Assembly (NCBI RefSeq): GCF_013761175.1
Contig: NZ_JACDUR010000006.1
Location: forward strand, 372,001-436,000
From: Nonomuraea soli
Lineage (GTDB): Bacteria > Actinomycetota > Actinomycetes > Streptosporangiales > Streptosporangiaceae
Length of the DNA: 64,000 bases
Direction of reading: 5' to 3'
The position numbers were made by a program, and so were the translations under genes. The notes beneath the pieces are model-generated. The model was not told the origin of the DNA. It did no database searches and worked only from the letters and a program-made list of their open reading frames with translations. Below are positions 1 through 64,000 of the stretch, piece after piece; the stretch's first letter is position 1; the number at the start of each line of letters is the position of its first letter.

Positions 1-1656
1 GCCCCACAGCCTGCCCTGGTCGTCGAAGGTGATCGAGCCGAGCGACAGGTCGCCCTCGACCGGGACGGTCTGCCACTTGAGCGCGTCGGTGGCGATGTCG
101 TAGGCGAACAGCGTGCCCTGTCCCTGGGGCGTGCTGATGCCGCCGAAGGCGCTGGTGGCGCCGTAGACGACGCCGTCGCGGTAGGCCAGGCCGATCACCG
201 ACTGGCCCGGGATGATGCCGCGCCTGACCCTGAGGGCGCCGGTCGCGGGGTCGAGCAGGCTGAGCGCCCCGCCGAGCGTGCCGGACTTGGGCACGGTGCC
301 GAAGGCCAGCCAGTCGCCCGCCGAGACCATCGCGAACGGGCGGTCCTGCTCCTGCTCGCTCAGGTTGGCCAGCAGTTTCGGGGTGCCGTTCTCGAACTCG
401 TAGATCCGGGCTCCCGGGTAGACGCCCAGGTAGAGCTTGCCCTTGTGGGTGGTGATGCCCTCGCTCTGGCCGACGTTGGGCCAGAACTGGGACTCGCCGG
501 TCGCCGGGTCGTAGGCGGCCAGGCCGCCGGTGAAGAAGCCTCCGCCGTAGACGCGGCCGTCGGGGCCGTTGCCGAGGGAGCGGATGCTGACGGGCTGGCC
601 GGTCAGCGTGCCTTCCAGGAGCCTGCCCTTGCCGCTCTTGCGGTCGTAGTGCCAGAGGCGGCCCGTCGAGCCGGTGCCGATGAGGGTGTCGCCGACCCAG
701 CCGAGGGTTCTGGCGGCGCCGCCGTAGTCGGTGAATCCCAGCTTCGTGATCGTGCCGGTGATGAGGTCGTATCTGACGAGTTCCTCGTGCTGGAAGAGGT
801 AGGCGTGGCGCCCGTGCCTGCCGCCGCCGACGGTCAGGCTGTCGACGTCGTCGACCACGTCCTTCCAGACGCGGCGCTCCAGGTCGTAGACGCCCATGGG
901 GTTGGTGCCGTCGCTGCGGCCGAAGCGCACGAGCAGGTGGCGGCCGACCACGTCGAGGTCGTAGGCGTAGCCGCTGCCCTGCACGGGCGGGTCGATGACG
1001 GTCGTGCCGGTCTCGCCGACCACCGCGATCTTCATGCTGGAGGCGCCCATGCCGGCGTAGAGCGTGCCGTCGGGGCCGACGGCCAGGTCGCGGACGAACT
1101 GCTCGCCGGGCACCGGGTTGCCCAGGTCGGTGGTGGTGCCGGTGGCGGGGTCGTAGCGGAACAGCTTGCCGCCGGGGGAGGTGCCGCCGTAGACGGCGTC
1201 GGCGGTGGCGGCCACGGTCCACACGAAGGTCTCGGTGGCGATGGGGATGCCCAGTTCCACGACCTTGTCCTGGTCGGGCAGGTAGCGGAACAGGCGGCCC
1301 ATCGCGCCGGCCGTGGCGTTGTAGCTGCCGACGTAGACGCTGTGGTCGGGGGCGACGGAGACGGCCCACGAGCCCAGGGCGAGCGGCAGCGGTCGCTCGG
1401 CGATGAGGCTGCCGTCGAGGGCGTCGCGGATGCCGAGCTGGGCGGGGCCGGAGGCGCTGGAGGTCACCGAGTAGACGCGCGGGCCCGCCGGGTGACTTCG
1501 GTCGAGCGCGGTGCCCGCCGTGGTGGCGCCGGTGAGGGGGAGGGTGCCGAGGGTGGAGAAGCCGCAGCCGGTCGGTGGAGCGGCTGATGCGGATTCGGCC
1601 TGGACCGCGCTGGTGAGGGAGAAAGCTAACAGGAGCACTGCCAGCTTGGGGAGCAT
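1..1656 (-). CDS. Secreted beta-propeller (PQQ/quinoprotein-like) protein, C-terminus cut by window edge
   Basis: The first 552 codons are present; the 3' end lies outside the window. The ATG at 1656 follows a good Shine-Dalgarno (GGAGGAT, about 4 bases upstream). The N-terminus is a signal peptide (LAVLLLAFSLTSAVQA, small residues to about residue 25), so the protein is exported. The rest is made of repeated blades with motifs such as LFRYDPATGTTTDLG, AVGPDGTLYAGM and LAAYDPATGESQFWP, typical of PQQ-like/WD40-like propellers that bind ligands or polymers. No catalytic residues can be assigned and no enzyme partner is adjacent, so the function is unknown. A palindrome in the upstream gap may be its operator. 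Confidence 0.8.
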   Translation of the reverse strand, partial: MLPKLAVLLLAFSLTSAVQAESASAAPPTGCGFSTLGTLPLTGATTAGTALDRSHPAGPRVYSVTSSASGPAQLGIRDALDGSLIAERPLPLALGSWAVSVAPDHSVYVGSYNATAGAMGRLFRYLPDQDKVVELGIPIATETFVWTVAATADAVYGGTSPGGKLFRYDPATGTTTDLGNPVPGEQFVRDLAVGPDGTLYAGMGASSMKIAVVGETGTTVIDPPVQGSGYAYDLDVVGRHLLVRFGRSDGTNPMGVYDLERRVWKDVVDDVDSLTVGGGRHGRHAYLFQHEELVRYDLITGTITKLGFTDYGGAARTLGWVGDTLIGTGSTGRLWHYDRKSGKGRLLEGTLTGQPVSIRSLGNGPDGRVYGGGFFTGGLAAYDPATGESQFWPNVGQSEGITTHKGKLYLGVYPGARIYEFENGTPKLLANLSEQEQDRPFAMVSAGDWLAFGTVPKSGTLGGALSLLDPATGALRVRRGIIPGQSVIGLAYRDGVVYGATSAFGGISTPQGQGTLFAYDIATDALKWQTVPVEGDLSLGSITFDDQGRLWG

Positions 1657-1679
1657 GCCATCCTCCAAAGGATCGATGA

Positions 1680-1695
1680 TACGGTCTTGACCGTA
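1680..1695. promoter_or_regulatory. 16-bp palindrome upstream of the beta-propeller gene
   Basis: TACGGTC-TT-GACCGTA has perfect 7-bp arms around a 2-bp spacer. It sits 24 bases upstream of the propeller start, next to a possible minus-strand -10 (TATCAT). Size and symmetry suit a dimeric repressor such as a GntR-type protein; the binding protein is not identifiable here. Confidence 0.35.
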
Positions 1696-1723
1696 ATCTT
1701 CGGCGGAGGGCCTGGCAAGGGCG

Positions 1724-2266
1724 TCAGGCCGTCGTGACGATCTCGTCGGCGCGCTCCCGGGTGCCGTCGGCGGCGAACCACTCGCGCTCGGCGGCGAACC
1801 AGGTGCGCCACTGCCGCTCCAGGCCGGGGCCGTCGCGCTCGGCGACCCGCCGCCACCGCACGGGCTCGGGGGCCTCGACCCACACGGTCCAGGCGAGCAG
1901 GTGGGCGGCCGAACGCCTGGCCGTACCGACGCCCTCGATGAGGAGCACCGGCGCGGGCGGGACGGTCACCACCTCGGCGTAGGCGTCGCGCACCCAGTCG
2001 TAACGGCGGAAGCTCCCCGTACGGCCGGCGGCCAGCGGGACGAGCACCGCCCGCTCCAGGGCGGGGAACCAGGCGCCAGGCCCTTCGTCCCAGGGCACGG
2101 GGAAGTCGTCGCTGCGCACCACCTGCGCGCCCAGCTCCTCGCCGAGAGCCAGGGCGAAGGTGGTCTTGCCGGATCCCGCGGGCCCGTCGACGGCGACCAG
2201 CCGCGCCGGTCCGCACGACGGAGCCAGGGAGCGGATGCGGGACGCCAGCTCGGCGAAGTTCACCAT
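1724..2266 (-). CDS. P-loop nucleoside/uridine kinase-like protein
   Basis: A 180-residue cytoplasmic protein with a Walker A motif (VDGPAGSGKTTFA, about residues 26-38) close to the N-terminus and an acidic SDDFPVPWD segment where uridine kinase-like enzymes bind the phosphate acceptor. LLIEGVG near residue 110 fits the Walker B/lid strand, and the C-terminal half is rich in Arg, as in lid regions. Such proteins phosphorylate nucleosides or related small molecules with ATP; the substrate cannot be told. Its start faces the start of the CoA-transferase gene 90 bp away, so the two are divergent. ATG at 2266 is the start that keeps the P-loop at its usual depth. Confidence 0.75.
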   Translation of the reverse strand: MVNFAELASRIRSLAPSCGPARLVAVDGPAGSGKTTFALALGEELGAQVVRSDDFPVPWDEGPGAWFPALERAVLVPLAAGRTGSFRRYDWVRDAYAEVVTVPPAPVLLIEGVGTARRSAAHLLAWTVWVEAPEPVRWRRVAERDGPGLERQWRTWFAAEREWFAADGTRERADEIVTTA

Positions 2267-2355
2267 CGGGCCGATCTTCCCACGTCAGGACCGGCCGGAG
2301 CCGCAGCGCCGGGCATGAGGGATGATGGTGGCTTCGACCCACGTGGAGGCTGACC

Positions 2356-3567
2356 TTGCACGGACCCCTCGGTGACATCGTCGTCCTTGATCTGTCTCGC
2401 GCGCTGGCGGGCCCGCACGCCGCCCAGATGCTGGGTGACCTGGGCGCCAGGGTGATCAAGGTGGAGCATCCCGACGGCGGGGACGAGTCACGGGGATGGG
2501 GACCGCCGTTCGCCGGACCATCGGGTGATATTTCGACCTATTTCCTGGCGGCCAATCGCAACAAGCAGTCGATCGCCGTCGACCTCAAGACCCCCGAGGG
2601 CAAGGAGCTCATCGAACGGCTCGTCCGGCGCAGCGACGTGCTGATCGAGAACTTCCGCACCGGCGTCCTCGACAGGCTCGGCTTCACCGTCGGCAGGCTC
2701 CACGAGCTCAACCCGCGCCTGGTGATCCTGTCGATCACCGGCTTCGGCCACGACGGCCCCGAGGGCGGCAGGCCCGGATACGACCAGATCGCCCAGGGCG
2801 AGGCCGGCCTCATGTCGCTGACCGGTCCGGGCCCCGGCGAGCCGTACCGCGTGGGCGCCTCCATCGCCGACCTGCTGGCCGGGATCCACGGCGCCTACGG
2901 CGTGGCCGCCGCGTTGTACGAACGCGAGCGCACCGGACACGGCACCGTCGTGCGCACCTCGCTGCTGGCCGCCGTGACCGGCGTGCACTCCTACCACGGC
3001 ACCGCCTGGACCGTCGGCGGCCAGGTGCCCCGCGCGGGCGGCAACCACCACGCCTCCATCGCTCCCTACGGCGCCTTCCGCTGCGCCGACGGCATGATCC
3101 AGATCGCCGTCGCCAACGAGAACCAGTGGCGCAAGGTGGCCGCCCTGCTCGACCTCGACAAGCCCGGCTACGCCACCAATCGCGAACGGTTCGCCCACCG
3201 CGACGAGCTGATCGCCGACATCGAGAAGGCCCTGGCCGCCCACGACCGCGCCCACTGGCTGGAGCGCCTGGCCGAGCTGGGCATCCCGGCCGGGGCCATC
3301 CGCTCGATCGACGAGGTCTACGCCTGGGAGCAGACCCGCTCCCAGGGCCTGCTCGTCGAGGTCGAGCACCCCGTGCTGGGGACGATCGAGCTGCCGGGTC
3401 CGCCGCTGCGCTTCGACGACCACCCCGGATTCCACCACACGGCGCCGCCGCAGCTCGGGGCCGACCGCGACGCCGTCCTCGACTGGCTGGCCAGGGCCGA
3501 GCAGGAGGCGGCATCGGGGGGCGAGCACAGATCCACGGCCGCGGACGAAACCGAGGGGGGCAGGTGA
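2356..3567 (+). CDS. Class III (CaiB/BaiF-type) acyl-CoA transferase
   Basis: A 403-residue protein of normal length for family III CoA-transferases, which move CoA between carboxylic acids through an aspartyl-CoA thioester. The N-terminal LDLSRALAGPHAAQMLGDLG and KVEHPDGGDESRGWG are family signatures. NRNKQSIAVDLK and VLIENFRTG are also conserved, and D172 in SIADLLAG matches the catalytic aspartate by its position about 30 residues after GYDQ. Translation starts at TTG 2356 with GTGGAGG eight bases upstream. The stop overlaps the GTG of the next gene (GTGA), so the carboxyltransferase is translationally coupled. Donor and acceptor acids cannot be told from sequence. Confidence 0.9.
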   Translation: MHGPLGDIVVLDLSRALAGPHAAQMLGDLGARVIKVEHPDGGDESRGWGPPFAGPSGDISTYFLAANRNKQSIAVDLKTPEGKELIERLVRRSDVLIENFRTGVLDRLGFTVGRLHELNPRLVILSITGFGHDGPEGGRPGYDQIAQGEAGLMSLTGPGPGEPYRVGASIADLLAGIHGAYGVAAALYERERTGHGTVVRTSLLAAVTGVHSYHGTAWTVGGQVPRAGGNHHASIAPYGAFRCADGMIQIAVANENQWRKVAALLDLDKPGYATNRERFAHRDELIADIEKALAAHDRAHWLERLAELGIPAGAIRSIDEVYAWEQTRSQGLLVEVEHPVLGTIELPGPPLRFDDHPGFHHTAPPQLGADRDAVLDWLARAEQEAASGGEHRSTAADETEGGR

Positions 3568-5042
3568 GCCGTCCCGACGCGCGCACGCTGATCGCCACGG
3601 TCCTCGACGACGGCTCGTGGCGCTCGTGGGACGGCCCGATCGCCGACCCGGCGCCGCCCGGATCCTCCTACGCCGAGGAGCTGGCCGCGGCTCGCGCCAA
3701 GTCGGGATGCGACGAGTCGGTGATCACCGGCGAGGGGCTGCTCGACGGGCGGCGGGTGGCCATCGTGGTCAGCGAGTTCGCCTTCCTGGCCGGGTCGATT
3801 GGGGTGGCCGCCGCCGACCGGATCGCCAGGGCGATCCACCGGGCCACCGCCGAGCGGCTGCCGCTGCTGGCCGCCCCGGCCAGCGGGGGGACCCGGATGC
3901 AGGAGGGGGCGCCCGCCTTCGTCCAGATGGTCAAGATCACGGCGGCGGTCCAGCTGCACCGGGGCGCCGGGCTGCCGTACGTGGTGTACCTCCGGCACCC
4001 GACGACCGGCGGGGTGTTCGCCAGCTGGGGCTCGCTCGGCCACGTGACGGCCGCCGAGCCGGAGGCGCTCATCGGCTTCCTGGGCCCTCGGGTGTTCGAG
4101 TCGCTGCACGGCTACCCCTTTCCCGAGGGGGTGCAGACGGCGGCGAACCTGTTCAGCCACGGGCTGGTCGACGCGGTGGTCGACGCCGCCGACGCGCGCG
4201 CCGTGGCCATCCGCGCCCTGAACGTGTTGTGCCGCGACGACGCCTTGACCGAGCCCCGGCCGGAGGAGCCCGAGGAGGACCTGCGGCCGGTCGAGGCGTG
4301 GGAGGCCATCACCCGCTCCAGGCGCGACGACCGGCCCGGCGTGCGCGCCCTGCTCAAGCTCGCCGCGCGCGAGGTCACCCCGCTCAACGGCACCGGCGAG
4401 GGCGAGCACGACCCCGGACTGCTGCTGGCGCTGGCCAGGTTCGGCAGCGCACCCGCCGTGGTCCTGGGCCAGGACCGGCGCAGGCAGCGGGCCATCGCGC
4501 CCCTGGGTCCCGCCGGGCTGCGCGTGGCCCGCCGCGGCATGCGCCTGGCCGCCGAGCTCGGCCTGCCGCTCGTGACCGTGATCGACACCGCCGGCGCCGC
4601 GTTGTCGAAGGCGGCGGAGGAGGGCGGGCTGGCCGCCGAGATCGCCCGCTGCCTGGCCGACCTGGTCATGCTGGAGGCCCCCACCGTCTGCCTGCTGCTC
4701 GGCGAGGGCGCCGGTGGCGGGGCGCTGGCGCTGCTGCCGGCCGACCGGGTGGTGGCCGCGCAGCACGCCTGGCTGTCGCCGCTGCCTCCCGAGGGGGCCT
4801 CGGCGATCCTCTACCGCAGCGTCGACTTCGCCCCGGAGATCGCCCAGGCCCAGCGGGTGCGCGCGACCGACCTGCGCGCCGCCGGCATCGTCGACCGCGT
4901 CGTCCCCGAACGTCCCGACGCCGCCTACGAGCCGCGCGCGTTCTGCGAGCGGGTGGGCGCCACCCTGGAGTACGAGATCGCCGGGCTGCTCGCCCGCGAC
5001 CCGGCCGAGCGCCGCACGGCCCGCCTGTCCCGCTACAGCTAG
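3564..5042 (+). CDS. Fused acyl-CoA carboxyltransferase (AccD-like plus AccA-like halves)
   Basis: From GTG 3564 (overlapping the CoA-transferase TGA, with GAGGGGGG upstream) it encodes 492 residues. The N-terminal half resembles the carboxyltransferase beta subunit (ITGEGLLDGRRVAI, then SGGTRMQEG, an oxyanion-hole/CoA-binding crotonase-like loop). The C-terminal half resembles the alpha subunit (VIDTAGAALSKAAEEGGLA, GEGAGGGALALLPADRVV). It lacks the N-terminal four-Cys zinc finger of bacterial AccD. Such enzymes transfer carboxyl from carboxybiotin to an acyl-CoA, yet no biotin carboxylase or BCCP gene is nearby; these would have to act from elsewhere, or the enzyme may be a biotin-independent or decarboxylating variant. 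Pairing with a CoA-transferase suggests a dedicated acyl-CoA substrate. Confidence 0.85.
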   Translation: MSRPDARTLIATVLDDGSWRSWDGPIADPAPPGSSYAEELAAARAKSGCDESVITGEGLLDGRRVAIVVSEFAFLAGSIGVAAADRIARAIHRATAERLPLLAAPASGGTRMQEGAPAFVQMVKITAAVQLHRGAGLPYVVYLRHPTTGGVFASWGSLGHVTAAEPEALIGFLGPRVFESLHGYPFPEGVQTAANLFSHGLVDAVVDAADARAVAIRALNVLCRDDALTEPRPEEPEEDLRPVEAWEAITRSRRDDRPGVRALLKLAAREVTPLNGTGEGEHDPGLLLALARFGSAPAVVLGQDRRRQRAIAPLGPAGLRVARRGMRLAAELGLPLVTVIDTAGAALSKAAEEGGLAAEIARCLADLVMLEAPTVCLLLGEGAGGGALALLPADRVVAAQHAWLSPLPPEGASAILYRSVDFAPEIAQAQRVRATDLRAAGIVDRVVPERPDAAYEPRAFCERVGATLEYEIAGLLARDPAERRTARLSRYS

Positions 5043-5049
5043 GGCCCGC

Positions 5050-6492
5050 TCACTGGGGGTGCAGCCGCTCCTTCTCGCCGTCCCCGTGACCCACGGCGAT
5101 GGCGGCGATCCGCGCGTCACGCGGGTAGCGCAGGAACCAGAGCCGGTACGCCGCCCCCGGTGGCCGCACGAAGCTGCCGGGGAAGCGCCGCCCGTCGGCG
5201 GCGACCGCGGTGACGGACGTCCAGCCCTCGCCGGCCGCGCCGTACCTCGTGACCTCGGCTCCCTCGGGAAGGTAGGTGGTGATCCTGGCGCCCGACGGGC
5301 CGAGCGCGTCCTGAGAGGAAGGCACGCAGCCCAGCGTGCCGCAGACCTGCCGCCCCTGGCCAGGCACGTCGGCCCACCAGAGCCGGAAGGGCCCGCCTAC
5401 GGAACCCTCGCTGCCGGGCACGGTGACCGGCTCGCCGATCCGCCACCTGGTGAAGTACTCCTCGTCCACCTCGGTGCGCACCCGCCACAGCTCGGTGCCC
5501 GACGCGTCGAGGCCCGCCCAGGAGGTCATGGCCGTCTCCCCGTCCGGCAGGGCGAACAGGGCCAGCCCGAGCCCCCAGGGATCGGGCACGGTGTCCACCC
5601 CCTTCTCGCCGTCGTGGAAGGTGACCGTCACGTGGGCGGTCGCCCCGGAGACGACGCCGAACAGCAAGCCCTCGCCGGGGATCAGGCGCGGCGTCTGGAC
5701 GGGGTCGAGCGGGGTCCTGCCGAGCGGCATGCCCCGGCGGGTGAAGAGCACGTCCTCCGGCCCCTCGGCGCGATATGCCAGGAGCCCGCCCGGCAGGGTC
5801 AACGCCGGGTCCGCCGGCGCCGGGGGATCGGGCAGCGACGCGCGCCTGAGGACGGCCAGCTGCCCGCCCTCCGCGCCGGTGAACCGGATCTCGCCGACCT
5901 GGTCGGCGGCCTTCAGCGGGATCGACCAGATCGGCATCGGCGCCCCGGGCGGCTGCTCCATGCTGCCCTCGACCACCGATCCGTCCCTGGTCAGCGCGGT
6001 GACGGTGGCAGGCTCCCCGCGGAAGACCCCGTAGTCGACGAACTCCTCGGCACCCGCCACCTCGGTGGTGCCCATGTACAGGGCCTGCTGCGAGCTCAGC
6101 TCGAAGCCCGCGGTGATCCGGCAGCCGCCCGAGCGCGGCCTGTCGATGCGGAAGCACACCTCCACCTCGCCCTGGCGCCCACGGGCGAACCACAACTCGA
6201 CCCCGGAGGGATCGTCCAGGGTGACCGGCCCGCCCAGGGGGCTGCTGCCTGCCGTGAGCTGGTCGATCACCGGATCCGCTGCGGCGTCCGGCCGCGGCGG
6301 ATCGGTCCGCGACACGGCGGGCGCCACCAGGGCGGCCGCCACCGCGACGGCCAGCGCCGCCGGCAGCCACAACCGCGCGCGCCCGCCCCGCTCGGTGCGG
6401 CGGCGCACCTCGTGCCAGGCGCCGGGGCTGATGTCGTAGGTCTGCGCCCGCGCGTGCAGCGCCGCGCGCAGGCGCTCCTCGATGTCGTTCAC
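5050..6492 (-). CDS. Single-pass membrane protein coupled to the ECF sigma factor (putative anti-sigma/sensor)
   Basis: The ATG at 6492 overlaps the sigma-factor stop (ATGA), so the 480-residue protein is made with the sigma factor. Residues 1-40 are cytoplasmic, with the motif ISPGAWHEVRRRTERG common in proteins partnered with SigE-family sigma factors. Residues 41-60 (LWLPAALAVAVAAALVAPAV) form one membrane helix, and about 420 residues lie outside. The outer part has no recognised catalytic motif. There is no zinc anti-sigma HxxxCxxC motif, so a classical ZAS mechanism is unlikely; a role in controlling the sigma factor is inferred from context. The gene converges on the carboxyltransferase with a 7-bp gap. 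Confidence 0.7.
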   Translation of the reverse strand: MNDIEERLRAALHARAQTYDISPGAWHEVRRRTERGGRARLWLPAALAVAVAAALVAPAVSRTDPPRPDAAADPVIDQLTAGSSPLGGPVTLDDPSGVELWFARGRQGEVEVCFRIDRPRSGGCRITAGFELSSQQALYMGTTEVAGAEEFVDYGVFRGEPATVTALTRDGSVVEGSMEQPPGAPMPIWSIPLKAADQVGEIRFTGAEGGQLAVLRRASLPDPPAPADPALTLPGGLLAYRAEGPEDVLFTRRGMPLGRTPLDPVQTPRLIPGEGLLFGVVSGATAHVTVTFHDGEKGVDTVPDPWGLGLALFALPDGETAMTSWAGLDASGTELWRVRTEVDEEYFTRWRIGEPVTVPGSEGSVGGPFRLWWADVPGQGRQVCGTLGCVPSSQDALGPSGARITTYLPEGAEVTRYGAAGEGWTSVTAVAADGRRFPGSFVRPPGAAYRLWFLRYPRDARIAAIAVGHGDGEKERLHPQ

Positions 6493-6977
6493 AGCGTTCC
6501 CCTCAGGGTGGCCAGGGCGCGGCTCATGTGGGTCTTGACCGAGCCGGCGGAGACTCCCATCGCCTCGGCGATCTCCCGCTCGGACAGGTCGAGCCAGTAG
6601 CGCAGCACGAGCGCCTCGCGCTGGCGGCGGGGCAGGCGGTCGAGGGCGCCGAGCAGTTCGCGGTGCTGCTCGGCCACGAGCGCCTGGTGTTCCCCGCTGG
6701 GGACCGGCTCGGGGGGTTCCGGCCTGCGTAACCGCGCGATCCGCAGGTGCCGTATGCGGTTGCGGGTCAGGTTGCAGACGGTCGAGCGCAGGTAGGCCAG
6801 GCTGGAGCCGGCGTCGCGCAGGGTGCGGCGGTGCAGCCGGGCGAAGGCCTCCTGGGCGATGTCCTCCGGGTCGTCGGCGCCGAGCAGGCCGGCCAGCCGC
6901 ACCATGGCGGCGTACTGCGAGGCGAACAGCTCTGCGAAGGAGGGGGTCTCGCGCGCCACCGTCGGGGATTCCATCAC
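6489..6977 (-). CDS. ECF RNA polymerase sigma factor, SigE-like family
   Basis: 162 residues with the two ECF regions only. Region 2 is FAELFASQYAAMVRLAGLLG followed by DPEDIAQEAFARLHRR, with the -10-binding part SLAYLRSTVCNLTRNRIRH. Region 4 is LPRRQREALVLRYWLDLSE then IAEAMGVSAGSVKTHMSRA, the -35-reading helix-turn-helix. It is typical of the short sigma factors that respond to envelope or other external signals. The first codons are GTG ATG, so initiation may be at 6977 or 6974. The downstream membrane protein overlaps by four bases and is the likely regulator. An inverted repeat at 6988-7004 lies just upstream. Confidence 0.9.
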   Translation of the reverse strand: MMESPTVARETPSFAELFASQYAAMVRLAGLLGADDPEDIAQEAFARLHRRTLRDAGSSLAYLRSTVCNLTRNRIRHLRIARLRRPEPPEPVPSGEHQALVAEQHRELLGALDRLPRRQREALVLRYWLDLSEREIAEAMGVSAGSVKTHMSRALATLRGTL

Positions 6978-6987
6978 GCTCTTAGAG

Positions 6988-7004
6988 ACACGCGAACCGC
7001 GTGT
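6988..7004. promoter_or_regulatory. Inverted repeat between the sigma factor and upstream genes
   Basis: ACACGCG-AAC-CGCGTGT has perfect 7-bp arms. It starts 10 bases upstream of the sigma-factor start and 14 bases past the stop of the minus-strand gene ending at 7018. It may be an operator or promoter element of the sigma gene, or a short terminator for the preceding pair; the sequence does not decide. Confidence 0.35.
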
Positions 7005-7017
7005 GCGTTGACACGGG

Positions 7018-7404
7018 TTAAGGAACGGGTATCCGCTCCACCCTGATGGAGAAGACCTCCTCAGCTGGGACGATCACCTCGTAGGCGCCGTGGTCGACCA
7101 TCCAGTAGCCCAGGGCCTCGGCCTTCATGCCGCTGTGGCCGAGATAGGCGATGTGCAGGCCGCTTTCGTCCTCGTCGAGGACCACGCAGGGCTCGCCGCC
7201 GAACGCGCCGACCGTGCGCACCAGCACCAGCCACTCCAGCTCCGAGCGGTGCACGCCGCGCCGCCAGTAGCCCGAGGCCTGCTCGAAGCCGTCGCGTTCC
7301 GACTCGCTGAAGAGCACGACCTGGTCGCTGTCGGGCCCGAGCGCCGCGGGGAAGCTGTCGTCGCCGTACTTGGCCACGAAGCCGTTGGAGATGATGGCGC
7401 TCAT
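7018..7404 (-). CDS. Hypothetical protein, second gene of a coupled pair
   Basis: 128 residues from ATG 7404, chosen because this ATG overlaps the TGA of the upstream gene (ATGA), a typical coupling arrangement; an upstream in-frame start would run into that gene. The protein is acidic (for example VVLDEDESG and SESERDGFEQ), with predicted mixed alpha/beta strands (WLVLVRTVGAF, AYEVIVPAEEVFSIRVE), no signal peptide and no membrane helix. I do not recognise the family. Its tight coupling with the 148-residue gene suggests the two products act together. Confidence 0.65.
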   Translation of the reverse strand: MSAIISNGFVAKYGDDSFPAALGPDSDQVVLFSESERDGFEQASGYWRRGVHRSELEWLVLVRTVGAFGGEPCVVLDEDESGLHIAYLGHSGMKAEALGYWMVDHGAYEVIVPAEEVFSIRVERIPVP

Positions 7405-7847
7405 GCGGCCGGCCGCCAGGTCAGGCCGTCGTACTCGGCGAAGGAGCGCCACCGCTCGCCGGTCACGTGCATGATCTGCGCCCCCGCCGGGATCGGCATG
7501 GGCATGGTGTGGAACTGCGGCACGACGTGGTCGCGCGAGGTGGTGAATCCGTTGCCGGCGAAGGGGGCCACGTCGCTCCAGTCGCCGCCCATGTGCGGGC
7601 CGTACGGCACGGCGTAGGTGTCGACGTCGCGGGCGTACCAGCGCATGACGTACAGCTCCGGCACGGCGGCGGTCAGCTGGCTGCCGTCGAAGGACAGGTC
7701 GAGTCCGTGGTAGAGCTGCTTGGGCGTGGTGAGCCTGGCGCAGTCCTGCACGCGGTAGACGTAGCCGGACACGATGGTGCGCTTGCCTGACAGGTAGGGC
7801 ACCAGCAGATGCGGTGGCACCACTTTCTGCATCTGCGTTCCGCTCAC
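7401..7847 (-). CDS. Hypothetical protein, first gene of a coupled pair
   Basis: 148 residues from GTG 7847, with AGGGATC just upstream; an internal ATG (MQKVVPPH) is an alternative start. It is soluble, rich in Tyr, Pro and His (VPYGPHMGGDWSDVAPF, VPQFHTMPMPIPAGAQ), and ends in HVTGERWRSFAEYDGLTWRP. No domain is recognised. High aromatic and proline content with VYRVQDCAR suggests a compact beta-rich fold, which is only an impression. It is read into the 128-residue gene through a 4-base overlap. Confidence 0.65.
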   Translation of the reverse strand: MSGTQMQKVVPPHLLVPYLSGKRTIVSGYVYRVQDCARLTTPKQLYHGLDLSFDGSQLTAAVPELYVMRWYARDVDTYAVPYGPHMGGDWSDVAPFAGNGFTTSRDHVVPQFHTMPMPIPAGAQIMHVTGERWRSFAEYDGLTWRPAA

Positions 7848-7857
7848 GATCCCTACT

Positions 7858-8649
7858 TTACGATCTGTTGACTCCCAGCACGCGGTGTTCCAGGCACGGC
7901 AGTGTTCTCCGGGCCGAAGCCGTCAGTTCCGGGTCTATCCGTACAAGCTGAACGCCGGCTCCACTGCCCAGATCCGCGCGGACCACGCCCAGCGGGTCGA
8001 CGAGCATGCTGCGCCCGATGCCGAAGCCGTCGGGCGACTCCTGCGGGTTGGGTGCCTGCCCGACCGCGGCGGTCCACATGGTGTTCTCCAGGGCGCGGGC
8101 ACGCACGAGGGTGATCCAGTGGTCCTCCTTCAGCACGCCCGACCCCCAGGCCGCGATCACCGCGAACAGGTCGGCGCCCTGGTCGACCAGGGCGCGGGTG
8201 AGCTCGGGGAAGCGGATGTCGTAGCAGGTGACCAGGCCGACGCGCAGCCCGGCCAGCTCGACGACGGTCGGCCGGTCGCCCGGGGCGACGAGCGACGACT
8301 CCGAGGCGCCGAAGGAGTCGAACAGGTGGATCTTGCGGTAGGCGGCCTGCAGCGCGCCGTCGGCGTCGAGGGCGACGGCGGTGTTGTGCACGCGGTCGTC
8401 GCCCGGCTCGAACACCCCGGCGATGACGGCGATGCCGTGCTCGCGCGCCGCCTGGGCCAGGCCGGTGACGAAGGGGCCGTCGAGGGGCTCGGCCAGCTCC
8501 GTGATGCGCGTGCCGTACCTGGTGAGGGTGGCCTCGGGGAAGATCGCCAGGTCGGCGCCGCGCGCGTGGGCGAGCGCCTCCTGAGCGCGCTTGAGGTTGA
8601 CCGAGGGATCAGGGGAGACCGGGATCTGGCACAGGGCGATGGTCGTCAC
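7858..8649 (-). CDS. Carbon-nitrogen hydrolase (nitrilase superfamily amidase)
   Basis: 263 residues, the usual length for single-domain nitrilase-superfamily amidases, which hydrolyse C-N bonds in amides through a Glu-Lys-Cys triad. All three residues are visible: E39 in AIFPEA, K106 in YRKIHLF and C142 in VTCYDIRFPEL. The YDIRFPEL context is that of omega-amidase/deaminated-glutathione amidase-type members rather than true nitrilases; the exact substrate is open. GTG 8649 is the start. The upstream DUF418 gene ends inside this gene (41-bp overlap), so both probably lie on one transcript. Confidence 0.88.
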   Translation of the reverse strand: MTTIALCQIPVSPDPSVNLKRAQEALAHARGADLAIFPEATLTRYGTRITELAEPLDGPFVTGLAQAAREHGIAVIAGVFEPGDDRVHNTAVALDADGALQAAYRKIHLFDSFGASESSLVAPGDRPTVVELAGLRVGLVTCYDIRFPELTRALVDQGADLFAVIAAWGSGVLKEDHWITLVRARALENTMWTAAVGQAPNPQESPDGFGIGRSMLVDPLGVVRADLGSGAGVQLVRIDPELTASARRTLPCLEHRVLGVNRS

Positions 8650-9481
8650 GTCGGAAAGATACCCGTTCGAGCCTCGTCAGACAGCGCCAGACCCATTCCA
8701 GGGGGCCGTAACGGAAGGCGCGCAGCCACCACCAGCTGATCAGCGCCTGCGCGACGATGGTGATCCCGGCCACGACCAGGACCGGCTGGGTGACGAAGGT
8801 GATGACGACGGTGCCGGAGACGTAGTTGGTCAGCGCCATGCGGCCCATCGGCTCGAAGATCCGCATGCGCGGCAGGAGCAGGAAGCCGGTGGCGTAGGCG
8901 GCGGCGCCCGTGAGCGCGCCCAGGCTGTAGAGAGTCCACGAGCTGAGCGGCGCCCCTTCCGGCTCGGCCAGCCACAACCAGGTGAAGGTGGCCGACATCA
9001 CCGCCGACAGGGCGAAGGCGGGCAGCAGCCACCGGCGTGAGGGCCGCAGCTCCATCACGGCCATCCCGGCCAGCAGCAGGCCGGGGATGAGCGCGGCGCC
9101 TCCGCCGACCCGCATCCCCGCCCACAGGGCCGCCGCCGACAGCAGCGCCACCAGCGGCCCCGGCACGAACGACGCGGGCAGCAACGCCACCGCGCCCCAC
9201 ACGGCGTAGTCGGTGAGCACCTCGCCCGGGTAGTACATGCGCACGATCAGCCCGAAGCACAGCAGCCAGACCAGCCGCCGCAGCAGCACCCAGCGCGAGC
9301 CGGTGCGCAGGATGAGCACGAAGCTGACGCCGAACAACGCCGAGAAGATCGGGTAGAAACGGCCCTGGAACAGCGTCTCGATCACCGGGTCCGAGGTCTG
9401 GCTGTGCTGCCAGGTGTTGACCAGCATGATGCCGCACACCGCGAAGCCGCGGAGCGCGTCGAGCTCCCGGATCCTGCTCAC
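8609..9481 (-). CDS. DUF418-type polytopic membrane protein
   Basis: 290 residues from GTG 9481, which overlaps the stop of the upstream hydrolase (GTGA). It begins RIRELDALRGFAVCGIMLVN, the conserved first helix of DUF418/acyltransferase-3-like membrane proteins. About seven to eight hydrophobic segments follow, and the C-terminal PMGRMALTNYVSGTVV is the DUF418 hallmark. It is shorter than many DUF418 proteins (about 350-400 residues). The function is unknown; relatives are thought to handle transport or acyl transfer at the membrane. Coupling to a secreted hydrolase and an amidase hints at a shared process. Confidence 0.8.
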   Translation of the reverse strand: MSRIRELDALRGFAVCGIMLVNTWQHSQTSDPVIETLFQGRFYPIFSALFGVSFVLILRTGSRWVLLRRLVWLLCFGLIVRMYYPGEVLTDYAVWGAVALLPASFVPGPLVALLSAAALWAGMRVGGGAALIPGLLLAGMAVMELRPSRRWLLPAFALSAVMSATFTWLWLAEPEGAPLSSWTLYSLGALTGAAAYATGFLLLPRMRIFEPMGRMALTNYVSGTVVITFVTQPVLVVAGITIVAQALISWWWLRAFRYGPLEWVWRCLTRLERVSFRRDDHRPVPDPGLP

Positions 9482-11187
9482 ATCGCCCAGACGAACCACC
9501 ATATGAGAAATCCGGCGCCGACGACGGCCGAGGTGATCTGCGGCCATCGCCGCCTGAAGCGCAGCGACAGCGCCGACAGCAGCACCGACAGGATCGCCAG
9601 CCACGTGACCGGCCACACCGCCGCCGGCACGCCGAGCGCCAGCACGACCTCGTTCTCCTCCAGCTGGCCGTAGACGATCTGGAGGGTGAGCCCGGCGAAG
9701 GCCAGGCCGCTGAGCCCGGCGAAGGCGGTCAGCGCCCAGCCGTGCCCGCCGCCCGCCACCAGCTGCAGCACCGCGATCAGGGCGAACAGCGCCAGCGGCG
9801 CGGCCAGCCACGGCTCGCTCATCAGCCGGTACGGCGCGGCCGTCAGGTGCACGTCGCCGGCCTCGACCCGCTCGTAGGGCGCGGGGCACGGCGCCGCCGC
9901 GGGTGCGGCCGGGTCGGCGACGAAGGCGGCGATGGTGCGCTGCCCGCACACGCTGGTGAGGAAGACACCGTGGCCGACGCCGGGGAACTCCACGAAGCGG
10001 GCGGCGGGCAACCGCCCGGCGGCCGGCCTGGCCGTACGGCTGGGCGTGGTCGGGTCGAGCGTCCCGGAGACGACCAGCACCGGAGCCTCGGTGCTCGCTT
10101 CGGCGGGTTTGCTCGCCTTGAGCTTCCACTCCTTGCACGTGCGCCTGTCCTCCAGCGCGGTGAACAGGCGCGGCTCGGCGGCGAACTCGTTGAACGGCAC
10201 CTCGTCCTGGCACTGCACGGCGTGGTAGAGGCCCCAGTCGTAGCTCGTCAGCGCCGGCGCCGCCCGGTCGAGGATCGGCTGGAGCACCTCGCGACGTCCG
10301 TGCTCCAGAGCGTCGATCAGGGCGGGCAGCGCCGCGGCCACCCGGGCGTCGCGGATCGCCTCGCCCAGGATGGTCATCAGATCGCCCCCGCTCAGCGTGA
10401 GGGTGAGCCTGCCCTCGGTCAGCGGGTCGGGCGCCTCGACGAAGAGCGGCGCGGCGTCGAGGCGGGCGGCCAGCCGCTCGAAGCGCTCGCGCACGCCCAG
10501 CGCGGCCATGACGTCGAGGAGGTTGCGCTCGGCGTCGTCGTACCAGGCGACACTTTCGGGCAGGAAGGAGTCGAGCACGACGGCGCGGGTGCCCTCCGGG
10601 TCCAGGGCGGCGGCCCGCAGCATCGAGCGGGTGGAGTAGCTGACGCCGAACAGGTTCCACTGCGGGTAGCCCAGCGCCTGGCGCAGGTCCACGACGTCGG
10701 CGGCGATCTCCTCGGTGGTGTAGCCGCGCAGGTCCACGCCCTCCTCGCGCAGCCGTCCCAGGCAGGTTTCCGGAGGAGGCTCGCCGGAGCCGGAAGGCGG
10801 GATCAGGTGGTCGAGGAGACGCGTGACCGCTTCCGGGCAGCCGAGGCTGGGGCGGGAGAAACGGCTGCCGCGCTGCTCCAGGGCGATCACGTCGCGGTCG
10901 GGGAACATCTGGCGCAGCGTGCCGATGAGCTGCGATGTCGCGGCGCCGGGCCCGCCCGCGGTGAAGACCACCGGGTCGGACTTGCGGCGGATCGAGGGGG
11001 AGGAGAAGCGGGCGAAGCCCACCTTGATCGTCTTGCCGGGTCTGTCGCGGCGTTCCGGCACCACCAGGAAGCCGCAACGGGTGCCGCTCGGCACCGCGAC
11101 GGGGCAGCCGCCCTGCCATTCGATCTCGGGCGGGGCCGCGGGCGCGGATAACAGGAACGACAGCGCGAGCACAAGCCGGGAGATCAC
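9478..11187 (-). CDS. Alpha/beta hydrolase with TAP-like C-terminus and membrane tail
   Basis: 569 residues. An N-terminal signal/anchor (ISRLVLALSFLLSAPAAPP) is followed by a tripeptidyl-aminopeptidase-type alpha/beta hydrolase: oxyanion loop VVFTAGGPGAA, EQRGSRFS, nucleophile S183 in GVSYST, the acid in SGTLDPTTPS and His in FPGVGHGVF, then the Cys-containing TAP-like tail. Unlike classical secreted SlpD/E- or TAP-type proteases it carries about four hydrophobic helices after residue 460 (for example WLAAPLALFALIAVLQLVAG), so it is probably membrane-held with its active site outside. It heads a three-gene overlapping run. Likely peptidase or esterase; substrate unknown. Confidence 0.85.
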   Translation of the reverse strand: MISRLVLALSFLLSAPAAPPEIEWQGGCPVAVPSGTRCGFLVVPERRDRPGKTIKVGFARFSSPSIRRKSDPVVFTAGGPGAATSQLIGTLRQMFPDRDVIALEQRGSRFSRPSLGCPEAVTRLLDHLIPPSGSGEPPPETCLGRLREEGVDLRGYTTEEIAADVVDLRQALGYPQWNLFGVSYSTRSMLRAAALDPEGTRAVVLDSFLPESVAWYDDAERNLLDVMAALGVRERFERLAARLDAAPLFVEAPDPLTEGRLTLTLSGGDLMTILGEAIRDARVAAALPALIDALEHGRREVLQPILDRAAPALTSYDWGLYHAVQCQDEVPFNEFAAEPRLFTALEDRRTCKEWKLKASKPAEASTEAPVLVVSGTLDPTTPSRTARPAAGRLPAARFVEFPGVGHGVFLTSVCGQRTIAAFVADPAAPAAAPCPAPYERVEAGDVHLTAAPYRLMSEPWLAAPLALFALIAVLQLVAGGGHGWALTAFAGLSGLAFAGLTLQIVYGQLEENEVVLALGVPAAVWPVTWLAILSVLLSALSLRFRRRWPQITSAVVGAGFLIWWFVWAM

Positions 11188-11212
11188 GAGGTGAGCCTAA
11201 TATTCTGGCCAC

Positions 11213-12397
11213 GTGAGTACTGATAGCGCCACGCCGAACCCCCTCGTCGCCCGGATGCGCGGCTTCGGGACCACGATCTTCGCCGAGATGAGCGCGCTGG
11301 CCGTCCAGACGGGTGCGATCAACCTGGGCCAGGGCTTCCCCGACACCGACGGGCCCGCGTCGATGCTGGCCCGCGCGGCCGAGGCGATCGCCTCGGGCGC
11401 CAACCAGTACCCTCCGGGGCCCGGCGTCCCCGAGCTGCGCCAGGCCGTCTCCGACCACCGACGCGACCACTACGGCCTGGCCTACGACCCCGGCGGCGAG
11501 ATCCTCGTCACCGTCGGCGCCACCGAGGCCATCGCCGCGAGCGTGCTGGCGCTGTGCGAGCCGGGCGACGAGGTGATCGCGTTCGAGCCGTACTACGACT
11601 CCTACGCCGCCTCCATCGCGCTGGCCGGCGCGAGGCTGGTGGCGGTCACCCTGCGGCCGGTCGAGGGGCGTTTCACCTTCGACCCGGCGGAGCTGCGCGC
11701 CGCGATCACCCCGCGCACCCGCGCCATCCTGGTCAACTCGCCGCACAATCCCACGGGCACGGTCTTCACCCGCGACGAGCTCACCGAGATCGCGGGGCTG
11801 TGCCAGGAGTTCGGGCTGACCGCGATCACCGACGAGGTCTACGAGCACCTGACCTTCGACGGAGCCGAGCACATCCCGCTGGCGACCCTGCCCGGCATGC
11901 GCGAGCGCACCGTCATGATCTCCTCGGCTGGCAAGACCTTCTCCGTCACCGGCTGGAAGACCGGCTGGATCTGCGCGCCCGCGCCGCTGGTGCGCGCGGT
12001 CCAGACGGTCAAGCAGTTCCTCACCTTCACCTCCAGCGCCCCCTGGCAGCTGGCCGTCGCCCACGGCCTGCGCCACGAGCTCGACTGGGTCGCGGGCCTG
12101 CGCGCCGAACTGGAGGGCAAGCGCGACCGCCTCATGGAGGGCCTGCGCGCCGCCGGATTCGAGGTGCTCAAGCCGCTGGGCACCTACTTCGTGCAGACCG
12201 ACATCAGGCCCCTCGGCCACACCGACGGCCTGAAGCTGACCCGCGACCTGCCCGCGCTGGCCGGCGTGGTCGCCATCCCGACCCAGGTCTTCTACGACCA
12301 CCCCGAGCGCGGCAGCCACTTCGTGCGTTTCGCCTTCTGCAAGAAGGACGAGGTGATCGACGAGGCGGTGGCCAGGCTCAAGGTCCTGGGCCGCTGA
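11213..12397 (+). CDS. PLP-dependent class I aminotransferase (DapC/KAT-like)
   Basis: 394 residues, fold type I. INLGQGFPDTDGP and NQYPPGPGVPELRQA are substrate/cofactor-loop signatures, VNSPHNPTGTVF and ITDEVYEHL bind PLP, and K241 in SSAGKTFSVTGWKTGW is the Schiff-base lysine. The pattern matches actinobacterial enzymes annotated as N-succinyldiaminopimelate aminotransferase (mycobacterial Rv0858c type) and also kynurenine/methionine aminotransferases, so lysine biosynthesis is possible but unproven. GTG 11213 has no Shine-Dalgarno and lies six bases after TATTCT, consistent with a leaderless mRNA. The gene is divergent from the hydrolase, 25 bp away. Confidence 0.88.
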   Translation: MSTDSATPNPLVARMRGFGTTIFAEMSALAVQTGAINLGQGFPDTDGPASMLARAAEAIASGANQYPPGPGVPELRQAVSDHRRDHYGLAYDPGGEILVTVGATEAIAASVLALCEPGDEVIAFEPYYDSYAASIALAGARLVAVTLRPVEGRFTFDPAELRAAITPRTRAILVNSPHNPTGTVFTRDELTEIAGLCQEFGLTAITDEVYEHLTFDGAEHIPLATLPGMRERTVMISSAGKTFSVTGWKTGWICAPAPLVRAVQTVKQFLTFTSSAPWQLAVAHGLRHELDWVAGLRAELEGKRDRLMEGLRAAGFEVLKPLGTYFVQTDIRPLGHTDGLKLTRDLPALAGVVAIPTQVFYDHPERGSHFVRFAFCKKDEVIDEAVARLKVLGR

Positions 12398-12448
12398 CTA
12401 CGTGCATTTACCCTGGTGGCGCGGGAGGCGCTCGCCTACCGTTGACCG

Positions 12449-13516
12449 ATGGCACGCGCCCTCCTGCTCACCCTGCTCCTCCTCGCCGCCCTGGCCGCAC
12501 CCGCCGTACCCGCCTCGGCCCAGGCGCCGGGCTGGCGCCACTCCTACGCCGACCCCACGCCCGACGGCCGGTTCACCGACATCGTCACCACCGGGCCCAA
12601 GGACGGCTGGGCCGTCGGTACGGCAGGCGAGAAGCTGCTGCTGGCCCGCTTCGACGGCGTCAAGTGGGTCCAGCAGACGGCGCCGTCCACGGCGGCCCCC
12701 GCCGGCTCCGCCCCGAGGCTGGCCGCCTCCGGACCGGCGAACGTGTGGCTGATCACCACGCAGGTCCACCGCTTCGACGGCAAGGCCTGGCGTCGGGTCG
12801 GCGCGCTCCCCGCCCTGGACGAGGTCCTCGACGCCGAGACCCGCGGCGCCGCCGACCTGTGGATCGCCGACGGCGACGACACCCTCGCCCGCTGGAACGG
12901 CAGCACGTGGAGCACCGTCAAGCTGCCCGCCCGCGCGCGGACGCTGAGCCGCTCCGGCCAGGCCCTGTGGGCCGCCGGCTACCGCACCTCGGGACCGGGC
13001 GTCGGCAAGGACATGGAGGCCCAGCCCGCCGCCATGCTCCTCAAGGGGACCACCTGGACGCTGACCCCCACCCCCACCTACCGCTTCGCCATCCCCGCAC
13101 CCGAGGCCGAGGCGCTGATCCACCACATCGCCGGCGCCTGGGCGGTGGGCGAGCACACCTTCAACCACGGCGAGGTCGAGCCGGAGCCGACCGCCACCTC
13201 GATCCTGCTGCGATGGGACGGCAAACGCTGGTCCAAGGTGAAGATCCCGGCCCGCGAGAAGTACTGCTGCCCGCGCGTCGCCGACGCGGGACCGGGCCGG
13301 ATCATCTACGCGACCAGCGGCTACGGCCTCAGGCAGAGCTGGTTCGTCCGGCCGGGCGCAGCCCCCGTGGCGCTCACCCCGCTGCCCGCGCTGGCCGGCG
13401 CGCCTGGCAAGCAGTTCACCTCGATCGAGGCGATGGCCGCCGGGGGATGGGCGGCCGGACAGCTGTCCGCCAGCGGCGGCTGGCGCCGCGCGGTGATCGT
13501 CCGGGCGACCGGATGA
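12449..13516 (+). CDS. Secreted beta-propeller-like protein of unknown function
   Basis: 355 residues beginning with a clear signal peptide (ALLLTLLLLAALAAPAVPA, cleavage near ASA-QA). The mature part repeats short blades such as VHRFDGKAWRRVGALP, LARWNGSTWSTVKLP and LLRWDGKRWSKVKIP, that is W-N/D-G-x-x-W units seen in actinobacterial propeller proteins. A CC pair (EKYCCPRV) is present. No enzyme motif is seen, so ligand or surface binding is the most that can be said. ATG 12449 lies six bases after TACCGT, so a leaderless start is likely. It is followed 32 bp later by the Ser/Thr kinase. Confidence 0.8.
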   Translation: MARALLLTLLLLAALAAPAVPASAQAPGWRHSYADPTPDGRFTDIVTTGPKDGWAVGTAGEKLLLARFDGVKWVQQTAPSTAAPAGSAPRLAASGPANVWLITTQVHRFDGKAWRRVGALPALDEVLDAETRGAADLWIADGDDTLARWNGSTWSTVKLPARARTLSRSGQALWAAGYRTSGPGVGKDMEAQPAAMLLKGTTWTLTPTPTYRFAIPAPEAEALIHHIAGAWAVGEHTFNHGEVEPEPTATSILLRWDGKRWSKVKIPAREKYCCPRVADAGPGRIIYATSGYGLRQSWFVRPGAAPVALTPLPALAGAPGKQFTSIEAMAAGGWAAGQLSASGGWRRAVIVRATG

Positions 13517-13548
13517 CGGCGTCGCCCTCGCGGTCATAGGGTCGACTC

Positions 13549-15143
<1,595 letters not shown>

Positions 15144-15147
<4 letters not shown>

Positions 15148-15812
15148 GCCTCCAGGAAGCGCAGGACCTCTCGCAGGAACCCGTCGGGGTCGTCGAAGTG
15201 GATCAGATGCCCCACCTCGATCGTCACCAGCTGGGCGCCGGGGATCAGGTCGGCGACCGCCGGGGAGTCGACGTGGCTGGCAGAACCGCCCGACAACACC
15301 AGCGTCGGCGCGGTGATCTGCTTGAGCAGCCCCGGCCAGGCCGGGTCGGAGCGGACGAACTGCTCCTCGGTCGCGAACATCATCGCGTGGTCGAAGCCGG
15401 TCCACTCCTCGGAGGGCACGAGCGGGGGCCGGTGGGGGTGCGGCAGCGGCGGGGGAGGGTCCTCCAGCACCAGGCGGCCGACGCGCGAAGGGTGCGTGGC
15501 GGCCAGGAAGTAGGCGACGACGCCGCCCAGCGAGTGGCCGACGACCGCGGCCTGCTCGACGCCCATCAGGTCGAGCAATCCCGCGATGTCGTCGGCCATC
15601 TCCTGGAAGGCGTAGTGTCCCGGCCAGGCGCTGTCGCCGTGGCCGCGCATGCTCACGGCGTAGACGTGGAACCGTTCGGCCAGAGGGCGCACCACGCCGT
15701 TCCAGTCGTTGTGGTTGGCGGTGCGGCCGTGCAGCAGGACGAGCGGTGGAGTGGTCGAGGAGCCCAGCTCGCGGTAGTCGAGGGTCACACCGTTCACCGT
15801 TGCAGTCGCCAC
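15144..15812 (-). CDS. Alpha/beta fold hydrolase
   Basis: 222 residues from GTG 15812 (GGTGGG about five bases upstream); GTG 15797, which overlaps the stop of the upstream acetyltransferase gene, is an alternative. Family features are LVLLHGRTANHNDW (oxyanion), VSMRGHGDSAW, nucleophile VVGHSLGG (GxSxG), the acid in LVLSGGSASHVDSP and the His in VGHLIHFDDP. It has no signal peptide, so it is cytoplasmic. Such proteins are esterases, lactonases or C-C hydrolases; nothing here fixes the substrate. It follows the GNAT gene and probably shares its transcript. Confidence 0.82.
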
Positions 15813-16762
15813 TCGACCCACCTGTCCACGATCTCGAAGCCCATCATCTCGTTGATGGCCAGCATAGGGCGGTTGGAGTCGGCGTTGCCCGTCAGGATCT
15901 TGGTGATCTCGGGCCGCTCGGCGCGCAGCAGCTCCAGGTTGGCCAGCTTGACCAGCAGGCCGAGCCGGTGGCCGCGGTGCTCGCGCAGCACCGTGGTGTC
16001 CTCCTGGTCGGCGTAGCCGTCGTCGCGGTCGTCCTCGGCGAAGATGCGGGTGAAGCCGGCGACCTGGCCCGTCGCGGCGTGGCGGGCGAGGGTGACGTAG
16101 GCGCGCTCGCCGCTGCGCGCGTACGCCTCCTCGTACTGGCGGACGCGGTCGACGTCCCACACCATGTCCTCCATGCCCGTGTCGCCGACCGGGGCGTCGT
16201 TCATGCTCTCGGCGAGCGTGACCAGGTCGGGCAGGAGGTGCTCGGGCGTGGGGCCTGACCACTGCTCCAGGGTGTAGCCGTGGCTGTGCCGTACGGCCTC
16301 CGAACGCAGCCGGTCGAGGTGGTCGTCGGCGAGCCGGCCCAGGTCCAGGCAGCGGATCGCCTCCGGCATCGCCTCGGTCATGCCGAGGGCGCGGGCGAAC
16401 GGCACCGCCGGGCCCGTCACGCTGGAGGAGGCGATGACGGTCTTGCGGTCGCACCCGTCGAGCAGGTGGCGTGCCAGGGCGGTGCCGACGCCCTGGCGCC
16501 GGTGCCCGGGATGCACGGCCAGGTTGGACAGGCGTGCCAGGTGGGTGTTGTCGGCGAGCGGGCGGATCAGGCCCGCGCCGCCGATGATCGCCCCGTCGCG
16601 CACCGCCACCACGACCCGGACGTCGCTGCCGCTCCAGCCGGTCGTCGCCCACACCGTGAAGCGGCGCAGGCCGACCGGTGGGAGGGGACTGCCGGCGTGG
16701 GCCGCGCAGAAGACGGCGTGGAACTCGGGGATACGAGCGGCTTCGAGCGGCACGATGTCCAT
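15794..16762 (-). CDS. GNAT acetyltransferase with two GNAT-like halves
   Basis: 322 residues from ATG 16762; GTG 16777 would add five residues, and neither has a convincing ribosome site. The first half has the acetyl-CoA loop LAVHPGHRRQGVGTALARH. The second half has a matching but weaker segment TTVLREHRGHRLGLLVKLAN, giving the tandem-GNAT architecture of some actinobacterial mycothiol-synthase-like or aminoglycoside-acetyltransferase-like proteins. It would transfer acetyl from acetyl-CoA to an amine; the substrate is unknown. It lies 49 bp downstream of the DUF2264 gene on the same strand. Confidence 0.82.
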   Translation of the reverse strand: MDIVPLEAARIPEFHAVFCAAHAGSPLPPVGLRRFTVWATTGWSGSDVRVVVAVRDGAIIGGAGLIRPLADNTHLARLSNLAVHPGHRRQGVGTALARHLLDGCDRKTVIASSSVTGPAVPFARALGMTEAMPEAIRCLDLGRLADDHLDRLRSEAVRHSHGYTLEQWSGPTPEHLLPDLVTLAESMNDAPVGDTGMEDMVWDVDRVRQYEEAYARSGERAYVTLARHAATGQVAGFTRIFAEDDRDDGYADQEDTTVLREHRGHRLGLLVKLANLELLRAERPEITKILTGNADSNRPMLAINEMMGFEIVDRWVEWRLQR

Positions 16763-16811
16763 GGGGTCAGGAGACACCGGCGCGCCGGGCGCGGTCCACC
16801 GGTTTTCCGCC

Positions 16812-18539
16812 TCAGCGCGGTGGCAGGTCCGCCGCGGTCGGGGGCTGCGCCCAGGCCGCCTCGAAGGCCGCGGGGTCGGGGTCGGCCAGCACGGCGCAGG
16901 CCAGCCAGTGCTCGCCCGGCGGGTGCTCGCCCAGCAACGACGGCAGCCCGGTGCGCGGCACGATCAGGTTGGTGTTGGGATCGACGACGATCATCTCGCC
17001 CGCGCGCTCTCCGCCCAGGTCGACGATGCCGCTGACCCCGGCCCTGGCCGAGCCCGCGCCGGCCTCGACGACGGCGCCGTTGCGGTCGGCGGCGAAGCCG
17101 CCCTCGGCGCTGTGCACGGTGCGGTCGCAGGTCAGCCGGTGCACGCGCAGGTGCCAGGGGGCATGCGGGATCAGCCAGGTCTCCACCTCGACGCCGGGCA
17201 TCGGGCTCCACCGCGAGTGCACGACGTGACCGTCGATCTTCGACTCCGACTCCTCGCGCACCCGCCAGTGGCGTCCGTCGTCCGACAGGGCGAGCATGCT
17301 GTCGGCCGCCGCCTGCCGCAGGCCGACGGAGCCGGTCGGCACGCTGAAGCCGAAGTGGGAGGAGTAGGCGAACTTGGCGTACTTCTCGGCCACGTGACGC
17401 GGGTTCCAGCTCGCCCACTGGCCGCCGCACAACGCGGTGACGTGCGGGCCCGCCATCATCACCATGCGCGCGTGCGGCAGGGCGTGCAGCGCGGGCACCT
17501 CGGGCATCGCCTCCTCCTCGGCCTGCCAGAAGGGGTGCTCCTCGGGCAGGGCGAGGGGCAGGAAGGCCTTCATGGCCCAGTACGGCGAGCCGGGGGAGTT
17601 GTAGGCCTCGGCCATGTTGAGGCAGGCGTAGCCGTACCCGATCGACAGTGTGCCGTCGGTCTGGAAGATCGGCCTGCCGCGCCACCAGCGCAGGTGGCGC
17701 AGCAGCAGGCCCTTGACCTGGCCCCAGGGCAGCGCCTCGACCCCGGCGAAGGCCAGGGCGCCCCAGAAGGCGGCCTGGGCGAAGCGGTAGGTCAGGCTCC
17801 TGCCGTACGGCACGGCGGCGCCGTCGGCGGCGAACCAGGTGGCGAAGTCGCGGGCGAACGCCTCGGCGCGCTCGCGGAATCGCGCCGCGCGCGGCGTGCC
17901 GGGCCGCAGGCCCGCGTAGATGAGGCCGTAGAAGTGCATCGCGAACGGGATGTAGTAGTCGCGCTGCTCGGTGGCGCCGTCGGAGTACCAGCCGTCGGCG
18001 AGGTAGAACTCCTCCAGCCGGTCGAGCGCCTTCTCGGTGCCCTCGGGGTCGTGGGGCGCGCCCACGTTCTCCAGGCCGAGGTTGACCAGGACGCGGAAGA
18101 AGTGCCAGTTGTTGTCGGCCGGGGTGCGGTGGTTGATCTGGCCGAGCCAGGCGGCCAGCCGCTCCTGCGCGGCCGGGCGCAGCGGGGCCCAGAACCGTTC
18201 GGGCGCCAGTGCCAGCGCGAAGCCGATCGCGGCCATCTCCACCAGGCGCTGGTCGTGGTCGCGCGCCTCGCCCCAGTATTCGGCGTGGCCCGGGTCGCTG
18301 CCGCTGGTCAGGCCGTCGAGGTAGACGGGCCAGTCGGCGTACTCCCCGCCTCCGGCGGCCAGCGGGGCCAGCCCCCACAGCGGGCGGGCGAACCCCTCGA
18401 GCTCGGCCGCCTCCGGGTCGAAGTGGGCGGCGGTGGTGCCGACCTTGACGCGGGCGCCGCCGGGGCTGTGGGTCAGGGGCTCGCAGAGCGCGCGGACGGC
18501 GTCCTGCAGGTCGTCGCGGGTACGGAGGGGGTTGTCCAT
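16812..18539 (-). CDS. DUF2264-family protein (putative glycan-active enzyme)
   Basis: 575 residues, cytoplasmic, with the DUF2264 pattern: N-terminal LQDAVRALCEPLTHSPGG, FARPLWGLAPLAAGG, then NHRTPADNNWHFFRVLVNLG and YADWPVYLDGL, an all-helical toroid layout like other (alpha/alpha)6 glycan enzymes. From memory DUF2264 has been linked to a CAZy beta-glucuronidase family (GH154); I could not check this. Context supports sugar metabolism: the gene sits 10 bp downstream of a ROK regulator, which is divergent from a sugar ABC operon ending in a GH35 enzyme. It probably degrades an oligosaccharide brought in by that transporter. Confidence 0.82.
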   Translation of the reverse strand: MDNPLRTRDDLQDAVRALCEPLTHSPGGARVKVGTTAAHFDPEAAELEGFARPLWGLAPLAAGGGEYADWPVYLDGLTSGSDPGHAEYWGEARDHDQRLVEMAAIGFALALAPERFWAPLRPAAQERLAAWLGQINHRTPADNNWHFFRVLVNLGLENVGAPHDPEGTEKALDRLEEFYLADGWYSDGATEQRDYYIPFAMHFYGLIYAGLRPGTPRAARFRERAEAFARDFATWFAADGAAVPYGRSLTYRFAQAAFWGALAFAGVEALPWGQVKGLLLRHLRWWRGRPIFQTDGTLSIGYGYACLNMAEAYNSPGSPYWAMKAFLPLALPEEHPFWQAEEEAMPEVPALHALPHARMVMMAGPHVTALCGGQWASWNPRHVAEKYAKFAYSSHFGFSVPTGSVGLRQAAADSMLALSDDGRHWRVREESESKIDGHVVHSRWSPMPGVEVETWLIPHAPWHLRVHRLTCDRTVHSAEGGFAADRNGAVVEAGAGSARAGVSGIVDLGGERAGEMIVVDPNTNLIVPRTGLPSLLGEHPPGEHWLACAVLADPDPAAFEAAWAQPPTAADLPPR

Positions 18540-18549
18540 GGGCTCGCTT

Positions 18550-19731
18550 TCACGCGGTGGCGGGGATGGAGGCGGGGGTGCCGCGCAGGAGTTCTTCGAC
18601 GACGAGGGTGGCCGCGCCCATGGCGACCGCGTCGGCTCCCAGGCGGCCCAGCACGATGGGCACGGGGGGGAAGGAGCTCATCGTGTTGGCGGCGGCCGAG
18701 GCCTGCACGCGGGCGAGCTGCGCGCCGCCGAGCATGAGTCCCGCCCAGCCGCCGATGACCACGCGTTCGGGGTTGAGCAGGTGGATCACGTTGGACAACC
18801 CTATGCCGAGCAGGTCGGCGCTCTCCTCCACCACCGGCGAGCCCTCGCGGATCAGGCGGGCCAGGGTCGGCTCCTGGTCGGCGGCGTCGGCGGTGATCCC
18901 GGCCCTGTCGATGATCGACTCAGCGCCGACGTAGGCCTCCAGGCAGCCCTGGCCGCCGCAACGGCAGGGGCGGCCGCCCGCGACGATCTTCAGATGGCCG
19001 AACTCCCCGGCCGCGCGGCCCGCGCCGCGGTAGATGGAGCCGTCGGTGACGAGCGTGCATCCCACGCCCGACCCTATGAAGACGACCACGGCGTCGCCGG
19101 CGTCGCGGGCGGAGCCGAACCACAGCTCGGCCTGGCCCATCGTCTTGGCGCCGTTGTCGACGAACAGGGGCAGCGAGGTGCCGCGGCGCAGCAGGGCGCC
19201 GAAGGGCACCGAGTCCCAGCCGAAGGTGGTGGCGTGCACGAGGGCGTCGGGGCCGCCCTCGACGATGCCGGGCACGCCGACGCCGATGCCGAGCACCTTG
19301 TCGTACGGCACGGCGGCGTCGGCCACCACGCTGTCGACGCCCATGAGCAGGTGGCGCGCCACCAGTTCGGGGTCGTGCCTGGCGGTGTGCAACGCGTAGT
19401 AGGCGCTGGCCCGCACGGTCATCGCCAGGTCGAACAGCTCCACCCTGACGTGGGTCTCGCCGACGTCGACCCCGACCACGTAGCCGTAGTCGGGGTTGAC
19501 CCGCAGCAGCACGCGTGGGCGCCCGCCGTCGGAGTCGACCTGGCCGGACTCCACGATCATGTTCTCCGCGAGCAGGTCGGCGGTCAGGGTGCTGACCGAT
19601 CCGGCGCTCAGCCCGGTCGCGGCGCTCAGGGCGTGGCGGTTGGTCTCGCCGGCGAAGTACAGCTCCCTCAGCAGCATCGCGCGGTTGCCGCGGCGCAGGT
19701 CTCGGACGGTCTTACGTTCAGACCTGCTCAT
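18550..19731 (-). CDS. ROK-family transcriptional repressor of the sugar locus
   Basis: 393 residues. A winged helix-turn-helix near the N-terminus (NRHALSAATGLSAGSVSTLT) is followed by a ROK sugar-kinase-like domain. It retains the phosphate-loop-like VGVDVGETHVRVELFD and the zinc motif CRCGGQGCLEAY that shapes the sugar pocket. ROK repressors of this type release DNA when they bind a sugar or sugar phosphate. It is divergent from the binding-protein gene across 117 bp and precedes the DUF2264 gene, so it most likely controls both arms of the locus. ATG 19731 has AAAGG upstream. Confidence 0.9.
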   Translation of the reverse strand: MSRSERKTVRDLRRGNRAMLLRELYFAGETNRHALSAATGLSAGSVSTLTADLLAENMIVESGQVDSDGGRPRVLLRVNPDYGYVVGVDVGETHVRVELFDLAMTVRASAYYALHTARHDPELVARHLLMGVDSVVADAAVPYDKVLGIGVGVPGIVEGGPDALVHATTFGWDSVPFGALLRRGTSLPLFVDNGAKTMGQAELWFGSARDAGDAVVVFIGSGVGCTLVTDGSIYRGAGRAAGEFGHLKIVAGGRPCRCGGQGCLEAYVGAESIIDRAGITADAADQEPTLARLIREGSPVVEESADLLGIGLSNVIHLLNPERVVIGGWAGLMLGGAQLARVQASAAANTMSSFPPVPIVLGRLGADAVAMGAATLVVEELLRGTPASIPATA

Positions 19732-19848
19732 GGATGCAACCTTTCACGACGCGAGGATAGATGACCGCGCTGTTACCAAAGCGTTTCATGACTTTCTTCA
19801 AGGCTTAGATTATCGTCTGGAGCCACCCCCAGTCGATAAGGAGACGAC
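19732..19848. promoter_or_regulatory. Divergent control region of the ROK/sugar transporter locus
   Basis: 117 bp, more A/T-rich than its surroundings, between two divergent starts. A weak plus-strand -10 (TAGATT, near 19808) is visible and an A/T-rich stretch (AAAGCGTTTCATGACTTTC) could hold the ROK operator, but I see no long perfect palindrome. AAGGAGACGAC gives the binding-protein gene a strong ribosome site. Confidence 0.4.
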
Positions 19849-21066
19849 ATGAGCCGAGCAATCGCGGCGGCGGCGGTTCTGGCCTTCGCATTAACCGCCT
19901 GCGGCAGCGGCGACAGCGGCGGCGGTGGGCAGGCCGCGGAGAGCAGGACGTTGACCTACTGGATGTACCAGGACCGCACCCCGCAGGCGGGCGAGGTCGT
20001 GGAGAAGATCCGCAAGGACTTCGAGAAGGCCAACCCCGGGGTCACCGTCAAGATCGTCAAGATCCCCAAGGACGACTTCAACACCAAGCTGGGCAGCGCC
20101 ATCTCCAGCAAGACCGGGCCCGACGTGAGCACCTTGGACCAGCCGCTGGTCTCCAAGTACGCCAAGGACGGCACGATCGTGGAGCTGCCGGCCGGAACGG
20201 TGTCCGAGGGCACCTATTTCAAGGGCGCCTACGACACCAACCTGGGCACCGACGGCAAGTACTACGGCCTGCCGCTCGACCAGACCGGCGTGGCGCTGTT
20301 CTACAACAAGAAGCTGGTGCCGACCCCGCCCACGACCTGGGACGAGATGAAGGCCGCCAGCGAGAAGGTCCACGCCGCCGACCCGAACGTCGCGGGCATG
20401 GTCGTGCCCAAGGGCGACGGCTACGGCGGATGGATGTTCCCCGGCATCGTCGCGGGCAACGGCCTGGAGATGGCCGACGTCGCGAGCAAGAAGATCCTGT
20501 TCGACCAGCCGCAGGCCGTCGAGGCGCTGCAGTTGTGGGTGGACCTGCTCAAGTCCTCGCCGCGCAAGATCACCGACTCCGACCAGCCGTTCCAGAACGG
20601 CCTGGCGGGCATGATGATCTCCGGTCCCTGGGACGTGCCCACCATCCGCGAGCAGTTCCCCGAGCTCGACTTCAGCGTCGCGCCGCTGCCGTACAAGACC
20701 GAGCCCGCCGGCAACATCGGCGGCGAGAACGCGGTCGTCTACAAGACGAGCCCGAACCAGGACCTGGCCTGGAAGTGGCTGACGTTCATCACCAACGAGA
20801 CCAACAACGGACCGCTGGCCGACGCGCTCGGCGGCTTCCCCGTCCACACCAAGGCCACGGCCGTCGGCTCGGGACCCGAGCACGAGGCCTTCCTGGCCCA
20901 GCTGAAGGTGGCGCACGCGCGCCCCGCCGTACCCGAGTGGATCCAGATCAACGACGAGATCATCGCCCCGGCGATCGAGTCGGCGCTGCTGGGCAAGATG
21001 ACCGCGCAGGAGGCGTTGACCGACGCGGCCAACAAGACCCGCTCGCTGCTCGGGTGGAACAGCTGA
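19849..21066 (+). CDS. Sugar-binding lipoprotein of a CUT1 ABC importer
   Basis: 405 residues. The signal peptide ends in a lipobox (FALTACGSG), so the mature protein is lipid-anchored outside the membrane. The body is a family-1 extracellular solute-binding protein (TYWMYQDRTPQAGEVV, VSTLDQPLVSKYA, GLPLDQTGVALFYNKKLVPTPPTTW, MISGPWDV, NIGGENAVVYK), typical of oligosaccharide systems. It starts an operon with two permeases and a GH35-type enzyme, so the ligand is probably a galactoside or related oligosaccharide. No ATPase is encoded, as is usual in actinomycetes, where a shared MsiK-type ATPase serves several importers. Confidence 0.92.
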   Translation: MSRAIAAAAVLAFALTACGSGDSGGGGQAAESRTLTYWMYQDRTPQAGEVVEKIRKDFEKANPGVTVKIVKIPKDDFNTKLGSAISSKTGPDVSTLDQPLVSKYAKDGTIVELPAGTVSEGTYFKGAYDTNLGTDGKYYGLPLDQTGVALFYNKKLVPTPPTTWDEMKAASEKVHAADPNVAGMVVPKGDGYGGWMFPGIVAGNGLEMADVASKKILFDQPQAVEALQLWVDLLKSSPRKITDSDQPFQNGLAGMMISGPWDVPTIREQFPELDFSVAPLPYKTEPAGNIGGENAVVYKTSPNQDLAWKWLTFITNETNNGPLADALGGFPVHTKATAVGSGPEHEAFLAQLKVAHARPAVPEWIQINDEIIAPAIESALLGKMTAQEALTDAANKTRSLLGWNS

Positions 21067-21067
21067 C

Positions 21068-22012
21068 ATGAGCAGCACTCCGGTCGTGGCCGGGCGGCGT
21101 CGCCGCCGCTCGGCCCCTGGACGGCGCAGGGACCACGTGATCGCGTGGCTGCTCATCGCCCCCGCGCTGGTCTACTTCGTGGTCTTCCTGCTGTATCCCG
21201 CCCTGTCGGCCCTCTACTACAGCTTCACCGACTGGAACCTGCGCACCACCGCGAGCTGGGTCGGGTTCCAGAACTACGTCGACCTGTTCACCGACGAGGT
21301 GAAGTATCCGCACTTCTGGAAGTCCGTCCAGGTCACGCTGCAGTACACGATCATCGCCGTGCCCCTCACCCTGGGTACCGCGCTGATCCAGGCGCTGCTC
21401 ATCAATGCCATCAAGCGCGGCTCCAACCTCTTCCGCCTGCTGCTGTTCCTGCCCGTGGTCACCGCCGAGGCGGCCGTGGGCGCGATCTGGCGCTGGCTCT
21501 ACGACCCGCGCTACGGCCTGATCAACAGCGTGCTGGAAGTGTTCGGCATCCCCGGGCAGAACTGGCTCAACACTCCCGAGCTGGTCATCCCGGCCCTGGC
21601 CTTCATCTCGGCCTGGCAGTGCGGCATCGCCATGATCATCTTCCTGGCGGGCCTCAAGGGCATCCCCGGCTCGATCCTGGAGGCGGCCACCATCGACGGG
21701 GCCAACGCCTTCCAGCGTTTCCGCAAGGTCGTCATGCCGATGCTCCGGCCGACCACCTTCTACCTGCTGGTCACCGGCGTCATCGCGGCCCTGCAGGTCT
21801 TCGGGCTGGTCTACGTGATCTTCAGTGGCGCGGGACGCAGCGTCACCGGCGGCCCCGAGCAGTCGGGCCTGGCCTACGTGCTCCACCTGTACCTGTTCGC
21901 CTTCCGCTACGACGCGATGGGCGCGGCCTGCGCGATGTCGTTCATCCTGCTGGTCTTCATCATGATCATCACTGCGGTGCAGTTCAAGTTCGTCAAGCAG
22001 GAGGCGGCGTGA
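21068..22012 (+). CDS. Sugar ABC transporter permease (MalF/UgpA type)
   Basis: 314 residues, begins one base after the binding-protein stop. It has six predicted helices after a basic N-terminus (RRDHVIAWLLIAPALVYFV) and the ABC-coupling EAA loop (GSILEAATIDGANAFQRF, then KVVMPMLRP). It forms the membrane channel with the next permease. Its stop overlaps the GTG of that gene (GTGA), so both subunits are made together. Confidence 0.93.
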   Translation: MSSTPVVAGRRRRRSAPGRRRDHVIAWLLIAPALVYFVVFLLYPALSALYYSFTDWNLRTTASWVGFQNYVDLFTDEVKYPHFWKSVQVTLQYTIIAVPLTLGTALIQALLINAIKRGSNLFRLLLFLPVVTAEAAVGAIWRWLYDPRYGLINSVLEVFGIPGQNWLNTPELVIPALAFISAWQCGIAMIIFLAGLKGIPGSILEAATIDGANAFQRFRKVVMPMLRPTTFYLLVTGVIAALQVFGLVYVIFSGAGRSVTGGPEQSGLAYVLHLYLFAFRYDAMGAACAMSFILLVFIMIITAVQFKFVKQEAA

Positions 22013-22842
22013 GACGGCTGTCGATCTACGGCGCGCTGATCATCCTGACGCTGATCTCCGTGGTGCCGTTCCTGTGGATGCTGGCCACCTCCTTCAAGCA
22101 CGGCTCCGACATCTACACCAAGGTCCCGCAGCTGCTGCCGCTGGACAAGGAGACCGGCGAGTGGGCGGGCACGCTCGAGAACTACTCCTACGTCATGGAG
22201 ATCGGCGGGCTCGGCCAGGCCTTCCTCAACAGCGTCTGGATCACGCTCGTGCTCGTCCCGGCCAAACTGCTGGTCGACGCGCTGGCCGCCTACGCCTTCG
22301 CGCGCATCCCCTTCCCCGGCCGCGACAAGATCTTCGTGCTGCTGCTGGGCGGCATGATGGTGCCGACCATCACGCTGCTCATCCCGCGCATCCACGTCAC
22401 CCAGGCGCTGGGCATGTTCGACTCCCCGTGGGGCCTGATCGTCCCGAACATCGCCTCGGTGATCGACATCTTCCTGCTGCGGCAGTTCTTCCTCTCCATT
22501 CCCAAGGAGCTGGAGGAGGCGGCGCTGATCGACGGCGGCGGGCGCATGCAGATCTTCTGGCGCGTCATCCTGCCGCTGTCGAAGCCGGTGCTGGCCGTCG
22601 TGACGATCACCAGCTTCCTGTTCCACTGGAACGACCTCGTCTGGCCCCTCGTGGTGCTCAACGACCCGGAGCTCTACACGCTCCCGCTGGCGTTGCAGCA
22701 GCTCGTGGCCTCACCCGACGGCGGACGGGCCTACTACATCATGGCGGGCGCGACGCTGGCGGTCATCCCCGTGATCGTCGTCCTGCTGATCTTCCAGCGG
22801 CGAATCCTGGCGGGAATCGCCTTCACCGGTCTCAAGGCCTAA
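22009..22842 (+). CDS. Sugar ABC transporter permease (MalG/UgpE type)
   Basis: 277 residues from GTG 22009, overlapping the previous stop. Typical MalG features are an N-terminal helix (LIILTLISVVPFLWMLATSF), six membrane helices and the EAA loop KELEEAALIDGGGRMQIFWR followed by VILPLSKP. It ends IAFTGLKA, the common C-terminus of this family. It partners with the upstream permease; the missing ATPase must be supplied in trans. The GH35-type gene follows after 13 bp. Confidence 0.93.
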   Translation: MRRLSIYGALIILTLISVVPFLWMLATSFKHGSDIYTKVPQLLPLDKETGEWAGTLENYSYVMEIGGLGQAFLNSVWITLVLVPAKLLVDALAAYAFARIPFPGRDKIFVLLLGGMMVPTITLLIPRIHVTQALGMFDSPWGLIVPNIASVIDIFLLRQFFLSIPKELEEAALIDGGGRMQIFWRVILPLSKPVLAVVTITSFLFHWNDLVWPLVVLNDPELYTLPLALQQLVASPDGGRAYYIMAGATLAVIPVIVVLLIFQRRILAGIAFTGLKA

Positions 22843-22855
22843 GGAGTCTGCAAGC

Positions 22856-24748
22856 GTGTCCATCGAGGTACGGGACGGGGTCACCGTCATCGAGGGCGAA
22901 GCCAGGGTGCTCGTCAGCGCCGACTATCCCTACTACCGGGACCGGCCGGAGGTCTGGGCCGACCGGCTGACGGCGCTGCGCGACGTGCTGGGGATCGACG
23001 TGATCACCAGCTACATCCCGTGGCGCCACCACCAGCCGCTCGCCGACAGCCCGCCGGACTTCACCGGGCACACCCACCCGTCGCGCAACGTCGTCGGCTT
23101 CCTGGAGCTGTGCCACCGGCTGGGGCTGAAGGTCGTGGCCAAGCCGGGTCCGTTCATCCACGCCGAGGTCGACTACGGAGGGCTGCCCGACTGGGTCTGC
23201 CCCGACGCCGACCCGGCCATCGAGCCGCTGCTGGACGTCGAGGGCAAGGCCTCGCGCTGGTTCTACGGCTCGGGACCCGGCGGCAAGCCGCTGCCCGCGC
23301 CGCTGGCCGAGCCGTTCGCCGGCCTGGTCCAGGAGTGGCTGTCGGCGGTCGGCTCCAAGGTGCTGGACGCCGCGACCTGGCCCGAGGGCCCGGTGATCCT
23401 CATGCAGATCGCCAACGAGGGCATCTACACCAACGGCGCGCGCCCGGTGACCGCCTACGACTTCAGCCCCTCTTCGGTGGAGTTCTTCCGCGCCACCACC
23501 GGCCGCCACGAGCCGCCGCGCTCGGCGGGCGAGGACCCGATGCTGCTGGCCGACTGGGGCCGCTACCACGCGGTCTACCTGTCGACCGTCTACCGGCGTT
23601 GGGCCGAGGCGGTCGGCTGCCGGGTGCCCACGGTGATCAACCTCAACCCGCCGACCGTCGAGGACCTCGACGACTGGCTGGTGCGCGTCGACCCGTCGTC
23701 GTGGGGCGGCATCGCCTACGGCTTCACCAACTGGATGGGCGTGGTCTCCTCCGAGGCCGACGCGCACTTCCGCTACGTCACGGCCGCCAAACTCGCGCCG
23801 GGGCCGAACCTGGAGGAGAACTGGGGCTTCTCCCAGCTCTACGACCCGGCCTACGGCGACGCCACCACCTCCTTCCACCAGTCGCTGCTGGCGCTGGCGG
23901 CGGGGGCGACCGGCTTCAACGTCTACACCGGCGTCTCCACCTCCGGCTGGCCGCGGGAACTCGACTCGCAGACCGCCTCGCCGTACCCGGACTGCTCGCC
24001 GATCGCCGCGGACGGCACCGCCACCGTCAAGGCGCCTGCCGTACGGGCCCTGGCGGACTTCTTCGCCCGCCACGGCGTGGAGTTCCTGGAGAGCACGCCC
24101 GTCGTCGGCGGCAGCTTCGGGCTCTACCGTCCCTGGTCGGGCATCGCGGCCTGGGACGTGATGGACAACGGCGAGGCGCTGCGTGCCTTCCACGCCCGCA
24201 TGCGGGCTGCCGGGCACGACTACCGCATCGCCGACCTGGCCACCGACGTCGCCGGGCACGAGCGGATCACCATCCCCGGCGGCCGGTTCATGCACCGCTC
24301 GGTCCAGGAGGCCCTGGCCCGCTCCGGCGCGGCGATCGAGGTGCTCGGGCAGGTGCCGGTGCTCGACGAGAACCTCGAACCGTGCACGGTGCTCGCCGAC
24401 GCGCTCGGCACGCAGGTCCCCGCGCTGCCGGAGCCGCCCGCCCGCGTGGTCGCCGGCTCGGCCGACGTCTACGTGCGCAGGCACCCCGATCGCGACGTCG
24501 CCTACCTGACCGTCCTGGTCCAGGACGACAACGCCGGAACCGTCCGCGTGCAGTACGGCACGCGCTCCCTGGAGGTCGTCGCCGCCAGGGGCGGAGCCGC
24601 GGTGATCAGGATCGTCGGCGGCCGGCTCGACGATCTGCTGGTCAAGGGCGTCAACGGCTACCTCGGCTCGAGCGTGGCCGCTTCCGTCTCGCTCGACGGC
24701 CAGACCGTGGGACTGGAGGAGCCGGGAGATCTGTACCGGCTTGCCTAA
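22856..24748 (+). CDS. GH35-type beta-galactosidase-like glycoside hydrolase
   Basis: 630 residues from GTG 22856 (AAGGAG nine bases upstream). The N-terminal TIM barrel carries the family signatures SADYPYYRDRPEVWADRL, SYIPWRHHQP and VVAKPGPFIHAE. It also has E188 in MQIANEG (acid/base, matching IQxENE) and the probable nucleophile E320/E321 in GPNLEENWGF. The C-terminal part (about 390-630) is beta-rich. There is no signal peptide, so it acts inside the cell on what the transporter imports. Beta-galactosidase is the family's main activity; variations around both glutamates mean another beta-glycoside is possible. Last gene of the sugar operon. Confidence 0.85.
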   Translation: MSIEVRDGVTVIEGEARVLVSADYPYYRDRPEVWADRLTALRDVLGIDVITSYIPWRHHQPLADSPPDFTGHTHPSRNVVGFLELCHRLGLKVVAKPGPFIHAEVDYGGLPDWVCPDADPAIEPLLDVEGKASRWFYGSGPGGKPLPAPLAEPFAGLVQEWLSAVGSKVLDAATWPEGPVILMQIANEGIYTNGARPVTAYDFSPSSVEFFRATTGRHEPPRSAGEDPMLLADWGRYHAVYLSTVYRRWAEAVGCRVPTVINLNPPTVEDLDDWLVRVDPSSWGGIAYGFTNWMGVVSSEADAHFRYVTAAKLAPGPNLEENWGFSQLYDPAYGDATTSFHQSLLALAAGATGFNVYTGVSTSGWPRELDSQTASPYPDCSPIAADGTATVKAPAVRALADFFARHGVEFLESTPVVGGSFGLYRPWSGIAAWDVMDNGEALRAFHARMRAAGHDYRIADLATDVAGHERITIPGGRFMHRSVQEALARSGAAIEVLGQVPVLDENLEPCTVLADALGTQVPALPEPPARVVAGSADVYVRRHPDRDVAYLTVLVQDDNAGTVRVQYGTRSLEVVAARGGAAVIRIVGGRLDDLLVKGVNGYLGSSVAASVSLDGQTVGLEEPGDLYRLA

Positions 24749-24762
24749 CAAGGGCGGTTTAG

Positions 24763-24779
24763 TGGGCAGAGATTGCCCA
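24763..24779. promoter_or_regulatory. Inverted repeat upstream of the carbamate kinase/amidohydrolase operon
   Basis: TGGGCA-GAGAT-TGCCCA has perfect 6-bp arms, centred about 44 bases before the expected transcription start at 24815. This is a position suited to an activator or an upstream repressor site. No regulator gene is adjacent. Confidence 0.4.
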
Positions 24780-24801
24780 TGAACACCACGTGAGGGCTCG
24801 C

Positions 24802-24807
24802 TAGCGT
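24802..24807 (+). promoter_or_regulatory. -10 box (TAGCGT) for the carbamate kinase operon
   Basis: TAGCGT is followed by seven bases and then GTG 24815, with no Shine-Dalgarno. This places the transcription start at the start codon, giving a leaderless mRNA. Confidence 0.5.
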
Positions 24808-24814
24808 CGTCACC

Positions 24815-25738
24815 GTGGGTGAACGGATCCTCATCGCGCTCGGCGGCAACGCCATGACCGGGCCCGACGGCACAGCCTCTCCGCGCGACCAGCAGGCCGC
24901 CGTGGAGCGGGCCATGCGCCACGTGCGCGCGCTCGTCGCCGCCGGGCACCAGGTGATCCTCACCCACGGCAACGGCCCCCAGGTGGGCAACCTGCTGCTG
25001 AAGAACCAGCTGGCCGCCTCCGTGGTGCCCCCGGTGCCGCTCGACTGGTGCGGCGCCCAGACACAGGCGACCATCGGCACGCTCATCCTCAACAGCCTCC
25101 AGGGCCGGAGCGCCGCCGTGGTCACCCGCACGCTGGTCGACGCGGGCGACCCCGCCTTCCTCGACCCGGTCAAGCCGATCGGGCGCTACTTCCCCGAGAC
25201 CGAGGCGCGCATCTTCGAGAAGCTCGGGCAGAGCTGGCGCTCCTTCGAGCGCGGCTGGCGCCGCGTCGTGGCCTCGCCCGAGCCGCTGGAGATCCTCGAC
25301 GCGCAGGCCGTCAAGGTGCTCATGGACGCCGGGTACACCGTGGTCGCCGCGGGAGGCGGGGGAGTGCCCGTCGTACGGCTGGACGACGGCTCCCTGGCGG
25401 GGATCGAGGCCGTCATCGACAAGGACCTGGCGGCGGCGTTGCTGGCCCGCGCCGTGCACGCCTCCGTGCTGATCATCGCCACCGACGTCCCGAACGCCGT
25501 CGTGGGCTTCGGCGGTCCCGATCCTCGGCCGCTCGGCCCCATCTCCGTGTCCGAGCTGCGTGTCCTGCACGCCGCCGGGCACTTCGCAGGGGGCAGCATG
25601 GGTCCCAAGGTGGAGGCGGCGCTGCGCTTCGTGGGGGCGGGCGGTCGCCTGGCTGTCATCACCGGGCTGGAGTCGCTGGGCGGCGCCCTGACCGGAACCA
25701 TCGGGACGAGAGTGGAGAGAGATGCCGGATCCGATTGA
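24815..25738 (+). CDS. arcC: Carbamate kinase
   Basis: 307 residues, the usual size. The amino-acid-kinase fold shows [10 protein letters not shown] at the N-terminus and [14 protein letters not shown]. It also has the carbamate-kinase signatures [16 protein letters not shown] and [31 protein letters not shown] and a C-terminal [13 protein letters not shown]. It interconverts carbamoyl phosphate + ADP with ATP + carbamate (which falls to CO2 and NH3). There is no arginine deiminase or ornithine carbamoyltransferase beside it; instead its last 17 bases overlap a ring-opening amidohydrolase. This points to a role in breaking down ureido/cyclic amide compounds rather than arginine. Confidence 0.92.
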
Positions 25739-26825
25739 AGTGCGCAAAGTCATGATCGAGAGCGTGACCGACGCCTCCGGGCTGTCCAAGCTCATCGAGG
25801 AGGGCGTGATCGAGGCGCACCGGGTGCTCGCCGTCATCGGCAAGACCGAGGGCAACGGAGGCGTCAACGACTACACCCGCATCCTGGCCGACACCGCCTT
25901 CCGCGACGTCCTGGCCCGCCACGGCCACCCGTCGCCGTCGTCGGTGCCCCTGGTCTGGTCGGGCGGCACCGACGGCGTGCTCAGCCCGCACGCCACGATC
26001 TTCGCCACCGCCGACCCGTCCACGGTCACCCCGTCGGACGAGCCGCGCCTGTCGGTCGGGGTCGCGATGAGCGACATCATCCTGCCCGAGGACATCGGCA
26101 GGCCCGCCATGGTGGAGAAGGTCGCCGCCGGGGTGCGCGAGGCCATGAAGGTCGCCGGCATCACCGACCCGGCCGACGTGCACTACGTGCAGACCAAGAC
26201 GCCCCTGCTGACCCTGGCCACCATCGAGGACGCCCGCAGCCGCGGCAAGGAGACCGTCATCGAGGACACCGGCCCCTCGATGGACCTGTCGAACGCCACC
26301 ACCGCGCTCGGCATCGCCGTGGCGCTCGGCGAGATCGAGATGCCCACCGCCGGGCAGATCTTCCGCGACCTGTCGCTGTACTCCTCGGTCGCCTCCTGCT
26401 CCTCCGGCGTCGAACTCGACCGCGCGCAGATCGTCGTCGTCGGCAACGTGCGCGGCATCGGCGGCCGTTACCGCATCGGGCACTCGGTCATGAAGGACGC
26501 GCTCGACGCCGACGGCATCTGGGAGGCCATCCGCTCGGCCGGGCTCGACCTGCCCGAGCGCCCGCACCACAGCGACCTCGGCGACCGCCTCGTCAACGTC
26601 TTCCTCAAGTGCGAGGCCGACCCGTCGGGCCGGGTGCGCGCCCGGCGCAACATCATGCTCGACGACTCCGACGTGCACTGGCACCGGCAGATCAAGGCCG
26701 CCGTCGGCGGCGTCACCGCCTCCGTCACCGGCGATCCGGCCGTCTTCGTCTCGGTCGCCGCCGTCCACCAGGGACCCTCCGGTGGCGGCCCGGTGGCGGC
26801 CATCGTGGACCTGTCGACGGACTGA
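25722..26825 (+). CDS. Ring-opening amidohydrolase (cyanuric acid hydrolase/barbiturase family)
   Basis: 367 residues, the full three-repeat length. The family's three Ser/Lys pairs are visible: K41 in IGKTEGNGG with S80 in WSGGTDG; K159 in VQTKTPLL with S227/S228 in CSSGVEL; K325 in [10 protein letters not shown] with S344 in [14 protein letters not shown]. These enzymes hydrolyse cyclic imides: cyanuric acid to carboxybiuret, or barbiturate to ureidomalonate. I cannot tell which from the motifs alone. GGAGAGAG precedes ATG 25722, which lies inside the carbamate kinase gene, so the two are coupled. No biuret or allophanate hydrolase gene is nearby. Confidence 0.9.
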
Positions 26826-26881
26826 CCTGGGCATATCGTCAGGCACACCGGGAAGGGGAACCGCGAGGAAAGGAGACGACC

Positions 26882-27202
26882 ATGCCTCGCGGTTCCAGCC
26901 CGAAACGGGAACGGCAGTACGAGCACATCAAGGACAGCGCCAAGAAGCGCGGCGAGAGCGACAAGCGCGCCACCGAGATCGCGGCCCGCACGGTCAACAA
27001 GGAGCGCGCCAGAGCGGGGGAGTCGAAGACCGCCAGCCGCACCTCGACGGACGACATCTCCTCGTCGCGTCGCGGCGGGCTGCGCTCGCACAAAGGGGCC
27101 GGCGGACGCACCAAGGACCAGCTGTACGCCGAGGCCAGGAAGCGCAAGATCCCCGGACGGTCCAGCATGACCAAGGCCCAGCTGGAGAAGGCGCTGTCTT
27201 GA
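26882..27202 (+). CDS. Small basic protein with Rho-N/SAP-like C-terminus
   Basis: 106 residues from ATG 26882, preceded by AAAGGAGACGACC. The N-terminal half is highly charged and helical ([36 protein letters not shown]). The C-terminal part ([29 protein letters not shown]) matches the Rho-termination-factor N-terminal/SAP-like helix-extended-loop-helix that binds nucleic acid. Actinobacterial relatives are often annotated as plasmid stabilization proteins, but direct evidence for that is weak; a chromosome- or stress-related DNA-binding role is as likely. The stop lies inside the -35 of the next promoter. Confidence 0.8.
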
Positions 27203-27229
27203 CCTGGAGTGCGCTCCAGTGCCTAGCGT
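27199..27229 (+). promoter_or_regulatory. MerR-type promoter with 19-bp spacer upstream of the aldo/keto reductase
   Basis: -35 TTGACC (27199-27204) and -10 TAGCGT (27224-27229) are 19 bp apart, too long for normal use. The spacer holds the inverted repeat CTGGAG-TGCG-CTCCAG (27204-27219). This is the layout of MerR-family promoters, in which the activator underwinds the DNA. The transcript would start at ATG 27237. No merR gene is present in the window. Confidence 0.75.
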
Positions 27230-27236
27230 CGCCCCC

Positions 27237-28235
27237 ATGCGACAAGTCTTACTGGGCCACAGCGGCCTGAAAGTCAGCGAGCTGTGCCTCGGGGCGATGA
27301 CCTTCGGCCGCGAGAGCGACGAGCGCACCAGCCACGCCATGCTCGACGCCTTCACCGAGGCGGGCGGCGACTTCATCGACACCGCCGACGTCTACTCCTC
27401 CGGGGTCTCGGAGGAGATCCTCGGGCGGTGGCTGAAGAGCCGGCCGCGCGAGGACGTGATCGTGGCCACCAAGGTGCGCTGGGGCCCGGGCGGCAACAGG
27501 GAGGGGCTCACCCGGGCTCACATCCTGCGCTCGGTCGAGGGCAGCCTGCGCCGCCTCGGCACCGATTACATCGACCTGTACCAGCTGCACGGCTGGGACG
27601 ACGTGACCCCGCTGGAGCAGACCCTCGGCACGCTCGACCTGCTCGTACGGCAGGGCAAGGTGCGTTACCTGGGCGTCAGCAACTGGTCGGGCTGGCAACT
27701 GCAGAAGGGCGTCGACCTGCAGCGCCACCGCGGCTGGGAGCCGTTCGTCAGCCTGCAGCCCCTGTACAACCTGCTCGACAGGGAGACCGAGCTCGAACTG
27801 ATGCCCGTGTGCGCGAACGAGGGGCTCGGCGTCATCCCCTGGAGCCCGCTGCGCGGCGGGTGGCTGAGCGGGAAGTACCACCGGGGCATGGACGCGCCGC
27901 CGGCAGGGACCCGGGTGGAGGAGGCGGGCAGGAACAACTGGTCGGAGGACTGGGACACCTACGCCACCGAGCGCACCTGGCGGGTGCTGGAGGAGGCCGC
28001 GGCGGTGGCCCAGGAGGCGGGGCGCACGGTGGCGCAGGTCGCGTTGCGGTGGTTGCTGCAGCAGCCGGGGGTGACGGCGCCGATCGTGGGGGCGCGCACC
28101 CTGGAGCACTTCGGCGACAACCTGGGGGCCACGGGGTGGGAGCTGAGCCAGGAGCAGGTGGCGCGGCTGACGGCGGTGAGCGATCGGCCGTTGCCGTACC
28201 CGTATGACGTGCTCGCGAGGTCGTCGCGCCGTTGA
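27237..28235 (+). CDS. Aldo/keto reductase
   Basis: 332 residues from ATG 27237, the predicted transcription start of the MerR-type promoter (leaderless). It has the NADPH-dependent (beta/alpha)8 layout: [15 protein letters not shown], catalytic D and Y in [12 protein letters not shown] in [10 protein letters not shown] and H in [11 protein letters not shown]. The cofactor-binding tail is [19 protein letters not shown] then [15 protein letters not shown]. It is like the YajO/YghZ group that reduces aldehydes and ketones. Control by a MerR regulator suggests induction by a reactive or toxic small molecule. Confidence 0.92.
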
Positions 28236-28261
28236 CCTGTGACTGACCAGTCAGTCATAAT
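28232..28261 (+). promoter_or_regulatory. TetR operator within its own leaderless promoter
   Basis: -35 TTGACC (28232-28237) and -10 CATAAT (28256-28261) have an 18-bp spacer that holds most of the palindrome TGACTGAC-CA-GTCAGTCA (28240-28257). Seven bases after the -10 comes ATG 28269. Bound repressor would block the polymerase directly, so autorepression is the simple reading. Confidence 0.75.
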
Positions 28262-28268
28262 ACGGTTC

Positions 28269-28832
28269 ATGCCGAAACGAGTCGACAGGGCGGCCAAACG
28301 CGAGGCGATCCTGGAGGCGGCGGTGCGGGTCTTCGCCCGCAAGGGCTTCGCCGCCTCCAGGACCGAGGACATCGCCGCCGAGGCAGGCATCGCCAAGGGC
28401 AGCGTGTACCTGTACTTCGACAGCCGCGACGCCGTCCTGGAAGGCGTCTTCGCCGCCTACGCGGAGCGGGCCGGGCGGGTGCTGGCCTCGCTCGGCGACG
28501 GGCCGCCCCTGGAGCGGCTGTCCGCGTTGATCAGGGGGACCCTCGGGATGCTCGCCGAGCATCCCGATCACGCGCGGGTGCTGGTCGACCTGTGGTCCAC
28601 GGCCGCGCCGCTCGACATGGCCGCCCTCTACCGCGACTACCGCGAGATGATCGGGGAGCTGCTGGAGGAGGCGGGGGAGGAGCTGCGGCCCGGGATCGGG
28701 CGGGCGCACGCGGTGGTGATCGTGGCCGCGATCGAGGGCTGCCTGGTGCAGTGGCTGGTCGACCCCGGCCTCGACCTGCCCGCCCTCGCCGGCCCGGTCA
28801 TCGACGTGTGCGTGGAAGGAATCCGCGCATGA
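28269..28832 (+). CDS. TetR-family transcriptional regulator
   Basis: 187 residues from ATG 28269, chosen because it sits at the predicted transcription start; an upstream GTG at 28239 lies inside the operator. The N-terminal helix-turn-helix is canonical (REAILEAAVRVFARKGFAAS, TEDIAAEAGIAKGSVYLYF). The C-terminal helical domain has no recognisable ligand motif. The gene overlaps the next membrane-protein gene by four bases (ATGA), so the repressor probably controls itself and that protein. Confidence 0.92.
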   Translation: MPKRVDRAAKREAILEAAVRVFARKGFAASRTEDIAAEAGIAKGSVYLYFDSRDAVLEGVFAAYAERAGRVLASLGDGPPLERLSALIRGTLGMLAEHPDHARVLVDLWSTAAPLDMAALYRDYREMIGELLEEAGEELRPGIGRAHAVVIVAAIEGCLVQWLVDPGLDLPALAGPVIDVCVEGIRA

Positions 28833-29464
28833 CCCCCGACGGCCCGCATCAGGACCTCGCGCGCCCCACCGACCCGCTCACCGCCCCTGACGGCCCGCAT
28901 CGGGGCTTCTCGCGCTCCACCGACCCGCGTCGGGGCTTCTCGCGCCTCACCGACCGGCTCGTCGCCCCGGGCGCCACGCTCGGCGAGGTGTCACTCAGCT
29001 TCGCCGTCGCCTTCGCGGGCGCCGCCGTCGCCACCCTCCTGGCCGTCCGCGCCGCCCTGCCCGCCCTCGCCGTCGCCCTGATCGCCCTGGTGGCCTTCGA
29101 CCTGTACGGCGGAGCCGTCGTGAACGCCACGACCTCGGCCAAACGGTGGTTCCACCGCCCAGGGCGCACAGCCCGCCGCCACCTGCTCTTCGTGGCCGTC
29201 CACGTGCAGCCCTTCCTCCTGGCCTGGGCCGTGCCCGGAGTGACGTGGCGAGCGGCGGCGACGATCTACCTGGTCACCCTGGCCGCGGCCCTGGCCGTGG
29301 AGTTCACGCCCGCGCCCCTGAAGCGCCCCGCCGCCTTCGCCGCCACCGCCCTGAGCCTCGCCCTCCTGCCCGCCCTGCCCGCGGCCCTGTCCTGGTTCGG
29401 CCCGCTCCTCCTCATCAAGCTCCTCCTGGCCCACCTGCTCCCCGAGGACCAGGCCCCCCGCTGA
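28829..29464 (+). CDS. Polytopic membrane protein co-transcribed with the TetR regulator
   Basis: 211 residues from ATG 28829 overlapping the TetR stop. The first 45 residues are hydrophilic with repeated units (DGPHQDLARPTDP, DGPHRGFSRSTDP, then DPRRGFSR). About five to six hydrophobic segments follow (for example ATLLAVRAALPALAVALIAL), with a basic loop SAKRWFHRPGRTARRH. I do not recognise the family. As the target of a TetR regulator it may be a small export or permeability protein, which is inference only. Confidence 0.75.
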   Translation: MTPDGPHQDLARPTDPLTAPDGPHRGFSRSTDPRRGFSRLTDRLVAPGATLGEVSLSFAVAFAGAAVATLLAVRAALPALAVALIALVAFDLYGGAVVNATTSAKRWFHRPGRTARRHLLFVAVHVQPFLLAWAVPGVTWRAAATIYLVTLAAALAVEFTPAPLKRPAAFAATALSLALLPALPAALSWFGPLLLIKLLLAHLLPEDQAPR

Positions 29465-29490
29465 CCGGTGCCCCGAAGGTGGGCCTCCCG

Positions 29491-30525
29491 TCACCCGAAG
29501 GCGGCATCCCTCGCCAGCGCCAGCGCCGTCAGCACGGCGCCCTGCAAGATCGCGTTCCCCTCGACCGTGCTCGCCCGGATCTCGGTCGGCGCCGGAGACC
29601 GCGCGGCCACCTTCTCCTGCACCAGCGCGGCCAGCTCGGCCCCGCCCGCCCGCCCGATGGACCCGCCTAGCACCACCAGCCCGGGATCCAGTACCGACGC
29701 CACCGTGAAGACGCTGGCGGCGACCAGCTCCACCAGCTCCTCCGAAGCCGTGCCCAGCGCCCGGGTGTGCTCGATCGCGCAGCAGAACGGCTCGCCGTCG
29801 AGTTCCAGCAGCCCGACCTCGCCCGCGCCGCCCGACGCCCCCCGCCTCACCTTCCCGTCGAGCACGATCGCTCCACCGACGCCGTCGTCGAGCCAGATCA
29901 GCGCGAAGTCATCACGCCCGGACGCGGCGCCCAGCCGGTGCTCGGCGATCGCCGCCACGTTGACCTCGTTCTCCAGCACCGTCTCGACCTCCGGCAGCAG
30001 TTTCTGCACCGCCGTCCGCAGGTCGGTGCGCCAGCCCGGCACCCCTTCGCCCCGTGCCTCCCCGGTGTGCGGGTGCACCAGTCCGGGCGCCCCCAGCACG
30101 ACGGACTTCAGGTCCCGCCCGTCCGCCGCCTTCCGCACCGTCGCGGCGATCTCCGCCGCCAGATCGGCGGTCCCCGGTCCGAGCGTGCTGCGCGCCTCAC
30201 CCACGACCCGTCCCGTGAGGTCGGCGACCGTGACGTGAACGGCGCTGCGCCGCACGTCGACACCCACGGCGTGGGTCAGCCCGGCCACCAGCCCGTAGAG
30301 CTTGGCGTTCGGCCCCCGGCGGTCCTCGCCGGACTCGCCGGTCACCTCGATGAGCCCATGCGCCTGGAGCCGTTCGATGAGATCGGACACCGTCGGCCGC
30401 GACAGCCCGGTGAGTTCGCGAAGCTGGGGCGCGGTGAGCGGCCCGTGCTCGAGCAGCAGGTCGAGGGCCAGCCGGTCGTTGATCGCCCGGGCCAGCGAAG
30501 GGGTGGCGGTCTTCACGCCTCCCAT
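29491..30525 (-). CDS. ROK-family repressor of the divergent MFS gene
   Basis: 344 residues. The N-terminal winged helix (TAPQLRELTGLSRPTVSDLI) is followed by a ROK domain (HAVGVDVRRSAVHVTVADL, VLGAPGLVHPHTG, FALIWLDDGVGGAIVLDG, VVLGGSIGRAGG). The zinc-binding CxCGxxGCxE of sugar kinases is replaced by GEPFCCAIEHTR, so it is likely a dedicated regulator with a changed ligand pocket. It is divergent from the MFS transporter across 63 bp holding two matching operator-like sites, so it probably represses both genes. Confidence 0.9.
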   Translation of the reverse strand: MGGVKTATPSLARAINDRLALDLLLEHGPLTAPQLRELTGLSRPTVSDLIERLQAHGLIEVTGESGEDRRGPNAKLYGLVAGLTHAVGVDVRRSAVHVTVADLTGRVVGEARSTLGPGTADLAAEIAATVRKAADGRDLKSVVLGAPGLVHPHTGEARGEGVPGWRTDLRTAVQKLLPEVETVLENEVNVAAIAEHRLGAASGRDDFALIWLDDGVGGAIVLDGKVRRGASGGAGEVGLLELDGEPFCCAIEHTRALGTASEELVELVAASVFTVASVLDPGLVVLGGSIGRAGGAELAALVQEKVAARSPAPTEIRASTVEGNAILQGAVLTALALARDAAFG

Positions 30526-30530
30526 AATAA

Positions 30531-30543
30531 GCAGGGTTCCTGC
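30531..30543. promoter_or_regulatory. Operator-like inverted repeat, site 1 (ROK/MFS)
   Basis: GCAGG-GTT-CCTGC. Read on the minus strand it contains CAGGAACCCT, the same core as site 2. It lies just upstream of the ROK start. Confidence 0.6.
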
Positions 30544-30560
30544 CTAAAAGGTCTTTTCAT

Positions 30561-30575
30561 CAGGAACCCTTCCTG
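30561..30575. promoter_or_regulatory. Operator-like inverted repeat, site 2 (ROK/MFS)
   Basis: CAGGAA-CCC-TTCCTG. Its centre is 31 bp from the centre of site 1, close to three helical turns, which suits two repressor dimers on one face of the DNA. It lies 14 bases upstream of the MFS start. Confidence 0.6.
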
Positions 30576-30588
30576 TTAATTTCTAGGC

Positions 30589-31752
30589 ATGAACTCGCAT
30601 CACCGCTCCATCGGTTTGGTCTTCGCCGTCCACGGCATGGTCGCCGGCAGCATGTCCACCCGCATCCCGTGGATCCAGGACCAGCTGGACCTCGGACCCG
30701 GCACCCTCGGCCTCGCCCTCCTGTGCCCTTCGATCGGCGCCTTCCTCGCCATGCCGACCGCCAGCCGCCTGGCCCACCGGTTCGGCACCCGCGCGACCAG
30801 CCGCCTGTTGATCGCCCTGTGGTGCGCCGGAGTGTTGCTGCCCGCCTTGTCTCCCGCACCCGGCTGGTTGTTCGCGGCGTTCCTGCTGTACGGCGCCGCC
30901 GCCGGAATGTCCGATGTCGTCATGAACGCCCACGGCGTGGTCGTCGAGAAACACCTCGGCCGCCCGATCATCTCCGGTTTGCACGGCATGTGGGCGGTCG
31001 GCAGCCTGGCCGGCGGCGGCCTCGGCGTCCTGGCCGCCCAGTTCGGCCTCGACGCCCGCCTCCACCTTGCCGCGGTCTCGGTAGTGATGCTGGGAGTAGG
31101 CGTCCTGGCCGGCCGAGGCCTCCTGGCCGACGGACCCGCGGGCGCCCACGTCCCCGCGCCCCGCCGTTTCGCCCTGCCCACCCGCGCCATCGCCGCCATC
31201 GGCGTCGTCGGCTTCTGCGGCACCTTCGCCGAGGGCGCCAGCGCCAACTGGGCCGCCGTGTACGTCACCGAGGTCGCCTCCGCCGGCCCCGGCATGGCCG
31301 CCGCCACCTACACGATCTTCATGCTGTTCATGGCGAGCACCCGCCTCGCCGGCGACCGCATCGTGCAGCGCTTCGGCCCCGTCACGGTCGTCAGGCTCAG
31401 CGGCGCCACCGCCGCCATCGGCGCCCTGCTCGTCGTCGTGGCCCGCACCCCGGCCCTGGCCATCGCCGGCTTCTCGCTGCTGGGGCTGGGAGTCGCGGTG
31501 GTCGTCCCCCTGGTGTTCGCCGCCGCCGGCCGCACGGGCGCGACACCCGGCGAGGGCGTGGCAGGGGTCGCCACCATCACCTACCTGTCAGGCCTGACGG
31601 CCCCGGCGATCACCGGATGGGCGGCGGGGGCGTTCTCCTACCCGGCCGCGTTCACCCTGGTCGCCGTCATCCTCGTCGCCATGTCAGCCCTCGCCGGCGC
31701 CCTGCGCCCCAAGCCCGCCCCGGCCCAGACCCCGGAACCCGCACTCCGCTGA
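30589..31752 (+). CDS. MFS transporter (YbjJ-like)
   Basis: 387 residues with about 12 hydrophobic helices. The start (GLVFAVHGMVAGSMSTRIPW) and the conserved MNAHGVVVEKHLGRPIISGL plus HGMWAVGSLAGG are typical of the YbjJ/fucose-permease-like branch of the major facilitator superfamily. It probably moves a sugar or other small molecule by proton coupling; direction and substrate are unknown. Control by a divergent ROK regulator favours a sugar-like substrate. ATG 30589 lies 14 bases after operator site 2. Confidence 0.88.
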   Translation: MNSHHRSIGLVFAVHGMVAGSMSTRIPWIQDQLDLGPGTLGLALLCPSIGAFLAMPTASRLAHRFGTRATSRLLIALWCAGVLLPALSPAPGWLFAAFLLYGAAAGMSDVVMNAHGVVVEKHLGRPIISGLHGMWAVGSLAGGGLGVLAAQFGLDARLHLAAVSVVMLGVGVLAGRGLLADGPAGAHVPAPRRFALPTRAIAAIGVVGFCGTFAEGASANWAAVYVTEVASAGPGMAAATYTIFMLFMASTRLAGDRIVQRFGPVTVVRLSGATAAIGALLVVVARTPALAIAGFSLLGLGVAVVVPLVFAAAGRTGATPGEGVAGVATITYLSGLTAPAITGWAAGAFSYPAAFTLVAVILVAMSALAGALRPKPAPAQTPEPALR

Positions 31753-31800
31753 GCCCCCTGCTCCGGGATGCGCCGTGCTCCGCAAGGTCCTCCGCCGGCC

Positions 31801-31888
31801 ACCGGGCCACCGGGCCACCGGGCCACCGGGCCACCGGGCCACCGGGCCACCGGGCCACCGGGCCACCGGGCCACCGGGCCACCGGGCC
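31801..31888. repeat. Perfect 8-bp tandem array, 11 copies
   Basis: Eleven uninterrupted copies of ACCGGGCC with partial copies at both ends, starting 48 bp after the MFS stop. The unit is not a multiple of three and lies outside any supported gene, so it is a non-coding microsatellite. Its perfection implies recent slippage or gene conversion. It could form G-rich structures in one strand. Confidence 0.95.
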
Positions 31889-31890
31889 AC

Positions 31891-31950
31891 TGCCGGCACT
31901 GCCCCGCCTGGGCCGGCACTGCCCCGCCTGGGCCGCCACTGCCCCGCCTG
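31891..31950. repeat. 20-bp tandem repeat, 3 copies, next to the 8-bp array
   Basis: Three copies of a 20-bp unit containing CACTGCCCCGCCTGGGC, the third with a single visible change (GGC to GCC). It follows the 8-bp array directly. The remaining bases to 32052 show no gene. Confidence 0.85.
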
Positions 31951-32052
31951 GGGGCACCCCGCCCGCCTTCTCGCCCCGCGCCGCCGCGCCGTCATGTCCG
32001 GGAAGAGCCTCCAGCCCGCCACCCGCTCGTGACGACTCGGCGGCACCGACAT

Positions 32053-32496
32053 TCAGGGCCGCGGGATCTCCGACAGGTGGGCGATGTTCGCCAGGTCTGT
32101 CTCGTCGTCGCTCGGGCCTGCGGTGAACCACGCGTCGAGGATCTCCGCCAGCACGACCTCGGACGTCAGCCGCAGGCTCAACGCCAGGACGTTGGCGTCG
32201 TTCCACGTGCGGGCGCCGGTGGCGGTGTAGGCGTCGCCGCACAGTGCGGCCCGCACGCCCGTCACCTTGTTCGCCGCGATGGCCGCGCCCGTGCCGGTCC
32301 AGCAGCACACCACCGCCTGGTCGGCCCGGCCCTCGCCGACGTCGCGGGCCGCCGCTTCCGAGGCCCAGGCCCAGTCGTCGCGTTCGCCGGGGTTCAGCGC
32401 GCCGTGGGTGACCACCTCGTGGCCGCGCCGGCGCAGCTCGGCCACGACCTTCTCCGCCACCCCGTCGAGGCTGTCCGCGCTCACCGAGATCCGCAT
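32053..32496 (-). CDS. RpiB/LacAB-family sugar-phosphate isomerase-like protein
   Basis: 147 residues from ATG 32496. VVCCWTGTGAAIAANKVTG and WNDANVLALSLRL align with the RpiB core, and C65 lines up with the catalytic base of E. coli RpiB. Two other active-site positions differ. The N-terminal SADS replaces the usual GSDHAG, and Trp replaces the His of HNDANVL. It probably isomerises an aldose/ketose phosphate, but perhaps not ribose 5-phosphate. It is divergent from the SseB-like gene (90 bp apart). Confidence 0.8.
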   Translation of the reverse strand: MRISVSADSLDGVAEKVVAELRRRGHEVVTHGALNPGERDDWAWASEAAARDVGEGRADQAVVCCWTGTGAAIAANKVTGVRAALCGDAYTATGARTWNDANVLALSLRLTSEVVLAEILDAWFTAGPSDDETDLANIAHLSEIPRP

Positions 32497-32586
32497 GAGG
32501 CCATTATCCGCTCCGGGCGGGTGGGGGGTACGGCCGGCGGCCCGGCTGACGTGGAGGCGCCGGGAACGGCGGTAGCCTCGACGTTT

Positions 32587-33309
32587 GTGCCGAGCATTCC
32601 CCAGCCTCTCGTCCCGAGCGACGACGGCAGCACCTCGACCGAGGTCGCCGACGCCCTGTCCGCCTTCTCCGCCGGTACGGCCGACGCCACCGCCGTCCTG
32701 ACCGCCCTCAACGGCTCCCGGCTGCTGGTGCCCGTGGTGGCCCTGCTGACGGAGTCCGAGGTCGGCGCGCACGGGCTGAAGCAGGAGAAGGAGAGCGAGA
32801 TGGCCCTGCCCAAGCTGGTCGGGCAGGACGGCAGGGAGGCGGTGCTGGCCTTCACCGGGGCCGGGGCGCTGATGAGGTGGCGTGCCGACGCGCGGCCGAT
32901 CCAGTCGACGTTGTTGTCGGTGTGCCAGGCGGCCGTGCACGAGGGGGCCGCCGCCGTGGTGGTCGATGTGGCGGGCCCGGTGCCGTTCGTCATCGAGGGG
33001 CAGGTGCTCGAGGTGATGGCCGCGATCGAGTCGGGCACGCTGTCGCAGGTCGAGGGGGTGACCGTGGCCCGGATGGCCGAGGCGCCCGACGCGGGAGAGG
33101 GTGAGGCGGGCCGGCATGAGGCGGGCGAGCGGGCGTCGGGGGAGCAGTCTCCGAGCCCGGAGGGGGTGCCGGGCGCCGAGGGGGTGCCGGGTGCCGGGGG
33201 GGTGCCGGGTGCCGAGGGGGTGCCGGGCGCCGAGGGGGTGCCGGGCGCCGGGGGAGTGCCGGGTCCGGTGGAGGCGCCGAAGCGCCGCGGCTGGTTCCGC
33301 CGCCGCTGA
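32587..33309 (+). CDS. SseB-like protein with repetitive Gly/Pro tail
   Basis: 240 residues from GTG 32587, eight bases after TAGCCT and with no Shine-Dalgarno. Residues 1-150 match the SseB N-terminal-type domain of actinobacteria (ADALSAFSAGTADATAVLTA, LLVPVVALLTE, VLAFTGAGALMRWRADARP, AAAVVVDVAGPVPFVI). Family function is not established. Residues about 192-227 are six GVPGAE/GVPGAG units, and the protein ends in a basic APKRRGWFRRR. It lies between the RpiB-like gene and the shikimate operon. Confidence 0.82.
   Translation: MPSIPQPLVPSDDGSTSTEVADALSAFSAGTADATAVLTALNGSRLLVPVVALLTESEVGAHGLKQEKESEMALPKLVGQDGREAVLAFTGAGALMRWRADARPIQSTLLSVCQAAVHEGAAAVVVDVAGPVPFVIEGQVLEVMAAIESGTLSQVEGVTVARMAEAPDAGEGEAGRHEAGERASGEQSPSPEGVPGAEGVPGAGGVPGAEGVPGAEGVPGAGGVPGPVEAPKRRGWFRRR
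33160..33266. repeat. 18-bp in-frame tandem repeat in the SseB-like gene
   Basis: Six near-identical copies encoding GVPGA(E/G), a collagen-like low-complexity segment before the basic C-terminus. Copy number may vary among strains. Confidence 0.85.
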
Positions 33310-33435
33310 CTTCACGCCGCCGCATCGATGCCCGCGCCCGGCCCACAGCGCGCCGCAGCACCGCGCCTTTTATGAAGCCCTCCCCGTCGCGCATAGCGCG
33401 ACCCCGGCCCCGGCTCACCCGTTAGGGTCGGGACG

Positions 33436-34080
33436 GTGACGATCGCCCTTCTCGCCCTGCTCGGCTTCGTCGCCGGCGTCTACCTCCGCCCCGTCGCCGC
33501 CGCCTTCGAGGCCGATCCCGCCGACACCCGTGCCGAGGCGCGGCGGGCGGCCAGGGCGGCGCTGGTCGCTCCGGTCCCCGCGTGGCCGCCGCTCGTCGAG
33601 CTGGGCACCGCCGCCGTCGTGGCGCTCATCGCGTGGCGGGCCGCCGAGCCGTACCTCCTGGCCCTGGTCTTCGCGGGCATCGCGGGCACACTCCTGGCGC
33701 TGATCGACTGGCGGACCTACCGGCTGCCCGACGTGATCACGCTGCCCGCCGCGGCGATCACGGCGCTGCTGCTGATCCCGACCGGCCAGGTGGTGGCCGG
33801 GCTGATCGGCGCGGCGGCGTTGGCGGCCTTCTACGGGGTCCTGTGGTTCGTCAGGCCCGAGGCGATGGGGCTGGGCGACGTGAAGCTGGCGCTGCTGATC
33901 GGGCTGGTCGCGGGGTCGCTCGGCTGGCAGGCGTGGATGATCGCCGGGGTGGGCGGGCAGGTGCTGGGGGCGCTGTACGGGATCGGGCTGATGGTCGTGA
34001 AAAAGCGCGACAAGAAGACGGACATCCCCTTCGGCCCCTTCATGTTGCTCGGCGCTCTGGGCGCCATCTGTCTCACCTAG
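33436..34080 (+). CDS. Type IV prepilin peptidase (A24 family)
   Basis: 214 residues, about six hydrophobic helices. Two aspartate motifs define the family: D91 in LIDWRTYRLPD and D148 in MGLGDVKLAL (the GxGD protease signature). It lacks the N-terminal methyltransferase domain with Cys motifs found in full-length PilD, as is common in actinobacteria. It cleaves prepilin-like leader peptides inside the membrane; no pilin genes are nearby. GTG 33436 lies seven bases after TAGGGT (leaderless). A prepilin peptidase just before aroC is a recurrent actinobacterial arrangement. Confidence 0.9.
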   Translation: MTIALLALLGFVAGVYLRPVAAAFEADPADTRAEARRAARAALVAPVPAWPPLVELGTAAVVALIAWRAAEPYLLALVFAGIAGTLLALIDWRTYRLPDVITLPAAAITALLLIPTGQVVAGLIGAAALAAFYGVLWFVRPEAMGLGDVKLALLIGLVAGSLGWQAWMIAGVGGQVLGALYGIGLMVVKKRDKKTDIPFGPFMLLGALGAICLT

Positions 34081-34127
34081 TGGCCTCGCGGACGGTGCAC
34101 AGGGTCTGATCTGGAAGACTTGACGGC

Positions 34128-35309
34128 ATGTTGCGCTGGTTGACCGCCGGAGAGTCCCACGGGCCCGAACTAGTCGCCATCATGGAGGGCCTCCCCGCTG
34201 GGGTCGAGGTCACCACCGAGGCGATCGACGAGGCCCTGCGCCGCCGCAGGCTCGGCTATGGCCGCGGCGCGCGGATGAAGTTCGAAGAGGACAAGGTCAC
34301 GATCGTGGGCGGCGTACGGCACGGCCGTACGATGGGCAGCCCCGTGGCCATCCGCGTGGGCAACACCGAGTGGCCCAAGTGGGAGAAGGTCATGGCGGCC
34401 GACCCGGTCGACCCGGCCGAGCTCGAAGGCATGGCGCGCAACGCCCCCCGCAGCCGCCCGCGCCCCGGTCACGCCGACCTGGCGGGCATGCAGAAGTACG
34501 GCTTCGACGACGCCCGCAACGTGCTCGACCGGGCCAGCGCCCGAGAGACCGCCGCCCGCGTCGCCCTCGGCGAGGTCGCCAAGCGGTTCCTCAAGCAGGC
34601 GCTCGGCGTCGAGGTCTTCAGCCACGTCGTCTCCATCGGCGGCACCTTCACCACGGGCCTGGAGCTGCCGACCCCGGCCGACCTGGCCCGCATCGACGAC
34701 GACCCGGTGCGCTGCTTCGACGCCGGCGGCAGCGCGGCGATGGTCGAGACGATCGACAAGGCCCACAAGGACGGCGACACGCTCGGCGGCGTCGTCGAGG
34801 TCCTGGCGTACGGCCTGCCGCCCGGCCTGGGCAGCTACACCCACTGGGACCGCCGTCTCGACGCCCGCCTGGCCGCCGCCCTCATGGGCATCCAGGCGAT
34901 CAAGGGCGTCGGCGTCGGCGACGGCTTCGAGACGGCCCACCGGCCGGGCTCGCGCGCCCACGACGAGATCGAGTACACCACCGCCGACGGCGTCAAGCGC
35001 ATCACCAACCGCGCGGGCGGCGTCGAGGGCGGCATGACCAACGGCGAGATCCTGCGCGTCAGCGCCGCGATGAAGCCGATCTCGACCGTGCCCAGGGCAC
35101 TCGCGACGATCGACGTGAAGACCGGCGAGGCCGCCAAGGCCCACCACGAGCGTTCCGACGTCTGCGCGGTGCCCGCCGCCGGCATCGTCGCCGAGGCGAT
35201 GGTGGCGCTGGTGCTGGCCGACGCGGCCCTCGAGAAGTTCGGCGGCGACTCGGTCGAGGAAGTCGCCCGCAACCTGTCCGGCTACCTGTCTTCCATGGTG
35301 ATCAAGTGA
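34128..35309 (+). CDS. aroC: Chorismate synthase
   Basis: 393 residues. It makes chorismate from EPSP with reduced FMN, the last common step to aromatic amino acids, folates and quinones. Signatures are the N-terminal [62 protein letters not shown] and [14 protein letters not shown]. No Shine-Dalgarno is visible before ATG 34128. AAGACT seven bases upstream could be a -10 for a leaderless start. The stop overlaps the GTG of aroK, making the first of a chain of 4-base overlaps through aroQ and the SGNH gene. Confidence 0.97.
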
Positions 35310-35809
35310 CTCTCAAGGCTGTTCTCATCGGCCCGCCCGGTTCGGGCAAGTCCACCCTCGGCCGCCTGCTGGCCGAGCGTCTCGGCGTGGAGTATCGCGA
35401 CACCGACGCCGATGTCGAGGCGACCGCGGGCAAGCCGGTGGGCGACATCTTCGTCGAGGACGGCGAGGAGCGGTTCCGCGAGCTGGAGGCCCAGGCCGTA
35501 CGACAGGCGCTGGCCGAGCACGACGGCGTGCTGTCGCTGGGCGGCGGCGCGATCCTGCGCGAGGCGACCCAGGACCTGCTGGCCGGTCACCCGGTCGTCT
35601 ACCTGCAGGTCGGCCTGGCCGACGCGGTGCAGCGGGTCGGCCTGGGCTCGGCCAGGCCGCTGCTGGTGCTCAACCCGCGCAGCCAGCTGAAGAAGCTCAT
35701 GGAGGAGCGGCGGCCCGTCTACGAGCGCCTGGCCGTCCTGACCGTCGTCACCGACGGGCGCAAGCCGGTCGAACTGGTCGAGGAGATCGTGGAGGGCCTG
35801 TCCCGATGA
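35306..35809 (+). CDS. aroK: Shikimate kinase
   Basis: 167 residues from GTG 35306, which overlaps the aroC stop. It phosphorylates shikimate at the 3-hydroxyl with ATP. The P-loop is [10 protein letters not shown] (8-17), the shikimate-binding DTD is at 32-34, and the second motif [10 protein letters not shown] and lid region ([25 protein letters not shown]) are in place. Length is normal. Its stop overlaps the aroB ATG. Confidence 0.97.
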
Positions 35810-36900
35810 GCGTCCCCGTCCACGACAACGTGCCCGCGACCCGCATCACCGTGCGCGGCGACCAGCCCTACGACGTGGTGGTCGGCACCAACGTGCTCGG
35901 CGAGCTGCCTGGGCTGCTGGGCGCGGGCGTGCGCACGGTCGCGGTGATCCACCCCGCGAGCCTGCCGGAGCTGTCGCGCCCGGTCGTGGCCGCGCTGACC
36001 GACGCCGGGTTCGAGGTCGTCGACCTGCCGGTGCCCGACGGCGAGGCGGCCAAGTCCGTCGAGGTCGCCGCCGGGTTGTGGTCGGCGTTCGGCCGCTACG
36101 GCATGACCCGTTCCGACGCCGTGGTGGGCGTCGGCGGGGGAGCGACCACCGACCTGGCCGGGTTCGTCGCGGCCACCTGGCTGCGCGGCGTCAAGGTGGT
36201 GCTGGTGCCCACCACGCTGCTGGCGATGGTCGACGCGGCGGTCGGCGGCAAGAACGGCATCGACACCCCCGAGGGCAAGAACCTGGTCGGCACGTTCCTG
36301 CCGCCCACCGGGGTGCTGTGCGATCTGGCCACGCTCACGTCGATGCCGCGCGACGACTACGTCGCGGGGCTGGCCGAGATCATCAAGGGCGGCTTCATCG
36401 CCGACCCGACGATCCTCATGCTGGTCGAGGACGACCCCGACGCCGCCACCACGCCCGCGGGCGAGCACACCCGCGAGCTCATCGAGCGCAAGATCAGGGT
36501 CAAGGCCGACGTGGTCGGCGCCGACCTGCGCGAGGCGGGCCTGCGCGAGATCCTCAACTACGGCCACACCCTCGCCCACGCCATCGAGCGCCACGAGCAC
36601 TACCACATGCGCCACGGCGAGGCCGTCGCCATCGGCATGATGTTCGCCGCCGAGCTGGGCCGCCTCGACGGGCGCGCCGACCTGGTCGACCGCACCCGCG
36701 ACATCCTGACCTCGGTCGGCCTGCCGACCCACTACCGCCGCGACGCGTGGAAGAACCTGCGCGACCACATGCGGCTCGACAAGAAGAACCGCGGCGCCAA
36801 GCAACGTTTCGTGGTCCTCGACGACCTGGCCAGGCCGGGCCGGCTCGAAGACCCGGGCGAGGAGATGCTCGAGGCCGCCTACTACGAGGTGTCGCGATGA
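35806..36900 (+). CDS. aroB: 3-dehydroquinate synthase
   Basis: 364 residues. It converts DAHP to 3-dehydroquinate using NAD+ and a divalent metal. Visible features are [18 protein letters not shown] (NAD loop), [20 protein letters not shown], and the metal ligands in [20 protein letters not shown] and [11 protein letters not shown]. Overlaps aroK upstream and aroQ downstream by four bases each, so the enzymes are made from one message in fixed order. Confidence 0.97.
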
Positions 36901-37322
36901 GAGTCCTGGTCCTCAACGGCCCCAACCTGCGACGGCTCGGCACCCGCGAGCCGTCGATCTACGGTGCCGAGACCTTCGACGACCTGGTGAAGCTCTGCCG
37001 GAAGACCGGCGAGGAGCTGGGCTACGACGTCGAGGTGCGCCAGACCGACGACGAGGCCACCATGATCGGCTGGCTGCACGAGGCCGCCGACGGCAAGATC
37101 CCCGTCGTGCTCAACCCCGCCGCCTTCACGCACTACTCGTACGGCCTGCGCGACGCCGCCTCGCAGCGCACCGCGCCCCTCATCGAGGTGCACATCTCCA
37201 ATCCCCACGCGCGCGAGGAGTTCCGCCACACCTCGGTGGTCTCGGCCGTGGCGACCGGCACCATCGCCGGGTTCGGCATGCAGTCCTACGTCCTGGCCCT
37301 GCGGGCCCTGGCCGCCCTGTGA
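36897..37322 (+). CDS. aroQ: 3-dehydroquinate dehydratase, type II
   Basis: 141 residues from ATG 36897 (ATGA overlap with aroB). Type II enzymes form dodecamers and dehydrate 3-dehydroquinate. [20 protein letters not shown] holds the catalytic Tyr (Y22) and the flexible-loop Arg; [15 protein letters not shown] and H99 in [15 protein letters not shown] complete the site. The usual SNxEGxL segment reads [10 protein letters not shown], a modest change. The stop overlaps the GTG of the SGNH hydrolase. Confidence 0.96.
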
Positions 37323-38074
37323 CGCCCCGCAGCTACGTCGCCCTGGGCGACAGTTTCACCGAGGGCGTCGGCGACCCCTACCCCGACGGCACCTTCCGAG
37401 GCTGGGCCGACCGCGTGGCCGAGGTGCTGGCCGCCCACGACCCCGCCTTCGAGTACGCCAACCTGGCCGTACGCGGCAAGCTGCTCGACCAGATCGTCGA
37501 CGACCAGCTGCCGTTGGCCGTGAAGATGGCGCCCGACCTCGTGAGCTTCTGCGCGGGCGGCAACGACCTGATGCGTCCGGGCAGCGACCCCGACCAGCTG
37601 GCCAAGCGGCTGGCGTCAGCCGTACGCCAGCTGCGTTCGACCGGCGCCGAGGTGCTGCTGTTCACCGGCGTCGACCCGCGCGACATGTCGCTGATGCGGC
37701 GGATGCGGGGCAAGTTCGCCCTGTACTACCTGCACGTGCGCTCCATCGCCGACCTGAACGGATGCCTCGTCGTCGACCAGTGGTCGATGCAGGGGCTGCG
37801 CGACAGGCGCGCCTGGTGCTCCGACCGGATCCACCTCAACTCCGAAGGGCACCGGCTGGTCGCGGCCCGGATCCTCGACCTGCTGGGGGTGCCGAGCGAG
37901 CATCCCTGGCGCTACACCTGGCCCGAGCAGGCGGTCGACCCGCGTCAGCGGCGCCGCGAGGACGCGCGGTGGTTGCGGGAGTTCCTGATGCCGTGGATCA
38001 ACCGGCGGCTGCGCGGCACCTCCTCGGGCGACGGCGTCACGGCCAAGCGGCCTGAGCTGGGTCCCTGGAGCTGA
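37319..38074 (+). CDS. SGNH/GDSL-family hydrolase
   Basis: 251 residues from GTG 37319, coupled to aroQ. The four SGNH blocks are visible: [11 protein letters not shown] (S12 nucleophile), the Gly block near [16 protein letters not shown] (Asn) and [11 protein letters not shown] (Asp/His). There is no signal peptide, so it is a cytoplasmic esterase/lipase-like enzyme with unknown substrate; its link to the shikimate pathway is only positional. Its last 38 bases overlap the convergent AfsR-type gene. Confidence 0.88.
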
Positions 38075-41000
38075 CGGCGGCCGCGCGCCGGGCGTCGTAG
38101 GCGACGTTCATGCGGGTGGCGGCGGCCAGGGCTCGGCCGGCGTGGGCGTCCGCTCCGCGGTGGTGGCCGCGGGCCTGATGGAGCAGGGCTCTGCCCCAGC
38201 CGAGCCTGGCGGCGGCGCCGGGGTAGCGGTTGATGTAGCGCGCCAGGTGGCGGTCGAGCACGCGCAGGCGGCGGCGGGCCGCGCGGTCGGGCGTGGCGGG
38301 GGCGCTCGTGTGGATCCAGTGGATCCAGGCCAGTTCCGCCAGACCGGACCAGCATTCGATCATGCCGGGCTGCGTACGCGGGAGACGGGCGGCGAGCTCC
38401 AGGATGTGGTCGACGGCGGCGAGCGATGCCTGGAGCCTGGGTTCCGCCGGCGAACGCGGGTCTTGCCGGGCGTGCAGCCTGGCGGTCGCCGTGAGGAGGC
38501 GGATCTCCTGGACCAGCCGCGCCGCCGGATCGTCGCGCACCCCCAGGAGCGCTCCGTGCGTACGGCGGCGCTCCTCGGCTGCGCGTGCCCGGTCCAGGAC
38601 CGCGCGGATCTCACCGGGGTCGGTCCCGTCGAGGCGTAGAAGGGTCTCCGCCGCGCCCGTCAGGCACCAGTGGCGGCCCACTTCGTCACCCACCCGCGAC
38701 GCGGCCAGCTCTGCCGTCTCGTCGAACAGGTCGCGGGCCGTGGCGAAGTCACCCTGCCAGATGGCGGTCTCGGCGAGCAGGCCCGCGCAGGTCTCGGCCA
38801 GCCGGGGGTCCACGGTGCGCTCGCGGCACTCGGTGAGGACCAGCCGGGCTTCCCGCAGCCGCCCGGCGTTGAGGTGGGACAGGCCACGGGCCAGACGGGC
38901 CCAATCGGCGGCGTCACCGTGGCCCAGGACGCCGGGGGGAGGCGCGCTGTGCCGTACGAGGTCGGTGTCGGCGCGGTGGCCGATCCGGTCGGCGAGGCGG
39001 CGGCTGCCCGCCACCCGCAGCGCGATCGCCAGGTGCGCGCAGGCCTCCGCCCGCAGCGCCGCGTCCCCCGACCGCCATGCCGTGTTCGCCTGACCGGCGG
39101 AGGCGGCGAGCATGGCGAGCAGGTCGTGACGACGGTAGGCCAGCAGCGCGATCAAGGCCAGCGCCTGCGCCGCCTCCGCCGCGACGGGATCGTGCCCGCC
39201 AGCACGCGCCCGCTGCCACAGATGGCCGAGCACGTCCCGGACCAGCGCCGTCACCAGGGCAGGGGCCGACGCGGGCCAGCCCAGGCCCACCGCGCGCAGG
39301 GCGGCCTCGGCGTGTCCGACCGCGTCAGGGTCGCGGCCGAGCTGGTAGAGCATCGCGCCGCTCAGCCGCAGCCAGCGGGCGCGCAGCCGGGGCGGGTCGG
39401 CGGTGCGTTCCAGCCGCCGGGAGAGCACCGCCAGGCCCTCCTCGTACAACCTCAGCCGCAGGCACAACGTCCAGTACCGGTCCAGGAACGCCGCGTCGCC
39501 GTCGCCGCGTTCCAGGACCAGGCGCAGGTTGTCCAGTTCCGCGCCGAGGACGCGGGCGGCCGCGGTGTCGAGCCCGTTCTCGACGGCGTGGCCGTGCAGG
39601 AGGCGGGAGAAGCAGGCGGTGTGCCTGCCCACGACCTCGGGCCGCGCGCGATACGACAGGTGCGATCCGGCGTACTGCTGAATGATCGGGTGGAGGTGGT
39701 AACGCCCGGCCGGGTCGAGGTGGATCATGCAGTGGTCGACAAGGCGCATCAGCACGCGCCAGGAGGTGCGTGCCACCTCGAGGGCCGCGTCGAGGGTGAA
39801 GCCGCCGCGGAAGACCGACAGGGCGGCGAGGGCCTGCTGGGCCGGTGGGTCCAGCAGGCGCCAGGACGCCTCGAAGACCGTGCGCAGGGATCCGTGGCGG
39901 CGGCGCGGTGCCGACTCATGGGCGGCGAGCAGGTCGAGGTCGGTGGCCAGGCGCCTGGCGACCTCCTCCAGGGGGAGCGCGCGCAGGAGGCTCGCGGCCA
40001 GCTCGATCGCCAGCGGCAACCCGCCGGTGGCCGCGCAGACCGCCGCCACCAGCGCCGACGACCCTCCGGGCCCGGGGACCTGACCACCGGGACCGCCGGG
40101 GACCTGGCCACCGGGACCGCCAGGGACCTGACCGCCGGGACCGCCAGGGACCTGACCACCGGGGCCGCCGCGGGCCTGACCGCCGGGGCCGCCAGGGGCC
40201 TCGATCTGCGGGAGGAGGGCGCGTGCCCGCTCGGCGAACAAGGCCTCCGCGGGCGGGCCCGCCAGCCCTCGTACGGCCACGCACACCTGCTCGGGTACGG
40301 CAGGCCGCCGCCTGCTCGTGGCCAGCATCCGGACACCGGGAGCGGCCTGCAGCACCCGTGCGATCACCACGTCGAACCCCGGCAGATGGTCCAGATTGTC
40401 CAGCACCAGCAACACCGGCCGGTCGGCGAGCGCCGCGACCAGCAGATCCTCCGCCGAGCGGGGCGGCGACAGATCGACGCCGAGCCGCCTGGCCAGTGTC
40501 GTGACCACCGCCTCCGCGTGCACGCCCACGAACGACACGAAGGCCCGCTCGCCCGCCCCGCCCCACCGCTGCGCCACCGCGATGGCCAGCCGGGTCTTGC
40601 CCACCCCACCCGGCCCGTGCAAGGTCACCAGGCGCTCGGTGCCGAGCAGGGCCAGCACCTGTTCGATCTCCGCCTGTCGCCCCACGAGCGAGGTGCGGGG
40701 CACGGGAAGCGCGGCCCGCGAGGTCAGGGCGGCCGCGCCGGGAGGACGCCCCGGCACCCGGGCGAGCTCCTCCCGCAGCGCCACGGTCTGCGGCGCGGGA
40801 GCCACGCCGAGCTCCTCCCGCAGCCTGCGCCGCAGAGCTTCGTACGTGGTCAGCGCCGCCGCCCGGTTCCCCGTCCCGGCCAGGGCCGACATGAGCAGCC
40901 TGCCCGCCTCCTCGTCCAGCGGATCGAGTGCGGCCAGCACCCGCGCGAGCCGTACCAGGGCGGCGTCGGGACGGCCGGCGTGGCGCAGCACGACCTGGCG

Positions 41001-41438
41001 CAGCAGCAGCCGCGTGCGCTGCCGTTCGCCCTCCAGCCAGGCGGTGAACGCGGGCGCGTCGTCGAGCCCGACCCCGTCGAGGAAGTCGCCGCGCCACCAC
41101 CGCAGGGCCTGCTCCACGCCGGGGTCGCCGGCGAGCGCCGCGTGGTCGACGAAGCAGCCGGCGCCCAGCCGCAGGGCGACCTGGTCGCGGGAGATGTCGA
41201 GCCACGCGCCCGCGTCGCGGCGCAGCTCCAGGACGGCCAGCCGGAGGCTGCCGCGGGCACGCGCGTCCGGGCGCTCACCCCACAGCAGCCCGGCCAGCTC
41301 GGCACGCGAGCGCGGCGTCCGCGTGGCGGCCAGGTAGTACAGCAGCGCGCGGGCCTTGGCCGATCTGATCGGCAGCGGCCGGTCTCCCAGGAGCAGGTGC
41401 GGCGGGCCCAGCAGCAGGATCCTGAGCGGGTCTCCCAT
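38037..41438 (-). CDS. AfsR/SARP-type regulator (BTAD + NB-ARC + helical repeats)
   Basis: 1133 residues from ATG 41438, eight bases after TAGCGT (leaderless). Residues 1-90 form an OmpR-like winged helix (RILLLGPPHLLLGDRPLPIR, LAGLLWGERP). Residues 95-230 are the bacterial transcriptional activation domain (ALDPLDEEAGRLLMSALAGT, LREELGVAPAPQT). Residues 250-560 are an NB-ARC ATPase (Walker A GPGGVGKT 275-282, Walker B VLLVLDNLD 342-350). The remainder is helical, TPR-like. Residues 416-455 are five GGPGGQ(V/A)(P/R) repeats inside the ATPase region. SARP regulators often switch on antibiotic clusters, but no biosynthetic cluster lies here, so it may act as a global AfsR-like regulator. Confidence 0.88.
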   Translation of the reverse strand: MGDPLRILLLGPPHLLLGDRPLPIRSAKARALLYYLAATRTPRSRAELAGLLWGERPDARARGSLRLAVLELRRDAGAWLDISRDQVALRLGAGCFVDHAALAGDPGVEQALRWWRGDFLDGVGLDDAPAFTAWLEGERQRTRLLLRQVVLRHAGRPDAALVRLARVLAALDPLDEEAGRLLMSALAGTGNRAAALTTYEALRRRLREELGVAPAPQTVALREELARVPGRPPGAAALTSRAALPVPRTSLVGRQAEIEQVLALLGTERLVTLHGPGGVGKTRLAIAVAQRWGGAGERAFVSFVGVHAEAVVTTLARRLGVDLSPPRSAEDLLVAALADRPVLLVLDNLDHLPGFDVVIARVLQAAPGVRMLATSRRRPAVPEQVCVAVRGLAGPPAEALFAERARALLPQIEAPGGPGGQARGGPGGQVPGGPGGQVPGGPGGQVPGGPGGQVPGPGGSSALVAAVCAATGGLPLAIELAASLLRALPLEEVARRLATDLDLLAAHESAPRRRHGSLRTVFEASWRLLDPPAQQALAALSVFRGGFTLDAALEVARTSWRVLMRLVDHCMIHLDPAGRYHLHPIIQQYAGSHLSYRARPEVVGRHTACFSRLLHGHAVENGLDTAAARVLGAELDNLRLVLERGDGDAAFLDRYWTLCLRLRLYEEGLAVLSRRLERTADPPRLRARWLRLSGAMLYQLGRDPDAVGHAEAALRAVGLGWPASAPALVTALVRDVLGHLWQRARAGGHDPVAAEAAQALALIALLAYRRHDLLAMLAASAGQANTAWRSGDAALRAEACAHLAIALRVAGSRRLADRIGHRADTDLVRHSAPPPGVLGHGDAADWARLARGLSHLNAGRLREARLVLTECRERTVDPRLAETCAGLLAETAIWQGDFATARDLFDETAELAASRVGDEVGRHWCLTGAAETLLRLDGTDPGEIRAVLDRARAAEERRRTHGALLGVRDDPAARLVQEIRLLTATARLHARQDPRSPAEPRLQASLAAVDHILELAARLPRTQPGMIECWSGLAELAWIHWIHTSAPATPDRAARRRLRVLDRHLARYINRYPGAAARLGWGRALLHQARGHHRGADAHAGRALAAATRMNVAYDARRAAAVSSRDPAQAAWP
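40074..40193. repeat. 24-bp in-frame tandem repeat, 5 copies, in the AfsR-type gene
   Basis: Encodes five GGPGGQVP-type octapeptides (first copy GGPGGQAR) as an insert between the nucleotide-binding part and the following helical part of the NB-ARC region. Copy changes would alter the linker by eight residues each. Confidence 0.85.
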
Positions 41439-41560
41439 ACGACGGGACGCTAGAACGGTCCGTACGACCCGTCCACGCGCCCCGGCTGACCTGGCCTTTA
41501 ACGGCACGCTGACGGTCGGCTCCGCAGCCTGGGGCCAGCAACCCTACGGGAGGACCCTTC

Positions 41561-42046
41561 ATGCGCCTACGCCCCATCCTCTGCGGGATCGTCCTGACAG
41601 CCGGACTCGTCCCCGCCGTCCCCGCCCACGCAGCCGCGGCGGGCTCGAAGGCGACCTACTGCTCCGTCTCGGTCTACTCGGTGTACGCGGGAGACATCGC
41701 CGAGCGCGACGGGCGGGACGAGATCCGCATCAAGGCGGGCGGCAACCTCTACCCCGGCGACGGCTTCTACAAGAAGTTCAGGACCGGCGACACCTTCTAC
41801 AGCGCCGCCTTCGACAACGCCGCCACGACGGTCGACAAGGACAGCGACGCGCGGTTCAGCCTGCGCGAGGTGAAGCCCCCGGCGGCCGGAGGCGGCACGA
41901 ACCTGGGCTCGTTCCGCGTCACGTGGAAGGACTGCAAGAACCTGCAGGTCGGCTCATACGCGTTCTCCACCACCAAGCGGGTCAGCGGCAAGTACCAGAC
42001 GAAGTACGACTACCGCGTCGTCCTGAAGATCACGGGCAGGGGCTGA
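41561..42046 (+). CDS. Small secreted protein of unknown function
   Basis: 161 residues with a signal peptide (PILCGIVLTAGLVPAVPAHA, cleavage after AHA). ACGGGAGGACCCTTC gives ATG 41561 a ribosome site. The mature part begins KATYCSVSVYSVYAGDIAER and has two cysteines (TYC and WKDC) that could form one disulfide. It looks beta-rich, with KAGGNLYPGDGFYKKFRTGD and RVSGKYQTKYDYRVVLKI. The family is not recognised; it resembles small exported actinobacterial proteins of no known role. It is divergent from the AfsR-type gene (122 bp), which might control it. Confidence 0.75.
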   Translation: MRLRPILCGIVLTAGLVPAVPAHAAAAGSKATYCSVSVYSVYAGDIAERDGRDEIRIKAGGNLYPGDGFYKKFRTGDTFYSAAFDNAATTVDKDSDARFSLREVKPPAAGGGTNLGSFRVTWKDCKNLQVGSYAFSTTKRVSGKYQTKYDYRVVLKITGRG

Positions 42047-42176
42047 GCGACCTATAGGGGATCTATAGCGGCCGCCTCTAGCCTGGAACCTTGGAGGCCG
42101 GCCGGAAGGACCGGGGCTCGGCCGGCTTCCGGTGCGGGCTCCCAGGGTCATCTGGTCAATGGCTCCGGGGCCTCGG

Positions 42177-42249
42177 GCGTGGACATCTCACGTTCGCCAC
42201 GCGCCTCATCAAGGGGTTCATGAGGCCGAGGCCGCGAGGATGTCCACGC
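42177..42249. other. Nested inverted repeats between convergent genes (structured RNA or terminator candidate)
   Basis: GCGTGGACAT (42177-42186) pairs perfectly with ATGTCCACGC (42240-42249), and the stem continues through CTC/GAG with one bulge. Inside it GCCTCAT (42203-42209) pairs with ATGAGGC (42220-42226). A further pair, CCGGAAG (42102-42108) with CTTCCGG (42126-42132), lies 45 bp to the left, and TAGCCT at 42079-42084 could be a promoter. The 231-bp gap (42047-42277) shows no supported gene. It may be a small RNA or an oversized bidirectional terminator. Confidence 0.5.
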
Positions 42250-42277
42250 TCGCGCCGGATCCGGCCGGATCGGGTCC

Positions 42278-42703
42278 CTACCGCCTGGAAAGGATCACCA
42301 CGGGGATCTCGCGGCTGGTCTTGTTCTGGTAGCCCTCGTACGCGGGCCACACCTCGACCATCCGCGGCCACAGCCGGGCCTTCTCCTCGGCCGTGGCCGT
42401 ACGCGCGACCGCGTCGAACCGGTCGGCCTGCACCTGGACGCCGACCTTGGGCTCGTCGACCAGGTTCAGATACCACAGCGGGTGCGTGGGCGAGCCGCCG
42501 AGCGATGCCACGATGACGTAGTCGTCGCCGTCGCGGCCGTAGATGAGCGCGGTACGGCGCTGCAGGCCGCTCTTGCGTCCCGTGGTGGTCAGCAGCAGGG
42601 TCGGGGCACCATGGAACTGGTGCCCCTTGGCCCCGTCGGACTCCACGTACTGCTTGATGTGCTTGGCGACCCAGCCGGTCGGGCTGTCGTGGATCTCGTC
42701 CAT
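42278..42703 (-). CDS. Ddn-like F420-dependent nitroreductase-family oxidoreductase
   Basis: 141 residues from ATG 42703, seven bases after a minus-strand TAGGGT (leaderless); GTG 42712 lies inside that promoter spacing. The split-beta-barrel family is recognised from GWVAKHIKQYVESDGAKGH, LLLTTTGRKSGLQRRTALIY, VIVASLGGSPTHPLWYLNL and VEVWPAYEGYQNKTSREIPV. Members bind the deazaflavin F420 and reduce quinones or nitro compounds. Cytoplasmic or membrane-associated; the substrate is unknown. Confidence 0.9.
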   Translation of the reverse strand: MDEIHDSPTGWVAKHIKQYVESDGAKGHQFHGAPTLLLTTTGRKSGLQRRTALIYGRDGDDYVIVASLGGSPTHPLWYLNLVDEPKVGVQVQADRFDAVARTATAEEKARLWPRMVEVWPAYEGYQNKTSREIPVVILSRR

Positions 42704-42733
42704 GACGATCACCCTAACCCGGCCATGCCGGTC

Positions 42734-43132
42734 TTATCGGACCCGGGTCGCGACCGACTCGTAGCCGCCGCCACCCGGGTACTCCCAGGCTCCGGTCAGG
42801 GTGTCGCCGTCAGCGCTGAACGTGCCCCGGTAGCAGGCGCCCGAGCCCTTGAACCCGCCCCAGATCGTCAGCTCGTCGCCGTCGATCTCGTAGACGTAGG
42901 CCAGGGTGCTCCCGCCGCTGCCGTAGTAGCGCGACTTGATCTCCGGGTCGGGCGTCTCCGCCCCGAAGGGCTTGTCGTGACCGATGACCTCCAGGCCGCT
43001 CTCGCCGCCGAGCTCCACGTCCTGCAGGAGGAAGTGGCCTCCGGTCATCCAGCGGTAGGTGACGGTGCCCTCGGCGCCGCCGCTGACCTTCCAGGTGCCC
43101 ACGAGCCGGTCGAGTGCCTTGACGTCGGACAT
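42734..43132 (-). CDS. Hypothetical beta-barrel-like protein (DUF1579-like)
   Basis: 132 residues from ATG 43132 with AAGGGAAC upstream. The sequence alternates strands and turns (LDRLVGTWKVSGGAEGTVTY, GHFLLQDVELGG, YGSGGSTLAYVYEIDGDELT, DTLTGAWEYPGGGGYESVAT) like lipocalin-type DUF1579 proteins; the family call is tentative. No catalytic residues are evident. It lies 80 bp downstream of the SnoaL-tailed sigma factor on the same strand, and such neighbours are often targets of the sigma factor. Confidence 0.65.
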   Translation of the reverse strand: MSDVKALDRLVGTWKVSGGAEGTVTYRWMTGGHFLLQDVELGGESGLEVIGHDKPFGAETPDPEIKSRYYGSGGSTLAYVYEIDGDELTIWGGFKGSGACYRGTFSADGDTLTGAWEYPGGGGYESVATRVR

Positions 43133-43212
43133 GATGCCGTTCCCTTCGTTCGTCAGTGATACCCGTAAGACCGGGCGGCGCGGAGAAAGGAATCGGTCTT
43201 TTCCAAGATTTT

Positions 43213-44175
43213 CTAGAGGATCGTCTCCAGGCCGAAGGCGGGCAGCAGATCGGCCCCGAACGTGGTGATCTCGGCGATCAGGCCGCCCTCGAAGCGCAGC
43301 ACGTCGATGTTGATCGCGGTGAAGCGGGTCTCGCCCGGCCCGCGCGTGTAGTTGGCGACCGCGAGCTGCCGGTTGGCGGCGATCTCCACCGTGCGCCACT
43401 CGTCGCCGGCATGGCCGCCGGCGAGCGCCTCGTGCCACATCGTGATGATCGCCTCCTTGCCGTCGAAGAGCAGGTTGGCGGGCGGCATGGCCTGGCGGGC
43501 GTCGTCGCGCAGCAGCGTGGCCAGTTCGTCGACGTCGGCGCTCTGCGAGGCGGCGATGTAGCGGCGCAGCACCTCGCGTTCCCGCTCGCCCGCCGCCGAG
43601 CCCCACTCGTGGCGGTCGGGCGGCAGGGTGGTGCGCAGGGTCTCCCTGGCCCGCTGCAGGGCGCTCTTGAGGGCGGGCAGGCTCATCTCCAGCGCTCCGG
43701 CCGCCTGGTCGGCCGGCCAGCCCAGCACGTCGCGCAGGATCAGGGCCGCTCGCTGGCGGGCGGGCAGGTGCTGGATGACGGCCAGGAACGCCAGCTCGAC
43801 GGTCTCCCTGGCGATCGCCACCGCCTCGGGGCCCCGCTCGGCCTCGTCGAGCAGGCGGTCGGGGAAGGGCTGCAGCCAGGTGATCTCGGCCAGCGGCGAG
43901 CGGGCGTCACCGCCGGTCGAGTCGGCGGTCATGACGATCTCGCGGGAGCGCGAGGGGGTGGACAACGCGTCGAGGCAGACGTTGGTGGCGATGCGGTAGA
44001 GCCAGGCGCGCAGCGACGAGGGATCGGTGAGGGTGGCGCGGTGTTTCCAGGCGCGCAGCATCGTCTCCTGGACGAGGTCTTCCGCGTCGGTGAACGAGCC
44101 GGTCATGCGGTAGCAGTGGACTCGCAGCTCGTGCCTGTGCCGCTCGGCCAGTTCGGAGAAGCCCCCACCGTCCAT
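43213..44175 (-). CDS. ECF sigma factor with C-terminal SnoaL-like domain
   Basis: 320 residues from ATG 44175, preceded by GAGGTGG; two GTG codons just upstream are less likely starts. Region 2 (HELRVHCYRMTGSFTDAEDL then VQETMLRAWKHR, RAWLYRIATNVCLDAL) and region 4 (LPARQRAALILRDVLGWPAD then ALEMSLPALKSALQRAR) make up residues 10-190. About 110 residues of SnoaL/NTF2-like fold follow (LRRYIAASQSADVDELATLL, AINIDVLRFEGGLIAEITTF). In such sigma factors the tail replaces a separate anti-sigma factor and may sense a ligand. No anti-sigma gene is adjacent, consistent with this. Confidence 0.9.
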   Translation of the reverse strand: MDGGGFSELAERHRHELRVHCYRMTGSFTDAEDLVQETMLRAWKHRATLTDPSSLRAWLYRIATNVCLDALSTPSRSREIVMTADSTGGDARSPLAEITWLQPFPDRLLDEAERGPEAVAIARETVELAFLAVIQHLPARQRAALILRDVLGWPADQAAGALEMSLPALKSALQRARETLRTTLPPDRHEWGSAAGEREREVLRRYIAASQSADVDELATLLRDDARQAMPPANLLFDGKEAIITMWHEALAGGHAGDEWRTVEIAANRQLAVANYTRGPGETRFTAINIDVLRFEGGLIAEITTFGADLLPAFGLETIL

Positions 44176-44191
44176 GGTCACCACCTCGCCC

Positions 44192-44268
44192 GCCCGTCGC
44201 CCGCCCGTCGCCCGCTCGTCGCCTGCTCGTCGCCCGCTCGTCGCCTGCTCGTCGCCCGCCCGTCGACG
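44192..44268. repeat. 11-bp tandem repeat, about 7 copies, between the dinG-like helicase and sigma genes
   Basis: Units of the form GCYCGTCGCCY, followed by degenerate CGTCG-rich sequence to about 44345. It fills most of the 192-bp gap just upstream of the sigma-factor ribosome site. The array is non-coding and its copy number could affect the sigma gene's leader. Confidence 0.85.
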
Positions 44269-44367
44269 CCCGTCGACGCCGTCCGTCGCCCGTCGTCGCC
44301 GCCCGCGACCTTCACCCGCGCCCGTCGCCCGCGACCGTCGCCCCCGCCATTCCTGTGCGCCCCGACC

Positions 44368-46335
44368 CTAGTCGCCCGCCAGCCTCTTGAGCGCCGCCCG
44401 CGGCACCGCCGGATCGGTGGTGCGCCAGAACGGCGGCAGGGAGTTGAGCAGGAAGCCGCTGTAGCGCGCGGTCGCCAGCCGGGGGTCGAGCACCGCCACC
44501 ACGCCCTTGTCGTCCTGCGACCGCAGCAGCCGCCCGACCCCCTGCGCCAGCAGCAGCGCCGCGTGGTTGGCCGCGACCGCCATGAACCCGTTGCCGCCGC
44601 GAGCCGCCACGTGGCGCTGCCGGGCCGAGGTCAGCGGGTCGTCGGGCCGGGGGAACGGCACCCGGTCGATGATCACCAGCCGCAGCGAGGGCCCGGGCAC
44701 GTCGACGCCCTGCCACAACGACAGCGTGCCGAACAGGCAGGTCGGCTCGTCTTCCGCGAACTGCTTGACCAGCAGCATGGTCGAGTCGTCGCCCTGGCAC
44801 AGCAGCGGCACGTCGATGCGCTCGCGCAGCGCCTCGGTGGCGGCCTTGGCGGCGCGCATCGAGGAGAACAGCCCGAGCGTGCGCCCGCCCGCCGCCCCGA
44901 TCAGCTCGGCGATCTCGTCGAGGTAGGCCTCGGGCAGCCCGTCGCGGCCCGGCTGGGGCAGGTGCTTGGCGACGTAGAGGATGCCGGCGCGCGGATGGTC
45001 GAACGGCGAGCCGACGTCGAGCCCCTCCCACTCGCCGTCGGCCAGGCCCCACTGCTTGGCCAGGCCGTCGAAGGTGCCGCCGAGGGCGAGGGTGGCGGAG
45101 GTGAGCACCACCGTGCGGTCGCCGAAGAGCTTGTCGCGCAGCATGCCGCCGACGCCGAGGGGCGCCACCCGGAGGATGGGCGGGCGGCGGTCGGTGCCCG
45201 CTTCGAGCCAGACCACCTCGGCGCGGTCGACCTCGGAGTCGTGGCCGTAGGCGTCGAGCATGCGCACGGCGGTGTCGTGGACCTCGTCGAGCGCGGCGAA
45301 GGCCATCTTGCGCTGGCCGCCCTTCTCGGGGTCGTCCTTGTCGGCGTTGCGCGAGCCCAGGGCGGTGATGCAGGCGTGGGCGGAGTCGCGGACCAGAGCG
45401 AGGGTGAGGCCGAGCACCTGGGGCAGTTCGTCGATGCGGCCGGAGGGGGCGGCGGCCAGCAGGGCCTTGAGGTCTTCGCCCGCCTCCTGGAGCCGGTCGG
45501 AGATCGGCTGGTCGATGAGGCGCGCGACGCGGCGCACGGCCAGGAAGACGGAGTTCTCCGACAGCTCGTCGGTCACCACCGAGGTCACCCGGTCGACGAG
45601 CTCGTGGGCCTCGTCGACGACCACCACGTCGTGCTCGGGCAGGATCGCCATGCCCTCCATGGCGTCGATGGCCAGCAGGGCGTGGTTGGTCACCACGACG
45701 TCGACCTCGCCGGCCCGCTCCTTGGCCAGCTCGGCGAAGCACTCGCCGGCGCTGGGGCAGCGCTGGCCGCCCAGGCACTCCTTGGCGCTGACGGAGAACT
45801 GCCGCCAGGCCTGCTCGTTGACGCCCGGCACCAGCTCGTCGCGGTCGCCCGTCTCGGTGGTCTCGGCCCACTCCTGGATGCGCTGGACCATGCGCCCGGT
45901 GGCGCTCACCTCGCGCGGGTCGAAGAGCTGGTCGCCCTCGTCGTCGTCGGGCCAGCCCGCGGTGACCTTGTAGCGGCACAGGTAGTTGCGCCGGCCCTTG
46001 AGGATCGCGAACGACGGCTCGTGGGGAAGCTCCTTGGCCATCGTCTCGGCCAGGCGCGGCAGGTCGCGGTCGACGAGCTGGCGCTGGAGCGCGATGGTCG
46101 CGGTCGAGATCACCACGGTGGTGTCGGAGCCCATCGCGTGGCGGATCGACGGCACGAGGTAGGCCAGGGACTTGCCGGTGCCGGTGCCGGCCTGGACGGC
46201 CAGATGCTCCTCTTTGTCGATCGCGTGCTGGACGGCACGCGCCATGCTCACCTGGCCTGGTCTCTCGCTCCCGCCGAGGGCGGAGACGGCGGCCTTGAGA
46301 AGTTCTTCGACAGGGGGAAGGAGGGAGTCCGGCAC
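44368..46335 (-). CDS. dinG: ATP-dependent DNA helicase, DinG/XPD-like
   Basis: 655 residues from GTG 46335, seven bases after a minus-strand TAGCGT (leaderless). Walker A is QAGTGTGKS (48-56), and the DEAH box is in VVVDEAHELVDRV. Iron-sulfur cluster cysteines fit NYLC and the set CLGGQRCPSAGEC. Later motifs are TSATLALGGTF, FSSMRAAKAATEALRE, LWQGVDVPGPSLRLVIIDRV (then PFP) and LLLAQGVGRLLRSQDDKG. DinG-type helicases unwind 5'-tailed DNA, D-loops and R-loops during repair and replication conflicts. It stands alone, divergent from the repeat protein gene. Confidence 0.93.
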   Translation of the reverse strand: MPDSLLPPVEELLKAAVSALGGSERPGQVSMARAVQHAIDKEEHLAVQAGTGTGKSLAYLVPSIRHAMGSDTTVVISTATIALQRQLVDRDLPRLAETMAKELPHEPSFAILKGRRNYLCRYKVTAGWPDDDEGDQLFDPREVSATGRMVQRIQEWAETTETGDRDELVPGVNEQAWRQFSVSAKECLGGQRCPSAGECFAELAKERAGEVDVVVTNHALLAIDAMEGMAILPEHDVVVVDEAHELVDRVTSVVTDELSENSVFLAVRRVARLIDQPISDRLQEAGEDLKALLAAAPSGRIDELPQVLGLTLALVRDSAHACITALGSRNADKDDPEKGGQRKMAFAALDEVHDTAVRMLDAYGHDSEVDRAEVVWLEAGTDRRPPILRVAPLGVGGMLRDKLFGDRTVVLTSATLALGGTFDGLAKQWGLADGEWEGLDVGSPFDHPRAGILYVAKHLPQPGRDGLPEAYLDEIAELIGAAGGRTLGLFSSMRAAKAATEALRERIDVPLLCQGDDSTMLLVKQFAEDEPTCLFGTLSLWQGVDVPGPSLRLVIIDRVPFPRPDDPLTSARQRHVAARGGNGFMAVAANHAALLLAQGVGRLLRSQDDKGVVAVLDPRLATARYSGFLLNSLPPFWRTTDPAVPRAALKRLAGD

Positions 46336-46561
46336 GGCGACAACGCTACCCCGATCCGCACCCCGCTCCGGGCCGGTCTGTGGACAACCGTGACCCGGGA
46401 CATACGCATCCTGGCGGTCCTGGACCCGGTTCGCGTCCCCCCGTGGCACACTGACGAAACGACCGGAAGGTTCAATAAAGATCTTCCTGTGACCGGTGAG
46501 AAGCCCGATTTTGCAGGGTTTTCAGAGGCTGAGTGGACGAATACGGGCTGGTAAAGGAAAA

Positions 46562-47842
46562 ATGTCCTCCATGTCGGAAGTTGTGCCCCTGCCGTCGTTC
46601 GGCGAAGTGTTCTTCGATGCCCGAGGTCAGGAGCGGTGCCTTCGGGTCACCTGGCACGAGGGAACCCTGGTGCTGAGCCTGTGGCGAGGCGAGATGTGCA
46701 CCGGAAGCTTCCGTATGCCCATGGACGACGTGGGCCGCCTCCTCGACACTCTCGACGACGGCTACGCGGAGGCCACCGGCGAGCAGCCCGCCGTCGGCGC
46801 GACCGGCGAGGAGCCGATCCCCGGCACCGGGCAGTACAACCGCCCGCCCGAGGGCTTCCCGCCCGGCCAGCCCCCCGGCCACCTCGACGAGCGCCCGACG
46901 GCCGCCATGTCGCCCAGCGACGTGCTCGTCGCCCGCGGCACTCCCGCGCCGCCCGACAAGCTGGTCGCCTCCTTCGGTGAGACCACGGCGCCGCGCGACT
47001 CCTACTACGCCGAGCCGATGTCCGCCGCCGCCACGGGCGAGGCGGTCTACCAGCTTCCCGGCGAGCCCCAGATCCGGCGTTCCGACCCGCTCGGGCTGGC
47101 CACCCCGCCCGCCGAGCCGTACGGCCAGCGCTCCGCGGACCCGTACGGCCAGGCTCCGGGCGACCCGTACGGCCACAGCGACCCGTACGGCCAGAGCGGC
47201 CACGGCGGCCAGGGCGACCCGTACGGCCAGGGCGGTTACGGGCGGCAGCCCGCCGACGCCTACGGCCAGCAGCGCCCGGCACCGCAGGGCGACCTCTTCG
47301 CGCCCCAGCCGAGCACCCAGCCGGGCACCCAGCCGGGCACCCAGCCGAGCCACGACCCGTTCGCGACGCAGCACGCGTCCGACCCCTTCGCCGCGCAGCC
47401 GCACCACGCCACCGGCCCGTTCGCCGCGCAGCAGCGCCCGGCCGACCCCTACGGCCAGGGCGGGTACGGCCAGCAGCCCGATCCGTTCGGCCAGCAGGAT
47501 CCCTTCGGTCAGCAGGACCCGTTCGGCCAGCGATCCCAGCAGCACTACACCGGCCACCAGACCGGCCAGCAGATGGCCGCCCAGCCCGCTCCCGGGCCGA
47601 GCACGCCGGGCCTCGGCACGCCCATGCACGGCATCCCGGGCGCGGGCCGGCGCTCCCGTGCGCAGGACCAGCCCCAGCAGCAGCCGCCGCAGGCTCCCAA
47701 CCCGGTCGACTCGCTGCTCGCTCTGGCCACCCCGCAGCAGCAGCCCGAGCCCGGCATCTCGCGCCCCTACGTCAACGACGAGATGTTCGTCACCGGCGAG
47801 CGGCTGCGGCCGGAACAGCAGTACGACGACAGGAACTGGTAG
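46562..47842 (+). CDS. Pro/Gln/Gly-rich repeat protein with conserved N-terminus
   Basis: 426 residues from ATG 46562 (AAAGGAAAA upstream); ATG 46571 is an alternative. Residues 1-70 form a small ordered domain (PLPSFGEVFFDARGQERCLR, VLSLWRGEMCTGSFRMPMDD, VGRLLDTLDDGYAEATGE). Beyond about residue 80 it is disordered, with many DPYGQ, DPFGQQ and GGYG units and QPGTQPGT repeats. There is no signal peptide or membrane helix. The charged C-terminus ends RPEQQYDDRNW. I do not recognise a named family. Low-complexity tails like this can drive condensation or act as scaffolds, but that is speculation. Base composition matches its neighbours. Confidence 0.8.
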   Translation: MSSMSEVVPLPSFGEVFFDARGQERCLRVTWHEGTLVLSLWRGEMCTGSFRMPMDDVGRLLDTLDDGYAEATGEQPAVGATGEEPIPGTGQYNRPPEGFPPGQPPGHLDERPTAAMSPSDVLVARGTPAPPDKLVASFGETTAPRDSYYAEPMSAAATGEAVYQLPGEPQIRRSDPLGLATPPAEPYGQRSADPYGQAPGDPYGHSDPYGQSGHGGQGDPYGQGGYGRQPADAYGQQRPAPQGDLFAPQPSTQPGTQPGTQPSHDPFATQHASDPFAAQPHHATGPFAAQQRPADPYGQGGYGQQPDPFGQQDPFGQQDPFGQRSQQHYTGHQTGQQMAAQPAPGPSTPGLGTPMHGIPGAGRRSRAQDQPQQQPPQAPNPVDSLLALATPQQQPEPGISRPYVNDEMFVTGERLRPEQQYDDRNW

Positions 47843-47907
47843 CGCTTACGCCAAGCGTGGGCAATCCGTGATCGGCGCGGGCGGGTGCAGGCTCTAGCCT
47901 GCGTCCC

Positions 47908-49122
47908 GTGCGCAAGGATCTTGCCCGGGTGGCCCTGCTGGCGGCCGTGAGCCTGCCCGCCGGCCTCGTCGGCGCCCCCGCCCTGAAGTCCGCCCCGGCG
48001 CTGGCCGCCAGGACCGACCTGGCGCGCCCCGGCTGGCACGGCGCCGGCGTGGCCCCGTTCTTCGCCGCGCCCAGCCTGTCGCTGCCGGGAACGCAGACGA
48101 CCGTCGCCTGGCAGACGACGTCGCCGAGGCAGGAGGCCGTGCCGGTCGCCCAGCCGGGCGAACCGCTGTTCGCCGACTCCTTCACGCTCGCCATGACCGG
48201 CGACATCCTCCTGCACCAGCCCCTGGTCGCCCAGGCGCGCTCCGACGGCGGCGGCCGTCCCGACTTCCTGCCGATGTTCTCCGGCGTGCGCCGTGTCATC
48301 TCCGGCGCCGACCTGGCCCTGTGCCACCTGGAGACCCCGCTGGCCCCCAGGCGCGGACCGTTCAGCGGCTACCCCACCTTCAGCGCCCCTCCGCAGGTCG
48401 TCACCGCGATCAAGAGCATCGGCTACGACGGCTGTTCGACCGCCTCCAACCACACCGTCGACCAGGGCGAGCCTGGCGTGGTCCGTACGCTGGAGGCCCT
48501 CGACCGCGCCGGCCTGCGCTACGCGGGGTCGGCGCGGACCGCCGACGAGGCCAGGCTGATCACCCTCTACAACGCCAACGGCGTGCAGGTCGCGCACCTG
48601 TCGTACACCTACGGCACCAACGGACTGCCCCTCCCCGCGCGCAAGCCGTGGATGGTCAACGTCGGCCTGGCTCCCAAGAGGATCGCCGCGGCGGCCGCCC
48701 GCGCCAGGCGGGAGGGCGCCGACGTGGTGGTCGTCAGCCTGCACTGGGGTCAGGAGTACCGTCACCGGCCCACCGCCGAGCAGCGCAGGGTCGCCAAGGC
48801 TCTGCTGGCCTCGCCGTCGGTCGACCTGGTCGTCGGTCACCACGCGCACGTGGTGCAGCCGTTCGAGCGGATCGGCGACAAATGGGTCGCCTACGGCCTG
48901 GGCAACCAGGTGGCCAACCCGTCGGCCGGGATCGCGGCCACGCACGAGGGGGCGATCGCCTGGTTCCGCTTCGAGCGAACCGCGGATGGATGGAGAGTGC
49001 ATCCGTCGTTCGCGCCCACGAAGATCGGTGCTGGTCCGCCGATCCGGCTGGCCGTCACGCGGTCACCAGCCGTCGCCCAGGTGGTCAGGTCGCTGGGCGA
49101 GCGGGTGCCGCTGCTGAAATAG
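47908..49122 (+). CDS. CapA-family (poly-gamma-glutamate synthesis-like) metallophosphatase-fold protein
   Basis: 404 residues from GTG 47908, seven bases after TAGCCT (leaderless). An N-terminal export signal (VALLAAVSLPAGLVGAPAL) is followed by a linker, then the CapA fold: LAMTGDILLHQPLV, ADLALCHLETPLA, DGCSTASNHTVDQGEPGV, VVVSLHWGQEYRH and VVGHHAHVVQPFE. These are the metal-ligand blocks of the calcineurin-like superfamily. CapA proteins act in poly-gamma-glutamate capsule export, but in actinomycetes without capB/capC nearby, as here, the role is unclear. It probably acts outside the membrane. Confidence 0.88.
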   Translation: MRKDLARVALLAAVSLPAGLVGAPALKSAPALAARTDLARPGWHGAGVAPFFAAPSLSLPGTQTTVAWQTTSPRQEAVPVAQPGEPLFADSFTLAMTGDILLHQPLVAQARSDGGGRPDFLPMFSGVRRVISGADLALCHLETPLAPRRGPFSGYPTFSAPPQVVTAIKSIGYDGCSTASNHTVDQGEPGVVRTLEALDRAGLRYAGSARTADEARLITLYNANGVQVAHLSYTYGTNGLPLPARKPWMVNVGLAPKRIAAAAARARREGADVVVVSLHWGQEYRHRPTAEQRRVAKALLASPSVDLVVGHHAHVVQPFERIGDKWVAYGLGNQVANPSAGIAATHEGAIAWFRFERTADGWRVHPSFAPTKIGAGPPIRLAVTRSPAVAQVVRSLGERVPLLK

Positions 49123-49155
49123 TTCCATCGGGGTTGCCGAGGTAGGGAGTCGTGC

Positions 49156-50745
49156 GTGGAGTCTGGCGTGGAGTCCGGCATCGAGCTGGCGACGGTGCTT
49201 CAGGTGCTGCTCCTGGCCGGCGGCGGCCTGGCGGTGGCCTGGGCGGCCAGGCGCCGCGGCTGGCCCGCGCCGCTGCTGCTGGTGCTGGCGGGACTGCTGG
49301 CCTCGCCGCTGCTGCCCGACGACCTCGTGCTCGACATCTTCGTCAGCGAGCCCGAGCTCATCCTGTTCGTCTTCCTGCCGCCGCTGCTCTACTCGGCCGC
49401 CCTCGACAGCTCCTACCTGCGCCTGCGCGACGTCAAGAAGCCCGTCGCGCTCCTGTCGGTCGGGCTGGTGCTGTTCACCATGACAGTGGTCGCCCTGGTC
49501 GTGCACTGGATGGTGCCCTCGTTGCCGATGGCTGCCGCTTTCGTGCTGGGCGCGGTCATCGCGCCGCCCGACGCGGTGGCGGCGGTGGCGGTGGGCCGCC
49601 GCCTCGGCCTGCCCCGCCGCGCGCTGACCATCCTCGTGGGCGAGAGCCTGTTCAACGACGCCACCGCGCTGACCGCCTTCCGCGTGGCGCTCGGCGCCAT
49701 CAGCGGCGAGGCCTTCACCCTGCTGAGCGCCACGGGCCAGTTCCTCTACTCGGCCGTCGTGGGCGCGGTCATCGGCATCGTGCTGGCGGTGGTCTTCGGC
49801 TGGGTCCTAGAACGGCTGCGCGACTCGCTGGTGGAGAACACCGTGATGCTGCTCATCCCGTTCGCCTCCTACCTGGCGGCCGAGATGGTGCACGCCTCCG
49901 GCGTCATGTCCGTCGTGATCGTCGGCCTCTACATCGGCAACCGCATGCACCGCATGGGCTTCGGCACCCGGCTGGTGGCCGACGGGGTCTGGAAGGTGCT
50001 CGACTTCTTCCTGGAGACGATCGTCTTCGCCCTCATCGGGCTGCTGTTCCTCCAGGTCATCCCCAAGGGCTACTCCGGCTGGCAGCTCACCTGGTACGCG
50101 CTGGCCGTCTTCGCCGTCACCGTGCTCGCCCGCTTCGTCTGGCTCGCCCCGTTCTCCTACTTCCAGAAGAACCGGCCACCGGTGTCGCACGTGGTGGTCG
50201 TCGGCTGGGCGGGCATGCGAGGCGTCGTCTCGCTGGCCGCGGCGTTCATCTTCATCCTGCAGTACCCCCAGCTCGACCTGGTCGCCTTCCTGACCTTCAC
50301 CACCGTGCTCGGCACCCTGCTCGTGCAGGGGCTCACCTTCCCGATCCTGATCAGGCGCCTGAAGATCTCCTCCGCCGAGGAGGAGTTCCAGGACAACCTC
50401 ACCGAGGCCGCGGCCAAGCAGGAGGCGATCGCCGCCGGCACCGTCGCCTTGGAGGCGGCGATCGAGCGCGAGGGCCTGACCGACGAGATCGCCGCCGACG
50501 TCGTCTCGCAGCTGCAGGCCAAGACCGAGCGCCGGGCCCTGAACGCCTGGGAGCGCCTGGGCGGCGGCACCGGCCAGGACGGCTCGGAGACGCCCAGCAC
50601 CCTGTACCGCCGCCTGCGGCTGGAGATGCTCGAAGCCGAGCGAGGGGTGTTCGTCCGGCTGCGCGACACCCGGCGGATCGACGACGAGGTGCTGCGCCGC
50701 GTCATGGCCGAGCTCGACTTCGAGGAAGCCATCCTGGAGCGCTGA
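49156..50745 (+). CDS. Na+/H+ antiporter, CPA1 (NhaP) type
   Basis: 529 residues, about 12 helices to residue 410, then a 115-residue cytoplasmic tail. Ion-site signatures are VIAPPDAVAAVAVGRR and VGESLFNDATALTAFRVAL (the ND motif). GWAGMRGVVSLAAAF is the conserved late-helix motif. It exchanges cytoplasmic Na+ or K+ for H+ and controls pH and salt. GTG 49156 lies seven bases after TAGGGA and has no clear Shine-Dalgarno; GTG 49168 is an alternative. Confidence 0.92.
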   Translation: MESGVESGIELATVLQVLLLAGGGLAVAWAARRRGWPAPLLLVLAGLLASPLLPDDLVLDIFVSEPELILFVFLPPLLYSAALDSSYLRLRDVKKPVALLSVGLVLFTMTVVALVVHWMVPSLPMAAAFVLGAVIAPPDAVAAVAVGRRLGLPRRALTILVGESLFNDATALTAFRVALGAISGEAFTLLSATGQFLYSAVVGAVIGIVLAVVFGWVLERLRDSLVENTVMLLIPFASYLAAEMVHASGVMSVVIVGLYIGNRMHRMGFGTRLVADGVWKVLDFFLETIVFALIGLLFLQVIPKGYSGWQLTWYALAVFAVTVLARFVWLAPFSYFQKNRPPVSHVVVVGWAGMRGVVSLAAAFIFILQYPQLDLVAFLTFTTVLGTLLVQGLTFPILIRRLKISSAEEEFQDNLTEAAAKQEAIAAGTVALEAAIEREGLTDEIAADVVSQLQAKTERRALNAWERLGGGTGQDGSETPSTLYRRLRLEMLEAERGVFVRLRDTRRIDDEVLRRVMAELDFEEAILER

Positions 50746-50876
50746 GCAGGTCAGGCTTTGACCAGACCGGTCACGAATCGAGAAGCGCGGTCCGAGAGCC
50801 CCCACGTAGCGTGAACGCCATGGGCACCATCCGTCACGAGCGGGTGGGCCCTCGACGCGAAACGGCAGGACTCGAT

Positions 50877-51221
50877 ATGACCGAGGGCATCAAGACCGTC
50901 CTTCACCCGGTGTCCGATCTGGAGAAGGCGAAGAAGGTGTACACCGCTCTGCTCGGCGAGCAGCCGACGGCTGACTCGCCCTACTATGTCGGTTACGACG
51001 TCGGGGGACAGCACATCGGGCTGGTCCCGGGCGGAGCGGACCAGGGCATGACGGGCCCGGTGGCCTACTGGCACGTCGCCGACATCGAGGCCAAGCTCGA
51101 GGAGCTGACGGCCGCGGGGGCGAGCGTGAAGGAGGCCGTGCGGGAGGTCGGCCCTGGTCGCGTGGTGGCAACCGTGATCGATTCGGACGGTAATGTTCTG
51201 GGGTTGCTCCAGGACCGGTAG
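50877..51221 (+). CDS. VOC-family (glyoxalase/bleomycin-resistance-like) protein
   Basis: 114 residues from ATG 50877 (AGGA six bases upstream), where family members normally begin (KTVLHPVSDLEKAKKVYTAL). An ATG at 50820, seven bases after TAGCGT, could give a leaderless form 19 residues longer. The fold is seen from YYVGYDVGGQHIGLVPGG, VAYWHVADIEAKLEEL and ATVIDSDGNVLGLLQDR. VOC proteins are metal-dependent lyases, isomerases or dioxygenases, or drug-binding proteins. It lies 48 bp upstream of a UvrA-like gene on the same strand, which hints at a shared resistance role. Confidence 0.85.
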   Translation: MTEGIKTVLHPVSDLEKAKKVYTALLGEQPTADSPYYVGYDVGGQHIGLVPGGADQGMTGPVAYWHVADIEAKLEELTAAGASVKEAVREVGPGRVVATVIDSDGNVLGLLQDR

Positions 51222-51269
51222 GCGCCGACGGAGCCGGGGAGGCGAACCCCACCCATGGACGGAGAGACG

Positions 51270-53654
<2,385 letters not shown>

Positions 53655-53665
53655 CGCACGACCCG

Positions 53666-53699
53666 AGAACGGCCCTGCCTGAACAGGCAGGGCCGTTCT
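53666..53699. terminator. Strong bidirectional hairpin terminator
   Basis: A perfect 15-bp stem (AGAACGGCCCTGCCT with its complement) and GAAC loop, followed by GTGTTCTC. It separates the UvrA-like gene from the convergent zinc-finger gene, so it can serve both. Confidence 0.9.
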
Positions 53700-53715
53700 G
53701 TGTTCTCAGGACCGG

Positions 53716-53973
53716 TCAGCCGATCTGGCTGTCGACGAAGCACCAGCGCCACGACTCGCCGGGCTCGAAGGACTGGATCACCGGATGCCCTTCGGCGTGG
53801 AAGTGGGCGGTGGAGTGCTTGCCGGGCGAGGAGTCGCAGCAGCCGATGTGGCCGCACTCCAGACACCGACGCAGGTGCACCCAGCGACCGCCGCTGGCCA
53901 GGCATTCCTCGCAGCCCTCCGGCGTGCGCGCGGGCGCGTCGCCGGCCTCGGAAAGATGCTCGCAAGTTGTCAT
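53716..53973 (-). CDS. UBP-type zinc-finger protein
   Basis: 85 residues from ATG 53973, which lies seven bases after a minus-strand TAATCT (leaderless). Zinc ligands are plain: TTCEH, CEECLASGG, LRRCLECGHIGCCDSS, KHSTAHFHAEGHPVIQSF. This is the ZnF-UBP fold that in eukaryotes binds ubiquitin C-termini. Stand-alone bacterial copies are common in actinomycetes and their role is unknown; peptide-tail binding is a possibility. Convergent with the UvrA-like gene. Confidence 0.88.
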   Translation of the reverse strand: MTTCEHLSEAGDAPARTPEGCEECLASGGRWVHLRRCLECGHIGCCDSSPGKHSTAHFHAEGHPVIQSFEPGESWRWCFVDSQIG

Positions 53974-54093
53974 AGGAAGAAGATTACGACCAGAGCAAGG
54001 TTCCAATTTGGTCGCGCCTATTGATCGAGCGCTTGGTGATGGGGACCCTGTCGTCACGGGGGAGTGACGTAGGACACAGTGCTAGGAGCTCGT

Positions 54094-54879
54094 GTGCTCG
54101 ACGTGCGCAACCTCGAAGTCGTCTACGACGACGTCATGCTCGTGCTGCGAGGCGTCAGCCTCACCGTCCCGAAGGGGGCGATCGTGGCCCTGCTGGGAGC
54201 CAACGGCGCGGGCAAGTCAACCCTGCTGCGTGCCCTGTCCGGCCTGCTGGACGTGCACGACGGCGAGATCACCAAGGGCTCCATCACCCTCAACGGCGAG
54301 CCCATCCACCATCTCAGACCCGCCCAGGTCGTGCAGAAGGGCGTCAGCCAGGTGATGGAGGGGCGCCGGATCCTCGGCGAGCTCACCGTCGAGGAGAACC
54401 TGCGCGTCGGCGCGCACACCAGGGCCAGACAGATCGACGCCAACCTCGAACGGGTCTACGGGCTCTTCCCCGTCCTCAAGGGCCGCAGGCGAGGAGTCGC
54501 GGGCTACCTGTCCGGAGGCGAGCAGCAGATGCTCGCCGTCGGCCGGGCCCTCATGGCGAGCCCCGAAGTGCTGCTGCTGGACGAACCCAGCCTGGGCCTG
54601 GCGCCCGCGCTGGTCGGGCAGATCCGCGAGCTGATCGTCGAGATCAACAAGCAGGGCACCACGGTGCTGCTCGTCGAGCAGAACGCCACCATGGCGCTGT
54701 CGATCGCCAGCCACGGCTACGTGATGGAGACCGGCAAGATCGTCATGGACAAACCCGCCGCCGACCTGCTGTCCGACGAGGACATCAAGGAGTTCTACCT
54801 CGGACTCGGCGCGGAAGGCGCCGCCAAGTCCTTCCGTGACGTCAAGCACTACAAGAGGCGCAAGCGATGGCTGTCCTGA
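54094..54879 (+). CDS. Branched-chain-type ABC transporter ATPase (LivF-like)
   Basis: 261 residues. GTG 54094 is preferred to GTG 54079 because AGGAG lies five bases upstream and the protein then begins VLDVRNLEVVYDD, as relatives do. Walker A is LGANGAGKST, the signature YLSGGEQQMLAVGRAL, Walker B LLLDEPSLGLAP and switch His-loop equivalent VLLVEQN. It has a C-terminal extension of basic residues (VKHYKRRKRW). It powers import with the LivG-like subunit encoded next, which overlaps it by 13 bases. First gene of the importer operon. Confidence 0.93.
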   Translation: MLDVRNLEVVYDDVMLVLRGVSLTVPKGAIVALLGANGAGKSTLLRALSGLLDVHDGEITKGSITLNGEPIHHLRPAQVVQKGVSQVMEGRRILGELTVEENLRVGAHTRARQIDANLERVYGLFPVLKGRRRGVAGYLSGGEQQMLAVGRALMASPEVLLLDEPSLGLAPALVGQIRELIVEINKQGTTVLLVEQNATMALSIASHGYVMETGKIVMDKPAADLLSDEDIKEFYLGLGAEGAAKSFRDVKHYKRRKRWLS

Positions 54880-55631
54880 CCTTTGACGACGTGCACCTCA
54901 GCTTCGCCGGTGTGAAGGCCATCAGCGGCGTCAGCTTCGAGGTGGCCGACAAGGAACTGTTCGCGATCATCGGACCCAACGGCGCGGGCAAGACCTCGAT
55001 CTTCAACGTGCTCTCCGGCGTCTACCGGCCCCAGCAGGGCACGGTGAGCTTCCTGGAGCGCGACCTGCTCGGCCAGCCCCCGCACGCGATCGCCGCCATG
55101 GGCATGGCCAGGACCTTCCAGAACGTCGAGCTCTTCGACAACCTGACCGTCCTCGACAACCTCATGCTCGGCCGCCACCACCACTTCCGCTACGGCGCGC
55201 TGTCGGCCGTCCTGTGGTACGGCAGGGCGCGCAAGGCGGAGTTGCAGGCACGAGCCAGGGTCGAGGACATCATCGACTTCCTCGAACTGGAGGTGTGGCG
55301 GCGCCACCCCGTCAGGCTGCTGCCGTACGGGATTCAGAAACGTGTCGAGCTCGGCCGCGCCCTGGCCATGGAGCCCAAGCTGCTCCTGCTCGACGAGCCG
55401 GTCGCCGGGATGAACCTGGAGGAGACCGAGGACATGGCCAGGTTCGTCCTGGACATCCGCGACGAGCTGGGCATCCCCATCGTGCTCGTCGAACACGACA
55501 TGGGCCTGGTCATGGACCTGGCCGACCGGGTGCTGGTGCTCGACTTCGGCAAGCCGGTGGCGCTCGGCGCGCCCGCGCAGGTGCAGCAGGACCCCAAGGT
55601 CATCGAGGCCTACCTGGGAGGGGCCGCATGA
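54867..55631 (+). CDS. Branched-chain-type ABC transporter ATPase (LivG-like)
   Basis: 254 residues. Walker A is IGPNGAGKTS; the LivG-type signature is LLPYGIQKRVELGRAL in place of LSGGQ, and Walker B is LLLDEPVAGMN, followed by VLVEHDMGLVMDLADRV. It pairs with the LivF-like ATPase. The stop overlaps the ATG of an acyl-CoA synthetase gene (ATGA), tying transport to substrate activation. Confidence 0.93.
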   Translation: MAVLTFDDVHLSFAGVKAISGVSFEVADKELFAIIGPNGAGKTSIFNVLSGVYRPQQGTVSFLERDLLGQPPHAIAAMGMARTFQNVELFDNLTVLDNLMLGRHHHFRYGALSAVLWYGRARKAELQARARVEDIIDFLELEVWRRHPVRLLPYGIQKRVELGRALAMEPKLLLLDEPVAGMNLEETEDMARFVLDIRDELGIPIVLVEHDMGLVMDLADRVLVLDFGKPVALGAPAQVQQDPKVIEAYLGGAA

Positions 55632-57469
55632 CGATCACGACTGTTCAGACCGTGGAGACCATCGTGACCCGGGTGCGCGACCGGGCATCCTCGAACGCCG
55701 TCGCCCTGCGCCACAAGGACTTCGGCGTCTGGCAGGAGATCACCTGGGCGGAGTACTGGAACCAGGTCGAGATCGTCGCCCACGCCCTGCTCGCGCTGGG
55801 CGTCGAGACCGGCGACCGGGTCGCCGTGCACTCGGAGAACCGGCCGGAATGGCTCTACGCCGACCTCGGCATCGTGGCCGTGCGCGGCGTCACGGTGGGC
55901 CTCTACCCCACCAACCCCGCCTCGGAGGTGGCCTACCTGCTCGCCGACTCCGGCGCGAAGATCCTCATCGCCGAGGACCAGGAACAGGTGGACAAGGCCC
56001 TGGAGGTGCTCGGCGAGTGCCCCGCGCTGGAGCGCATCGTCTACCTGGAGCCACGCGGCATCCGCGGGCGCTACGACGACCCGCGCCTGCTGCACTGGGA
56101 CGAGTTCCTCTTCATCGGCGTGGAGCACCGCGGCGAGCATCCGGGCGCGGTCGCCAAGCGCATGGCCGAGACCCGGCCCTCCGACGTGATGACCCTGATC
56201 TACACCTCCGGCACCACGGGACCGCCCAAGGGCGTCATGCTGACCGTGGCCAACGTGGAGTTCGCGGTCGAGGTCCTCGTCAAGAGCGGCGGCTTCACCT
56301 CGCCGCCGCCGAACGAGCGCGACCAGACGTTGTCGTACCTGCCCCTGTGCCACGTGGCCGAGCGGGCCTTCACGGTCTGGTTCAACTCCGCCGCGGGCGT
56401 GCAGGTGAACTTCGCCGAGTCCATCGAGACCGTCCAGGCCAACCTGCGTGAGGTGCAGCCCACCATCCTGTTCGGCGTGCCGCGCATCTGGGAGAAGGTG
56501 CTGGCCCAGGTCAACATCAAGCTCGACTCCGCCTCCTGGTTCAAGCGCACCACGACCCGCTTCTGGCTGCGGGTGGCCGACCGCGTCGGCGACGCCCTGG
56601 TCCGCACCGGCGGCACCCACACCGCCGCGACCCGCGTGCTGTACACCGTCGGCTGGATCTTCTGCTTCCGCGCGCTGCGCGAGCGGCTCGGCATGCGCCG
56701 CGTGCGCTACGCCTCCTCCGGCGCCGCGCCGATCGCCCCCGACGTGCTCAAGTTCTTCATGGGCATCGGGGTGCGCATGCACGAGGTGTACGGCATGAGC
56801 GAGAACACCGCCATCGCCACCGCCAACCGGCCGGGACGCGTCAAGCTCGGCACCGTCGGGGAACCGCACGACGCCATCGAGCTGAAGATCGACGAGGCGA
56901 CCGGCGAGATCCTCACCCGCCACCCCGGAACCTTCGCCGGATACTGGGGCAATCCCCGTGCCACCGCCGACGTGCTCGACGACGACGGATGGCTGCACAC
57001 CGGCGACGTGGGCGAGTGGGTCGACGGCACGCACGTACGGATCACCGACCGCATGAAGGACATCATCATCACCGCCGGCGGCAAGAACGTGGCGCCCAGC
57101 GAGATGGAGAACGCCCTGAAGGCCTCGCCGTACATCAAGGAGGCCGTCGTCATCGGCGACCGCCGGCCCTACCTGACCGCGCTCATCGGCATCGAGCTCG
57201 ACGTGGTGGGGGAGTGGGCGCGGCGCCGGCGCCTGCCGTACACCACCTACCGCGACCTGTCGGACAAGCCCGAGGTCCGCGAGCTGGTACAGGGCATCGT
57301 CAACGGCGTCAACGAGCAGTTCAACCGGGTCGAGCAGATCAAGCTCTTCGCCTTCCTGCCCAAGGAGCTCGACCACGAGGACGGCGAGCTGACCCCCACG
57401 CAGAAGGTCAAGCGCTCGGCGATCGCCCGGCTCTTCGAGGACCTCGTGGAAGGGATGTACCGTCGTTGA
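55628..57469 (+). CDS. Acyl-CoA synthetase (long-chain fatty-acid-CoA ligase type) inside an ABC importer operon
   Basis: 613 residues from ATG 55628. AMP-forming ligase motifs are present: TLIYTSGTTGPPKGVMLT (P-loop), YLPLCHVAERAF, VYGMSENTA, the adenylate motif DDDGWLHTGDVGEW, and ITDRMKDIIITAGGKNVAP with the C-terminal lysine region TPTQKVKRSAI. Length and motifs fit FACS/bubblegum-type ligases. It activates a carboxylic acid to its CoA thioester. Encoded between the ATPase and permease genes with start/stop overlaps on both sides, it most likely acts on the imported substrate, trapping it in the cell. Confidence 0.93.
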   Translation: MTITTVQTVETIVTRVRDRASSNAVALRHKDFGVWQEITWAEYWNQVEIVAHALLALGVETGDRVAVHSENRPEWLYADLGIVAVRGVTVGLYPTNPASEVAYLLADSGAKILIAEDQEQVDKALEVLGECPALERIVYLEPRGIRGRYDDPRLLHWDEFLFIGVEHRGEHPGAVAKRMAETRPSDVMTLIYTSGTTGPPKGVMLTVANVEFAVEVLVKSGGFTSPPPNERDQTLSYLPLCHVAERAFTVWFNSAAGVQVNFAESIETVQANLREVQPTILFGVPRIWEKVLAQVNIKLDSASWFKRTTTRFWLRVADRVGDALVRTGGTHTAATRVLYTVGWIFCFRALRERLGMRRVRYASSGAAPIAPDVLKFFMGIGVRMHEVYGMSENTAIATANRPGRVKLGTVGEPHDAIELKIDEATGEILTRHPGTFAGYWGNPRATADVLDDDGWLHTGDVGEWVDGTHVRITDRMKDIIITAGGKNVAPSEMENALKASPYIKEAVVIGDRRPYLTALIGIELDVVGEWARRRRLPYTTYRDLSDKPEVRELVQGIVNGVNEQFNRVEQIKLFAFLPKELDHEDGELTPTQKVKRSAIARLFEDLVEGMYRR

Positions 57470-58353
57470 AAGGTCTGCTCGAGACCGTCGTCAGGGGGCT
57501 GGGGAACGGGTCGGTCTACGCCCTGCTCGCCCTCGGCTTCGTGATCATCTACAAGGCGACCAAGGTCATCAGCTTCGCGCAGCCCGCGCTGATGCTCGCG
57601 GGCGCCGTGGCCGTGTCCTATCTCGTGGAGGTGACCGGGTTCTATCTGGCCGTGCCGCTGGCCGCTCTCATGATCGCGTTGCTGGCGCTGGGCATCGAAC
57701 GCGTGGCGATCAGGCCCATGGTGGGCCGTCCCGTGTTCGTGGTGGCGATCATCACGCTGGGCATCGACGTGGTCATCCGGGTGGTGGTCAACCACTACAT
57801 CGGCCGTGACGTGCGGCAGATGGGCGACCCGTGGGGCTTCGACCAGGTCTCGATCGGGCCGCTGGTCGTGCAGGAACGCTGGCTGGCCATGCTCGCGGTG
57901 ACCGCGGTGCTGGTCGGACTGCTGTTCGCGTTCTTCCGCTACACCAGGTACGGCCTGGCGATGCGGGCCGCCGCCTACGACCAGGAGACGGCCCTGGCCC
58001 AGGGAGTCTCGGTGGGCGCGGTGTTCGCCCTGTCGTGGGGGCTGGCGGGCTTCCTGGCGGCGATCGCCGGCATGTTCGTCGGTACCGGGCAGGGCGTCGA
58101 GCAGCTCACCTGGATCATCGCGCTGAAGGCGCTGCCGGCGATCATCCTGGGCGGGCTCGACTCTCTGGGCGGCGCGGTCATCGGCGGGCTGACGATCGGC
58201 GTCGTGGAGTCGCTGTTCCAGAGCTACCAGGGCGACATCGCGCCGTGGCTGGGACAGAACTTCGCCGTGGTCTCGCCGTACGTGGTGATGCTGCTGGTCC
58301 TGCTCGTCCGGCCGTACGGGCTCTTCGGCACGAGGGAGGTCGAGCGCGTATGA
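57466..58353 (+). CDS. Branched-chain-type ABC permease (LivH-like)
   Basis: 295 residues from TTG 57466, which overlaps the ligase stop (TTGA). About eight helices; LivH features include GNGSVYALLALGFVIIYKAT, VISFAQPALMLAGA, RYTRYGLAMRAAAYD and the EAA-like KALPAIILGGLDSLGGAVIG. It forms the channel with the LivM-like protein, whose ATG overlaps its stop. Confidence 0.92.
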   Translation: MKGLLETVVRGLGNGSVYALLALGFVIIYKATKVISFAQPALMLAGAVAVSYLVEVTGFYLAVPLAALMIALLALGIERVAIRPMVGRPVFVVAIITLGIDVVIRVVVNHYIGRDVRQMGDPWGFDQVSIGPLVVQERWLAMLAVTAVLVGLLFAFFRYTRYGLAMRAAAYDQETALAQGVSVGAVFALSWGLAGFLAAIAGMFVGTGQGVEQLTWIIALKALPAIILGGLDSLGGAVIGGLTIGVVESLFQSYQGDIAPWLGQNFAVVSPYVVMLLVLLVRPYGLFGTREVERV

Positions 58354-59501
58354 CCACGCTCAGCCGTGATTCGGACATACCGACCGGCCGGTCTCGAAGG
58401 GTGCGCGGGCGCCCCCTGCTCTACACCTCCTACGGCCAGGACATGGCCCTGCTCGACACCACCGCCAAGCGGATCTGGACGCTGGTGCTGGTCCTGGCCG
58501 CCTTCCTGCTGTCGGGCATGCTCGCCGACCGCTCGCTGGAGGTCCTGGCCGGGGCGTTCGTCCTGGCCATCGGCGCCATCGGGCTCAACATCGTCTCCGG
58601 CTACGCCGGGCAGATCTCCCTCGGCCACGCCTTCTTCGTCGCGATCGGCGCCTACACCGCCGCCGCGTTGTCAGGTCCCGTCGACGGCCGGAACCTGGGT
58701 TTCGGGCTGACGGAGATCTGGATCTGGCTGCCCGCGGCCGGACTGCTCGCCGCCCTCGCCGGCGTGCTGGTCGCGCCCCTCGCCGTACGGCTGCGCGGGC
58801 TGTACCTGGCGGTCGTCACGCTCGGCCTGGTCTTCCTGGGCGAGCACATCTTCAAGGAATGGGACCACCTGACCGGCGGGCCGGGTGTCGGCCGCCAGTC
58901 GGCGGTGCCCACCCTCTTCGGCGCCCGCCTCGACGTCGACGGGCCGCTCGGCACCCGCGAGCAGTCCCTGTACACGCTGATGCTGATCATGTTGATCATC
59001 TTCGCCGTGGCCGCGCGCAACCTCGCCAGGTCGCGCATCGGCCGGGCCTTCTCGGCCATCCGCGACCGCGACATCGCCGCCGAGGTCATCGGGGTGCCGA
59101 TCACCCGCTACAAGGTGCTGGCGTTCGGCATCTCCTCGTTCTACGCCGGGTGCGCGGGCGGGCTGCTGTACGTGATGACCGGGTTCGTCGAACCCGGGTC
59201 GTTCTCGCTGCTGCTGTCGGTGCAGTTCATCGCGATGGTGCTCATCGGCGGGGTGGCGACCGTCTCCGGATCGATCATGGGTGCGCTGTTCATCGTGCTC
59301 ATCCAGCCGCTCACCCGCGCGCTGCCGGGCTTCGTGCCCTTCATCAGCGGCGACACCACCGTCACGCCGAACGTGTTCCAGGTCGAGACCGTGCTGTACG
59401 GCCTGCTGATCGTGCTGTTCCTCGTCTTCGAACCACGCGGGCTCTTCGGGATCTGGATCCGCGTGCGCAACTACTGGAAGAGCTGGCCCTTCTCGTATTA
59501 G
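58350..59501 (+). CDS. Branched-chain-type ABC permease (LivM-like)
   Basis: 383 residues from ATG 58350. A long hydrophilic N-terminus (about 45 residues) precedes about ten helices. LivM motifs are GLNIVSGYAGQISLGHAFFV, GLYLAVVTLGLVFLGEH, SRIGRAFSAIRDRDIAAEVI and GGVATVSGSIMGALFI. It partners with the LivH-like permease. The binding-protein gene follows after 12 bp. Confidence 0.93.
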   Translation: MTTLSRDSDIPTGRSRRVRGRPLLYTSYGQDMALLDTTAKRIWTLVLVLAAFLLSGMLADRSLEVLAGAFVLAIGAIGLNIVSGYAGQISLGHAFFVAIGAYTAAALSGPVDGRNLGFGLTEIWIWLPAAGLLAALAGVLVAPLAVRLRGLYLAVVTLGLVFLGEHIFKEWDHLTGGPGVGRQSAVPTLFGARLDVDGPLGTREQSLYTLMLIMLIIFAVAARNLARSRIGRAFSAIRDRDIAAEVIGVPITRYKVLAFGISSFYAGCAGGLLYVMTGFVEPGSFSLLLSVQFIAMVLIGGVATVSGSIMGALFIVLIQPLTRALPGFVPFISGDTTVTPNVFQVETVLYGLLIVLFLVFEPRGLFGIWIRVRNYWKSWPFSY

Positions 59502-59513
59502 GGAGCCCCTGCA

Positions 59514-60803
59514 ATGAAACGACTGATCGGATATATCGCGATAGTCGGGCTTCTGTCCGGTTGTGGCATGTTCCGGGGAGGAGAGTCCTCCACCGAGAGT
59601 ACGGCGGCGGCCAACGCGCCGGGCATCACCAGCGAACCGTGCCCGCTCGCGGTGGACAAGAACAAGGGCTGCATCTACCTCGGCACCATCTCCGACCTGA
59701 CCGCCGGGCCGTTCGCGGCGCTGGCCGTGCCCATCACCGACGCCCAGAAGGCCTTCTGGAAGCGCGTCAACGAGGCCGGCGGCATCGGCGGCAAGTACGA
59801 GGTCGACGTCCAGGCCTACGTACGCGACAACAAGTACAACCCCGAGACGCACCGCCAGGTCTACAACGAGATCAAGGACAAGGTGCTCGGGCTCGCCCAG
59901 ACCCTCGGCTCACCCACCACCGCCGCGATCATCGACGACCTCAAGGCCAACAGCATCGTCGCCGCCCCCGCCTCCTGGACCTCGGCCTGGGAGTTCGAGG
60001 ACGTCATCGTCGAGACCGGGTCGAACTACTGCATCGAGTCGATGAACGCCGTCGACTACGCGGTCGAGACCTACAAGCCCAAGTCCATCATGGCCGTGCA
60101 CCTGGCCGGCGACTACGGCGCCGACGCCGCCGCCGGCGCCAAGATCGCCGCCGAGAAGGCCGGCGTGACGTTCACCGCCCTCGAAACCCCGCCGGGAGCC
60201 ACCGAGCAGGGCCGCGCCATCACCGAGATCACCAAGAACAAGCCCGACGTCGTCATCATCACCACCGGCCCCGCCGACATGGCCACCATCGTCGGCCAGA
60301 CCGCCGCCGCCGGCTACAAGGGCCGCTTCATCGGCACCGGCCCCACCTGGAACCCGGCGCTGCTCAAGTCGCCCGCGGCGCCCGCGCTCAAGGCCCTGTA
60401 CGAGCAGTCGTCGCCCGGCAAGTCGTGGGGCTCCGACACCCCCGGCCACAAGGCCATGCGCGACGCCCTGCCCAACGTGACGCCCAACGACGGCTACACC
60501 TCCGGATGGGCCTGGTCCTACCCGATGAAGGCGGCGCTCGACAAGATGGTCGCCGGCGGCGACGTGTCCCGTAAGGGCCTGCTGGCGGCGGTCAAGTCGC
60601 TGGCGACGGTCGACTACGAGGGCATGCTGCCGGCGGACGCGGGCAACTTCGCCGGCGACGCCAACGCGGCGACGTTCCGACAGACGCTCATCAACAAGGT
60701 CGACGAGGCGGCACCGACCGGGGTGTCGATGGTGAAGGACTTCTACACCGGGTCCACGGCGCAGGGGTACACGATGGACGGTCCCTGCTTCCAGAAGCTC
60801 TAG
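59514..60803 (+). CDS. Branched-chain-type ABC substrate-binding lipoprotein
   Basis: 429 residues. The lipobox is in IVGLLSGCGMF, so the protein is anchored outside the membrane. It has the type I periplasmic-binding fold of LivJ/K relatives (YLGTISDLTAGPFAALAVPI, AFWKRVNEAGGIGGKYEVDV, GLAQTLGSPTTAAIIDDLK, SIMAVHLAGDYGADAAAGAK, VVIITTGPADMATIVGQ). Family members bind amino acids, amides or aromatic/aliphatic acids. With a CoA ligase in the operon, a carboxylic acid is more likely than an amino acid. Last gene of the operon, followed by a terminator. Confidence 0.92.
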   Translation: MKRLIGYIAIVGLLSGCGMFRGGESSTESTAAANAPGITSEPCPLAVDKNKGCIYLGTISDLTAGPFAALAVPITDAQKAFWKRVNEAGGIGGKYEVDVQAYVRDNKYNPETHRQVYNEIKDKVLGLAQTLGSPTTAAIIDDLKANSIVAAPASWTSAWEFEDVIVETGSNYCIESMNAVDYAVETYKPKSIMAVHLAGDYGADAAAGAKIAAEKAGVTFTALETPPGATEQGRAITEITKNKPDVVIITTGPADMATIVGQTAAAGYKGRFIGTGPTWNPALLKSPAAPALKALYEQSSPGKSWGSDTPGHKAMRDALPNVTPNDGYTSGWAWSYPMKAALDKMVAGGDVSRKGLLAAVKSLATVDYEGMLPADAGNFAGDANAATFRQTLINKVDEAAPTGVSMVKDFYTGSTAQGYTMDGPCFQKL

Positions 60804-60824
60804 TCTCTTCTCTGCCCCACCGCC

Positions 60825-60853
60825 CGCCCCCGGTCCTGCTCGGGCCGGGGGCG
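60825..60853 (+). terminator. Hairpin after the ABC importer operon
   Basis: A 9-bp GC stem (CGCCCCCGG with its complement CCGGGGGCG) with an 11-base loop, 22 bp after the stop. There is only a weak T-rich run (TCT) after it. Confidence 0.65.
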
Positions 60854-60860
60854 TCTGGCA

Positions 60861-61325
60861 GTGACCGTCCGTCGCGGGCGGGGTTGGGCGGCCGTTCTGG
60901 CGTGCGAGCCAGGTGTCGTGGCGCGCGCCCTGACTGCTTGCTGGCGACCACGGCTAGCTATCCAGCGCGTGGCGGAAGCGCCGGTCTGGGCAGACGGGCC
61001 ATTTCGTCGCGGCGTTGAGACTCACGATAGTTTCGCGATCGACATAGCAGGCGGAAGAGGGCTCCAGCACGCTTGCGCGCGCCTGTGGCCTGCTTTAGTA
61101 GCTGGGTTGGACGGTGGCCTGCGAGGTCGGGTCGGAGCTTGTTCGCGCCTGTTCCCAAAGTGGAAACTCGCTCAGCTCTATCTGCGCGCACTTGACTCCA
61201 TCGAGCTCATTGAGCCGGAAGAGTGGTAATCGTCTCGGCGTTTTGGAGTTCCACTAATTGACCAGAGAGAAGTTGTCTCCTCTTCCCTGAGGGCGACACG
61301 TCGGCGGGTCGAAGCAGTCCTTCCG
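60861..61325. other. Segment without a supported gene, atypical composition
   Basis: About 465 bp between the terminator and the next gene. The longest frame (GTG 60861 to TAA 61229, 122 codons) has weak third-position GC compared with real genes here, no ribosome site, and is not recognised. Its last part (LFPKWKLAQLYLRALDSIEL) looks protein-like, so it could be a decayed gene or an acquired fragment. Confidence 0.5.
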
Positions 61326-61331
61326 CCGCCG

Positions 61332-61940
61332 CTACGACACCACCCGAGGGTTCGTCCCGTCCCACTCCGACAGCGGTGCGCAGTGCCAGCGCCACCCCGC
61401 CTGCCGCTCCAGCCCCGGCAGGTCCGCCCGTCCGTTGGCCCACAACAACGTCCGCCACGGGTCGGTCCCGGTGGGAGCCCACGGGAACAGCCGTAGCAGC
61501 GTGGCCGAGGCCAGGTCCGCGGACGGTTCGAACGGCACGCCCAGCCCGGCCCCGATGTCGGCGGTATGCACGAGCATTTCGTCGCACGCCATCCCCGCGA
61601 ACCCGGAGGCGTCGGCCAGCCCGTCAGGATGCCATCCCCGCACGTCGGGCCCCACCCCGTCCACCGCGTGGGCGAGGACGGCGGCGAAGGTGTGCAGGGT
61701 GGCCACCAGGTCCTCGGGCGCCGACTCGGGCCGCACCCGCATCTCCATCGTGCTCAGCTCGCGGTCGCCGGCGACCAGGTCGGTGGCGTACCACAGCACG
61801 GTCTCGCCGATGTGCGCCGCGACCTGCGCGACGTTCCACTCCATTCCCGGCACGCCGGTCTCGGACCACTTCTCCCCGGCGACCGAGTCGAGGTAGTCGC
61901 CGCATTCCGACGCGACGCTAAGAACGATCTTCCCATCCAT
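61332..61940 (-). CDS. Mycothiol-dependent maleylpyruvate isomerase/DinB-like protein
   Basis: 202 residues from ATG 61940, six bases after a minus-strand TAGGGT (leaderless). The N-terminal four-helix-bundle pattern GMEWNVAQVAAHIGETVLWY is that of the MDMPI/DinB superfamily, which binds a metal through His residues. FAGMACDEMLVHTADIGAGL carries the later His/Glu. Members use mycothiol or act as general thiol transferases; substrate unknown. It is divergent from the lipoprotein gene with only 34 bp between the starts. Confidence 0.82.
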   Translation of the reverse strand: MDGKIVLSVASECGDYLDSVAGEKWSETGVPGMEWNVAQVAAHIGETVLWYATDLVAGDRELSTMEMRVRPESAPEDLVATLHTFAAVLAHAVDGVGPDVRGWHPDGLADASGFAGMACDEMLVHTADIGAGLGVPFEPSADLASATLLRLFPWAPTGTDPWRTLLWANGRADLPGLERQAGWRWHCAPLSEWDGTNPRVVS

Positions 61941-61974
61941 GCACCCACCCTAAGCGTTGGGTAGGGTCCGGGGC
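61941..61974. promoter_or_regulatory. Back-to-back divergent leaderless promoters
   Basis: TAGGGT on the minus strand (61952-61947) and TAGGGT on the plus strand (61962-61967) lie 9 bp apart and point outward. Each is followed by 6-7 bases and a start codon. The two polymerase footprints must overlap, so the two genes probably compete for transcription. Confidence 0.55.
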
Positions 61975-62346
61975 ATGAAGCGAATGTTGGCCATGACCGC
62001 GGCTGCGGCCATCCTCCTGACCGGCTGCAGCGAGATCAATAACACGATCGACAAGGCTCAGGCCTGCCTGGAGGCCCCGAAGATCCTCACCGATCTGGGT
62101 GCCGAGCTGACCCGCCTCAAGGACGACCCCGAGGCCATGAACAAGGCGCTCGACGACTCGGCCGCCAAGCTCAACGACCTGGCCGACAAGGCGTCCAACA
62201 CCACGATCAAGGAGGCCACCGACAACCTCGCCGCCGAGCTCGGCAAGATCAACGTGAGCTCGGTCAACGAGGCGGTCGACACGGTCCAGAAGGTGAGCAG
62301 CGAGACCGTCACCTACCTTGACGAGCTGCGCAAGGCCTGCACCTAG
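61975..62346 (+). CDS. Small lipoprotein with a helical, acidic mature domain
   Basis: 123 residues from ATG 61975, seven bases after TAGGGT. The signal peptide has a lipobox (AAILLTGCSE), so the mature protein is lipid-anchored. The remainder is helical with regular Leu/Ala/Lys/Asp spacing (LTDLGAELTRLKDDPEAMNK, LNDLADKASNTTIKEATDNL), plus one further Cys pair (QAC near the N-terminus, KAC at the end). No family function is known to me. The stop overlaps the convergent DUF3500 stop through CTAG. Confidence 0.82.
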   Translation: MKRMLAMTAAAAILLTGCSEINNTIDKAQACLEAPKILTDLGAELTRLKDDPEAMNKALDDSAAKLNDLADKASNTTIKEATDNLAAELGKINVSSVNEAVDTVQKVSSETVTYLDELRKACT

Positions 62347-63221
62347 GAGCGTGACAGGTGCTCGGCGAGCAGGGTGGCGCCGAAGTCGGCGCCGGGCCGC
62401 CTGAGCACGCTGTGCGCGTGGGTGGCGCCGTCCTGGGTGTTGTCGTATTCGATGACCAGGTCGGCGCCCTGGATCCGGTAGTAGTGCCCGAGGCCGCGCG
62501 CGGTGGGCCCGGCCCAGGCGAACGACAGGTCCGACAGGGCGGGTCGGACGGCGGGGTCCAGGCGGTCGGCGTAGACCGAGGCGAGCCGGGTGAGCAGGTC
62601 GCGGGCCGTGTGGCCGAGGTCGGCGGCGCGGACTCCCGGAGGTGACAGTTCGGTGACCTCGGTGGCGTCGCCGGTGAGGATGTCGTCCGGTGCGGTGGCG
62701 TCCACGACGGCGATCGAGCGCTGGGCGGGTGTCAGGGCGGCGAGGAGGGCGCGGGCCAGGTCCTCTTCGAGGGGGAGCGGCCGGATGACCGGCGCCGTGC
62801 CGTACAGGACGGAGACGGGTCGCGCGCCGATGAACACGGGCCCGACCACGCGGCGGCCGTCGACGTACGTCGTGGTGACCGACAGGTGGTGTCCCTCGAA
62901 ACGCCAGGCCCAGGCAGGGGAGGCGGGGTCGCCGAAGACGGCCAGGTAGTAGTCGTCGCTGTGACGTCCGCGGCGTCCGCCCTCGTCGAGGTCGATGACC
63001 TCCTCCATGGCCATCACCGTCACCGCCTGCGCGAAGGCGTGACGGGTGAGCACCGAGGCCAGCAGGCGGTGGGCGGCCTTGCGCGCGGCGGCCGGGAGCC
63101 CGAGCAGGGGCACGCCGGGGCGGGCGCCGGGCAGGTAGGTCCACTGGAGGCGGCGGGGATCGGCGAAGGGGTGCTGGGCGGCCTGGCGTTGGGCGTCGGT
63201 CAGGGCGTTGAGGAAGTCCAC
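62343..63221 (-). CDS. DUF3500-family protein
   Basis: 292 residues from GTG 63221. The family pattern is clear: SVLTRHAFAQAVTVMAMEEV, YYLAVFGDPASPAWAWRFEG, HHLSVTTTYVDG, RPLPLEEDLARALLAALTPA, then FAWAGPTARGLGHYYRIQG and LVIEYDNTQDGATHAHSVLR. The family's reaction is not established; the conserved HHLS and late EYDNTQ...H look like a binding or catalytic site. There is no signal peptide. It starts four bases after the stop of the solute-binding protein gene, so they are probably on one transcript. Confidence 0.85.
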   Translation of the reverse strand: MDFLNALTDAQRQAAQHPFADPRRLQWTYLPGARPGVPLLGLPAAARKAAHRLLASVLTRHAFAQAVTVMAMEEVIDLDEGGRRGRHSDDYYLAVFGDPASPAWAWRFEGHHLSVTTTYVDGRRVVGPVFIGARPVSVLYGTAPVIRPLPLEEDLARALLAALTPAQRSIAVVDATAPDDILTGDATEVTELSPPGVRAADLGHTARDLLTRLASVYADRLDPAVRPALSDLSFAWAGPTARGLGHYYRIQGADLVIEYDNTQDGATHAHSVLRRPGADFGATLLAEHLSRS

Positions 63222-63225
63222 GCTC

Positions 63226-64000
63226 CTAGCATGGCGGGTCCTTGACGGTCCTGCCGCTGAGGGCCTGGGTGAGGGAGTCGGCCGCGTCGAGGAAGACCTG
63301 TTCGCTGACGCGCCGGTTCATCACGCCGGTGGCGCAGCTGCGGAAGGCCTGGCTGAACTGGGAGTAGTAGGCGGTGCGCGGGCGCATGACCGAGCGGTCG
63401 ACCGACGTCTTGATCTGCGCCGCGAGGTCTTTCAGCTCGGCGGGGCCGATCTCCACCACTTCGGAGGCGGCGGTGGGCCTGGGGAGCTGGAGCAGCGCGG
63501 CGCAGTCGGGGCCGTGGCCCGCGGCGTAGACGGCGTAGACGGAGGACAGGACGGGCGCGTAGCCGCCGCACGCGAACAGGCGCAGCTGCACGTCGTGTCG
63601 CGTGAGGTCCTCGATGAGCTGCAGGGCCTGCCGTTCGCGCTCGGGCCCGACGTGGGCGGAGACGGCCAGCACCGAGCCGCCCAGCACACCTCGCCGTGGC
63701 GCGCGGATCTGGAAGGCGAGCGTGCCGTCCTGGCGGCGCATGAGCGGGTCGGCGGCCAGCCGGTGGAAGGCGATGGGCCAGTTGCGCATGTGGGTGACCT
63801 GGTTGCCCAGGTGGGTCCTGCCGTCGCGGAAGGCCTTCAGGCTGGAGTCCTCGTCGTAGGAGAGGGATTCGGCCAGCACCGGCTCGCGTCCTGCTGTGCG
63901 CTGGTAGTCGCGCAGTGCCTGCCATCCGGCGCTGTCGAGCGCGACCCGGTCGCCGTCCAGGACGTCGGCCAGTTCGAGCATGTTGATCGTGCCGGCCTCC
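63226..64000 (-). CDS. Extracellular solute-binding protein (family 1-like), N-terminus outside the window
   Basis: The reading frame is open to the right edge (EAGTINMLELADVLDGDRV), so the first part, including any signal peptide, is missing and the internal ATG at 63981 is not the start. What remains matches the C-terminal half of sugar-type binding proteins: ESLSYDEDSSLKAFRDGRTH, MRNWPIAFHRLAAD, VLGGSVLAVSAHVGPERERQ, LFACGGYAPVLSSVY. It ends RTVKDPPC. Partner permeases may lie beyond the window; the DUF3500 gene follows directly. Confidence 0.78.
   Translation of the reverse strand, partial: EAGTINMLELADVLDGDRVALDSAGWQALRDYQRTAGREPVLAESLSYDEDSSLKAFRDGRTHLGNQVTHMRNWPIAFHRLAADPLMRRQDGTLAFQIRAPRRGVLGGSVLAVSAHVGPERERQALQLIEDLTRHDVQLRLFACGGYAPVLSSVYAVYAAGHGPDCAALLQLPRPTAASEVVEIGPAELKDLAAQIKTSVDRSVMRPRTAYYSQFSQAFRSCATGVMNRRVSEQVFLDAADSLTQALSGRTVKDPPC

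Follow-up and report, generated by a model that had tools for sequence, protein, structure and literature searches.

We propose that a carbamate kinase gene and a barbiturase gene that overlap in the window (the whole 64-kb stretch of DNA analysed) belong to a regulon, scattered over the genome, for oxidative pyrimidine degradation, in which they open the ring and recover ATP. Uracil would be converted to barbiturate, then to ureidomalonate, and then to malonamate and carbamoyl phosphate, the last of which would yield ATP; we put the probability of this reading at roughly two in three. Sequence comparison establishes the predicted gene identities, their order and co-occurrence, the specificity residues and a conserved promoter. 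The first-pass annotation had suggested ATP recovery from a cyclic ureide, which is still the best reading, with a carbamoyl-transferring enzyme added as a needed step.

The overlapping gene pair

The kinase gene lies at 24815-25738 on the forward strand (GTG start, 307 amino acids) and is followed on the same strand by a ring-opening amidohydrolase gene of family PF09663 at 25722-26825 (ATG start, 367 amino acids). Both reading frames were found where they had been annotated, and they overlap by 17 bp (25722-25738). An RBS-like GGAGAG within the 3'-terminal part of the kinase gene (25714-25719, forward strand) precedes the barbiturase ATG at 25722, which aligns with the start of barbiturase 5hwe, presumably from Rhodococcus erythropolis. 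Upstream of the kinase, a -10-like TAGCGT (24802-24807, forward strand) is separated from the GTG by 7 bp in what looks like a leaderless promoter, and a perfect palindrome, TGGGCA-N5-TGCCCA (24763-24779, forward strand), is the predicted operator and the sole exact match to the extended inverted-repeat pattern in the 64-kb window. Most relatives that have the kinase show a repeat, a TAGNNT element and a start at the same places, and 49 kinase-upstream repeat sites, counting that of the window, reach the consensus threshold. Because these places are conserved, the prediction of a leaderless promoter with its own inverted repeat has good support; a sigma-70 consensus scan detected no promoter there. 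The ABC importer, GH35-like gene and ROK regulator upstream (19849-24748) were rejected as partners, as their clusters are not shared with the 80 relatives surveyed.

Consistent with assignment to PF09663 (487 bits; cut-off 25) and TIGR02714 (534 bits; cut-off 153), the 25722-26825 protein shares 273 of 365 residues (75%) with barbiturase 5hwe, compared with 44-45% identity to AtzD. The annotation had left the choice between cyanuric acid hydrolase and barbiturase undecided. Bar-type enzymes carry N, H, K, V and S/A at positions 195, 321, 325, 345 and 346 in AtzD numbering, according to PMC3758960; the window protein has N, H, K, V and A, matching the Bar type at 5/5 positions and the AtzD type at 0/5. 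In a tree of 33 rows, it groups with 5hwe and apart from AtzD, TrzD and Moorella CAH (100/100 support). The NCBIfam cyanuric acid hydrolase model NF052395 is also above its cut-off (469 vs 360 bits), but the five residues and the tree settle the predicted product as a barbiturase. AtzD, TrzD and Moorella CAH (4bvq, 5t13, 6bum) belong to the same Toblerone family and share its Ser and Lys motif positions, whereas AtzD differs at all five specificity positions. By eye, the three Lys and three Ser positions of the window protein match both 5hwe and AtzD in the alignments, and the three Ser/Lys pairs thus appear intact, as annotated.

The kinase matches PF00696 and the carbamate kinase model NF009007 (282 bits; cut-off 266). 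It falls below the cut-off of the arcC equivalog TIGR00746 (316 vs 358 bits), a curation threshold and not a defining trait of carbamate kinases; in our own reading of the profile-search output, every barbiturase-adjacent kinase except one (G068) does the same. Its nearest solved relatives are the carbamate kinases 1e19, 3kzf and 1b7b, and we predict that it is a carbamate kinase catalysing the ATP-forming step. Carbamate kinase is also the final ATP-forming step of the arginine deiminase pathway. As annotated, no arginine deiminase (PF02274) matches within the 64-kb window, but the claim does not extend to the genome, which has two PF02274 genes, on contigs C1 and C2, and none on the barbiturase contig. 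The one at C1:986800-987936 has a different carbamate kinase gene (C1:984858-985754) roughly 1 kb away, and on the basis of the contig locations we rejected the idea that the pair is a remnant of an arginine deiminase system.

Pairing, partner genes and co-occurrence

Direct adjacency of a kinase match upstream of the barbiturase recurs in 49/80 named relatives, a count that takes in one degraded kinase remnant (L046) and two rows with an unresolved kinase end (L057, L076), and in 54 of the 67 PF09663 genomes, from many families, in a 296-genome sample of the class. Because of this recurrence, the pairing is not chance. The frames touch or overlap in 22 of 50 rows, the window included, which agrees with the annotated coupling; the possibility that the pairing is unique to this strain is contradicted by its wide recurrence. 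Among Nonomuraea-titled relatives, the kinase adjoins the barbiturase in just 2/24, and it is therefore dispensable or replaced in most of them.

Barbiturase releases 3-oxo-3-ureidopropionate (ureidomalonate), according to PMC3758960. This does not support the annotated notion of a hydrolase that ends in carbamate or carbamoyl phosphate, and we rejected their release by the enzyme itself; a phosphorolytic carbamoyltransferase is therefore needed to reach carbamate kinase. A candidate is encoded outside the window, by an AllF/AllG/AllH operon on the barbiturase contig, 95 kb away (C6:301950-305606), with all three genes present and adjacent. PF06545 and PF11392 are matched above cut-off, the FdrA model NF004760 below it (364 vs 433 bits), and the best solved match of the FdrA-type protein is E. 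coli FdrA (3dmy). The same contig carries a divergent PucR, CoxL5 (a molybdenum hydroxylase), CoxG, HyuA, HyuB and a permease that scores best as the RutG pyrimidine transporter (371 bits; uracil permease 257, xanthine permease 157; all under cut-off). Within the window, a CoA-transferase family III (CaiB-like) gene (2356-3567, forward strand; NCBIfam matches all under cut-off) is an uncertain member that might serve a later step, malonate activation. It clusters with CaiB genes near the barbiturase in genomes G045, G257 and G102.

Barbiturase, AllG and CoxL5 track one another across the 296 genomes (114 genera), in tests that ignore shared ancestry, as do the motif tests below. PF09663 occurs in 67, AllG in 72 and both in 61; CoxL group 5 occurs in 63, 62 of which have PF09663, and all three markers in 60. 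By genus, the counts are 35 for PF09663, 37 for AllG (29 shared) and 31 for CoxL5 (30 shared), with 28 genera sharing all three. Among the 67 are one fragment (G023), one split gene (G209) and the divergent rows G031, G093, G100 and G122; when these four are left out, AllG is present in 61/63, CoxL5 in 62/63 and carbamate kinase in 59/63. AllG and the barbiturase are 18-44 kb apart in 30 of 38 pairs on one contig. Exceptions are G206 and G014, with barbiturase and CoxL5 and without AllG, and G347, with barbiturase and without AllG, carbamate kinase or a close amidase. HyuA, found in 45 of 49 genomes searched, has no part in the proposed scheme. PF09663 had no match in 14 control genomes, E. 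coli included.

In G310, all pathway parts lie within 29 kb, with HyuA-HyuB-CaiB-carboxyltransferase-kinase-barbiturase encoded by one strand and AllH-AllF-AllG-amidase by the opposite strand; the G045 cluster contains another amidase. Despite these amidases, no clustered candidate for a malonamate amidase was found in the genome of the window.

A motif model trained on kinase promoters only gave high scores in sampled clusters, which are related to one another, both before the permease gene (p=8e-7) and before HyuA (p=3e-5). It was borderline for CoxM (p=0.05) and weak at AllH (p=0.003) and PucR (p=0.008), with no site scoring over 10; many clusters lack the motif, and at the permease of the window's own genome it is weak (score -0.3). 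A single operator for the whole regulon was therefore dropped: the idea held for the permease and HyuA promoters only, and we do not claim it for this genome.

The proposed route and its alternatives

In the route that we favour, the RutG-like NCS2 permease would import uracil, a CoxM/CoxS/CoxL-type molybdenum hydroxylase would oxidize it to barbiturate, and the barbiturase (25722-26825) would open the ring to ureidomalonate. The AllF/AllG/AllH-type carbamoyltransferase would convert ureidomalonate and phosphate to malonamate and carbamoyl phosphate, and the kinase (24815-25738) would use the latter with ADP to form ATP, CO2 and ammonia; malonamate would pass through malonate to malonyl-CoA. 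All of these reactions are inferred, chiefly the acceptance of ureidomalonate by AllFGH and the action of the hydroxylase on uracil. The AllFGH step is modelled on E. coli AllFGH and oxalurate, which is one CH2 shorter than ureidomalonate.

Ureidomalonase, which AllFGH and the kinase would replace, forms malonate and urea. Bar (EC 3.5.2.1, 5hwe) belongs to the oxidative pyrimidine pathway and shares the five specificity residues of the window protein. A genome with a barbiturase 100% identical to 5hwe (G382) has uracil phosphoribosyltransferase, an NCS2 permease, CoxM/S/L5, HyuAB, PucR and a CaiB-like gene in its cluster. Unlike the window's genome, it has an amidase, a candidate ureidomalonase, after the barbiturase, and neither AllG nor carbamate kinase was found in it. 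By eye only, we also recognized there a CoxG-like gene and a further NCS2 gene. Among ten genomes with a barbiturase at least 90% identical to 5hwe, which we take to be relatives of Rhodococcus, 8 have an amidase after it and lack AllG and carbamate kinase. The G382-type amidase (76-100% identity) adjoins the barbiturase in 8/12 AllG-negative genomes tested and was found at that identity in 0/37 AllG-positive ones (best, 49%). Our gene caller is simple and misses genes in lower-GC genomes, and reading frames were relisted by hand at two loci.

CO-oxidizing CoxL proteins are marked by an AYxCSFR loop. The G382 CoxL5, the copy aligned, has PYRGAGRP in place of the CSFR loop of solved CO dehydrogenase and fails this loop test for aerobic CO dehydrogenase (the name of NF040766); its nearest solved relative is quinoline 2-oxidoreductase.

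An unlikely alternative is that AllFGH and the kinase act where they do in E. coli, on oxalurate at the end of allantoin (purine) degradation, with the barbiturase a fellow nitrogen-scavenging gene. AllFGH is known to act on oxalurate only (PMC11326118), and PucR is named after purine catabolism. AllG occurs without PF09663 in 11/72 AllG genomes, but the two of these compared have an AllG further from that of the window's genome (48 and 53% identity) than do 14 genomes carrying PF09663 (57-78%). PF02615 (the broad AllD family, for oxalurate supply) is somewhat commoner in three-marker genomes (16/60 vs 34/236; p=0.03, shared ancestry ignored), yet the window's genome has no match to it, and 44/60 three-marker genomes lack one at E<=1e-20. 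The better score of the permease as RutG than as xanthine permease and the joint occurrence of barbiturase, AllG and CoxL5 also speak against a purine role. Very unlikely, in our estimate, is a kinase unrelated to barbiturate that supplies general metabolism with carbamoyl phosphate or removes it, and that owes its position next to the barbiturase to history. The kinase-free locus of most Nonomuraea-titled relatives and two further carbamate kinase matches in the window's genome would fit such a history, but the adjacency in many families, the touching or overlapping frames in many relatives and the joint absence of carbamate kinase and AllG from 9/10 genomes with a barbiturase at least 90% identical to 5hwe would not. 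Slightly less probable still is a cyanuric acid hydrolase whose carboxybiuret or biuret feeds carbamoyl phosphate to the kinase, as the NF052395 score and an enterobacterial plasmid operon combining a cyanuric-acid-type enzyme, AllHFG and carbamate kinase might suggest. The specificity residues, the higher identity to Bar, the tree placement and the uracil-related genes of G382 argue against it, and the plasmid operon is an independent joining.

Several known systems resemble parts of the uracil route. The oxamate branch of E. coli allantoin metabolism combines AllF/G/H with a catabolic carbamate kinase, AllK, in acylurea cleavage (PMC11326118, PMC9843812), whereas the ureide expected here is ureidomalonate from barbiturate, E. 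coli has no PF09663 match and the window's genome no PF02615 match. Comammox bacteria and ammonia-oxidizing archaea carry allFGHK beside ureide-hydrolysing genes, but the partners are biuH/trtA (biuret/triuret), no PF09663 enzyme was found in those genomes (atzD reported absent) and oxalurate is the assumed substrate (PMC12625717). Rubrobacter xylanophilus couples phosphorolytic carbamoyl transfer from a ureide to carbamate kinase, but through an ATCase-like ureidoglycine carbamoyltransferase in purine breakdown rather than AllFGH with barbiturase (PMC4016543). The literature searched, with subscription papers mostly outside it, yielded no report of barbiturase with carbamate kinase and no AllFGH characterization outside E. 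coli allantoin metabolism. Among matches on uracil dehydrogenase, no title or abstract opening concerned this route, and none of the papers matching ring-opening amidohydrolase, carbamate kinase or AllFGH-type terms had this pairing in its title.

Implications for pyrimidine breakdown

With somewhat less confidence than in the regulon, we lean towards an undescribed ATP-yielding uracil route in which "CO dehydrogenase group 5" would be a uracil dehydrogenase, the AllFGH type would be a wider acylurea phosphorylase family acting here on ureidomalonate, and Rhodococcus relatives would have swapped in a urea-forming amidase, the missing ureidomalonase. To our knowledge, uracil/thymine dehydrogenase and ureidomalonase are activities without an assigned gene, and the route, if true, would supply gene candidates for both. 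Instead of ending in urea, as has been assumed, the pathway would recover one ATP per uracil. The route also suggests that AllFGH is a general way to gain energy from acylureas. The family annotated as CO dehydrogenase (CoxL group 5) may be misnamed, which, if real, affects genome-based estimates of CO use by soil actinomycetes. Most likely, the gene pair, together with carbamoyl-transferring and oxidase-like enzymes encoded elsewhere on the same chromosome piece, enables soil actinomycetes to degrade uracil with recovery of ATP.

The gene pair and its hydrolase

The carbamate kinase gene (24815-25738, GTG start) and the PF09663 ring-opening amidohydrolase gene (25722-26825, ATG start) overlap by 17 bp, as the first-pass annotation had described, within C6:372001-436000 of the 10.1 Mb source genome (C6, contig NZ_JACDUR010000006.1). 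Upstream of the kinase we found a perfect inverted repeat, TGGGCA-GAGAT-TGCCCA (24763-24779), the only exact match to the extended pattern in the window, and a TAGCGT element ending 7 bp ahead of the GTG. A sigma-70 scan detected no promoter ahead of the kinase gene. Because the positions of the repeat, the TAGNNT element and the start codon are conserved in most kinase-bearing relatives, the leaderless promoter proposed for this operon is sound as a prediction.

The top solved relative of the PF09663 protein is the barbiturase 5hwe (580 bits; 273/365 residues identical), followed by a cyanuric acid hydrolase (307 bits). The available text of Peat et al. names five positions that discriminate Bar from AtzD (PMC3758960); these fitted our alignment after a shift of one, and every one of the five letters in the window protein is Bar-type (N, H, K, V and A). 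The Ser-Lys pairs were judged by motif, because the numbering of some other residues in that text did not fit the alignment. In a 33-row tree, the comparison with characterised enzymes that the first-pass annotation had suggested, the protein grouped with 5hwe, separately from AtzD, TrzD and the Moorella hydrolase (support 100/100), although it also passed the cut-off of the NCBIfam cyanuric acid hydrolase model. We predict that it is a barbiturase. The idea that its reaction ends in carbamate or carbamoyl phosphate was not supported, as the Bar product given in the available text is 3-oxo-3-ureidopropionate, that is, ureidomalonate (PMC3758960).

The stretch between the kinase and a conserved aminotransferase encodes an ABC sugar importer and a GH35-like enzyme (19849-24748), with a ROK-type regulator upstream (18550-19731); gene-cluster comparison did not find these to be common to the relatives' loci. 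The aminotransferase (11213-12397, plus strand) and a nitrilase-family amidase (7858-8649, minus strand), possibly an omega-amidase pair, keep their position near the barbiturase in many of 80 relatives, where the site runs on into aroB-type genes.

A candidate carbamoyltransferase encoded elsewhere

Ureidomalonate is an acylurea, the homologue of oxalurate with one more carbon. In E. coli, according to the available text of PMC11326118, phosphorolytic cleavage of oxalurate by AllFGH yields oxamate plus carbamoyl phosphate, and a carbamate kinase then uses the latter. Given this homology to a substrate that is cleaved phosphorolytically, we searched for AllG (PF06545). Across a 296-genome sample of the class, PF09663 occurred in 67, AllG in 72 and both in 61 (Fisher p = 2e-44), and among their 114 genera in 35, 37 and 29, respectively (p = 3e-14), with kinship ignored in both tests. 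Carbamate kinase was present in 107 of the 296 genomes and in 59 of the 67 with PF09663; it stood immediately ahead of the barbiturase in 54/67, which supplies the pairing frequency that the first-pass annotation had wanted surveyed.

In the source genome, AllG (C6:301950-303383), AllF (C6:303326-304672; top solved relative E. coli FdrA, 3dmy) and AllH (C6:304722-305606) form one operon-like run 95 kb from the gene pair, divergent from a PucR regulator (C6:305716-307305). AllF scored 364 against the curated FdrA model, under its cut-off of 433. An AllFGH-type carbamoyltransferase would cleave ureidomalonate to carbamoyl phosphate, feeding carbamate kinase. Most barbiturase-adjacent kinases miss the arcC cut-off. 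A third, divergent carbamate kinase match lies near an amino-acid-permease-like gene on another contig (G000:C1:1418937-1419812).

A similar association is found on a plasmid of Klebsiella aerogenes (NZ_CP103667.1, 75905-84834, locus L174), where one strand encodes a hypothetical protein, a ring-opening amidohydrolase, an NCS2 symporter, AllH, AllF (FdrA), AllG and carbamate kinase; at least 80% of this run recurs in 47 of 72,556 plasmid records from several genera. As in actinomycetes, a ring-opening ureide hydrolase accompanies AllFGH and the kinase, but the plasmid enzyme, unlike the Bar-type window protein, has AtzD letters at 5/5 discriminating positions, and its top solved relatives are cyanuric acid hydrolases. 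These sequence comparisons suggest an independent parallel, the association being found twice, each time with another type of hydrolase; this supports the general idea of the first-pass annotation.

Proposed transport and hydroxylation steps and possible shared regulation

About 10-16 kb from AllFGH, the source genome encodes an NCS2 permease and a molybdenum hydroxylase, followed by HyuA and HyuB (C6:342979-346810); HyuA relatives occurred in 45 of 49 genomes searched. The best curated match of the permease is the RutG pyrimidine transporter (371 bits), ahead of uracil permease (257) and xanthine permease (157), all under cut-off. The hydroxylase large subunit (CoxL5; C6:318795-321134, outside the window) scored 1464 bits against NF040766, 'CODH_aero_grp5', a family whose nearest solved relative is quinoline 2-oxidoreductase. 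The CSFR loop of CoxL is a mark of CO oxidation. NF040766 is possibly misnamed as an aerobic CO dehydrogenase large subunit, because it is nearly confined to PF09663 genomes (62 of the 63, among 296, that carry it) and because the sole member aligned, that of genome G382, has PYRGAGRP at the position of this loop in solved CoxL.

Two genomes (G045 and G257) pack the genes for barbiturase, kinase, HyuAB, CoxL5, permease, PucR and AllHFG into 20-24 kb. A third, G310, has a HyuA-HyuB-CaiB-carboxyltransferase-kinase-barbiturase run and, 6.5 kb beyond, CoxG-CoxL5-CoxM-permease-PucR with a divergent AllH-AllF-AllG-amidase. A position model trained solely on 49 kinase promoters scored above 10 upstream of the permease in 6/13 cases (p = 8e-7), HyuA in 2/14 (p = 3e-5) and CoxM in 2/10 (p = 0.05), values that are optimistic because some clusters are close relatives; it did so for 0/6 AllH, 0/15 PucR and 1/327 control genes. 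In the source genome the link between permease and kinase promoters is not established, since only the core GGCA-N5-TGCC precedes the permease (score -0.3).

Other arrangements and possible substrates

The available texts report that pyrimidines serve R. erythropolis JCM 3132 as a carbon source (PMC3961730) and that the oxidative pathway runs via Bar and ureidomalonase (PMC3758960). Querying 201 genomes of one family with 5hwe gave 18 matches, ten of them at 90-100% identity. We take these genomes to be relatives of Rhodococcus. AllG and carbamate kinase were both missing from nine of these ten genomes; the tenth, G310, has both. An amidase (76-100% identity) lies immediately 3' of the barbiturase in 8/10, and among 49 genomes searched it occurred at this level of identity in 8/12 without AllG versus 0/37 with AllG (best match 49%). 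In G382, whose barbiturase is 100% identical to 5hwe, this PRK07486-group amidase (L150:1025-2515) begins about 120 bp after the barbiturase, in a cluster with a uracil phosphoribosyltransferase next to the barbiturase, an NCS2 permease, CoxM, CoxS, CoxL5, HyuA, HyuB and carboxyltransferase. Read most simply, this amidase is a putative ureidomalonase, for which AllFGH and the kinase would substitute elsewhere; genome G347 fits neither arrangement.

AllFGH may instead act on oxalurate in those genomes with barbiturase, AllG and CoxL5 that also encode PF02615 (AllD family); 16/60 of the three-marker genomes do, somewhat more commonly than the 34/236 others (p = 0.03), but PF02615 had no match in the source genome. 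For the ureidomalonate route, AllG was missing from genomes G206 and G014 (the latter 72% complete), and HyuAB and the malonamate step have no explanation within it. The kinase is kept ahead of the barbiturase in only 2/24 Nonomuraea-titled relatives, so that in the others its role falls to a different kinase or ATP recovery is dispensable. In Sinosporangium album (L046, ~9620-10014) the kinase survives upstream of the barbiturase only as fragments in two frames, a decaying copy.

Overall, the observation in the first-pass annotation was confirmed and its interpretation was partly right. The window pair is, as predicted from sequence, the barbiturase-kinase operon of a putative pyrimidine regulon whose carbamoyltransferase is encoded elsewhere; this is a known pathway in a new variant form.
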